A model generated the notes under the pieces. The model had not been told where the DNA came from and searched no databases. It was given only the letters and a program-made list of their open reading frames with translations. Below are positions 1-40,410 of a stretch of DNA of 40,410 bases, one piece after another; the stretch's first letter is position 1, and each line of letters begins with the position of its first letter. The position numbers were made by a program, and so were the translations under genes. Where the stretch lies: NCBI GenBank assembly GCA_000989305.1, contig LBTB01000002.1:1-40410 (forward strand). Reading direction: 5' to 3'. The DNA is from Candidatus Shapirobacteria bacterium GW2011_GWF2_37_20 (GTDB taxonomy: Bacteria > Patescibacteriota > Microgenomatia > UBA12405).

Positions 1-852
1 CAAAATTTAATCAAAAAATACAAAGCAGACTCTGTCGCAGTTTATGATAGTAATTTTTTTGTAGACGAAAAAAGAGTTACTGATATTTGTCAGGGAATGG
101 TCAACAAGAAAATGAAATTTAATTGGGGTAATGCCAATGGTCGAGCTGGTCAACTTTCACGCTATCAGGAAAAAACATGGAAATTAATGGAAAAAACAGG
201 TTGTGCCATGATCTTAACCGGAGCTGAATCCGGTTCACAAAGTGCCCTTGATTTCATTTCCAAAGACATGAACGTCGATGAACTGGTTAAGTTTACTCAA
301 AAATGCGCCCAACACCATATAAAAATACTCTATTCATTTTTGGTTGGTTTACCCTGGTCAAAAGATCCTCAGAAAAACAATGAATTTGTAGCCCAAGAGT
401 ACAAAGCCACCCTCAGTCTTATTGATAGATTGCTTAAAATTTGTGACCGTAATCGCTACACCTATTATATTTTTCTCCCTTATCCAGGCGCAGCCTTGTT
501 TAACCGGGCTGTTTCCTTGGGTTTAAAATATCCAAAAAGTCTTAATTCCTGGAGCAATTATTTGATGTCACCCGAAGACGCCTTTCACGAAACCCTTAAA
601 CAAAAGTGGATTAGTGCCCATGACGCTCGACTTACCGCCATGTTGACCCAATACATATTTGGAATTATGGATAAAGACACTCATGACATGCTTTACCCCC
701 GGATTAAATCATCCCTCGGTAAGCTTGCATTCAAAGTTGGTTATTATTTTGCCTTACTTTTAGTAAAAATACGATGGAAATTAAAGTTTTTTGATTTCCC
801 TTTAGATTATTGGATTTTTTCTCTAATTCATAGATATGCAGGCATACTCTAA
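1..852 (+). CDS. Radical SAM protein, C-terminal part (partial)
   Basis: The reading frame is open from base 1, so the ATG at 97 in the ORF track is internal and the gene starts upstream of the window. The visible part matches the distal half of a radical SAM barrel of the B12-binding (BchE-like) type: an FVDEKRV segment, then NWGNANGRA, then GAESGSQSALDFISKDM, which is the usual 'E-SGS' strand, and FLVGLPWS near the barrel end. The CxxxCxxC cluster motif would lie upstream and cannot be checked. The substrate is unknown; in this setting it may modify a sugar or lipid. It overlaps the next gene by 17 bases, so the two are probably co-transcribed. Family assignment is fairly secure; function is inference. 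Confidence 0.8.
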   Translation, partial: QNLIKKYKADSVAVYDSNFFVDEKRVTDICQGMVNKKMKFNWGNANGRAGQLSRYQEKTWKLMEKTGCAMILTGAESGSQSALDFISKDMNVDELVKFTQKCAQHHIKILYSFLVGLPWSKDPQKNNEFVAQEYKATLSLIDRLLKICDRNRYTYYIFLPYPGAALFNRAVSLGLKYPKSLNSWSNYLMSPEDAFHETLKQKWISAHDARLTAMLTQYIFGIMDKDTHDMLYPRIKSSLGKLAFKVGYYFALLLVKIRWKLKFFDFPLDYWIFSLIHRYAGIL

Positions 853-1834
853 AGTCTCAATTATCATTCCGACACTCAATTCTGGCAGGGTACTTTCAAA
901 GTGTTTAAAATCAATTATATCCCAAACTTACAAGAATTTAGAAATATTAATAATTGACGGCGGCTCAAGTGATGCGACTCTAAAAATTGCCAAGAAATAT
1001 CGTTGTAAAGTTTTTAAAAATCCATTAAAAACTGCCGAAGCCGGCAAAGCAGTTGGACTCAAAAATGCCAAAGGTAATTTTATTGCTTTTATAGACTCGG
1101 ACAACGTCTTACCCAACACTAATTGGCTAAAAGACATGTTAATTCCCTTCATAGATTCAAGCATTATCGGAAGCGAGCCGATATCGTTCACATATAGAAA
1201 AAATGCCGGATATATCGAGAGATACTCCGCCCTTTTAGGAGCCAACGATCCCTACGCATATATTAATGGTAATTATGACCGTTATTCCCACCTTTCAAAA
1301 AAATGGACAAATTTAAAACTGGAAACAATAGATAAAATAAATTATCTAAAAGTAAAAATAGACGACAATCGACATATCCCCACATTCGGCGCAAACGGCA
1401 CAATATTTATAAAAAGTTTCTTAGACAATCTATTTAAAGGATCTTACCTTTTCGACATTGATATTATTGCCATGGCCCCAAAACCTATATATTTTGCCAA
1501 AGTTAAAACTGGCATTATTCATTCTTTTTGTGAATCTTCATTGACAAAATTCCTCAAAAAACAACAGCGTCGATTGAGTGATTATTATCAATACAAAGAC
1601 TTAAGACAATATCTTTGGTCAAACTCCAGCAATACTCTCTATTTTAGTTTATATAGTTTACTGATTATTCCCCCATTAGTTGATGCTCTAAGAGGATTTT
1701 TTCGCAAACCCGATCCGGCTTGGTTTTTTCACCCCCTGGCTTGTTTTCTAACCTGGTGGATTTACGCTATTGTTACAATTAAATACAAATTAAATATATT
1801 AAACCCGATTAATCGTCAAATTTGGCAACAATAA
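836..1834 (+). CDS. Glycosyltransferase family 2, membrane-anchored
   Basis: This is a 332-residue GT-A fold transferase. The N-terminal SIIIPTLNSG strand, IIDGGSSD loop (residues 39-46) and DSD metal-binding motif (87-89) are classic GT2 features. The C-terminus carries two likely membrane segments, roughly residues 270-290 and 296-320, so the enzyme should sit on the inner face of the membrane. It would add a sugar from a nucleotide donor to a lipid-linked or protein acceptor; the donor cannot be told from sequence. The start lies inside the end of the radical SAM gene and a methyltransferase follows after 7 bases, so it is part of an operon. No Shine-Dalgarno motif is visible. Confidence 0.9.
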   Translation: MQAYSKVSIIIPTLNSGRVLSKCLKSIISQTYKNLEILIIDGGSSDATLKIAKKYRCKVFKNPLKTAEAGKAVGLKNAKGNFIAFIDSDNVLPNTNWLKDMLIPFIDSSIIGSEPISFTYRKNAGYIERYSALLGANDPYAYINGNYDRYSHLSKKWTNLKLETIDKINYLKVKIDDNRHIPTFGANGTIFIKSFLDNLFKGSYLFDIDIIAMAPKPIYFAKVKTGIIHSFCESSLTKFLKKQQRRLSDYYQYKDLRQYLWSNSSNTLYFSLYSLLIIPPLVDALRGFFRKPDPAWFFHPLACFLTWWIYAIVTIKYKLNILNPINRQIWQQ

Positions 1835-1841
1835 AACACCC

Positions 1842-2513
1842 ATGTTACCGATAAGTTTACAAACCTGGATTAGAGGCTATAAAATTATACTAAGCTACGA
1901 TTATATAAAAAGACGTTTAAATTATCGCTTCCTTTTTGGCATCATAAAAAAAATACATGGTGAATTAAAAAGTAAAAATACTCCTTGGCTTACCGTCGAA
2001 TCAATAAAAATAATTGAAAATTTGGCCAAAGCCTCAGATGTGGTCTTAGAATTTGGCAGTGGCTCAAGCACTGTTTGGTTTTCAAAACATGTCAAAAAAA
2101 CTATTATCATCGAACATGATCTACAGTGGTATAAAATCTCTAAAAAACTTACCAGATCAGCCGGCAGTAAAATTAAGTTACATTTAGCAGAAAGTAAAAA
2201 GAAATATTTAGAAATATTTAATAAAATTCCTGACAATTCAATTGATATCTGTTTAGTTGACGGTGAGTGGAGACGCGATTGTCTTATTGGTTCTTTTCCA
2301 AAAATTAAGACAGGTGGAGTAATAATTTTAGACAATGCCGAAACATTTATTCCCAAGTTTTGGAAAAGTAATTCATTTCAAAGCGGATGGAAAGAGAGGG
2401 GTTCACTAGAAAGGGATAAAGTAAAAACAATCATTAATGAACTTAAAAAATGGCGTTTTATTGTCACCTCAGATGTCACCCAAGACACAATTTTCTTTAT
2501 AAAAAATGCTTAA
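1842..2513 (+). CDS. Class I SAM-dependent methyltransferase-like protein
   Basis: This 223-residue protein has a Rossmann-type methyltransferase core. The SAM-binding loop is LEFGSGSST at residues 69-77, followed by an acidic strand end (IIEHD, 89-93) and a motif IV-like CLVDGEWR at 137-144. The 40-60 residues before motif I are helical and basic. It resembles methyltransferases found beside glycosyltransferases; the acceptor is unknown. It overlaps the following GT4 by 8 bases. An A8 run near 1946 lies in the coding sequence but is unremarkable in such AT-rich DNA. Confidence 0.75.
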   Translation: MLPISLQTWIRGYKIILSYDYIKRRLNYRFLFGIIKKIHGELKSKNTPWLTVESIKIIENLAKASDVVLEFGSGSSTVWFSKHVKKTIIIEHDLQWYKISKKLTRSAGSKIKLHLAESKKKYLEIFNKIPDNSIDICLVDGEWRRDCLIGSFPKIKTGGVIILDNAETFIPKFWKSNSFQSGWKERGSLERDKVKTIINELKKWRFIVTSDVTQDTIFFIKNA

Positions 2514-3612
2514 AAATATATTAACTATCACTCCATTTTTCTCACCAAATATTGGCGGTGTTGAAACTCATTTGACTGATTTAACATCCAAACTTTCTAT
2601 TCTGGGTTACCAAAATTATGTTTTAACATATTCACCTATTTCCACAACAGACGTAACCTGGCAACATTCAGAAAAAATTAATAAAAATCTACACATCAGA
2701 AGATTCTCTTGGTTTGGAAATAACTTGTTTCATCGTCTAGAAAAAAAACCCCTTTTAAACTTGATTTATATCACCCCCTACTTACTAATCCGATCAATAA
2801 TTTGGCTTATTATTCATCACCCCAAAATTGATGTCATCCACAGCCATGGCTTAAACGCCGCCATTATCGGGATATTTTTACAAAAAATCTTTCATATCAA
2901 TCGTCATATTGTCAGTATTTATTCTTCTTACGACAATGTTCCAAAAAGTAATTTATATATTTCAACAATTCTTAACCGTGTTGATGTTGTCTTAACCCAA
3001 TCACAGCGTTCAATTGATCAATTAACAAAACTAGGGGTCGATAAAAATAAAACTCATCGCTATCGTCATTGGATTGACACTGCTAAATTTAAGCCATTAA
3101 ATACCACCAGAAAAAGACCCTCCGTCTTGTTTATCGGTCGGATGATTCCACAAAAAAACGCCTTATTACTGGCTAAGGTCGCCAAAACTTTTCCCAATAT
3201 AGACTTTAATTTTGTTGGAGAAGGTCCCGATTATTCAAAAATTAAAAAATTATCTCAAGTCAACAAAAATATTATACTTCACGGCAATGTTTCTTATGAA
3301 AAACTTGCCGGCTACTACCAAAATTCAGATCTCTTTTGCTTGCCTTCCAAATACGATGAAGGTTGGGGTAGGGTATTAATGGAATCTATTGCCTGCGGAG
3401 TTCCTGTTTTGGCTACCGATATGGGAGCTGTACCTGAAGTTGTGGATAAAACTGTTTCTGTTCTGTTTACACCAAATTTAACCAATTTAAAGAAACATCT
3501 TACCAACATCCAAAGTATTATCACACTCAAAAAGAACTGTCGCTCTTACGCCTTAAAACACTTTTCTGATAAAAATATTTCTCTAATTACCCGCTTCTAT
3601 GTAAAGACCTAA
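2506..3612 (+). CDS. Glycosyltransferase family 4
   Basis: This 368-residue GT-B enzyme has the N-terminal PFFSPNIGGVETH acceptor-domain motif (about 10-22) and, in the C-terminal donor domain, FIGRMIPQKN and FNFVGEGPDY. The EX7E motif is intact in DEGWGRVLMES (E285 and E293). It would retain donor configuration and transfer a hexose from a nucleotide sugar in the cytoplasm. It is the last plus-strand gene of this unit, and its final 30 bases overlap the 3' end of the convergent methyltransferase. Donor and acceptor are not determinable here. Confidence 0.9.
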   Translation: MLKNILTITPFFSPNIGGVETHLTDLTSKLSILGYQNYVLTYSPISTTDVTWQHSEKINKNLHIRRFSWFGNNLFHRLEKKPLLNLIYITPYLLIRSIIWLIIHHPKIDVIHSHGLNAAIIGIFLQKIFHINRHIVSIYSSYDNVPKSNLYISTILNRVDVVLTQSQRSIDQLTKLGVDKNKTHRYRHWIDTAKFKPLNTTRKRPSVLFIGRMIPQKNALLLAKVAKTFPNIDFNFVGEGPDYSKIKKLSQVNKNIILHGNVSYEKLAGYYQNSDLFCLPSKYDEGWGRVLMESIACGVPVLATDMGAVPEVVDKTVSVLFTPNLTNLKKHLTNIQSIITLKKNCRSYALKHFSDKNISLITRFYVKT

Positions 3613-4194
3613 TTCCTGGTGCATTTTCAAATCAAGCCTCTTGATATCAGGACAAGCTCCAATTCCAAAACGCATTATTTTAATTTTATTAAATCCAGCA
3701 ATTTTCAATAGTTCCCTGGCCTCTTCTGCATCATACATCCATTGATGTCCTCTGATAAAAAGTTTTTTTATATTTCCTAATATGCCAACATACAGATCTT
3801 TATCAAATCCAAAATATTCACGATTAAAGCTTTCCGCGTTCTTATACTTTTTCATCATTTTTGTTAAATCTGGCAATACTATTCTAATCAAGCCTCGATC
3901 TTTTAAAACCCTTTTACATTCTCTTAATATTGTTATTGCTTCAAATTTCTCAAAGTGTTCTAAAACGTTTGAACAATAAATATAATCGACACTCTTATCT
4001 TCATCAGGGAGTCCTTTTCTTATATCCACTAATTCAATTTTTGGCCATTTCCACTTATAGTCCCGTGGTAACAGGGCCAATTTAACAAATATTGACGTTA
4101 ATTTATATTTCCCAAGTATTGGCAATAACCCCCAATCATAATTTGTCCAACCCCGACATGATGCCGGGCCACTTCCTAAATTAATTTTTCTCAT
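3583..4194 (-). CDS. Small SAM-dependent methyltransferase
   Basis: This 203-residue methyltransferase begins directly with the SAM-binding strand (INLGSGPASC, residues 4-13), a form common among methyltransferases in glycosyltransferase clusters. DIRKGLPDEDKSVDYIYCSN (57-76) and VLEHF (77-81) form motifs II-IV, and ECKRVLKDRGLIRIVLPDL follows the usual post-motif pattern. It is transcribed alone on the minus strand. It ends inside the GT4 at 2506-3612 and starts only 19 bases from the divergent GTG of the next GT4. The methyl acceptor is unknown, plausibly a glycan. Confidence 0.8.
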   Translation of the reverse strand: MRKINLGSGPASCRGWTNYDWGLLPILGKYKLTSIFVKLALLPRDYKWKWPKIELVDIRKGLPDEDKSVDYIYCSNVLEHFEKFEAITILRECKRVLKDRGLIRIVLPDLTKMMKKYKNAESFNREYFGFDKDLYVGILGNIKKLFIRGHQWMYDAEEARELLKIAGFNKIKIMRFGIGACPDIKRLDLKMHQELGLYIEAGN

Positions 4195-4201
4195 AATAAG
4201 C

Positions 4202-4208
4202 TAAAATA
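4202..4208. promoter_or_regulatory. Overlapping divergent -10 boxes (leaderless pair)
   Basis: The 19-base gap between the minus-strand ATG (4194) and the plus-strand GTG (4214) holds TAAAAT (4202-4207) read forwards, 6 bases from GTG, and TATTTT (complement of 4203-4208) read backwards, 8 bases from ATG. There is no room for separate leaders. No convincing -35 was found on either side. The inference is two leaderless mRNAs from one symmetric -10 element. Confidence 0.5.
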
Positions 4209-4213
4209 GCTAA

Positions 4214-5392
4214 GTGAAATCTAAACTGTTAATTATAGCTAATAATAACATTGGTACCGGTCAAAGTGGCGGCGACACCATCTTCCTCGAATTTATTAAA
4301 AACTGGCAAAAAAAATTAGATATAACCGTGTTTGGGGCCCAGGAAACTAAAGAATTATTAAATCGATACCACCTATCACCTAAGTTTATTCAGACTGATA
4401 AAGTTAACCAAAATTGTGACCCAACTGTTTTTAATCTCATTCGTCACACCCTGAGAAGAATCTTCTGGGGGAAGGTTGGATTTTTTACTCACCTAAAAGA
4501 TTTCAAAAATTCTCATTATTGCTATACTGTCTCTGATTTTTACCCTGATTTTATTTTAGGTCTCTTGTATAAAATAGTAAATCCAAAAGGTGTCTGGTTG
4601 TGTGGCCAATATTTATTTGCTCCATTTCCCGGATCAAAGTTTTCACCCTACGAACATCAACCTCTAAAGGGATTTTTCTATTATTTTCTTCAAATATTTT
4701 CAAGATTTTTAGCCCAACTCTTTGCCGATCAAGTATTAATCACCTCCGAGCCTGATCGTCGTCGTTTCCCCGGAAAAAGAGTTGTCATAGTTCAAGGCGG
4801 CGTTGATACTACTGAATCAGAAAAATATCTTAAATCAAATAAAATAATACCTGTAATGAGTAGAAAGTATGATGCCGTTTTTCAGGGACGTCTCCACTCC
4901 CAAAAAGGTGTATTAGAATTAATCGACATTTGGAAATTACTTATAAAACAAAAACCCCAGGCTAAATTGGCCATTATCGGCAACGGTCAACTGGAGCAAA
5001 AACTTAAATCCAAAATCAAAAAATTAAAACTGGATAAAAACATTATTCTTTTTGGGTTTCAAAGCGGACAAGGAAAATATGACATTTTTAAAGAGTCAAA
5101 GCTGGTGGTACATCCGGCGATATATGATAGTGGGGGAATGGCTGCCGCTGAAGCTATGGCCTGGGGCCTTCCTGGTGTTTCATTTGACCTGGAAGCTTTA
5201 AAAACATATTACCCAAAAGGTATGATAAAAAGTAAAAAAGGTAATTACCAGGATTTTTCGAATAACATCATAAAACTTCTTGAAAACAAAAAGTTATACC
5301 AACAAACCTCATCAGAAGCCCTGGAATTGATTAGAAATGTCTGGAACTGGTCTAAACGGGCCGACAAATTATATCAACAAATATTTAAATGA
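4214..5392 (+). CDS. Glycosyltransferase family 4 (GTG start)
   Basis: This 392-residue GT-B enzyme starts at GTG 4214, 6 bases after a TAAAAT box. N-terminal GTGQSGGDTIF fits the acceptor-domain glycine loop. The donor domain shows FQGRLHSQKGVLELID, IIGNGQLEQKL and HPAIYDSGGMAAAEAMAWGL. In this last segment the first acidic residue of the EX7E pair is Asp (D305 to E313), a DX7E variant. It is followed after 4 bases by the B12-type radical SAM gene, so the two likely act on one product. The specificity is unknown. Confidence 0.88.
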   Translation: MKSKLLIIANNNIGTGQSGGDTIFLEFIKNWQKKLDITVFGAQETKELLNRYHLSPKFIQTDKVNQNCDPTVFNLIRHTLRRIFWGKVGFFTHLKDFKNSHYCYTVSDFYPDFILGLLYKIVNPKGVWLCGQYLFAPFPGSKFSPYEHQPLKGFFYYFLQIFSRFLAQLFADQVLITSEPDRRRFPGKRVVIVQGGVDTTESEKYLKSNKIIPVMSRKYDAVFQGRLHSQKGVLELIDIWKLLIKQKPQAKLAIIGNGQLEQKLKSKIKKLKLDKNIILFGFQSGQGKYDIFKESKLVVHPAIYDSGGMAAAEAMAWGLPGVSFDLEALKTYYPKGMIKSKKGNYQDFSNNIIKLLENKKLYQQTSSEALELIRNVWNWSKRADKLYQQIFK

Positions 5393-5396
5393 TTTC

Positions 5397-6902
5397 ATGA
5401 AACATTTTCGTGTCTTACTAATTAATCCTCCCAACTCGGTTCCAATAAAAAGTAACTTTGTTATTAATGTATTTCAACCCCTAGGTCTAGCTTATGTTGC
5501 CTCATCGCTGGAAAAACATAAATATTCTGTCGAAATATTTGATGCTCTCGCTCTTGGTTTCGACCAGGAGAAAATAATTGCATCTCGAAAAGTTATCGGA
5601 GCTGATTATCAAACCATAAAAAATAAAATTATTGACTACCGTCCTGATCTCGTTGGCATTGCTACTCCTTTCAGCTTTCAATCATTTGAATCACATCAGA
5701 TTGCCAAAATTGTCAAAAAAATTAATCCTAAAATCATCACTCTTGCCGGTGGTACCCATGCCACAATCCAACCGGATGAAATGTTAAATGATAAAAACTT
5801 TGATTATTTAATTCGCGGAGAAGGGGAGTATGCCACCGTCGAATTATTGAAAGCATTGGAAAAAAAGACATCATTAAAAAACATTAGTAGCCTGTCTTAC
5901 CGAAATAAACAAAATAAAATAATTCATAATCCACGCTCTCTACCGATTCAAAAATTAGATGCTCTCCCCTTTCCAGCCCGTCACCTTTTACCCATGGATA
6001 AGTATTTACAAGCCGCCAAAAAAGGTCGAGTTGTCGAAGGCATGCTGGCCTTTGGCCATAAAAGAACCAGTATTTTTACCTCACGTGGCTGTCCCTTTAA
6101 TTGTACTTTTTGTAGTGTTCACCTTACCATGACTCGAATGTGGCGTGGCCGTAGTCCAGAAAATGTTTTAAAAGAAATTAAAGAATGTGTTTATAAGTAC
6201 GGTATAAAATACTTCGATATTCTCGACGATAATTTTACTCTTGATCCAAAGCGTGCCAAAAAAATTTGTCGTTTAATTATAAAAGAAAAGCTAAATATCC
6301 AATGGTCTACCCCAAACGGTATCCGCGCCGACAGAGTTGATGAAACCCTAATAAAATTAATGAAGAAGGCGGGTTGTATTCAAGTAAAAGTTGCCCCTGA
6401 GTCCGGAAGTCCGCTTGTTTTAAAAAACATCATTAAAAAACATCTTGACTTAGATATGGTCAAAAAGACTGTCTCTTTGTGCAAAAAACATCACTTATCA
6501 GTCGAAGCTTTCTTCGTAGTCGGTTTTCCGGAGGAGACGATTGATGACATCTACAAAACTATAAGTTTTGCTAAAGAGCTAAGAAGACTTGGCTGTGATT
6601 ATTGTTATTTCTTTATTGCTACTCCCTATTATGGTACTGAAATGTATGCCGATGCGGTCAAGAAAGGCTATTTAGATGAATCTAGATATCACTTGAACAA
6701 AATTATCACTACCACCAATAAATCATTGTTGAAAAGCCCAAATTACACCCATAAAAAACTCTTTGAACTGTTGAAAGTAGCCGCCAAAGTTAACCCTCCA
6801 ATAACTAAAATACGTTTAAAGTCGGGATTAAAAATGCTTATTCTTGATCCCAAAAGAATCCTCACTTATTCCTTTGGTTACCTCAGGAACTTCCTACCCT
6901 AA
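5397..6902 (+). CDS. B12-binding-domain radical SAM enzyme
   Basis: From ATG 5397 the protein has 501 residues; the ORF-track start at 5337 lies inside the upstream gene and adds non-homologous residues. The N-terminal 170 residues look like a cobalamin-binding Rossmann domain (LLINPP, QPLGLAYVASSLEK, VGIATPFSFQS, TLAGGTHATIQPDEML). The radical SAM cluster motif is C232-PFN-C236-TF-C239, followed by LDDNFTLDP, PESGSP and FFVVGFPEET. Relatives of this BchE-like superfamily carry out C-methylation or ring rearrangement on lipids and sugars. The exact reaction here is unknown. Its 3' end overlaps the convergent TPR gene by 20 bases. Confidence 0.88.
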   Translation: MKHFRVLLINPPNSVPIKSNFVINVFQPLGLAYVASSLEKHKYSVEIFDALALGFDQEKIIASRKVIGADYQTIKNKIIDYRPDLVGIATPFSFQSFESHQIAKIVKKINPKIITLAGGTHATIQPDEMLNDKNFDYLIRGEGEYATVELLKALEKKTSLKNISSLSYRNKQNKIIHNPRSLPIQKLDALPFPARHLLPMDKYLQAAKKGRVVEGMLAFGHKRTSIFTSRGCPFNCTFCSVHLTMTRMWRGRSPENVLKEIKECVYKYGIKYFDILDDNFTLDPKRAKKICRLIIKEKLNIQWSTPNGIRADRVDETLIKLMKKAGCIQVKVAPESGSPLVLKNIIKKHLDLDMVKKTVSLCKKHHLSVEAFFVVGFPEETIDDIYKTISFAKELRRLGCDYCYFFIATPYYGTEMYADAVKKGYLDESRYHLNKIITTTNKSLLKSPNYTHKKLFELLKVAAKVNPPITKIRLKSGLKMLILDPKRILTYSFGYLRNFLP

Positions 6903-8601
6903 ATCCGGCAATTTGAATTAAAGCATTTTTTGCTGGCGCATAATCTGGATAGACGGATAATATGCTTTGAAAAATTACTTTTGCCCTTTCGACTTGACCA
7001 ATTTGGGCGTTTACTATGCCCAGGGCATATTGAGCCTGTGGGTCATTTGGTTGTAATTCTACGGCTTTAGACGCATGACCTAAGGCCAAATCAGCCCTTC
7101 CTTCCATTAAGTCGATCTGGATTAAGCTCAAATATGTCTGATAAAGTCCGGGGGAAAATTGAATAGCAATATTGTATGATTCCCTGGCTAAATCTAATCT
7201 ACCAGTTTTATAAAATATATTAGCCCTATTGTGATAAGCATCAGCATAATTTGGTTTAACCAATACTGACTGGGTAAAACCTTTTACTGCATTGTCATAA
7301 TCTTTCAACTTATCGTAATCGTCACCAATATTATTCCAAGCATTGTGGCTATTGGGCGATACCTGACAGGTATTTACCCATAGATTATGATTAGTCTGCC
7401 AATCAATATTTCTCTGGATTATTCTAATGGAAAACGGCACCAACAAAACAGTAACAATTCCAATAGCTATATATTTATTTCTCTTCCACAGGTTATCAAC
7501 TATTATTCCCAAAAATAGTGCCACTCCGAGCGAAGGTAAGTAACCATATCGCTCAGCCACTAACCAGCTGACCTTTATTGGCGCCATAGAAGGCAATAAA
7601 GTTACTAAAAAAAACATTAAGGAAAAAAATATTAACTTGTGTTTAAAAAAGAAATAAAATATTAATCCGAAAAACGATAAAAATATTGACCAATTTAACC
7701 AAAAGGGGAAAACATACATTGTATGATACAAGGTTAAATCAACTGGAAAAAACATCAATTGTAAATATTTTGGAATTCCCGTTGGGTATTGAAATAGGGG
7801 ATTATAAAAAATACTCTCACTTTGGTTATACCCACTATTAACAATATTTACTCTTCCAGTAATCAAAGATATCTTCATTAAGATGGCCACTGCAATTAAA
7901 ACCAAAACATATGGCAATATTTTTTTAAATTTTGCCCAATATGACGGCTTATTTACCAAGACCAAATATAATCCCATTATAAAAAACAATGAAAAAGGTC
8001 TTGGCGGATCTGCCAAAATAGCCAATAAAAATGAAACTGCCCCATAAATCAGAAACCTAAGCTTCCCCTCCTCTAGATATTTAAAAAAAGTTATCGATGA
8101 AAACAATAAAAAGAAGGCTATAAACAAATACGGTTTTCCGGATATCCAGGATACAGCTTCGACATGAATTGGCATTACCGCAAAAATCAGCATGGTAATC
8201 CTGGATATCTTTTCATTGGTTAAAAAATTCAAAAATATCAAAGCCAGCCAGCAAGTCAGTATGTAAAACAAAACACTAAATAAGTGATAGGCCACGGGGA
8301 CAACTCCAAATATATTTCCAATCAAAAAATTCGTCAATACCACTGGTGTCACATTTCCTGAGAAATATTTAAGACTTTTTATATCACTATTATTAATAAT
8401 GGTTGCATAATCATCTGACACAAAGTCACCTTTCAGTCCATTAAAAAATAATAAAAAAATTCCCAAAGAAATAATCGCCATAAAAACCCAATTTTTTCTT
8501 AATATCTCTATTATCGAATGCTTTTCTATAGCGACTTCACTAGAAGCTTTCTGAGCAATTTTTTCTTCAGCCCTAATTTTTTTAATTTTTCTTTGGGACA
8601 T
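6883..8601 (-). CDS. TMTC-like membrane glycosyltransferase with four TPRs
   Basis: This 572-residue protein has a basic cytoplasmic start, about ten membrane segments (from residue 37 to about 400) and a C-terminal TPR domain. The first outer loop carries DFVSDD (59-64), the acidic pair typical of GT-C enzymes. PIHVEAVSWISGKP and ERYGYLPSLG match the TMTC/DUF1736 O-mannosyltransferase pattern. Four consecutive 34-residue TPRs fit residues 421-454, 455-488, 489-522 and 523-556. By analogy it would transfer a sugar from a polyprenyl-phosphate donor to secreted proteins, with the TPRs binding the acceptor. The family is well supported; the substrate is inferred. Confidence 0.85.
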   Translation of the reverse strand: MSQRKIKKIRAEEKIAQKASSEVAIEKHSIIEILRKNWVFMAIISLGIFLLFFNGLKGDFVSDDYATIINNSDIKSLKYFSGNVTPVVLTNFLIGNIFGVVPVAYHLFSVLFYILTCWLALIFLNFLTNEKISRITMLIFAVMPIHVEAVSWISGKPYLFIAFFLLFSSITFFKYLEEGKLRFLIYGAVSFLLAILADPPRPFSLFFIMGLYLVLVNKPSYWAKFKKILPYVLVLIAVAILMKISLITGRVNIVNSGYNQSESIFYNPLFQYPTGIPKYLQLMFFPVDLTLYHTMYVFPFWLNWSIFLSFFGLIFYFFFKHKLIFFSLMFFLVTLLPSMAPIKVSWLVAERYGYLPSLGVALFLGIIVDNLWKRNKYIAIGIVTVLLVPFSIRIIQRNIDWQTNHNLWVNTCQVSPNSHNAWNNIGDDYDKLKDYDNAVKGFTQSVLVKPNYADAYHNRANIFYKTGRLDLARESYNIAIQFSPGLYQTYLSLIQIDLMEGRADLALGHASKAVELQPNDPQAQYALGIVNAQIGQVERAKVIFQSILSVYPDYAPAKNALIQIAGFRVGSS

Positions 8602-8607
8602 GTAAAA

Positions 8608-8616
8608 ATTTTATCA
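8608..8616 (-). promoter_or_regulatory. Extended -10 promoter, leaderless, for TPR glycosyltransferase
   Basis: Reading the minus strand, TGATAAAAT (extended TGn plus TAAAAT) lies 6 bases before the ATG at 8601. It lies between the stop of the SDR gene (8626) and this start. No -35 was recognised, which suits an extended -10 promoter. Confidence 0.5.
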
Positions 8617-8625
8617 CGCTTAAAC

Positions 8626-9345
8626 TTAATCTAGTATTGATTCCAGCAACTTACTATATTTTGTTTTTACAAAAAGCTTCGCTAAAATTCTAATCATCCA
8701 AATAGGTGTTCTAAACGGTAATTTAAATCCTCCGGATATCTTATGAACCCTATCTAAATATTGATACTTAGTCATGGTTTTAACCGGTAATTCATTATTA
8801 ATACCATTTAATAAGTTAACAACATGCCAACAAAGATCTCTAACCTCAATAAAAGTAATCTTCTTACTTCCGTCACCAATTGTCGCCATCACTCCACCGG
8901 GCATTAATTGCCACCAGCTCAGTTTGCGTTTTAAATCCAAAACCACTGGCGGATAAACAATCTCAACATTATTATATTTTTTTGCAGTTTCTAATTGTGC
9001 TTTCTTAGATCTGGTATAAAAATCATCACTTTTATTAAAAACCACCTCGCTGGAAAATAGGATTAAACCTTTCTTATGTTTTTTGCATAAATCTAAAACA
9101 TTTTTTGAGCCTTCAACATTTACTTTTTTAAACCTTATATAACTTTTTTCAAAAACATTTTGATAAACAGCCAAATGGACAACAGCATCGCTATTCTTGA
9201 TAAAGCTCTCCAATAATCTCTTATTTGTTACATCTGCGTTATCCCTTGTTCCCTCAATCACCATAAAGCCACTATCTCTTAATGTCTTTACTAAAAATTT
9301 ACCTATAAATCCATTACTACCGGTTACCGCAATCCTTTTAGGCAC
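8626..9345 (-). CDS. Short NAD(P)-dependent epimerase/dehydratase (SDR)
   Basis: This 239-residue extended-type SDR has GSNGFIG (residues 9-15) for dinucleotide binding, DAVVHLA at the end of strand 4 and an active-site tyrosine-lysine pair in FYTRSKK. At 239 residues it is 60-100 residues shorter than most sugar epimerases, so the C-terminal substrate domain is reduced. The start is GTG 9345, sharing one base with the TAG stop of the upstream YvcK-like gene, so the two are translationally linked. The substrate could be a nucleotide sugar but this is not shown. Confidence 0.8.
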   Translation of the reverse strand: MPKRIAVTGSNGFIGKFLVKTLRDSGFMVIEGTRDNADVTNKRLLESFIKNSDAVVHLAVYQNVFEKSYIRFKKVNVEGSKNVLDLCKKHKKGLILFSSEVVFNKSDDFYTRSKKAQLETAKKYNNVEIVYPPVVLDLKRKLSWWQLMPGGVMATIGDGSKKITFIEVRDLCWHVVNLLNGINNELPVKTMTKYQYLDRVHKISGGFKLPFRTPIWMIRILAKLFVKTKYSKLLESILD

Positions 9346-10316
9346 TAAAGTTCAAAACTTTTAAAGAATTTAGCCAATTTTGCTTGACTATGGCGTAAAC
9401 GCCAGTTTACTTCGTCAATAGTCGCAATATCAGCCATCAGGGTCTTGACCTTTGAATTATCTATAAATTCAATATGCTTTGAATTTTCCAGTTCATAAAA
9501 ATCCAACACTCTATCCAACTTATTTTTATCTAATTTACCCAAATTTGCCATCAACAATAGATCAAATTCAATTTTTAAGTCTTTATAGAATAGTTCTAAA
9601 TAATCATTTTGATTTCTGATTTCTCCTTCATTTGCCGTTGACATAATATTTACCATTAACATCTTTTTGGCCTTACAGTTAGCAAAAACATCCCTCATTC
9701 CTTTGGTCAAAAAATTAGTAATCAATGATCCGTATACACTTCCCGGACATACAATTATTAAGTCAGCTTCGTTTAAAGCGTTGACTACCTCCGGGTTAGT
9801 GTTTACCTCTGGTTCTAGCCAAATCTTTTTGACATAATCCCTCGACATTCTAAGATCATCCAAATAGTGTTCTCCTTGATAGGTCTTACCTGTAACTGTT
9901 TCCAGGCAAATGTTTGCCGGCTGTAAGGACACGGGGATTACCTCTCCTTTCAAATCAGCTAAAGTTAATTTTTTAAATAACACATCTACATCAGCCAATG
10001 ATCCGGATTTTTCTGTCATGAATTGAAAAAAAGTGTTGCCAAAGTTTCGGCTTCTACCGTCCCTATACCTCAACATATCTTCCCACACACTTTTCTGATC
10101 TCCGTCCTTCCATAGAGATATCAGGGAGCGCCAATAATCTGAAGTTGCCAAAATTTGACCTCTTTCATCGGTCCTAAGGCGGCCAGTGTCTCCTCCGTTG
10201 TCAAAGGTAGTCACAATTGATTTTATGTTCTCAAATCCAGCTTGAACCAAAGCTTCATTGATTACCGGCATTCCGGTTCCACCACCTATCGTACATACTT
10301 TACTTTTATTATTCAT
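9345..10316 (-). CDS. YvcK/CofD-family protein
   Basis: This 323-residue protein has the family's N-terminal GGGTG loop (residues 11-15), DNGGDTGRLR (39-48; usually DDGGSSGRLR) and a CPGSVYGSLITNFL segment matching the YvcK 'GPGS-Y-S' motif. CofD enzymes transfer phospholactate-type groups in coenzyme F420 synthesis. YvcK relatives bind UDP-sugars and influence cell-wall precursor balance and gluconeogenic growth. With no F420 genes nearby and a glycan locus around it, the YvcK-type role is the better guess. It starts from a leaderless-type promoter and overlaps the SDR gene by one base. Confidence 0.8.
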   Translation of the reverse strand: MNNKSKVCTIGGGTGMPVINEALVQAGFENIKSIVTTFDNGGDTGRLRTDERGQILATSDYWRSLISLWKDGDQKSVWEDMLRYRDGRSRNFGNTFFQFMTEKSGSLADVDVLFKKLTLADLKGEVIPVSLQPANICLETVTGKTYQGEHYLDDLRMSRDYVKKIWLEPEVNTNPEVVNALNEADLIIVCPGSVYGSLITNFLTKGMRDVFANCKAKKMLMVNIMSTANEGEIRNQNDYLELFYKDLKIEFDLLLMANLGKLDKNKLDRVLDFYELENSKHIEFIDNSKVKTLMADIATIDEVNWRLRHSQAKLAKFFKSFEL

Positions 10317-10323
10317 GGTTAAG

Positions 10324-10329
10324 ATTATA
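10324..10329 (-). promoter_or_regulatory. Perfect TATAAT -10, leaderless, for YvcK-like gene
   Basis: The minus strand reads TATAAT followed by seven bases and the ATG at 10316. This spacing would put the transcription start at or next to the start codon. No clear -35 is present. Confidence 0.55.
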
Positions 10330-10344
10330 TCTCAATTCTTATCA

Positions 10345-10353
10345 TGATATAGT
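10345..10353 (+). promoter_or_regulatory. Extended -10 promoter for gmd operon
   Basis: TGATATAGT (TGn plus TATAGT) on the plus strand lies 40 bases before the gmd ATG, giving a leader of about 34 bases. Unlike most units here this one has a real leader, with a GCCC-AAAA-GGGC inverted repeat at 10371-10382. Its orientation is back to back with the YvcK promoter. Confidence 0.4.
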
Positions 10354-10370
10354 AAATCAAAGTCAATTAA

Positions 10371-10382
10371 GCCCAAAAGGGC
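10371..10382 (+). repeat. Inverted repeat in gmd leader
   Basis: GCCC-AAAA-GGGC forms a perfect 4-bp, 4-base-loop hairpin ending 11 bases before the gmd ATG. The only purine-rich stretch that could act as a ribosome site (AAAAGGG) lies in its loop and right arm, so folding could hide it. Confidence 0.45.
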
Positions 10383-10393
10383 AATAAAACACA

Positions 10394-11452
10394 ATGAAGA
10401 TTAAAAAGGCCTTAATTACGGGAATTACCGGACAAGACGGAAGCTACTTAGCCGAATTACTACTTAAAAAAAACTATGAAGTTCACGGAATTATCAGAAG
10501 AACTAGTAATTTCAACACCAGCCGCATCGATCATCTTTTTCAGAATCCAAAAATAAAAGACCACACTCTTTTTTTGCATTACGGCGATTTAGCCGAACCT
10601 ACCGTTCTCGACAGACTTATACGTGAAATTCAACCCAACGAAATTTACAACCTCGCCGCCCAAACCCATGTCAAAGTAAGTTTCGAAATACCTGAATATA
10701 CAGCCGATGTTGTTGGCTTGGGAGTTATTCGTATTCTTGAAGCCATTAAAAACTACTGTCCCTCAACCAAATTTTTTCAGGCCTCAAGTAGTGAAATGTT
10801 TGGAAAGGTTTTGGAGAGTCCCCAAGACGAAAATACTCCTTTCTATCCCCGTTCCCCCTACGGTTGTGCCAAAGTCTTTGCTTATTGGATTACCAAAAAT
10901 TACCGGGAATCTTATAATCTTTTCGCCAGCAACGGTATATTTTTCAATCATGAATCTCCCCGTCGAGGCAAAACTTTTGTTACTAGAAAAATTACCCGTG
11001 CCGTAGCCAACATCAAGCTTGGCAAGCAGGATAAATTATATCTTGGAAATCTGGATGCCAAACGAGATTGGGGTTATGCTCGAGACTTTGTCAAAGCCAT
11101 GTGGCTGATGCTTCAGCAACCAAAGCCTGATGATTTTGTAGTTGCTACCGGAAAAACTCACAGCGTTAGGGAATTCGCAGTTTTAGCCTTTAAAGAAGCG
11201 GGTATTGATATCGTCTGGAAAGGTAAAAAGGAAAAGGAGCAGGGGATTGATAAAAAAACCGGCAAAACTTTAATTGAAATTGATCCCGAATATTTCCGTC
11301 CTGCGGAGGTTGATTTTCTTCAGGGAAATCCAAGGAAAGCAAATAAGATTTTAAAATGGAAATCAAAAACAAGTTTTGAAGAATTGGTTTCGCTTATGGT
11401 TAAATTCGACCTTGAAAATGAAGCCAAAGTTAATGGCTGGGTAAATTATTAG
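10394..11452 (+). CDS. gmd: GDP-mannose 4,6-dehydratase
   Basis: This 352-residue enzyme makes GDP-4-keto-6-deoxymannose from GDP-mannose, the first step to GDP-L-fucose and related 6-deoxy sugars. Diagnostic features are [14 protein letters not shown] (residues 10-23), [27 protein letters not shown], the catalytic SSSEMFG (131-137), FNHESPRRG and the Y156-GCA-K160 pair (usually YAVAK). Full length for the family. It is 3 bases upstream of fcl, forming the standard gmd-fcl couple. GDP-mannose must come from genes outside the window. Confidence 0.96.
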
Positions 11453-12385
<933 letters not shown>

Positions 12386-12394
12386 ATTTTGCTT

Positions 12395-12400
12395 TATAAT
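12395..12400 (+). promoter_or_regulatory. TATAAT -10, leaderless, for ABC exporter
   Basis: A perfect TATAAT lies 6 bases before ATG 12407 and just after the fcl stop (12385). It supports ATG 12407 as the start rather than the TTG at 12389 in the ORF track, because the -10 box would otherwise be inside the coding sequence. Confidence 0.55.
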
Positions 12401-12406
12401 AAACTC

Positions 12407-13207
12407 ATGTTGCCCTTAATCAAGGAAATAAAAGACGTCATTAAATGGCGTGAACTGCTTTGGCAAATGGTGGGCAGGGAAGTCAAAGCCCGATATAAGC
12501 AATCAATTTTGGGCTATTTTTGGGTAATATTAAATCCTCTAGCTCAAATGCTGGTCATGTCTTTTGCCTTTTCCATAATTCTTCGTATTCCCACCAATGC
12601 TGCCAGCAACATCCCCTACTCAATATTTCTATTTGTGGCCCTACTTCCCTGGAATCTTTTTGCCACTTCTTTATCATCAGCCGCCTCTTCATTGGTCAAC
12701 TCCAGTTCTCTGATTACCAAAGTTTATTTCCCCCGTACCATTTTAGTTCTGTCAACCATTATTGCCAAAATAATTGACTTTCTTTTTGCCAGCACCATCC
12801 TAATTGTTTACATGTTCGCCTACCATATTCCCATTTCACTCAATATCTTATGGATATTTCCCATTTTTTTTATTCAACAGATATTTACCCTGGGTTTATC
12901 TCTCTTCTTCGCCGCTGCCAACTTAATTTATCGCGACATTCAATATCTCTTAAACATGATTATTCTTCTTTGGCTATATGCTTCACCCGTCTTTTACCCG
13001 GTTGATCTAGTCCCAGAGAAATTCAAAATCATTTACCAGTTAAATCCCATGGCCGTAATCATTAACGCTTACCGTCAAACAATTCTTGGTAGTGGTGCCC
13101 CCAATTACACCAGCCTTGCTATTGCTCTTGTTCTTTCCCTCGTAGTTCTTTTACTCGGTTTATCATATTTTAAATCCCGCGAAAAAATCTTCGCAGATAA
13201 TATCTAA
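12407..13207 (+). CDS. Polysaccharide ABC-2 exporter permease (Wzm/TagG-like)
   Basis: From ATG 12407 this is a 266-residue ABC-2 permease with six predicted membrane segments. WQMVGREVKARYKQSILGY near the N-terminus and LIYRDIQYLLNMI, YASPVFYPVDLVP and LNPMAVIINAYRQ towards the C-terminus are hallmarks of Wzm/TagG/RfbA permeases. It pairs with the ATPase one base downstream to flip a finished, polyprenyl-linked polysaccharide or teichoic-acid-like polymer across the cytoplasmic membrane. Placed after gmd-fcl, it likely exports the deoxyhexose-containing polymer built by the following transferases. Confidence 0.93.
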   Translation: MLPLIKEIKDVIKWRELLWQMVGREVKARYKQSILGYFWVILNPLAQMLVMSFAFSIILRIPTNAASNIPYSIFLFVALLPWNLFATSLSSAASSLVNSSSLITKVYFPRTILVLSTIIAKIIDFLFASTILIVYMFAYHIPISLNILWIFPIFFIQQIFTLGLSLFFAAANLIYRDIQYLLNMIILLWLYASPVFYPVDLVPEKFKIIYQLNPMAVIINAYRQTILGSGAPNYTSLAIALVLSLVVLLLGLSYFKSREKIFADNI

Positions 13208-13208
13208 T

Positions 13209-13958
13209 ATGGAAAATACAGTTATCAAATTTGAAAATGTTACCAAAAAGTTTTCTTTGCAGAGTCAAAAAACTTTTAAAGAATTTATCCCCGCTCTTTT
13301 AAGGGGAGAAGAAACAACCAAAGGGTTTACTGCCCTCGATAACCTGAGTTTCGAGATACATAAGGGCGAAGTAGTTGGAATCATCGGCCCTAATGGCTCT
13401 GGTAAGTCCACCATTTTAAAGCTTATTGCCGGCGTTATGTCTCCTAGTATTGGAAAAGTAAGTGTTCACGGCCAAGTCTCACCCCTTATTGAGCTGGGCG
13501 CTGGCATGCACCCGGAACTAACCGGTCGAGAAAACATATATTTAAATGGCGCTATTCTTGGACTTAAAAGAAAAGAAATTGAAAAAAATCTCCAAAACAT
13601 AATTGATTTTTCTGAAATCTCAGAATTTATAGATCAACCGGTCAAGCATTATTCCTCAGGTATGTATATGCGCCTTGCTTTCTCCATTGCTATTCACGTC
13701 CACCCCGAAATTCTTTTGGTTGATGAAATCCTGGCCGTTGGTGACACCAACTTCCAAGCCAAGTGCTTTAAAAAAATGAATGAGTATAAAAAAGATAACA
13801 ATATTACTATAATCTTTGTCTCCCACAATCTAAAACAAGTCGCAACCTTTTGTGAAAGAGTTATATATCTCAACCACCACCAAATCTTTGCTGATGAAAT
13901 TCCAAAGAAATCAATTTTACTATATACAATAGATGAAAAACAAACTAACAAAACTTAA
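13209..13958 (+). CDS. Polysaccharide ABC exporter ATPase (Wzt/TagH-like)
   Basis: This 249-residue ATPase has Walker A GPNGSGKST (residues 60-68), the exporter-type signature YSSGM (148-152) in place of LSGGQ, Walker B ILLVDE (168-173), and the HPELTGRENIYLNG segment typical of Wzt/TagH. It ends soon after the nucleotide-binding domain, so it lacks the C-terminal carbohydrate-binding domain of long Wzt proteins; chain recognition must work otherwise. It starts one base after the permease stop and overlaps the next methyltransferase by 26 bases. Confidence 0.94.
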   Translation: MENTVIKFENVTKKFSLQSQKTFKEFIPALLRGEETTKGFTALDNLSFEIHKGEVVGIIGPNGSGKSTILKLIAGVMSPSIGKVSVHGQVSPLIELGAGMHPELTGRENIYLNGAILGLKRKEIEKNLQNIIDFSEISEFIDQPVKHYSSGMYMRLAFSIAIHVHPEILLVDEILAVGDTNFQAKCFKKMNEYKKDNNITIIFVSHNLKQVATFCERVIYLNHHQIFADEIPKKSILLYTIDEKQTNKT

Positions 13959-14847
13959 ATTTACAGGAGAAAGACTAATACCAAAACTCAACGAAGGGTC
14001 GGCTTTTTACTATGAACACATAATTAGATATCTACTTGCTTGCCAGTATACAAAAGGTAAAACAATATTGGATGCTGGTTGCGGAACGGGCTATGGAAGT
14101 TATTTAATCAGTAAGCATGGTCTAGGTAAACAGATTCAGGCAGTTGATATATCGCCTCAAACGATAATCTACGCCAAAGAAAACTATGGTAAATCTAATA
14201 TAGACTTTCATGTTGATGATATTTTGAATCTCAAAACAATAAAAGATAAAACGATTGATTTAGCCATAAGTTTTGAGGTAATAGAACACATATCAAAACA
14301 AAATAAATTTTTATTACAAATTAAAAGAGTATTAAAAAATAAAGGCCTATTTATTGTCTCAACACCAAATGTTTTAACCTACCCAAAAGGGAATAAATAT
14401 CACCTGAAAGAGCTTGGGCCAAATGAATTCAAACAATTACTAAATAAACACTTTAAAAATATAACCATACTCAATCAAAACTTTTTTCTCAGCCAAGAAA
14501 TAAATATACCAAATAATAATAAACAAAAAGATATTAATATAAAAAACAATCAAAATTTTTTTGAACAAAAACAAATAAACTTAAAACAATCTAAAAATCT
14601 ATCTAATTGTGAATATATAATCGCGCTTTGCTCTGACAAAAGCATCAAGAACCCAATACCTGTTTCAATATCCCTAGAAAACGTCGACAATTTTAACTTA
14701 ACAGAAGGCATAATTTCCCTTTCAAAACAATTCAGTGAATTAATAACACAAAGAAACAACATTAAAGTTGAACTAGATATGATAAAATCGTCCAAATTTT
14801 TTAAGCTTTGGCCCACATATGACAGATTGAAAAAACTTTTTAACTAA
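13933..14847 (+). CDS. Class I methyltransferase of glycan cluster
   Basis: This 304-residue protein starts with the TGERLIP motif (11-17) and YYEHIIRYLLA (26-36), the usual lead-in of a methyltransferase group tied to glycosyltransferases. The SAM loop is ILDAGCGTG (45-53), with FEVIEH and RVLKNKGLFIVSTPN following. After the core, roughly residues 195-235 are an Asn/Lys/Gln-rich low-complexity stretch, then a short C-terminal helix region that may contact a partner. Base composition drops to very AT-rich here, unlike gmd to the ABC genes. It may cap or terminate the exported chain; that is inference. Confidence 0.82.
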   Translation: MKNKLTKLKFTGERLIPKLNEGSAFYYEHIIRYLLACQYTKGKTILDAGCGTGYGSYLISKHGLGKQIQAVDISPQTIIYAKENYGKSNIDFHVDDILNLKTIKDKTIDLAISFEVIEHISKQNKFLLQIKRVLKNKGLFIVSTPNVLTYPKGNKYHLKELGPNEFKQLLNKHFKNITILNQNFFLSQEINIPNNNKQKDINIKNNQNFFEQKQINLKQSKNLSNCEYIIALCSDKSIKNPIPVSISLENVDNFNLTEGIISLSKQFSELITQRNNIKVELDMIKSSKFFKLWPTYDRLKKLFN

Positions 14848-16193
14848 TGAATAATAAAATACCATTAACACAACCTAAAACCTCAATAATTATTCTTAAT
14901 TACTTTGGAGAAAAGGTTATCACTGAAACAATAAATTCAGTTTTAAATCAAAATTATCCCAAAGATAAATACGAAATTTTAATCCCGGACAATGCTTCAA
15001 AAGATAAAAGTTTAGAGATTCTCAACAATTTTTCTAAAAAATATAAAAATATAAAAATCCTTCCTTTAAACAAAAATTACGGTTTTGCCGGCGGTAATGG
15101 TAAGGCTATTAAACATGCTAAAGGCGAATACATCATATTGTTAAACAACGATTGCTTGGTTGATAAAAATTGGCTAAAAAATCTTATAACCTGTGCAGAC
15201 AAGGATCCTCAAATATTTTCCGTATCTTCTAAAGTACTTATCTATCCAAAGTATTTTACTGTTACATTTAAAAGCACTGATAATTTAAAAAGTTGTAAAT
15301 TATTTAATACCAAACTGCTTAGATTTGGGAAAGAAACTTATCTCGAATTACCGTTTAAGAAAGAAAACAACTTATACTCACTAGACATCCCTTTTGAAGA
15401 AAAGAGCGACAACATACTTCAAATTTGTTTAGAGTTTATTGAGAAAAATATAAATATTCCAAAACTTAATGAAAAGATAGAACACACCTACGATAGAAAT
15501 AAAAAAAGTAACACTGTCTCCCTATTTATTAATACAAATAGTTCAACTATCAAAAAAAAATCATTTAATAAAATACAAAATGCGGGTTCATTGGTATTCC
15601 ACGATGGTTATGGACGGGATATTGGAGCCACTGTTCAAAATCAAAAAGGGGATTATGAAAGGGATTTTAGACAATACGATTATGACCGTGAAGTATATTC
15701 AACCTGCGGTGCAGCGTCACTTTATCGCAAATCAATTATAGACAAAATTGGTTTTTTAACCGACGATTTCTTTATGTATTACGAAGATACGGAACTTTGT
15801 GAAAGGGCAAGTCTCGCGGGGTACAAAAACTATTATTGTCATTCTGCTATTGCCAGACACCTTCACGCCTTATCAAGCAAAGAATGGTCACCCTTTTTCG
15901 TCTTTCATACAGAAAAAGGCAGATTATTACATATTTTTTATCATTTTCCCTTTAAAGTATTCTTAAAAGAATATTATGAATTTTTCAAATATTCAATATT
16001 ACGCCTAGGACACAATTCTGTATTTAATCGGAACCATTTATCAAAAGACATTCAGTATTTTAATGTAGCTATATATTTTATCAAAAATATTTTTTATATT
16101 ATTAATCGCAAAAAAGTTTTAAATCAAAATAATATTGTTAGTATTAATAGTTTTTACCACAAAATACTAAATGGCCATTGGGTTGAAAAATAA
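14847..16193 (+). CDS. GT2 glycosyltransferase with inserted domain
   Basis: This 448-residue protein has GT2 features: TSIIILNYFGE, PDNASKDKS, KNYGFAGGNGKAIKHAKG and an NND metal-binding motif (100-102). The usual strand after KVLIYP (129-134) is interrupted by about 105 residues (134-240) rich in alternating hydrophobic and polar residues, before the typical NAGSLVFHDGYGRDIG resumes. CGAASLYRKSIIDKIG and MYYEDTELC complete the rhamnosyltransferase-like GT2 core. The insert was not recognised; it may be a beta-sandwich. The start shares one base with the previous stop, and an A9 run lies in the insert region near 15552. Confidence 0.87.
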   Translation: MNNKIPLTQPKTSIIILNYFGEKVITETINSVLNQNYPKDKYEILIPDNASKDKSLEILNNFSKKYKNIKILPLNKNYGFAGGNGKAIKHAKGEYIILLNNDCLVDKNWLKNLITCADKDPQIFSVSSKVLIYPKYFTVTFKSTDNLKSCKLFNTKLLRFGKETYLELPFKKENNLYSLDIPFEEKSDNILQICLEFIEKNINIPKLNEKIEHTYDRNKKSNTVSLFINTNSSTIKKKSFNKIQNAGSLVFHDGYGRDIGATVQNQKGDYERDFRQYDYDREVYSTCGAASLYRKSIIDKIGFLTDDFFMYYEDTELCERASLAGYKNYYCHSAIARHLHALSSKEWSPFFVFHTEKGRLLHIFYHFPFKVFLKEYYEFFKYSILRLGHNSVFNRNHLSKDIQYFNVAIYFIKNIFYIINRKKVLNQNNIVSINSFYHKILNGHWVEK

Positions 16194-17751
16194 TATAAAA
16201 AAAACAGCTGTTGTTTATGATAAATGGTTAAGCACGCTTGGGGGCGGAGAAGTTGTTGCTTGTAATTTTACCAAGGCCTTGCATGAGGTTGGATACGAAA
16301 CCACATTTATAGCAGGTAATTTAGTCGATCCAAAAATAATTAAGGATAAGTTAAAGATAGATCTTACTGGAATTAATTTTATAGAAGTTTGGAATGACGA
16401 GGATAGAATATCTCAGCTTACTGAGAACACAGACATTTTTGTCAATGCTTCTTATATGGATTACACTTTATCTAAATCAAAACATAACTACTATTACACG
16501 TCATTTCCAACAAAAGCCAATAACAATCCAAAAGCCTATATTATTAATAATATTTTATTACCCCTGCTTTCAAAGCATATAAAACCAGTTGAGTTTTCCA
16601 GTAACTCGGTCAATACAAAAGAGGAAAATGGTCACCTTCTCTATCAAATTGATAAAAACCTTGAAGTAAAATTTTCGTACCTAAAACCTGCTAGGGAGTA
16701 TCTATGTAAATTTTCAATATTTTATCCCCTAGTTTCAAAATATAGTCAAGAATGTACTAAATATGAATTGAAAAATGCCAGTCTAACTTCACAGAACATT
16801 AGATTTGATCACCTACATAATGTCATTCATTATGAATTAAAATTTATTCCAAATTTCAAAACAACTAATCTAAATATCATATTTTCCAATTTCCGAGACG
16901 AGGCATATCTAATTAACCCCAGAATTATTACATATAATCCCATAAATAAGCGCTTCCTAAAACTTATTGAACACAAGTTTATAAACCGTCTTAGAGCTGG
17001 TTTTTTTTACAATATTAAGGGTCGAATGAAAAAATTTGATTTAATTTTTGCCAACTCTTCTTTTACCCAAAAATGGATTAAAAAATATTGGAATACTCCA
17101 TCAACAGTTTTATACCCTCCAGTATCACTAATAAAATCCAACAAAAAAATTATCAAAAATAATCAAATATGTTCTGTTGGTCGATTTTTTACCCTTGGTC
17201 ACGGAAAAAAACAAGAAATAATGGTTAACGCTTTTAAACAACTATGCGATAAGGGCTTGAAGGAGTGGGAACTTCATTTGGCAGGCGGCCTTGGAAACGA
17301 GGAATCAAGCCAAAATTTTATGAAAGAGTTACAAAATCAATCTAAGGGTTATCCAATATTTTTTCACATAAACTGCTCTAGAAAGGAAATCGAAAACATA
17401 TATTTAAGCTCCAAAATTTATTGGCATGCCACAGGTTTTGGAGAAAATCAGGACATAAATCCTATTAAATTTGAACACTTTGGTATCGCCCCAATTGAAG
17501 CAATCTCAGCAAAATGTGTACCTGTTTTATTTAACGGCGGAGGCTTGCCAGACACCGTTAAATCTTTTCATATAAGCTCCAAAAAATATTTGTTTAACTC
17601 TATTCCAGAACTGATTGATAAAACAGAATATATTATTTTAAACTATAATAAACAGTCAAAAATAATTAATAAAATACAAAAAAAATTATTGGAAACATAC
17701 AGTGAAAAAGCATTTAAAAATAAATTTATTAAACAAATAACAAATGCTTAA
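16171..17751 (+). CDS. GT4 glycosyltransferase with inserted domain
   Basis: This 526-residue GT-B enzyme is about 130 residues longer than most GT4 proteins. The N-terminus has WLSTLGGGEVVACNF (19-33), as in Alg11-like mannosyltransferases. The donor domain has ICSVGRFFTLGHGKKQ, ELHLAGG and WHATGFGE, with EX7E intact (E435 and E443 in FEHFGIAPIEA). Residues 140-258 form an insert that is strand-rich and unlike either half of the fold. It overlaps the preceding GT2, which also has an insert, by 23 bases. A TTG at 16183 is a possible later start. The donor is unknown. Confidence 0.87.
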   Translation: MAIGLKNNIKKTAVVYDKWLSTLGGGEVVACNFTKALHEVGYETTFIAGNLVDPKIIKDKLKIDLTGINFIEVWNDEDRISQLTENTDIFVNASYMDYTLSKSKHNYYYTSFPTKANNNPKAYIINNILLPLLSKHIKPVEFSSNSVNTKEENGHLLYQIDKNLEVKFSYLKPAREYLCKFSIFYPLVSKYSQECTKYELKNASLTSQNIRFDHLHNVIHYELKFIPNFKTTNLNIIFSNFRDEAYLINPRIITYNPINKRFLKLIEHKFINRLRAGFFYNIKGRMKKFDLIFANSSFTQKWIKKYWNTPSTVLYPPVSLIKSNKKIIKNNQICSVGRFFTLGHGKKQEIMVNAFKQLCDKGLKEWELHLAGGLGNEESSQNFMKELQNQSKGYPIFFHINCSRKEIENIYLSSKIYWHATGFGENQDINPIKFEHFGIAPIEAISAKCVPVLFNGGGLPDTVKSFHISSKKYLFNSIPELIDKTEYIILNYNKQSKIINKIQKKLLETYSEKAFKNKFIKQITNA

Positions 17752-18670
17752 CAATAAAAAACATATAGCTGACTTAATAATATTTTTAAGCAACAAGCTC
17801 AAGGTAACTTTTGGCGATTTTTCTAGATATGACATGTTTGAATATTTAGAATCAAAAGGACTACATTTAACACCAGTTCACTTTTATCAACCAATTCCTG
17901 ATCTATCATCGTTAAACTGGGAAAAAATATCGAAACCCCAAAAAATTTTTGGTATCAATTTTAATGACAAAAAACAATTGGTACTACTAAACAAGTTTAA
18001 AAAATATCAAAAAGAATATAACCTATTTCCTACAACAAAACCAAAAAAAAATTATGAATTTTTTCTAAATAATCTTGCATTTGATAATGTTGATGCAATG
18101 AACTACTACAATATTGTCCGCCACTTTAAGCCAAAAACTATCATTGAAATAGGATCGGGACAAAGTACAAAAATAGCCGCCAAAGCTTGCTTGCTCAACA
18201 AGGATACAAAATTAATTAGTATCGAACCTTACCCTCAGCCAATTTTAAGAAAAGGATTCCCGGGTTTATACAAACTTATTCCAAAAAAAGTGGAGAATGT
18301 CGATATAAACACTTTCAAAAAATTAAATAAAAACGATATACTTTTTATTGATTCATCCCACGTTTTAAATACCGGTAGTGACGTTGTTTATGAATATTTA
18401 CAAATACTACCTCAATTGAAAAAGGGGGTAATAATTCACATTCACGACATCTTTTTTCCATTCGATTATCCAACAGCCTGGATTAAAGATGAAAAACGCT
18501 TTTGGACTGAACAGTATTTAGTTCAGGCCTTACTCACATTCTCAAAAGCTTTTCAGATACTTCTATCAAACAATTATATCTCACACAAATATTCAAACGA
18601 ACTCAGAAACATTTATCCAAAACTACCACATATTGGAGGAGGTAGTTTATGGTTAAAAAAAATAATCTAA
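17744..18670 (+). CDS. Class I SAM methyltransferase-like protein
   Basis: This 308-residue protein has 120 N-terminal residues of unrecognised helical sequence, then a Rossmann core with IIEIGSGQST (133-142), ISIEPYPQP, and a motif IV-like ILFIDSSH. VIIHIHDIFFPFDYP after it resembles the Methyltransf_24 group and cephalosporin-hydroxylase-like enzymes found in polysaccharide loci. It overlaps the GT4 by 8 bases and ends 2 bases from the convergent membrane protein gene, leaving no space for a terminator. The acceptor is unknown. Confidence 0.75.
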   Translation: MLNNKKHIADLIIFLSNKLKVTFGDFSRYDMFEYLESKGLHLTPVHFYQPIPDLSSLNWEKISKPQKIFGINFNDKKQLVLLNKFKKYQKEYNLFPTTKPKKNYEFFLNNLAFDNVDAMNYYNIVRHFKPKTIIEIGSGQSTKIAAKACLLNKDTKLISIEPYPQPILRKGFPGLYKLIPKKVENVDINTFKKLNKNDILFIDSSHVLNTGSDVVYEYLQILPQLKKGVIIHIHDIFFPFDYPTAWIKDEKRFWTEQYLVQALLTFSKAFQILLSNNYISHKYSNELRNIYPKLPHIGGGSLWLKKII

Positions 18671-18672
18671 CA

Positions 18673-20427
18673 CTACAGATTGATTAGTATTGATTCAGCG
18701 GTTTCAAAAAACCTAAGCTGCTTATTAACCAATAAATATTTACTTATTTGATTAAACTCGTCAATTGATAAAGCCAATTTATTAACCTTAATATAATTTA
18801 CCCCTCGTTTTTTTAAAAAATCTATTGTCTCGTCATTATTAATACCTTTTTGTATAAAATTTGCATCAACTAAATAATCAAGAGGGTCAAACGAAGCATC
18901 ACCATTGAATAGGTAACAACCGTGAAATAATTGAGAATACAAAACTGTTTTTTTATATGAATGGTCTTCTAAATAATTTTTAACAGTCTTACTGTATATT
19001 GGATAGTCCAGAAGAACTTTTCCGTCACATATTTTATGCAACTCACCATAGGCCGCAATGTCAATATTTGGAACATTGACAGATTTTAGATTAATAGGAA
19101 CAAACTCAATGATTGATATTGCAAACAGAAATAAAACAAACCCCTTAAAAAATAAACTATCATATTTTTTCTGAATACTATTCATACAAAATATAGTTAT
19201 TAATACAAAACCAAAGTTAAATATAAAATACCACCTTGCTGGCGCACGCATATCTTTAAGTATTGGAAATTTAACAAAAAGATCATACGGCAAGGGTAAT
19301 CCCGCGTAAGCCCCATTAACAAACAACCTCGGACCCAATGAAAAAACAAAACCTATTATTATTAATAAAACAGAAGTGGCTAAAAGAGACTTATTTTCAA
19401 ATGAAACATCAATTAATTTCCTAGAAATTTTAATTCTACTAATCAAATAAACTCCAAGAACAAGTAATGGAACTATCCCCACAAAACTTGCACTTTCACC
19501 TGAATTATGAAGATTTAAACTATTCCACTTTTGAATCAATACAAAATTTCTAATTAATGATCTTGGAAGTATAAAAACATAATCAGTAATATTAGCAGAA
19601 TAAACTAAATACGTATTATATGGCCAGTCCAGCTCATACTGACTCCTTGTCTTTACAATGTTTACTAAATATGGAGATATAAATAAAGATATTAAAGCTA
19701 CTATTGATATCAGTGTAAAAAAATGTAACTTTACGGTTTTAAAATTTTTAATACCATATATCATCAATACTAGTCTATGTAAACCAATTGACACCATCAT
19801 ATACACAAACAGCATATTACTCGCATAAAATTGCAATGCACCTAGAAAAGAAATTAAAAATAGATTCATGACATAAACTTTCTTCTTTGTGTGAAAGTTT
19901 ATTTTTAAAAGTGATAAATTTATACCAAATGCAAAAAGTGTAAAAAAGAAACTTTGTAACTGGAAATGGCCAATATGAATCATGGCAAAAGGCATGTATG
20001 CAAACAACAAACCTCCTAAGTAAGATAAATACACACTCTCCGTCAATTTCCTCGATAAAAAAACACCACCGAGAAAATTTAAATATATTATAAAAAGATA
20101 TGTTAAGTTATATGCACCAACGGGGTTCTTTGTAATCAACTTAGCAATATGAACTATTGCTGATTGAGGATACAAAGGTTCAGAATACAACAGTGTGCCT
20201 TTCCTTGGATAAAAATGAGGTAAATTATTTAAATTCTTAAAATCAAATTTATATATTTTATTGCCAGTAACATTCAACTGCCAAACCATATGGAGACTAT
20301 CATACTTGTCTAAAAGGCTAGTATTAAGATTACTAACAAGTCCTCTGAATACAAATAAAATTAAAGTCACAGGAATAAACAAGTATAAAAAAAATATAAT
20401 TAATATCTTCTTAGCGTTTATTATCAT
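18673..20427 (-). CDS. Polytopic membrane protein, GT-C-like
   Basis: From ATG 20427 the protein has 584 residues; the ORF track uses TTG 20460. Either start leads straight into the first membrane segment (ILIIFFLYLFIPVTLILF). About 11-12 membrane segments follow, and the first outer loop contains YDSLHMVWQL and a tyrosine/proline-rich stretch, consistent with a GT-C glycosyltransferase or a YfhO-like protein. The last 140 residues are soluble and probably outside the cell. It lies 20-53 bases behind the tandem methyltransferase gene in the same operon. Precise family not recognised. Confidence 0.7.
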   Translation of the reverse strand: MIINAKKILIIFFLYLFIPVTLILFVFRGLVSNLNTSLLDKYDSLHMVWQLNVTGNKIYKFDFKNLNNLPHFYPRKGTLLYSEPLYPQSAIVHIAKLITKNPVGAYNLTYLFIIYLNFLGGVFLSRKLTESVYLSYLGGLLFAYMPFAMIHIGHFQLQSFFFTLFAFGINLSLLKINFHTKKKVYVMNLFLISFLGALQFYASNMLFVYMMVSIGLHRLVLMIYGIKNFKTVKLHFFTLISIVALISLFISPYLVNIVKTRSQYELDWPYNTYLVYSANITDYVFILPRSLIRNFVLIQKWNSLNLHNSGESASFVGIVPLLVLGVYLISRIKISRKLIDVSFENKSLLATSVLLIIIGFVFSLGPRLFVNGAYAGLPLPYDLFVKFPILKDMRAPARWYFIFNFGFVLITIFCMNSIQKKYDSLFFKGFVLFLFAISIIEFVPINLKSVNVPNIDIAAYGELHKICDGKVLLDYPIYSKTVKNYLEDHSYKKTVLYSQLFHGCYLFNGDASFDPLDYLVDANFIQKGINNDETIDFLKKRGVNYIKVNKLALSIDEFNQISKYLLVNKQLRFFETAESILINL

Positions 20428-20480
20428 TTGAGTGGAGTAATAACTCGTGTCATCTTTCAAAAATATATATTTATATAGTT

Positions 20481-21665
20481 TTAGCTTTTTATTATTAATA
20501 ATTGATTCAAGCCGAATAAAAATCTTTTATAAGATATTAATTTAAAACCTTCTTTTTTGACCCATGACTTCATCGTTTTTAGTTCAATAAATTTCTCGTG
20601 TTCCTCACTAGCACCACGACTAAAAAAACCTAATTTTGCACCGATGTCGTGAATATTTCGCGAGATTGGGTGGGGAGTTGTTATAATAATTTTCCCATTT
20701 TTCTTTAGTACTGGTTTAACAAGCTTAAAAAAAATTTCAGGCTGTTTTACGTGTTCTAAAAAAGCTAAAGCCACAACGTAATCAAATTTTATTTTTTTGA
20801 TATTACTTGGAATATTTTTCATTACATCATAAACAATTAGATTATTACGCTCACCCCCCCAAGCCTTAAATATATTAATTCCATAATAATCACAACAATT
20901 TAGATATTTTTTAAAACCACCACTACCACACCCTATGTCCAAGACCAACGAATATGGTTCAATAGACTTACTGGCTGCCAAATATCGTCTACTACGTAAA
21001 TATGGCGATAATTTGCCTTCAGATTCTTGAGAAATACTTAAGCTGTCTCCACTCGTTAAAATCATCTGCCACGGGAATGGGTATTCCTTTCTAATGATTT
21101 CAATATTTTCTCTCTTAATAAATTTAATAAAGTTTGATTTAGTCCAGTGATTTATATGTCCGGGGGTATTACCTAAATCAGACAAATACTTTCCTCTAGA
21201 CATATTCAAAATTCTCCAAATCGGTTCATTAGGAACTGAAACCAAAATATATTTCCTTGAAACTCTTTTTAACTCACGCAATGCTTTTTTGTAATTTTTT
21301 ACATGCTCCAATACTTCACAGCAAACAACTAAATCAAATTGCTTATCCTTAAACAAATGTAAGTTTTCTGCGTTCTGAACATTAAAACTAACATTCTTTA
21401 TACCTTCCAAACTCTTCTTAGCTTTCTTAACCTCACCGGCAGATAAATCAGTTGCCCAATATTTAGCTTTTGGAAAAATATTTACTAAACTTTTCAACAA
21501 ACTACCTTCACCAACACCAACCTCACAAATCGTTTTAATTTCACTTTCATCGATTTCACTTAATAAGGCCTTAAAAGATTCGAGAAAGTTATTCATTAAC
21601 AATTTTGAAACCGGGTTCTTGGTATTATATTTGTCCTCGTAATTACCTTCAACAAAGTTAGTCAT
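20481..21665 (-). CDS. Tandem two-domain SAM methyltransferase
   Basis: This 394-residue protein holds two complete class I methyltransferase cores. The first (1-205) has ICEVGVGEG (46-54), ATDLS and CCEVLEHVKNY (115-125). The second (about 225-394) has VLDIGCGSGG (241-250), FDYVVALAFLEHVKQ and KKNGKIIITTPHP. Both keep the glycine loop, so both may bind SAM. It resembles a fusion of two genes that are usually separate. Codons for WGG at 269-271 form a seven-G run (plus-strand C7 at 20854-20860), a slippage-prone site. It overlaps the LAB_N gene upstream by 8 bases. Confidence 0.85.
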   Translation of the reverse strand: MTNFVEGNYEDKYNTKNPVSKLLMNNFLESFKALLSEIDESEIKTICEVGVGEGSLLKSLVNIFPKAKYWATDLSAGEVKKAKKSLEGIKNVSFNVQNAENLHLFKDKQFDLVVCCEVLEHVKNYKKALRELKRVSRKYILVSVPNEPIWRILNMSRGKYLSDLGNTPGHINHWTKSNFIKFIKRENIEIIRKEYPFPWQMILTSGDSLSISQESEGKLSPYLRSRRYLAASKSIEPYSLVLDIGCGSGGFKKYLNCCDYYGINIFKAWGGERNNLIVYDVMKNIPSNIKKIKFDYVVALAFLEHVKQPEIFFKLVKPVLKKNGKIIITTPHPISRNIHDIGAKLGFFSRGASEEHEKFIELKTMKSWVKKEGFKLISYKRFLFGLNQLLIIKS

Positions 21666-21930
21666 CTTTTCTCTTTGCTAAAACTAAATTTCTAGAATAA
21701 AGCAAAATTTGTAAAAATCCTGTCAATAAAAACACCAAGTCAGATCTTACAAAAGCATAAATCAAAGTCATTACTGCTCCACAAAGACTTAAATACCAAA
21801 AAATATGAGGGATCACAGTCCTTTTTGCTTTTTCAGAATAGTACCATTGAATAATAAAACGGCCAAAAAATAACCCTTGAGCAGTCATTCCCCAAAAAGT
21901 CCAGAAATCAATTTTATAACTATTTAACAT
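21658..21930 (-). CDS. LAB_N-domain small membrane protein
   Basis: This 90-residue protein has three membrane segments and the conserved FGRFIIQWYYSEKAKRTVIP motif, with FWYLSLCGAVMTLIYAF and LLYSRNL, matching the LAB_N domain named for the N-terminus of some lipid-A-disaccharide synthases. Stand-alone copies commonly sit next to DPM1-like GT2 genes, as here (11-base overlap with the GT2). The role is not established; it may help deliver or organise polyprenyl-linked sugars. No LPS genes occur, so lipid A synthesis is not implied. Confidence 0.82.
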   Translation of the reverse strand: MLNSYKIDFWTFWGMTAQGLFFGRFIIQWYYSEKAKRTVIPHIFWYLSLCGAVMTLIYAFVRSDLVFLLTGFLQILLYSRNLVLAKRKDD

Positions 21931-22861
21931 TTTCTTTTTGATATTTTAAAATTTTTTCCATTAATCGGCGGTTGATACTTATTAAATCAGCTAAAATTCC
22001 AAGTGCCAGCATCTGAATTGAACTAATAAGAAAGGCGCTTCCAAATATCAACGACTGGATATGTCCCGCAGCATCAGTGGGAATGAACAAGTAAAAATAT
22101 ATAAATCTCAACATAAAAAACAATGCCGGTATCACCAATATAACTGCAATTATTAAAAAGGTCTTAAAGGGCTCGTACACTGCAAACACCCTTAATAAAT
22201 TTACTGACGATTTCCTTATGTGTTGCCAAATATTTTTGAATAAACGCGATTCACGGGTTGGTGAATTTATTATTATTGGTATTGACACAATCTTTAAACC
22301 TTTTTTGCCAGCCTGAACTATTGTGTCAATACAATAAGAAAACTTTGTAATTGTATTTAATTCTAATAATGATTCTCTGGAGTACGCTCTAAATCCAGAC
22401 ACTGCATCCGGAACATCTGTTCCAGATAAATACCTCACGGCAAAACTCCCTATACTCTGTAAATTCTTCTTATTTTTTGAAAAAAATTTTACTTTCTTAG
22501 TCTGTCTATTAGCGATTACTATATCAGCTTTACCTTCAATGATCGGGGCCACCAAATCATTTATATATTTTCCCGGGTATTGATCATCACCATCAGTATT
22601 AACTAAAATATCTGCCCCGGCTCGTAAAGCGGCTTCTACACCATCACTAAAAGATACGCCTAAACCTTGATTCATTTTGTGTTTAATAATCCTATCAACT
22701 CTAAACTTTTGGGCTATTTTAACGGTATTATCAATTGAACCATCATCAATAATTTGCACCTCAATATTACTAATTCCCTTAATTTTCTTCGGAATTTGGC
22801 CTAACACCTTTTCCAGGCTTTTTTCTTCGTTATAGCAGGGAATTTGTACAACCAATTTCAT
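21920..22861 (-). CDS. DPM1-like GT2 with C-terminal membrane segments
   Basis: From ATG 22861 the protein has 313 residues; TTG 22876 in the track would put the -10 box inside the gene. It has IPCYNEEKSLEKVL, IIDDGSIDNT, the DGDD metal motif (TDGDDQYPG), and DAVSGFRAYSRE, as in polyprenyl-phosphate mannosyl/glucosyltransferases. Two C-terminal membrane segments lie around residues 225-285. It likely makes a polyprenyl-phosphate monosaccharide for the membrane GT-C-like enzymes in the same operon. Its promoter and a 130-base upstream gap make it the head of a unit with LAB_N, tandem methyltransferase and GT-C genes. Confidence 0.9.
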   Translation of the reverse strand: MKLVVQIPCYNEEKSLEKVLGQIPKKIKGISNIEVQIIDDGSIDNTVKIAQKFRVDRIIKHKMNQGLGVSFSDGVEAALRAGADILVNTDGDDQYPGKYINDLVAPIIEGKADIVIANRQTKKVKFFSKNKKNLQSIGSFAVRYLSGTDVPDAVSGFRAYSRESLLELNTITKFSYCIDTIVQAGKKGLKIVSIPIIINSPTRESRLFKNIWQHIRKSSVNLLRVFAVYEPFKTFLIIAVILVIPALFFMLRFIYFYLFIPTDAAGHIQSLIFGSAFLISSIQMLALGILADLISINRRLMEKILKYQKENVK

Positions 22862-22866
22862 ATTCA

Positions 22867-22872
22867 ATTCTA
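22867..22872 (-). promoter_or_regulatory. -10 box TAGAAT before DPM1-like GT2
   Basis: On the minus strand TAGAAT lies 5 bases before the ATG at 22861. The rest of the gap up to 23006 is AT-rich, with a TATATATGAATATATA inverted repeat near the upstream gene but no recognisable gene or convincing -35. Confidence 0.4.
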
Positions 22873-23006
22873 CCAAATAAGTTCGTCAAAAATCATTTTT
22901 AACTTTTTATTTGGTGTCACAAAAAATACTGCTACAATCAGCTTCACCTTGAATACTTACCTTAAAATTAGGATATATATTCATATATAAAGCCAATTTA
23001 CCCGAA

Positions 23007-24038
23007 TTACATCAAAACAAATTTATTGTAGTAGATATAAAAAGGATTCACAAACAATTTTATTAAAACATTATTCATCACTTTAAAGTCTAGTCTTGAT
23101 TCAAAATTTTCAAAAACCACCTTGTCGTCCACTATTCTGGTTGATTGAACTGCTTCCCTGTATTTTTTAACAGTTTTTAAGTTTTTTAAAATATAAAAAT
23201 ACGATTTCAACTTCAAGTGAAACCAACCTGTAAATAATGAATAAACTATCATCAAAATTTCATTTATAACAATGATTGGCATTAGCTTCCAAAGTGTCAA
23301 CTTCTCATAATTTTCAAAAATTATCATCAACCTATTTTTCTCAGAGTGATACATTTTATTTTTATTTTTTGAAAATGAATACTTATGCCAGATTTTCCCT
23401 TTTACTGACAAAAAGTGTTTATAGCCCTTAAGTAGGCCTCGCCAAGAATAGTTCTGGTCCTCGTTATACATAAAAAAATCTTCATCAAACAAACCAACAG
23501 CCTTGTAATAATCTTTCGAAATTAACATCGCAGTCCCAGAAGCAGACACAATTTGTCGGTCAAGTTTTGGAATTTTTTCTGTTAAATAATTACCACAATA
23601 TCCATATCCCAAATAATGAATTACATTCCCAATGGTATTAATTTTATTAGGCAAATCATAAAGCATCACCGCAGGCTGAACCAAACCAACCTTATGTTTT
23701 ATAGAATTCATCTCGTATGAACTTACTAAATTATTCAATAGGTATTTGTCAACCTTCGTGTCGGCGTTTAACACCAAGCAAAAATCCGCCTTATCAGTAA
23801 AAGCTTTTTTAATTAATTTATTATTCCCTCCTGCATAACCACTATTATCCGTAAACTGGAAAGTTTTTACACTTGGAAAATTTTTTTTAATGTAATCAAC
23901 AGATCCATCATTAGAATTGTTGTCGGCATACCAAATCTTATAACTCTTATAACTTTGTTTAAGTAAAGATCTAATACACTCATCAACGTTATTTATATCT
24001 TTATATCCCAGAATCAAGACAAAAACAGACTTTATCAC
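23007..24038 (-). CDS. GT2 glycosyltransferase (rhamnosyltransferase-like)
   Basis: This 343-residue GT-A enzyme has LILGYKDINNV, ADNNSNDGS (38-46), DNSGYAGGNN, the NAD metal motif (91-93), VSASGTAMLISKDYYKAVGLFDEDFFMYNED, and an amphipathic or membrane-associated C-terminus (LMPIIVINEILMIVYSLF). It belongs to the WbbL-like GT2 group that adds rhamnose or other deoxy sugars, though the donor is not determinable. The start is GTG, overlapping the stop of the DUF2304 gene as GTGA. It lacks the insert seen in the GT2 at 14847. Confidence 0.88.
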   Translation of the reverse strand: MIKSVFVLILGYKDINNVDECIRSLLKQSYKSYKIWYADNNSNDGSVDYIKKNFPSVKTFQFTDNSGYAGGNNKLIKKAFTDKADFCLVLNADTKVDKYLLNNLVSSYEMNSIKHKVGLVQPAVMLYDLPNKINTIGNVIHYLGYGYCGNYLTEKIPKLDRQIVSASGTAMLISKDYYKAVGLFDEDFFMYNEDQNYSWRGLLKGYKHFLSVKGKIWHKYSFSKNKNKMYHSEKNRLMIIFENYEKLTLWKLMPIIVINEILMIVYSLFTGWFHLKLKSYFYILKNLKTVKKYREAVQSTRIVDDKVVFENFESRLDFKVMNNVLIKLFVNPFYIYYNKFVLM

Positions 24039-24367
24039 TTTTCTTTTTTTAGAGATATTATTCTAACCAGTTTCTCTATTTGTTGCTGCAATTTATTAAT
24101 ACGAAGATGATTCTCAAACATTACGTAGGCCAGCACAATCAGCGCCGCCACTGCTGCAAAATCAAAGGTTCTTATAAAGAACAATTCTTTTATAAATGGC
24201 TCGATTGACTTTGGAAACAATGTAATCCATATCAACCCCCCCCATAAAATAAACCACACCATTACTCCTTTAAAACCAATATCCTTCTTCTTCCAATGCA
24301 AAAACAGGTTATAAAGCATCAAGAAGCCAAAAGACGCTACAATTAGTTGTACACCTACAATATTCAT
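24035..24367 (-). CDS. DUF2304 small membrane protein
   Basis: This 110-residue protein has three membrane segments (about 4-20, 31-50 and 65-85) and a charged C-terminal coiled tail (ENHLRINKLQQQIEKLVRII), the DUF2304 arrangement. DUF2304 genes usually follow DPM1-like GT2 genes, as here where one base is shared, and may anchor the transferase at the membrane. WGGLIW is encoded across an eight-G run (plus-strand C8 at 24236-24243), the longest G/C homopolymer I noticed in the window. Confidence 0.85.
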   Translation of the reverse strand: MNIVGVQLIVASFGFLMLYNLFLHWKKKDIGFKGVMVWFILWGGLIWITLFPKSIEPFIKELFFIRTFDFAAVAALIVLAYVMFENHLRINKLQQQIEKLVRIISLKKEK

Positions 24368-25038
24368 TATTTTTCAAAATACCAAAAGGGGATTTTTAAT
24401 AATATTTTAAAAGCATCAAATATAGTTACCCCTTTATACTTATCAATATAAATTGTATCAACTTTTACCTCTTTAAACTCAATATTATTTTTTCCCGCCC
24501 TGGCAGCAATCTCTGTTTCCACCCCATAGCGTCCTGAAGTCCACTTAATTTTAGGGTAAATTTTTAATTTAAAACCAAAATAACCACACAACAAATCAGA
24601 ACGGTTTATTTTAAATAAAACTTTAATTAAATTTATTGAAAACATATTTCCCAATTTTCTGACTACCGGCATTTCCGCCCCCATGCTTCGGTAACCAAAA
24701 ACCAAATCATTATTCATTAATACTTTTCCAAACTCAACCAAATGCTTTGGGTTATGTTGACCATCAGCATCAATAAAAACCACCGCCTCCATCTTTCTTT
24801 TTTTGGCCATTTTAATTCCGGTCTTCATCGCAGCCCCTTTACCCAAGTTAATTAAGTGTTTTAATAAAATTACCCTCTTTTCTTTGTCAAAACTATTTTT
24901 CAATAATTCATAAGAGTTATCATCAGAGCCATCGTCAACCACAATTATTAAATTTCTACTACAATTCAAAATACCGTTTACTGTCTCAACGGCTCTTTTT
25001 CCCTCATTATATTCCGGAACGATTATGCCAATTTTCAT
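24367..25038 (-). CDS. DPM1-like GT2, soluble
   Basis: This compact 223-residue GT2 has VPEYNEGKRAVETV, VVDDGSDDNS (33-42), NLGKGAAMKTGI, the DAD motif (90-92) followed by GQHNP, and GYFGFKLKIYPKI. It ends without membrane helices. The pattern is that of dolichyl/undecaprenyl-phosphate glycosyltransferases, and its partner DUF2304 protein probably supplies membrane contact. It overlaps the downstream and upstream genes by 1 and 4 bases, so it is tightly coupled with the GT-C-like gene upstream, a plausible user of the lipid-sugar it makes. Confidence 0.88.
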   Translation of the reverse strand: MKIGIIVPEYNEGKRAVETVNGILNCSRNLIIVVDDGSDDNSYELLKNSFDKEKRVILLKHLINLGKGAAMKTGIKMAKKRKMEAVVFIDADGQHNPKHLVEFGKVLMNNDLVFGYRSMGAEMPVVRKLGNMFSINLIKVLFKINRSDLLCGYFGFKLKIYPKIKWTSGRYGVETEIAARAGKNNIEFKEVKVDTIYIDKYKGVTIFDAFKILLKIPFWYFEK

Positions 25039-26594
25039 TTCTTTCTTAACTCAACCAAATAAATCTTGCATTCTCCTAAACATCCATCTTTAACCTGAGT
25101 TAACTTAAAACTATCTTCTAAATTTTTATACTCTGGCTCCTTTGAGCCTTTATAATTCTTTAAATAATAATTGGTGACATACACCTTCTTCCCTTCAGTC
25201 AACAATCGCCTATACAAACTCACAATTGTTTTATCATCTTCATATATCTTTTCAATAAACCCCTTACCTTTTCCAGAAAATTCCTGAGAAACTGATATGG
25301 GTAAGTATTGATAATTTCCGTTACCAAAATACATTACATAAAAAGGGTTTATCAACGAACCCAAATAAGTATCATTGTTTTCTTCTCTAAAATAACTATT
25401 AAAATTTTCCATTGCCCGATAATTCCACGGCACCTCATTTTCCTCCAAACGATTGTTTAATATCTGTCTCTTTAGACTTGTTACTTTTCGCTCATAAAAC
25501 CCATTAATAGTTCCCCTCGATAAAAAGTAAATTCCCAAAAATATAATAATCAAAAAAGGACTTTTAAATTTTTCAAACAATATTCCGGCAAATATCAAAA
25601 AAAGGGGAACCACGGTCGATATATATCTTCCTTCCGGATAACTCATCAGTGAATGAAATACTGTTACCATCAGAATCACTGATCCTAAAATAAAAATATT
25701 TATTCTAAATTTTCTTAAAAATAATCCAAAAAGCATCCCAAATAAAGCCAAAATTCCGACAAACTTTTCTATTTGCTGGTTGTTGTACCACAAGTATTTT
25801 CCATCAATTCCAACAAACTCCTTCAAAAAAATCGGCAATGTTTTACCTAAAAACACCGGTGAAAAATTATTACCTGCACCAGACAATGCCTCAATATTTG
25901 GTAAAACAATTTTTGACAGTGTCACTACTACAACCAAAACTAACAAAGGAATTAAAAACCAGTACATTTTTTTTGGAATCTTGTATAAAAATTTTGAACT
26001 AATTATTTTAATCATTAAAACAATTCCAAAAACAACCAATACCGGAAAACTAGAAACCTTTGTAAAAGCCAAAATTGGTATTATCAATAAAGACAATATA
26101 AAGTTTTTTAAATCAAGCTTTTTTATCATCAAAATTGCCGCCGCCAAGGTCAATGGGATCAGTAAATTTTCAGCCATCAAAAGAGTGGGTAGATTATAAA
26201 AATAAAAATTAGTGACCAACACCAACCCCAAAGCAAATTTCAATAAATAACCTTCTTTTCCAAAAAATTCTTTAATTAATATTAAAAATAAATAAATACT
26301 AATAAAATCTAATAATAAGTTGAGAAAATAGTAACTTCTGACATCATTAAATATTTTAAAAAACGGCACTAAAGTCAATCCGTATAAGGGTGGTACTATT
26401 CTCCTTATCTCTACTCCATGCGCTACCATTTTAAACCCATTACCATGAACTAAATTCCAAGCGGGAACAGAATAATAAAAAGTATCCGGCCCTGGCTCCA
26501 GATTAGATATTAAGTTATTAGTTATAAAAGGATCTTTTATTGCCAAGGCAAAATATATTATTCCCAAGACAATAAAAATTAACCAATTTTTCAT
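25035..26594 (-). CDS. GT39-like membrane glycosyltransferase
   Basis: This 519-residue protein has an N-terminal membrane segment, then an outer loop PGPDTFYYSVPAWNLVHGNG (34-53), the GT39/ArnT pattern in which an acidic residue activates the acceptor. About ten further membrane segments reach to residue 350, and a 170-residue soluble region follows. It would use a polyprenyl-phosphate sugar on the outer face. It is coupled by ATGA overlaps to the ugd gene before it and the GT2 after it. Acceptor unknown. Confidence 0.78.
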   Translation of the reverse strand: MKNWLIFIVLGIIYFALAIKDPFITNNLISNLEPGPDTFYYSVPAWNLVHGNGFKMVAHGVEIRRIVPPLYGLTLVPFFKIFNDVRSYYFLNLLLDFISIYLFLILIKEFFGKEGYLLKFALGLVLVTNFYFYNLPTLLMAENLLIPLTLAAAILMIKKLDLKNFILSLLIIPILAFTKVSSFPVLVVFGIVLMIKIISSKFLYKIPKKMYWFLIPLLVLVVVVTLSKIVLPNIEALSGAGNNFSPVFLGKTLPIFLKEFVGIDGKYLWYNNQQIEKFVGILALFGMLFGLFLRKFRINIFILGSVILMVTVFHSLMSYPEGRYISTVVPLFLIFAGILFEKFKSPFLIIIFLGIYFLSRGTINGFYERKVTSLKRQILNNRLEENEVPWNYRAMENFNSYFREENNDTYLGSLINPFYVMYFGNGNYQYLPISVSQEFSGKGKGFIEKIYEDDKTIVSLYRRLLTEGKKVYVTNYYLKNYKGSKEPEYKNLEDSFKLTQVKDGCLGECKIYLVELRKK

Positions 26595-27854
26595 CTTCCC
26601 ACAGATATATAGTTAAATCCTTTGTCTTTCATTTCTTTCACATTAAATACGTTCCTACCATCAACTATGTTTGGACTTTTCATCAAAGATTTTATTTTTT
26701 TTAAATCCGCTTCTTTAAATACTTTCCATTCTGTCGTTATTACCAAACAATCTGCACCTTCTACTGCCTTATAAAAGTCAGGTGCAAATTCCAAATTATC
26801 TATCATTTTTTTTGCTCCTTCCGAAGCCACTGGATCAAAAACTACTAAATTTACATCTCTATCTTGTAGCTGTTTAATCGTCGGTTTCTGCCTTAAAAGC
26901 CAATCCCCACAAAGCAATCTTTTTTCCGCTTAAATTTTCTCCAATCAGTTGTTGAATCTTTGGTAATAAAGATTTCTTCTGGGCCTCATTGGTTGCCTCT
27001 ACTGATTCTAAGATATCAAAACCAACATTGTTTTCATGAGCTATCTGGATTAACCCCTTAACATCCTTTGGAAAACAGGAGCCACCATAACCCACACCAG
27101 CATTTAAGAAAGCATATTTTCCAATTCTTTTATCCAACCTCATTCCCTGAGCCACTTCGGTTACATCGGCTCCCACCTTTTCACAAATATTGGCAATTGA
27201 ATTAATAAAAGAAATCGAAGTCGCCAGATAAGCGTTTGAGGCGTATTTAATCATCTCTGCAGTCTTGATATTGGTCATCACCCTCTCTCCGGACAGGGGA
27301 GCGTATAAATCTAACATCACTTTTTGTCCCTTTTCGCCTCCATTACCAATTACAATCCGGTCTGGATTCATAAAATCATCAACCGCACTTCCTTCCCGTA
27401 AAAACTCAGGGTTAGATACAATATCAAATTCTCCTTTATAATGAGCAGAAATAATTCTGGAAACTACATCACCGGTTCCTATTGGTACTGTTGACTTATT
27501 AACAATTACTTTATATCCGTTCATGGCTTTTCCAATCGATTCTGCAGCTGACTTTACATATTCCAGATTAACCGAACCATCTGACATTGGCGGCGTACCC
27601 ACAGCAATAAAAACAACTTCAGACTTAGAAATAGCCTCATTTATATTAGTCGTAAAAACCAAACTTTTATTCTCAAAATTCTTTTTAACTAACTCTTCTA
27701 AACCCGGTTCATATATCGGAATAATGCCTTTTATCAAATTTTCAATTTTATTCTTATCAATATCCACACAGATTACTTTATGTCCTATTTCCGCCAAACA
27801 GGTACCTGTAACCAAGCCTACATAACCAGTTCCGATTACTGCTACATTTTTCAT
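26591..27854 (-). pseudogene. ugd: UDP-glucose 6-dehydrogenase, frameshifted
   Basis: Two overlapping ORFs (26874-27854 and 26591-26917) together cover a full UDP-glucose/GDP-mannose dehydrogenase. The first has GTGYVGLVTGTC (8-19), NKSTVPIGT, K203 and N207, and the catalytic GGSCFPKDV with C260 and D264, and runs to GLAFKAETDD before a stop. The second continues in another frame with TIKQLQDRDVNLVVFDP, the C-terminal NAD-like domain. The usual MREAP-type residues between TDD and TIK are missing. The sequence CCGACGAT at 26877-26884 fits a 20-base deletion between two copies. If real, UDP-glucuronate is not made from this copy; it could also be a sequencing or strain variant. Confidence 0.85.
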
Positions 27855-27860
27855 GTCTAT

Positions 27861-27889
27861 ATTATGCCTTTTTTTAGTGTCATTTCCAA
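27861..27889 (-). promoter_or_regulatory. Promoter of ugd operon, leaderless
   Basis: Minus strand: TTGGAA, 17 bases, CATAAT, 6 bases, ATG at 27854. Both hexamers differ from consensus modestly. The -35 overlaps the end of a small ORF at 27880. Confidence 0.5.
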
Positions 27890-27996
27890 GCCTTTACTCC
27901 GGTTTCATCTATTTCACTTCCAACATCATCAAAAGATATTCTTAGCAAGAATTCAGTGCCGGCTATTTTTCCACCTTTAGTGCTGATCCGCTTCAC
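27880..27996 (-). other. Possible small ORF or gene remnant
   Basis: The minus strand encodes 38 residues from GTG 27996, including GTEFLLRISFDDVGSEIDE and a terminal VKAWK before TGA. Its codons look protein-like, more so than the flanks. It may be the C-terminal remnant of a lost gene, a small protein, or chance. The upstream frame is open only 4 codons further to a TAA. No homology is recognised. Confidence 0.25.
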
Positions 27997-28050
27997 GACG
28001 GCATCATGTTAAAACCAGCCCTGGATGTCAGTAGGGGGCTCTCCGCTTAA
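27982..28050. other. GC-rich intergenic patch with short inverted repeat
   Basis: Between the membrane protein stop (28054) and the ugd promoter lies a patch where 38 of the 68 bases 27981-28048 are G or C, against about a third in the surroundings. It contains AGCCC (28017-28021) and GGGCT (28036-28040), able to form a 5-bp stem. Neither strand shows a strong T run after it, so a terminator is uncertain. It could be a remnant of a mobile or structured element. Confidence 0.3.
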
Positions 28051-28053
28051 TCT

Positions 28054-29910
28054 CTACTTTTTCACCCTCATTAAAGGTACCCTCTCCATATCATTGAAAA
28101 TCTTCGCCAGTTTACTCAGGTCATTATCGGAAACCCCACTTTTCAAACTATATTCCAGCACTTTATCATCAAGCACATAACTAGCCTTCATCAGCTCTAC
28201 CGAGTCTTTGTCCATATTTTTAATAAAATAGTTCTCCATTATCCCGCTCTCTATCCTTGCCTCAACATAACTTACCCCACTTTCAAAATACAGTGGCCTA
28301 CTTGCACCATTGGTAATAAAATCAATTACAACCGGTAACTCTTGACTCTGGTTTATTGACAACATCTCCCTTATCTCATTTCTTCGAAGTCCAGTCATCC
28401 TCCATTGAAAAGAAATTACTACCCAAAGTATCAGTAAGGTGTTTACTACCAGTACCACTCCCAGCATCCCTCTCAGTGCCTTCAAAAATCGCTTATTTTC
28501 CTTGAAAGCCCAGCAAAAGGACAAAACCGGTAAAAAATATAAAAATGGGACATACCTGGCCCACCAGGACTCGGGATTTAGCCAAGTAGCTATTAAAATC
28601 ATCAGCCAAATAAAGATTAGTTCTATAAAGTGCTTAGAATTTACCAACATCAAAGCTAATAAAATCAATAGAGACAATATTAGTGCTCCTGAAAACCAAA
28701 CTCCGAATCCTGCCACTCGAACATCAGAATAATTAAAAGCTAACAATTCGTCTTTATGTATTAAAAATGGAACTTTCAACTCACTGACACTCTCGTCCAT
28801 TGCTCGACTGTCGTAACTAATCAAATGCGCGCTTGAAGAAACTGAAAAAATTGAATACCAAAATTTCCACCACCAACTCTTACCCGAAAAATTGCTAGGA
28901 GAATTTGCCGCCGACATAAATCTCCACACATTCCCATCAACTTCAAAACGCGGAGAAATTGTCCTATTATCAACCTCAAATTTTGAGGGATAAATTGGAT
29001 AAAAGGGATTTCCGTATCTTACTGTATTTGAAATATATGGATCAAAACCCAAAAGTAAAATTCCAACTATTCCAGCTAAAACAAAAATTTTAATCCATCT
29101 TTTAATCAATTCTTTGTGCCTTAAATATAGATAAAAAAGAATCATCACAAACAGCACAAAAACGTAAGCCAAGTTTGGCCATTTAATATTAAATAAAATT
29201 ACCGAGATTAAAAAGATAGAAAAGTCAGACCCCTTTATGTGAACTTTTTTGTCAATAAATATAAAAATATTCCACATCAAAAGTCCAAATAAAGAAGCAA
29301 TTAAGGTATCGACACTAAAAGTATTTAGCTGGCTAACGCAAATTGGATTAAAAGCTACCAAGCCCGAAACTAGAACTGATGTTTTTTTGTTAATTAATTT
29401 ATGTCTCAAATACCAATAACCCACCAAAAAATTTGACACTATAAACAACAAGTTCAATATTTTTGACATTTCCAGGTTTCCCAGCACCTTATATATCGCC
29501 CCAGATACTATCCAAAAAAATCTTGGAAAATGATTTAACCAAATACTGTGAGTACTGTCCCACACATCCGGAACAATCAATTCTTTAATTGGATTCCAGC
29601 CTAAAGCAATCTGCAGTACCCCCATCTGCTGGTAACTCTGCCCATCCCCGCTAAAATCGATAAAATATCGACTTATAAGTAACGCCAAAATTATAAGTCC
29701 ACCAAAAACTATCAAATAATATTTTAAAAATCGTCTATCAAGTAAACCCCAATAAATGACCAACATCACCACAGAAATAAAAATATTTATAAACGAAATT
29801 TTCCAATTCAAAAAATAAAATAAAGTTGAGGCACAAAATATACTAAAAAAGGAAAATATGATTCCCATTCCCAGATTGTAACCAAAAAATTTCATTTCTT
29901 TATTTCTCAT
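28054..29910 (-). CDS. Large GT-C-like membrane protein
   Basis: This 618-residue protein has about 12-13 membrane segments. The long outer loop after the third to fourth segment carries DFSGDGQSYQQMGVLQIALG, an acidic motif followed by an aromatic-rich stretch as in GT39/ArnT-type enzymes, and WLNHFPRFFWIVSGAIYK. The C-terminal region after about residue 510 is soluble. It is translationally coupled (ATGA) to the methyltransferase upstream. A second start, ATG at residue 6, is possible. It probably acts on a lipid-linked sugar outside the membrane; exact family and substrate are not recognised. Confidence 0.7.
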   Translation of the reverse strand: MRNKEMKFFGYNLGMGIIFSFFSIFCASTLFYFLNWKISFINIFISVVMLVIYWGLLDRRFLKYYLIVFGGLIILALLISRYFIDFSGDGQSYQQMGVLQIALGWNPIKELIVPDVWDSTHSIWLNHFPRFFWIVSGAIYKVLGNLEMSKILNLLFIVSNFLVGYWYLRHKLINKKTSVLVSGLVAFNPICVSQLNTFSVDTLIASLFGLLMWNIFIFIDKKVHIKGSDFSIFLISVILFNIKWPNLAYVFVLFVMILFYLYLRHKELIKRWIKIFVLAGIVGILLLGFDPYISNTVRYGNPFYPIYPSKFEVDNRTISPRFEVDGNVWRFMSAANSPSNFSGKSWWWKFWYSIFSVSSSAHLISYDSRAMDESVSELKVPFLIHKDELLAFNYSDVRVAGFGVWFSGALILSLLILLALMLVNSKHFIELIFIWLMILIATWLNPESWWARYVPFLYFLPVLSFCWAFKENKRFLKALRGMLGVVLVVNTLLILWVVISFQWRMTGLRRNEIREMLSINQSQELPVVIDFITNGASRPLYFESGVSYVEARIESGIMENYFIKNMDKDSVELMKASYVLDDKVLEYSLKSGVSDNDLSKLAKIFNDMERVPLMRVKK

Positions 29911-30728
29911 TTTTTACCCATTATCACTACATTCCAACAGTACTTATGTAGTATTGGAAATATTTTTAATATTATCCTATCTATCCTTTCTAATATTAAA
30001 TATGGAAATCTTAATTTATCCGCCTCAACTATTACCTTCTTCCAATAGCGCTCCCTGTTAACATCAACCCTATCAATCAAATAATATTTGATAAATATCC
30101 ATAAGGTCAAAAACCAGGTATATCTGATCCTTACCGAGCGAAAATAACTCCTTATTGTTATTACTTCTGACAACTTTAGTGGATGTTCGTTTTTTGTTCT
30201 CACTTTAAATGCTTTTTTTCGATAAACGTTAATTAGGGGATTATGAATCAAGGGATCCCAGGCTACAAAAGAACCACCCTTTTTAAGCACCCTTTTTATT
30301 TCTTTGACACTACTTTCTATATCCACGTGATGCAAGACGTTTGCCGCATAAACCACATCAAAACTATTATCTGGAAAGGGGATACGATTACACGAAAACT
30401 TTAAAACTTTTGTTTCCACCCCGTTTAATTTCGACAGTTTTTTCACAAAATCAACCATTTTTTGCGATATGTCAGAGGCAACTACCCTAGCTCCCTTTTT
30501 TGCAAAATATACCGAAGCCTCACCAAAACCACATCCCACCTCAAGAATCCTTTTCCCTTTTAAGGGACCCAGATATTTCAATATATATTCATTTTCAGGG
30601 GCGGTAATCGCTGTAAACAGCTCTTCCACGTTTATCTTTTCCGCTTTCACCTCCTTTACCCAATTATCATAGAAGTTTTCTTCGCTTCCGTAATCCTTTA
30701 CTCTGTTAGATTCAAATTTGTAATTCAT
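29907..30728 (-). CDS. Class I SAM-dependent methyltransferase
   Basis: This 273-residue protein has a complete Methyltransf_11-type core: ILEVGCGFGEAS (about 61-72), VVASDISQKMVD, IPFPDNSFDVVYAANVLHHVD and IKRVLKKGGSFVAWDPLIHNP. The last 90 residues are basic and aromatic, suggesting membrane contact, as in methyltransferases acting on isoprenoid or lipid substrates. It overlaps both neighbours by ATGA junctions, lying between the radical SAM/SPASM gene and the GT-C-like gene, and likely serves the same product. Confidence 0.85.
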   Translation of the reverse strand: MNYKFESNRVKDYGSEENFYDNWVKEVKAEKINVEELFTAITAPENEYILKYLGPLKGKRILEVGCGFGEASVYFAKKGARVVASDISQKMVDFVKKLSKLNGVETKVLKFSCNRIPFPDNSFDVVYAANVLHHVDIESSVKEIKRVLKKGGSFVAWDPLIHNPLINVYRKKAFKVRTKNEHPLKLSEVITIRSYFRSVRIRYTWFLTLWIFIKYYLIDRVDVNRERYWKKVIVEADKLRFPYLILERIDRIILKIFPILHKYCWNVVIMGKK

Positions 30729-31897
30729 TTTGAGGTAATAATTTTATTATAGTATTTTGAGTTATTACCCTTAATTCTCTTTATCAAATCAAACAACTCT
30801 TTTTCTGAAAAGCTTTTAAGTCCAACCCTCTTTGATTTAAAATTTAAAAGCAGTCTTTCCCAAAAGGTACTTCCCGATCTTACTGATAATGAAATTTCAG
30901 GATAACTTCCATAGTTACAACCTTTGCATTTTTTCGTAATACAGTCGACATCTTGTCTAAATTTTCTTGAATTAAATATCTTGGGGAATTTATTGTCATA
31001 TAAATATACTTTTTCAGAGAAACGATAATCACAGCATGGAGCAAAAGAAGCATCAGGTAAAATCGCAAAATATAAATTCGGACTATCGCAAACTTCATTT
31101 TCTCTCCAGGTCACCCTACCCTGGTTAACATAATTCTCCATAGAATCCAAATAATCATTAGAGTCAAATAATAGATAGCCTTCTTTTTTCATCGCCTTTA
31201 GTCTTTTAATTAGTTGACTCACCTTTATTGCAGATTTCTTATCAAAACTAAAAGACTTATCCTGGCTTCTAAACTTTAAAACTTCGCCGCTTTTATTTAC
31301 ATGAGCCGGAACTAAGGATACCCACCATCCAATTTTTGTAGCAAACTCCAAAAGATATTCAATTTCGTCAATATTATACGGTGACAACACACAACCCAGG
31401 GCACAAATAGAATTATTCTTCGGAAAAATTTTTGACACCAAAGCAATTGACTTAATGGCATTTCTCCAAGACCCCTTAGCTCCGTTTATCTTGTCAGACA
31501 GTCCCTCGTCTAATGAATCCAAACTAATATTTATGTCTCTGGCTCCGTTTTTAACACATCTCTTCAACAAATCTTTCTTTGAAATTAAACCGGCACTTTG
31601 CATCCTGACATCCAAGCCCTTTGATTTAAACACTTTTACAATCTTATCTATATCTCCTCTCAACAGCGGTTCTCCTCCGGTCAGTAAAACTACGCCAGCT
31701 CCAATTTTTACCAAATTATCCGCAATTTTATTAATGTTTTTACTCTCAAAAGGAACTAAATCTGAATTTGATTCAACAATATTACACATCTTACAGTTTT
31801 GATGACAATATTTTGAAACATAAAATTGAACATAAAGCGGCGAGTTCTTCGTTAAAATTGCCTTTAACATCGATAATTTCGTCCTAAATGAGAACAT
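30725..31897 (-). CDS. Radical SAM/SPASM-domain enzyme
   Basis: From ATG 31897 the protein has 390 residues; TTG 31903 in the track overlaps the likely -10 box. The cluster motif is C31-HQN-C35-KM-C38, followed by GGEPLLRGD, DINISLDSLDE and a C-terminal SPASM-like region with CDSPNLY, FAPCCDYR and CITKKCKGCNYG for auxiliary clusters. Such enzymes modify peptides, sugars or lipids, or act in unknown glycan steps. No small precursor peptide gene was found next to it, so a RiPP role is not supported. It heads an operon with a methyltransferase and a GT-C-like gene. Confidence 0.85.
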   Translation of the reverse strand: MFSFRTKLSMLKAILTKNSPLYVQFYVSKYCHQNCKMCNIVESNSDLVPFESKNINKIADNLVKIGAGVVLLTGGEPLLRGDIDKIVKVFKSKGLDVRMQSAGLISKKDLLKRCVKNGARDINISLDSLDEGLSDKINGAKGSWRNAIKSIALVSKIFPKNNSICALGCVLSPYNIDEIEYLLEFATKIGWWVSLVPAHVNKSGEVLKFRSQDKSFSFDKKSAIKVSQLIKRLKAMKKEGYLLFDSNDYLDSMENYVNQGRVTWRENEVCDSPNLYFAILPDASFAPCCDYRFSEKVYLYDNKFPKIFNSRKFRQDVDCITKKCKGCNYGSYPEISLSVRSGSTFWERLLLNFKSKRVGLKSFSEKELFDLIKRIKGNNSKYYNKIITSK

Positions 31898-31902
31898 ATG
31901 CA

Positions 31903-31908
31903 ATATTA
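31903..31908 (-). promoter_or_regulatory. -10 box TAATAT before radical SAM operon
   Basis: Minus-strand TAATAT lies 5 bases before the ATG at 31897. A 19-base palindrome (31911-31929) covers the place of the spacer and -35. Confidence 0.35.
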
Positions 31909-31910
31909 AA

Positions 31911-31929
31911 GCTAAAAAGTCTTTTTAGC
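31911..31929 (-). terminator. Perfect dyad after galE: terminator or operator
   Basis: GCTAAAAAG-T-CTTTTTAGC is a perfect 19-base palindrome starting 9 bases after the galE stop. As minus-strand RNA it forms an 8-bp stem with a GAC loop followed by UUU, a weak intrinsic terminator for galE. It also lies across the promoter spacer of the radical SAM operon, where a dimeric repressor could bind. Confidence 0.45.
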
Positions 31930-31937
31930 AATCAAGG

Positions 31938-32912
31938 TTACTTATCATCTTTCTTTTGATGCCACTTCCAAGCCGTAGCTACTATTTCTTCAATCTCCGT
32001 ATATTTTGGACTCCAACCCAGCTCCTTTCTAATTTTTTCAGAGGAGGCAATCAAAATTGGTGGATCTCCAGGCCTTCGTTCAACTTCCAAAACTGTGAAT
32101 TCCTTTTCTGTCACTTTTTTAACGGCATCAATTACTTCCCTGACTGAAAAACCCTTACCATTACCCAAATTATATTGCTTAGACTCGCCCCCATCCATCA
32201 AATGTTTCAAAGCCAGTAAATGAGCTGATGCTAAATCAACCACGTGGATATAATCCCTAACACAGGTACCATCTGGAGTAGGGTAGTCAGTTCCAAATAT
32301 TTTAATATTTTCTCTCTTGCCAATAGCCGCATCAAGAATTAATGGAATCAAATGTGACTCTTGAGCATGGTCTTCACCTATATCTGCCTCATCATTGGCT
32401 CCACAAGCGTTGAAATAACGTAAAGCCACATATCGAAGCCCGTAGGCCACATCATAATCCGCAAATACCCTTTCAATCATTAGCTTAGTCCAACCATAAG
32501 GATTAATTGGCCATTGGGGATGAACTTCATCAATTGGAGTGTATTTTGGTTCTCCAAAAGTTGCCGCAGTTGAGGAAAAGATAATCTTGTTTACTTCAAA
32601 TTCCTTCATCACTTTCAAAAGATTAAGAGTATTTACCAAATTATTAAAATAATATTTTTGTGGATCTTTGACTGATTCACCTACTTCAATGAAAGCCGCA
32701 AAATCAAAAACCGCCTCAATCTTATATTTCTTAAAAACACCCCGAATATCCTCTAAATTATTTAAATCCCCCTGAACAAATTCACCCCATTTTGTCGCCT
32801 CTTTGTGACCTGAAACCAAACTATCAAATACAACCGTTTGGAAACCGGCCTCGTTTAACTCTTTGTTTATTTCTGAGCCGATATATCCGGCACCTCCGAC
32901 TATTAATATCAT
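31938..32912 (-). CDS. galE: UDP-glucose 4-epimerase
   Basis: This 324-residue extended SDR interconverts UDP-Glc and UDP-Gal (possibly also the N-acetyl forms). It has GGAGYIGSEI (residues 6-15), FDFAAFIEVGESV (usually HFAA), the catalytic SSTAATFGEP and YGWTK (Y-x3-K), RYFNACGA, and DGTCVRDYIHVVDLA, a signature of GalE. Length is normal. It supplies galactose donors for the transferases in the window. It starts from its own leaderless promoter overlapping the metK end, and a palindrome follows its stop. Confidence 0.95.
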   Translation of the reverse strand: MILIVGGAGYIGSEINKELNEAGFQTVVFDSLVSGHKEATKWGEFVQGDLNNLEDIRGVFKKYKIEAVFDFAAFIEVGESVKDPQKYYFNNLVNTLNLLKVMKEFEVNKIIFSSTAATFGEPKYTPIDEVHPQWPINPYGWTKLMIERVFADYDVAYGLRYVALRYFNACGANDEADIGEDHAQESHLIPLILDAAIGKRENIKIFGTDYPTPDGTCVRDYIHVVDLASAHLLALKHLMDGGESKQYNLGNGKGFSVREVIDAVKKVTEKEFTVLEVERRPGDPPILIASSEKIRKELGWSPKYTEIEEIVATAWKWHQKKDDK

Positions 32913-32918
32913 GGTCTC

Positions 32919-32946
32919 AGTATAACAAAGAAAAACTATTTCTCAA
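32919..32946 (-). promoter_or_regulatory. Promoter of galE, leaderless
   Basis: Minus strand: TTGAGA (5 of 6 to TTGACA), 16 bases, TATACT (5 of 6 to TATAAT), 6 bases, ATG at 32912. It begins inside the last codons of metK, so galE can be transcribed apart from metK. Confidence 0.6.
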
Positions 32947-34033
32947 TTTGTTCCCAAGGATATTTTGCGTTTCCAAAATGACCATATTTGGCCGTTTGAG
33001 TAAAAATTGGTCTTTGTAAGTCAAATTTATTAATAATTCCCTGCACCGACAAATCCATCAAATTCCAAACGAAATTATTAATAGTTTTTAAGTCCTCAAC
33101 TTCGCTTCCAAAAGTATCAATTGACTTGCTTACTGGATCACGAACCCCAATTGCATACGCCAATTGCACCTCACAGCGTTTAGCCAACCCTTTGGCGACT
33201 ACATTTTTTGCTAAATACCTGGCTGCATATGCGCCACTTCTATCAACCTTTGTCGGATCCTTTCCGGAAAAACACCCACCACCAATTCTCCCCATTCCCC
33301 CATAAGTGTCAACCACAATTTTTCTTCCGGTAACTCCGGAATCAGTCGAAGGTCCTCCTCTTTCCCATCTTCCGGTACCATTAAAAATTACCTTATCTAT
33401 TCCTATCTCAAAACCACGTTCTGCTAACACCGGAACAACTACTCTGTTATAAAAATATTTTTTATAATCGATTTCCTTTTCATAATCCAAGGGTTTTGCC
33501 AAAACCACCTTATCCACCCCGACTACTTTCCCCTTTCTATAACTTACCGTGACTTGTGACTTCCCGTCAGGCCTAATCCAATCTTCCTTTATTTCTAACT
33601 CATCCATCTTTTTGCATAATTTATGAGCCAAAACTATCGGCAAAGGCATCAATTCACTCGTTTCGTCGGAGGCGTAACCAAACATCATTCCTTGATCTCC
33701 AGCACCCTCATTGTCCACCCCCAGTGCTATATCAGCCGACTGTTGATGAATATAAACTTCAACCGGGGAATAGTCGCCAAAATTTAAATATTTCTTATCA
33801 TAACCAATTTCATTTATCATCTTTCTTGCCACCCCTTCAAAATCAATCTTTTGCTTACACGTCACCTCACCCGCCATTACTATTTTATTAGTGGTCACCA
33901 AAGTTTCCACCGCCACTCGTGATTTTTTATCTAAGCGTATTGCTTCATCTAACACTGCATCGGAAATTTGGTCACAAATTTTATCAGGATGACCCGCCGA
34001 TACCGACTCGGAAGAAAATTGGGAATAGTTCAT
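32936..34033 (-). CDS. metK: S-adenosylmethionine synthetase
   Basis: This 365-residue enzyme makes SAM from ATP and methionine. Motifs are SAGHPDKICDQISDAVLDE (residues 13-31), GAGDQGMMFGYA, IRPDGKSQVTV, STDSGVTGRKIVVDTYGG and GGGCFSGKDPTKVDRSGAY, where Cys replaces the usual Ala. It is slightly shorter than the usual 380-400 residues. It is one of the few genes here with a Shine-Dalgarno motif (AAGGA, 5 bases before ATG) and a structured leader. SAM is used by the six methyltransferases and three radical SAM enzymes of the window. Confidence 0.96.
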   Translation of the reverse strand: MNYSQFSSESVSAGHPDKICDQISDAVLDEAIRLDKKSRVAVETLVTTNKIVMAGEVTCKQKIDFEGVARKMINEIGYDKKYLNFGDYSPVEVYIHQQSADIALGVDNEGAGDQGMMFGYASDETSELMPLPIVLAHKLCKKMDELEIKEDWIRPDGKSQVTVSYRKGKVVGVDKVVLAKPLDYEKEIDYKKYFYNRVVVPVLAERGFEIGIDKVIFNGTGRWERGGPSTDSGVTGRKIVVDTYGGMGRIGGGCFSGKDPTKVDRSGAYAARYLAKNVVAKGLAKRCEVQLAYAIGVRDPVSKSIDTFGSEVEDLKTINNFVWNLMDLSVQGIINKFDLQRPIFTQTAKYGHFGNAKYPWEQIEK

Positions 34034-34135
34034 ATTTTTCCTTTTTAATTAATAAGGCCTGTCTTTTAAATATTTCTATTTAAAAAGGCACCGTAAACTT
34101 TTTGAGTCTCGGTTGCCATCCCGAATTTATTATCA
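34034..34135 (-). promoter_or_regulatory. Structured metK leader (candidate attenuator)
   Basis: On the minus strand a GC-rich stem GGCAACCG/CGGTGCC (complements of 34110-34117 and 34087-34093, one bulged A) is followed by TTTTT, like an intrinsic terminator. Next comes an AT stem of 9 bp closed by a GAAA tetraloop (34064-34085), then CCTT...AAGG, which could pair the ribosome site. GGCAACC...GGTGCC recalls the SAM-I core, but the other conserved SAM-I parts are not visible. A GATAAT box lies just upstream. Confidence 0.35.
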
Positions 34136-34229
34136 GGACTTCTTAACAGTAAAAAATATTAACATAAATAATAAAACAAATACATTGCATATATGTAATA
34201 ATACTTACATAACACAAATTAAATATTAC

Positions 34230-34553
34230 GTGGAACAAAATAATCAATCAAAATCTCCGCCGAAAATATATATCGATTCTTTAAATATAAAACAAAAAGC
34301 AAAAATATTTAGAATATTTACCAACATCGAAAACTACGGACTATCAACCATCCAACCACATATCAAAAAAGTTGTCGGTACACCGCTATGGGAAATTAGG
34401 ATTCTGGGACAGGACAACATCAGAATAATCTATGCTATACACCTAAAAAATATTGTTCTCGTCTTACATGCCTTCATTAAAAAAACTCAAAAAACGCCAT
34501 CCAAAGAAATTGAAATTGCTTTAAAAAAATTAAAACAAATACTTGACACTTGA
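34230..34553 (+). CDS. higB: HigB/RelE-type toxin (Gp49-like)
   Basis: The conserved part reads PPKIYIDSLNIKQKAKI, LWEIRILGQDNIRIIYA and VLVLHAFIKKTQKTPSKEIE, the pattern of the phage Gp49/HigB RelE-fold mRNA interferases. From GTG 34230 it has 107 residues, the usual size. The track start (TTG 34113) adds residues that are not toxin-like and lie over the metK leader. TTG 34185 or even ATT 34218 (giving a typical IKYYVE start) are alternatives. It precedes its antitoxin, the normal higBA order. It would cleave mRNA on ribosomes unless bound by the antitoxin. Confidence 0.82.
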   Translation: MEQNNQSKSPPKIYIDSLNIKQKAKIFRIFTNIENYGLSTIQPHIKKVVGTPLWEIRILGQDNIRIIYAIHLKNIVLVLHAFIKKTQKTPSKEIEIALKKLKQILDT

Positions 34554-34576
34554 TATCCTAAAAGATATCATATAAT
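34543..34576 (+). promoter_or_regulatory. Antitoxin promoter with embedded operator
   Basis: TTGACA (34543-34548), 17 bases, TATCAT (34566-34571), 5 bases, ATG 34577. The perfect inverted repeat TGATATC-N6-GATATCA (34551-34570) covers the spacer and most of the -10. It begins at the toxin stop codon. This is the best promoter in the window and fits autorepression by the HTH antitoxin. Confidence 0.65.
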
Positions 34577-34864
34577 ATGATTAATACAAAAAAACTACCA
34601 TCATTTAGGGAACATCTAAAAGAATCTCTTAAAAACCCTGAATTTAGAAAAGCCTGGAAAGAATCGGAACCAGAATATATTTTAGCGCGTCAAATTATCG
34701 AAAAAAGATTAAAGAAAAAAATGTCTCAGCGTGAGCTAGCCCGAAAAGCCAACACCACCCAAGCAGTCATCTGTCGAATTGAATCTATGAACGCCAATCC
34801 CTCAATTGAATTGCTCAAAAAAATCTCTCAGGGTCTTAATTCTCACCTAACTATAAAAATCTAA
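34577..34864 (+). CDS. higA: HigA-type XRE-family antitoxin
   Basis: This 95-residue protein has an XRE helix-turn-helix at about residues 45-85 (KKMSQRELARKANTTQAVICRIES, followed by NPSIELLKKISQGL). The N-terminal half (FREHLKESLKNPEFRKAWKESEPEY) resembles the toxin-binding or dimer region of HigA proteins. It should neutralise the toxin and repress the operon at the inverted repeat just upstream. It ends with a 4-base overlap into the convergent membrane protein gene. Confidence 0.88.
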   Translation: MINTKKLPSFREHLKESLKNPEFRKAWKESEPEYILARQIIEKRLKKKMSQRELARKANTTQAVICRIESMNANPSIELLKKISQGLNSHLTIKI

Positions 34865-35784
34865 AACAACAATATCAATCCACCCAATAGGGCATTAAGT
34901 ATTCCCAGTATCCCTCCAAAGGCAGACACCAACAATAATTTCTCCGCCGGTATCCCCAGTTGCCCAAAAAACACTAAAAATAAATTCTCCCTAGCTCCAA
35001 AACCAGCCCAGGAAATTGGTAACACCAATATCAAAGAAATTATTGGCATAAATATAAACACTTCCAGCAATCTAATATTCGCTTTAAATGTTAATGAGGT
35101 AAACCAAGTCATCAGCAGCCATACCGGCTCTGCCACTATCGATATCAAAAAACAAATCAAAATCCGCTTCTTATTACTATTCTTCAACAAATCAACCAAA
35201 TTTAACAATTTTTTCAAAAACTTATATTTACTTAAAATTTTTTCAAAATCCAAACTGAACACTAAAACATAAAAAAGCACTAAGGCAAAATTTATTCCCA
35301 AAAAGATCCACCATAAAACATCAGGGAACTGATATTTTAATAATTTCCCAACAGTTAAAGCAATTAATGCTATTACTGCAAATGCACTGAAACCAATTAC
35401 TCTGTCAATTAATGCCGTCCCTGCCAGTTTTAACTTCGAAATCTCCGGATACTTTTTCATCAAAGCCGTCCACTTTAACAAATCTCCACCCACCATTGAA
35501 GGAAAAAACAGGGAATAAAAAGCCCCAGCATAAGTTGCCCGGGTAAAAGCCAAGACGTCCCTAAATTTAACTTTTTCCAGCACCAAGACGCTCCATCTCA
35601 AGCCCCCTATCATCATCGATACCGCCATATATGCCAATAAAGCCACTACCACCCACAAGGGTGCTTGCTGGACCTCATTGAACAACTTTCCCACATCTAC
35701 TTTTCTGAAAGCTACAAAAATCAACAAAGCCGAAAAAGATAATTGGAATAATTTCGAAGCAAAAATATTTTTTAACTTATTCAT
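34861..35784 (-). CDS. LPG-synthase-TM (UPF0104) membrane protein
   Basis: This 307-residue protein has seven to eight membrane segments and the family motifs RWSVLVL, YAGAFYSLFFPSMVGGDLLKW and LPISWAGFGARENLFL. It matches the membrane (flippase-like) half of lysylphosphatidylglycerol synthase/AglD proteins without the aminoacyl-transferase domain. Such stand-alone forms are common near glycosyltransferases and may flip or bind polyprenyl-linked sugars. It is transcribed alone from a promoter that overlaps the one for the divergent GT4. Function is inferred. Confidence 0.85.
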   Translation of the reverse strand: MNKLKNIFASKLFQLSFSALLIFVAFRKVDVGKLFNEVQQAPLWVVVALLAYMAVSMMIGGLRWSVLVLEKVKFRDVLAFTRATYAGAFYSLFFPSMVGGDLLKWTALMKKYPEISKLKLAGTALIDRVIGFSAFAVIALIALTVGKLLKYQFPDVLWWIFLGINFALVLFYVLVFSLDFEKILSKYKFLKKLLNLVDLLKNSNKKRILICFLISIVAEPVWLLMTWFTSLTFKANIRLLEVFIFMPIISLILVLPISWAGFGARENLFLVFFGQLGIPAEKLLLVSAFGGILGILNALLGGLILLF

Positions 35785-35792
35785 CTCTTTGA

Positions 35793-35800
35793 AATATACT
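35793..35800. promoter_or_regulatory. Overlapping divergent -10 boxes (leaderless pair)
   Basis: In the 23-base gap, TATACT (35795-35800, plus) lies 7 bases from ATG 35808, and TATATT (complement of 35793-35798, minus) lies 8 bases from ATG 35784. A plus-strand -35-like TTAACT sits at 35772-35777 with a 17-base spacer, inside the minus-strand gene. This is the same design as at 4202. Confidence 0.55.
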
Positions 35801-35807
35801 ATAACAA

Positions 35808-37010
35808 ATGGCCAGATTATTACTAATCACCCACATTTACCCTCCGGCCGTCGATGGCGGTTCTAAAATCATAGCCCAAATAGGGGATTATCTGAAAAAT
35901 CACGGCCACCAGACTCTTGTTATTACTAGCAACTGCACTTCAAGCGACGACTTTTCCTTGTCTCGTCATAATCGATTAAATTATGGCCAAGACGCACCCA
36001 ACATTATCAGGCTTCCTGTTTTTACCCTTTTCCATCGTCCTTTAAAATTACTTGCCAAAATTTTCCCAAACCTTACCCTTTTTTCCAAAGGCCCTATTTT
36101 TAAATTTTTTCCCCTTCTTTCATCTCTAAAATCCATTCTCTCTTTTCGTCCCGACTACATTATTGCCGGCCCTCTTCCTACTACCATTATTATTTATGCC
36201 ATTTTTTTTCGCCGTCTCACTAAATTACTTTTAAACTACTCACCCAAATTGCTAACCATTCCCTGTTTTCACCCCCAGGACCCCGACTTCAAGGTTCCGC
36301 TTCTAATATCTGCTCTAAATCAATCCGACCACCTCTGGTGTTTAACCAATTACGAAAAAAAATATCTTCAAACTAAATTAAATATTACCTCGCCCAAATA
36401 TTATGTTCACGGATTGGGAGTCGAAGCCTCCTTCATTATTAAAAAAGAAAACATTAAATACCCCAAAAATCCCCGCCTGTTATTTATCGCCAATTTTTCC
36501 GCCCATAAAAGAACAGAATTGTTAATTCAAGCCTTCAATTTAATCCTAAATAAATATCCTCATACCTCATTGACCCTCCTTGGTCAAAAAACCTTATATT
36601 TTCCCCAAATTACTGCCTTCCTAAAAAAGATATCTCCCCAAAGCAGAAAAAAAATAAAATTTGTTTTTAGCCCTACCCGCAGTCTTATAAAAAAATCTAT
36701 CGACTCGGCCACCTGTTTAATTCTTCCTTCAATCCACGAAAGTTTTGGTTTAGTCTTTGTTGAAAGTTTAGCCAGAGCTAAAGCAGTTGTTGGTGCCAAT
36801 ACTCCCCAAACATCGGAAGTTATTAAAACCTTGGGAGGCGGACTAACTTTTGACAGTGACAATCTTGACAGTCTACACAAAACAATAAGAAAACTTTTAG
36901 ATTCTAAGTCTTTGTCTCAAAAATTAGCCACCAAAGGCTATCAAACAGTTAAAAAATATTATACCTGGGATAAAATAGGGGAGAGCTTATGCAAAAAATT
37001 GGATATCTAG
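35808..37010 (+). CDS. Glycosyltransferase family 4
   Basis: This 400-residue GT-B enzyme has THIYPPAVDGGSKIIAQI at the N-terminus and in the donor domain LLFIANFSAHKRTELLIQAF, LTLLGQ and HESFGLVFVESLARAKAVVG with EX7E intact. It heads a plus-strand operon with a DUF192 protein, a GT2 and two more GT4s. It likely builds a surface glycan or glycolipid; the donor is unknown. It overlaps the DUF192 gene by 22 bases. Confidence 0.9.
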   Translation: MARLLLITHIYPPAVDGGSKIIAQIGDYLKNHGHQTLVITSNCTSSDDFSLSRHNRLNYGQDAPNIIRLPVFTLFHRPLKLLAKIFPNLTLFSKGPIFKFFPLLSSLKSILSFRPDYIIAGPLPTTIIIYAIFFRRLTKLLLNYSPKLLTIPCFHPQDPDFKVPLLISALNQSDHLWCLTNYEKKYLQTKLNITSPKYYVHGLGVEASFIIKKENIKYPKNPRLLFIANFSAHKRTELLIQAFNLILNKYPHTSLTLLGQKTLYFPQITAFLKKISPQSRKKIKFVFSPTRSLIKKSIDSATCLILPSIHESFGLVFVESLARAKAVVGANTPQTSEVIKTLGGGLTFDSDNLDSLHKTIRKLLDSKSLSQKLATKGYQTVKKYYTWDKIGESLCKKLDI

Positions 37011-37438
37011 TCATCATTCTGCTTATCGGAATCTTGGTATATATAAAATATCCCCGAAAAATTAATAAAACAATTAACCAAGAAATCGGCAATCAAAGCT
37101 TTTCTCTTGAGCTTGCCAATAATTCATATTTACAAGCCAAGGGACTTTCCGGCCGAGATCATCTTTGCCCTGAGTGTGGCATGTTATTTGTCTTCAGCCG
37201 GGAAACTACTCAAACTTTTTGGATGAAAAACACTCTAATACCTTTAGATATCATCTTTATAAATAGTAATAATCAAATTACTGATATTTACACTGCTTCA
37301 CCGCAGCCCGGTAAAAGCGATTTTCAACTGACACTCTATCAAAGCACCGCCCCCTCCATTTATGTCATTGAACTAAACGCCGGCTTAGCCCAAAAACTTA
37401 ATCTCAAACCAGGCGATAAGATTGATCTAAATCTATGA
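36989..37438 (+). CDS. DUF192-family membrane-anchored protein
   Basis: This 149-residue protein has an N-terminal membrane anchor (residues 4-20), then the DUF192 domain: QAKGLSGRDHL (49-59), GMLFVFS (64-70), FWMKNTLIPLDIIFI (77-91) and a C-terminal VIELNAGLAQKLNLKPGD. Two cysteines (C60, C63) lie in HLCPECG. DUF192 proteins are small secreted or anchored domains of unknown function. Its position between two glycosyltransferase genes, with overlaps to both, suggests co-expression only. Confidence 0.9.
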   Translation: MQKIGYLVIILLIGILVYIKYPRKINKTINQEIGNQSFSLELANNSYLQAKGLSGRDHLCPECGMLFVFSRETTQTFWMKNTLIPLDIIFINSNNQITDIYTASPQPGKSDFQLTLYQSTAPSIYVIELNAGLAQKLNLKPGDKIDLNL

Positions 37439-38361
37439 CCAAAATTTCCATTATTATCCCAAACTACAACGGTGCTTCCTGGCTTTCCGACTGTCTCAAG
37501 TCAATAGTTGCCTCAGCTCAAAACTGTCCCAAATTACTTATAGAAACAATATTAGTTGACAATAATTCCTCCGATAACAGCCGGGAAATATTTCATAAAA
37601 TTGGTCAAAAACACCCCCTCCTTCATCCTCACTTTTTAAAACTTGACCAAAACTTTGGCTTCGCCGCCGCAGTCAATCAAGGTATAGAGATTTCAAAACA
37701 TCCTCTTCTTTTTGTTTTAAACAATGACATTAGGCTTTCAAGTAATTGGTTTAACCATCTTGTTGATTCGATGAATAAATATCCCGATTTTTCGGTATAT
37801 TACGCCCTCGTCCTAAACAAAAAGGGTACCAAAATTGAATCAAGCGGTCTTAAGTATTTTATGTCGGGCAAATGTCTAAACCTTAACAACAACCAAAATA
37901 ATACTTATAAAAAAAGGCTTGCTGGTTTTGGGCCAATTTGGGGAGCTCCGGCCTCAGCTGTTATCTATAAAAAATCTGCCCTAAAACAAGTCGGACTCTT
38001 TGACCCCCGCTTTTTCGCTTATATAGAAGACGTGGATCTTGCCTATAGATTAGCCAAATCAAATCACAAAACCCTTTATATTCCCACTTCCTATTCCTAT
38101 CACCTAGGAGGTGCCACCTCATCAAAAATGGGAAACTTGCGCGCCAAAATGACCTACCGCAACTGGCATTATCTGATTCTTAAAAATTATTCCCCCAACG
38201 ATATCATTCAAAACCTCCCGGGTATTTTTCTTGAGAGACTAAGAAATCTTAAATATTTTTTTCAATCCACCCCAAAACTGTCTTTTCCCTTTGAATTTAT
38301 TCGGGTTCACTTTCAAATTTGCCGTTTTTTCTTTACTAATTTGTTAAAATCAACCTTATAA
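37435..38361 (+). CDS. GT2 glycosyltransferase
   Basis: This 308-residue GT-A enzyme has IIIPNYNGASWLSDCLKSI (6-24), LVDNNSSDNS (40-49), NFGFAAAVNQGIE and the NND metal motif (96-98). GAPASAVIYKKSALKQVGLFDPRFFAYIEDVDLAYR follows the WbbL-like GT2 pattern, and the C-terminus is basic and aromatic. It starts within the DUF192 stop (ATGA) and is followed by a GT4 after one base. Probably a rhamnosyl- or hexosyltransferase; the donor is not determinable. Confidence 0.9.
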   Translation: MTKISIIIPNYNGASWLSDCLKSIVASAQNCPKLLIETILVDNNSSDNSREIFHKIGQKHPLLHPHFLKLDQNFGFAAAVNQGIEISKHPLLFVLNNDIRLSSNWFNHLVDSMNKYPDFSVYYALVLNKKGTKIESSGLKYFMSGKCLNLNNNQNNTYKKRLAGFGPIWGAPASAVIYKKSALKQVGLFDPRFFAYIEDVDLAYRLAKSNHKTLYIPTSYSYHLGGATSSKMGNLRAKMTYRNWHYLILKNYSPNDIIQNLPGIFLERLRNLKYFFQSTPKLSFPFEFIRVHFQICRFFFTNLLKSTL

Positions 38362-38362
38362 G

Positions 38363-39499
38363 ATGATTATCGGCATTGACGCTTCCTCTATCGCTTACGG
38401 AACCGGTGTTAGCAACTACACTCTAAATTTAATTCGACACCTACTAAAAAACGACCGTCAAAATTCATATAAAATATTTTTTTCCTCGCTTCGCTTACCC
38501 CTACCCCAGGATCTTATTCGCTTACTAAAATATAAAAATGTCAAAATATTTCATTATCGTTTCCCTCAAACTCTTTTAGCCTTTATTTGGAATCGGCTTC
38601 ACCTCTTTCCCATAGAGTTATTTATTGGCAACTGCGACCTTTTCCACACCTCCGACTGGACTCAACCTCCAGCCTTTAAAGCCAAAACCTTAACCACCGT
38701 CCACGACCTAACTCCCTTTTTATGTCCCCACTGGCTTAATTCAAAGATTGTCTCTACCCACCACCATAAAATGTACTGGGCCTCCAAAAAATGTCAGCAT
38801 TTTATTTGCGTTTCCCAAAACACAAAAACAGATTTACTGAAAATATTTCCCAAAATAAATCCTCAAAACTGCAGTGTTGTTTATGAAGCCGCCGAGGACA
38901 AGTACGGTAAATTTTTAAAATTACCCCTCGACATCCAAAACAAAAAAATTTCTGCCATCGAAAAACAGTATGGTTTAAAAAAATTTATTCTCTCCCAAGG
39001 TACCCGGGAACCCAGAAAAAACCTGATCAATCTAATCAGCGCCTTTAATCTTTACCGTCAAAAATACCCCAAAAGTAAAATTGAATTGGCTATCACCGGC
39101 AAGTATGGTTGGGGTAAAGACATTATTCACTTAAAAAATCCCTATATCAAAATTCTTGGATACATCCCGGAAAAAGACATGGTGGCCCTTCACGCCTCAG
39201 CTCTATTTTTAGCCTATCCTTCTCTTTACGAAGGCTTTGGTTTACCTCTAATCAAATCCATGAAAGTTGGCGTCCCAGTATTAAGTAGTACCACCTCCTC
39301 AATGCCCGAAGTTGTTGGTAACTCAGGTATCTTAGTTAACCCCACCTCCGTTAAAGAAATCTATCTTGGCCTGCACAAGCTACTTTCCTCATCAACTCTG
39401 AGAAAACAGTTATCCCATCGGGCCATAATGATTTCCAACCGTTTTTCCTGGGATCAAACCGCCCTCAATACTTTAGACATCTATAGTAAACTAAGATAA
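38363..39499 (+). CDS. GT4 glycosyltransferase with altered EX7E
   Basis: This 378-residue enzyme has IGIDASSIAYGTGVSNYTLNL at the N-terminus, VHDLTPFLCP and SQGTREPRKNL, the pattern of GT4 mannosyltransferase-like proteins. The donor-site motif reads YEGFGLPLIKSM, so the second Glu of EX7E is Lys (E290, K298; codon AAA, one base from GAA). In related GT4 enzymes this Glu contacts the donor nucleotide, so activity may be altered. The gene is otherwise intact and shares one base with the next GT4 start. Confidence 0.88.
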   Translation: MIIGIDASSIAYGTGVSNYTLNLIRHLLKNDRQNSYKIFFSSLRLPLPQDLIRLLKYKNVKIFHYRFPQTLLAFIWNRLHLFPIELFIGNCDLFHTSDWTQPPAFKAKTLTTVHDLTPFLCPHWLNSKIVSTHHHKMYWASKKCQHFICVSQNTKTDLLKIFPKINPQNCSVVYEAAEDKYGKFLKLPLDIQNKKISAIEKQYGLKKFILSQGTREPRKNLINLISAFNLYRQKYPKSKIELAITGKYGWGKDIIHLKNPYIKILGYIPEKDMVALHASALFLAYPSLYEGFGLPLIKSMKVGVPVLSSTTSSMPEVVGNSGILVNPTSVKEIYLGLHKLLSSSTLRKQLSHRAIMISNRFSWDQTALNTLDIYSKLR

Positions 39500-40410
39500 T
39501 GAACATTGGCATTGACGGCAATGAAGCTAACAGTAAAACCCGTGTTGGTGTTGGTTGGTATGCCTTTCACCTTTTAACCGAACTTAATCGTCAAAATGTT
39601 GACGACCACTATTTTATTTATCTAAAAAGTCCACCTCTTTCCGACTTGCCACCTGAAAACAAAAATTGGCATTATATTGTTTTTGGCCCAAAATTTTTAT
39701 GGACCAAAATCGCCCTTCCTCTTCGTCTAATATTTTTTTCAAACAAATTAGATCTACTTTACTCACCCAGTCACTATTCACCCCTCTCTTTCTCTGTTCC
39801 CACCATGCCCACCATCCACGATATCGGCTATCTAAAATACAAAAACCAATTTACCAAAAAAGACCTCTACCAATTAGTTAACTGGACCCAAGATTCTATA
39901 AAAAAAGCCAAGCACATTATCGCCGTCTCTCAATTCACCAAAAATGAATTAATCAACACTTATCAGATTCCTGGTGACAAAATATCAGTTATCTACAATG
40001 GTGTCGGCACACCCCTGCCAGTTTCCTCAAAAGACAGTCAAAAAATATTAAACAAATTTAATATCCACCATCCCTATTTCTTATCTGTCGGCACTCTTAA
40101 ACCAAACAAAAACTATCCTTTTTTAATCCGTTCCTTTTCTTCTTTTCTCAAACACCAAGACTCAAAAGACTCAACATACCAATTAGTCATCGCCGGAAAA
40201 AGAGGTTGGCTTTTTGATGAAATCGATAAACTTATCCAAAAACAAGGTTTGGGCTCAAAAGTAATTTTTACAGATTACATTAGTGAAGAGGAAAAGTGGG
40301 CTCTTTATCAAAACGCTATTTCCCTGGTTATTCCCAGCACTTACGAAGGGTTTGGAATTCCGGCCATTGAAAGCCAGAAAACAGGAACTCCGGTAATTGC
40401 CAGTGACATT
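39499..40410 (+). CDS. GT4 glycosyltransferase (partial, runs off window)
   Basis: This gene is absent from the ORF track because it has no stop in the window. ATG 39499 overlaps the previous stop by one base (TAATG). The 304 visible residues read IGIDGNEANSKTRVGVGWYA, TIHDIGYL, IIAVSQFTKNELI, VGTLKPNKNY and TYEGFGIPAIESQKTG, with EX7E intact, unlike its neighbour. It resembles the same GT4 subgroup, so the two may be an old duplication. Perhaps 60-80 residues are missing. Confidence 0.9.
   Translation, partial: MNIGIDGNEANSKTRVGVGWYAFHLLTELNRQNVDDHYFIYLKSPPLSDLPPENKNWHYIVFGPKFLWTKIALPLRLIFFSNKLDLLYSPSHYSPLSFSVPTMPTIHDIGYLKYKNQFTKKDLYQLVNWTQDSIKKAKHIIAVSQFTKNELINTYQIPGDKISVIYNGVGTPLPVSSKDSQKILNKFNIHHPYFLSVGTLKPNKNYPFLIRSFSSFLKHQDSKDSTYQLVIAGKRGWLFDEIDKLIQKQGLGSKVIFTDYISEEEKWALYQNAISLVIPSTYEGFGIPAIESQKTGTPVIASDI

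What the first reader, a model, noticed from the sequence alone, without database searches (positions are those of the whole stretch)
4195..4213. 19-base divergent promoter with overlapping -10 boxes
Two oppositely directed start codons (ATG, minus; GTG, plus) are 19 bases apart. The gap holds TAAAAT six bases before GTG and TATTTT eight bases before ATG, overlapping by five bases. This leaves no room for leaders, ribosome sites or independent promoters. One symmetric -10 element may serve both genes, which would couple a GT4 with a methyltransferase in an either-or fashion.
Basis: partly seen in the sequence, partly recalled or inferred. Interest (0 to 1): 0.6.

Follow-up and report, generated by a model that had tools for sequence, protein, structure and literature searches.

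The report
Shared promoter between two leaderless genes
Two genes that point away from each other start only 19 bases apart and most likely share one symmetric RNA-polymerase landing site, with mRNAs that begin at or within a few bases of the start codon; this is a conserved, tidy example of a promoter type already known in bacteria, here apparently common in one lineage of small-genome bacteria.

Summary
ATG (minus, 4192-4194) and GTG (plus, 4214-4216) flank a 19-bp gap with TAAAAT (plus, 6 nt before GTG) and TATTTT (minus, 8 nt before ATG), which overlap by five bases as the 7-mer TAAAATA. No ribosome site exists on either side. The explanation is ordinary for this organism, a 0.8-Mb genome lacking ribosomal protein L30 and so probably Patescibacteria. 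Its genes are often leaderless: strong -10 boxes pile up 5-6 nt before start codons (56 in 327 genes, against 0.8 per position elsewhere). The overlap is the commonest geometry of known bidirectional promoters (start sites 18 bp apart). The methyltransferase/GT4 pair recurs in nine genomes of the family, eight with gaps of 13-23 bp. Seven of those eight have -10 boxes on both strands at leaderless spacing (1.3 expected), mostly in the 18- or 23-bp geometry although the DNA differs. Across six genomes, divergent gaps start abruptly at 17 bp. So a shared, leaderless, bidirectional core promoter is well supported for GT4 and moderately for the methyltransferase, which has a weak -10 here and a stronger candidate inside GT4. 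The proposed either-or switch is not supported; published work finds little interference at basal activity.

The parts
4195..4213 (.). 19-bp divergent intergenic gap holding the shared core promoter
   Evidence: orthologous gaps 13-23 bp in 8 of 9 genomes incl. this one
4202..4207 (+). -10 element TAAAAT of the GT4 gene; 6-nt spacer puts +1 on G4214 (first base of GTG)
   Evidence: score 8.25 against a median of 7.84 for leaderless -10 sites of this genome; the spacer of 6 is the genome's peak
4203..4208 (-). -10 element TATTTT of the methyltransferase gene; canonical +1 at about 4196 (2-nt leader) or at A4197/A4194
   Evidence: weak, score 3.33 (about the 10th percentile), spacer 8; its partner geometry is conserved in relatives
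4202..4208 (.). shared 7-mer TANNNTA: -11A of one strand pairs with -7T of the other (4203 and 4207), start sites 18 bp apart
   Evidence: sequence; geometry as in PMC10268837
3583..4194 (-). class I SAM-dependent methyltransferase, 203 aa
   Evidence: Pfam Methyltransf_11 1.2e-7; orthologues 44-67% identical
4214..5392 (+). GT4 glycosyltransferase, 392 aa, GTG start
   Evidence: Pfam Glycos_transf_1 5.6e-28; orthologues
4232..4237 (-). rival -10 for the methyltransferase: TATAAT inside the GT4 gene, 37 nt before the ATG
   Evidence: score 8.69; TANNNT kept at this place in G003, G004 and G016, absent in G028, G022, G011 and G026

Best explanation
The 19-bp gap is a bidirectional core promoter. 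One symmetric 7-mer (TAAAATA) supplies the -10 element in both directions, so RNA polymerase can bind in either orientation. Each transcript begins at or within about three bases of its start codon, so the mRNAs are leaderless and need no ribosome-binding site; the upstream promoter DNA of each gene lies in the first codons of the other. The pair belongs to a surface-glycan type cluster and is kept because leaderless genes with a shared -10 allow very compact divergent genes. Shown: sequence, geometry, genome-wide leaderless signature, conservation of the pair and its short gap. Inferred: actual start sites, use of the same 7-mer by both genes in this species, absence of a dedicated regulator.
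For: Leaderless signature: TANNNT peaks exactly 12 bases before the start codon (34 of 144 divergent genes, 28 of 154 same-strand genes with gaps over 40, against about 7 elsewhere); strong sites at spacers 5 and 6 are 20 and 36 against 0.76 per position. The GT4 site sits at the peak spacer with score 8.25. Divergent methyltransferase-GT4 pair in nine genomes, eight with gaps of 13-23 bp. Both-strand -10 at leaderless spacing in 7 of 8 gaps against 1.3 by shuffling. Geometries: 18 bp in window, G003 (minus spacer 9), G011, G026; 23 bp in G004, G028, G022; these match published preferred distances. Divergent gaps in six genomes: 4 at 1-16 bp, then 17 at 17-24 bp. E. coli control: 27 divergent pairs, smallest non-overlapping gap 38 bp (counted by hand).
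Against: The minus -10 (TATTTT, spacer 8) is weak and off the peak spacing. A better TATAAT lies 37 nt upstream inside GT4. No -35 stands out: the one TTAACA found is within chance (3 sites against 2.6). Geometries of 18 and 23 bp are also the ones that share most bases, so their recurrence alone is not independent evidence. No transcript data.
Confidence: 0.62

Rival explanations
1. GT4 uses the leaderless TAAAAT promoter in the gap, but the methyltransferase is transcribed from its own promoter inside the GT4 gene (TATAAT at 4237-4232, minus), giving a leader of about 30 nt without a Shine-Dalgarno site. The two promoters are then divergent and back to back, not shared.
For: AGCTATAAT scores 8.69, far above TATTTT at 3.33. 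Only 15% of first genes have a site of 8.2 or more within 15-150 nt upstream.
Against: The hexamer lies in the conserved LIIA codons and is lost in G028, G022, G011 and G026, whereas a -10 in the gap is kept. No enrichment of strong -10 sites at any particular longer spacer in this genome. No Shine-Dalgarno site.
Confidence: 0.27
2. The gap is an either-or switch: polymerase bound in one direction blocks the other, so the glycosyltransferase and the methyltransferase are expressed alternately.
For: The overlapping -10 elements cannot be occupied at the same time (steric argument, PMC12825309).
Against: The same paper finds no interference at basal activity in five of five E. coli promoters. 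Which side has the stronger -10 varies among relatives. No conserved operator or regulator gene was seen.
Confidence: 0.07
3. Chance: an AT-rich gap will often show TANNNT hexamers, and one or both genes are transcribed from distant promoters.
For: The genome is 62% A+T; the minus hexamer is weak.
Against: 7 of 8 orthologues and 14 of 27 short gaps against 1.3 and 2.8 by shuffling. The genes point away from each other, so neither can be read from an upstream co-directional neighbour.
Confidence: 0.04

Closest known systems
Bidirectional promoters of bacteria and archaea (Warman, Grainger and colleagues; PMC12825309, PMC10268837)
   Same: Symmetric -10 region, TANNNT on both strands, -7T and -11A reciprocally paired, implied start sites 18 bp apart; 23-bp form in some relatives.
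   Different: Here both transcripts appear leaderless, so the start codons themselves sit at the start sites and the whole intergenic region is the promoter core. Not tested by transcript mapping.
Leaderless genes with TANNNT about 7 nt upstream, as mapped in mycobacteria (PMC6448022) and reported for Deinococcus
   Same: -10 element placed so that the start site falls on or within 5 nt of the start codon; no ribosome site.
   Different: This lineage shows an extended TGN-TATAAT motif; two leaderless genes share one -10 region.
Divergent back-to-back promoters with separate -10 and -35 elements
   Same: Two divergent genes.
   Different: Separate promoters do not fit between the start codons here; they would lie inside the neighbouring genes.

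Membership tests
Bidirectional promoter (shared -10) | Overlapping -10 elements on opposite strands in a preferred geometry (start sites 18, 23 or 10 bp apart) | tested here: met
   TAAAATA at 4202-4208 gives 18 bp; relatives 18 or 23 bp
Bidirectional promoter (shared -10) | Two divergent transcripts that start on either side of the shared -10 | not testable with these tools
   no RNA data
Bidirectional promoter (shared -10) | Arrangement kept by evolution, or above chance | tested here: met
   7 of 8 against 1.3; 14 of 27 against 2.8
Leaderless gene, GT4 | -10 element at about -12 to -7 from the start codon, no Shine-Dalgarno site | tested here: met
   TAAAAT with 6-nt spacer, score 8.25, no SD
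Leaderless gene, methyltransferase | -10 element at about -12 to -7 from the start codon, no Shine-Dalgarno site | tested here: inconclusive
   TATTTT with 8-nt spacer, score 3.33; no SD; stronger rival at spacer 37
Leaderless-rich genome | Genome-wide -10 peak directly upstream of start codons | tested here: met
Either-or transcriptional switch | Raising one direction lowers the other under natural conditions | not testable with these tools
   no expression data; published basal promoters do not do this

The most novel reading that the evidence does not exclude
In this lineage of reduced-genome bacteria, leaderless transcription and shared -10 elements together set the layout of divergent genes: start codons approach to a floor of about 17 bp, which equals the 18-bp start-site geometry, and a sizeable part of divergent pairs (about 17-29 of 244) uses one polymerase site for two leaderless genes.
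Probability: 0.45. Interest if true: 0.6.

Novelty: new member of a known kind. Interest (0 to 1): 0.42.

Why it matters
Bidirectional promoters were defined from transcript maps in culturable bacteria. Here the geometry can be read from the genome, because the start codons mark the probable start sites. If right, short divergent gaps in uncultured lineages become direct predictions of bidirectional promoters, with single-base accuracy, that one 5'-end data set could test. It also shows how far a reduced genome can shrink regulatory DNA: 19 bases for two promoters and no leaders.

Tried and rejected
An operator palindrome (AGCTA-AAA-TAGCT) was considered; it is not kept in relatives, only the paired -10 boxes are. 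-35 elements: the one candidate is within chance. Ribosome-binding sites: none on either strand. Requiring the strict 7-mer with both spacers 4-9 is met in 5 of 8 orthologues (1.3 expected) but only 4 of 27 short gaps genome-wide (1.5 expected), so the general pattern is paired -10 boxes of several geometries, not one 7-mer. Leaderless literature for Patescibacteria in the held library: nothing relevant.

Full report
OBSERVATION. The minus-strand ORF 3583-4194 begins with ATG at 4194-4192, and the plus-strand ORF 4214-5392 begins with GTG at 4214. The gap is AATAAGCTAAAATAGCTAA (19 bp). TAAAAT (4202-4207) ends six bases before GTG; TATTTT on the minus strand (4208-4203) ends eight bases before ATG; they overlap by five bases in the 7-mer TAAAATA. 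The genes are a GT4-type glycosyltransferase (Glycos_transf_1, 5.6e-28) and a class I methyltransferase (Methyltransf_11, 1.2e-7). Both starts are sound: the conserved N-termini of relatives begin a few residues in, and in-frame stops lie just upstream.

ORGANISM. The window lies in a 0.81-Mb, 96% complete genome that lacks ribosomal protein L30, found in 13 of 14 control genomes. Size and L30 loss fit Patescibacteria (CPR); that link is from general knowledge, the assignment is inferred, and no name is available.

LEADERLESS GENOME. Genes were called by coding potential alone, so start calls do not use upstream sequence, in 708 kb of this genome (620 genes). Upstream of start codons TANNNT peaks exactly at -12. 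Genes with TANNNT at -12 show TGN-TATAAT-N6-ATG. Strong sites occur 20 times at spacer 5 and 36 times at spacer 6 among 327 transcription-unit-first genes, against 0.76 per position further upstream; spacers 7-10 have a smaller excess (6, 5, 3, 5). SD-like tetramers are rare (10 of 144 divergent genes), although the 16S rRNA keeps the usual anti-SD (CACCTCCTTT). By this standard the GT4 site is typical (score 8.25, spacer 6, start site on the G of GTG) and the methyltransferase site is weak (3.33, spacer 8). The latter would give a leader of 0-3 nt, still leaderless by the 5-nt criterion used for mycobacteria (PMC6448022).

BIDIRECTIONAL GEOMETRY. In the most common bidirectional promoter the start sites are 18 bp apart and -7T and -11A of the two strands pair with each other (PMC10268837); 10 and 23 bp are also common (PMC12825309). 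Here plus -11A/minus -7T is base 4203 and plus -7T/minus -11A is base 4207: the 18-bp form.

CONSERVATION. The divergent methyltransferase-GT4 pair is present in nine genomes of the family including this one. Of ten genomes with the methyltransferase, only G009 lacks the neighbouring GT4 orthologue. Gaps: 19 (this genome), 20 (G003), 20 (G004, GT4 start codon uncertain), 22 (G028), 23 (G022, TTG start), 18 (G011), 19 (G026), 13 (G016), and about 74-80 (G014). Starts were set by reading the N-termini, by hand. The gap sequences differ widely, yet TANNNT at spacers 5-8 on both strands is present in 7 of the 8 short gaps against 1.3 in dinucleotide shuffles (0 of 2000); the eighth, G003, has the 18-bp geometry with a minus spacer of 9. 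Implied start-site distance is 18 bp in G000, G003, G011 and G026, and 23 bp in G004, G028 and G022. These two geometries also share the most bases, so their recurrence by itself is expected; the excess over shuffles is the independent evidence. The side with the better -10 differs among species.

GENERALITY. In 2.3 Mb from six genomes there are 244 divergent pairs. Gap counts: 1-8 bp 3, 9-16 bp 1, 17-24 bp 17, 25-32 bp 12, 33-40 bp 14. The floor at 17 bp is what two leaderless genes with start sites 18 bp apart require. Of 27 pairs with gaps 13-30 in four genomes, 14 have -10 boxes on both strands at spacer 5-8 against 2.8 in shuffles. Two compact pairs look the same in G000 and G006 (gaps 22/22 and 29/29, with similar gap DNA). 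A second pair in the window, 35784/35808 (LPG-synthase-TM-like membrane protein and GT4), has a 23-bp gap with -10 boxes on both strands. In 200 kb of E. coli K-12, counted by hand, 27 divergent CDS pairs include one overlap and no gap between 0 and 37 bp. This control is small.

WEAK POINT. For the methyltransferase a stronger -10 (AGCTATAAT, hexamer 4237-4232 minus) lies inside GT4, 37 nt from the ATG. It falls in conserved LIIA codons and is absent in four of the seven relatives checked. I give the shared promoter 0.62 and this rival 0.27.

EITHER-OR. Two polymerases cannot bind at once, but in E. coli basal bidirectional promoters are too weak to interfere; competition needs strong activation in one direction. 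Nothing here indicates a regulator.

VERDICT. A real, conserved feature: a new member of a known kind (bidirectional promoter), in a leaderless setting. The general pattern in the lineage is the more interesting part and would need transcript 5' ends to establish.

Noticed in passing
window 35785-35807: A second compact divergent pair: 23-bp gap between a LPG-synthase-TM-like membrane protein (minus) and another GT4 (plus), with TANNNT boxes on both strands at leaderless spacing.
   Followed up: partly
window 2506-5392: The order GT4 (plus), methyltransferase (minus), GT4 (plus) recurs in relatives such as G022, G026 and G011; in the window the methyltransferase and the other GT4 overlap tail to tail by 30 bp (3583-3612), so their transcripts would be antisense at the ends.
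   Followed up: partly
L077 (G014), GT4-methyltransferase gap: In this relative the gap has grown to 74 bp or more and holds short near-repeats (TCTAGTTATCCAGTAATCTAGTAATCCAG), the only long gap among the orthologues.
   Followed up: no
G006:C3:286279: In G006 the GT4 orthologue faces a different, distantly related methyltransferase-like gene at a 24-bp gap: partner replaced, compact divergent layout kept.
   Followed up: no
G000:C10:4842 and G006:C3:329914; G000:C1:38408 and G006:C3:143441: Other compact divergent gaps look conserved in length and in part in sequence between two species of the genus (29/29 and 22/22 bp).
   Followed up: no
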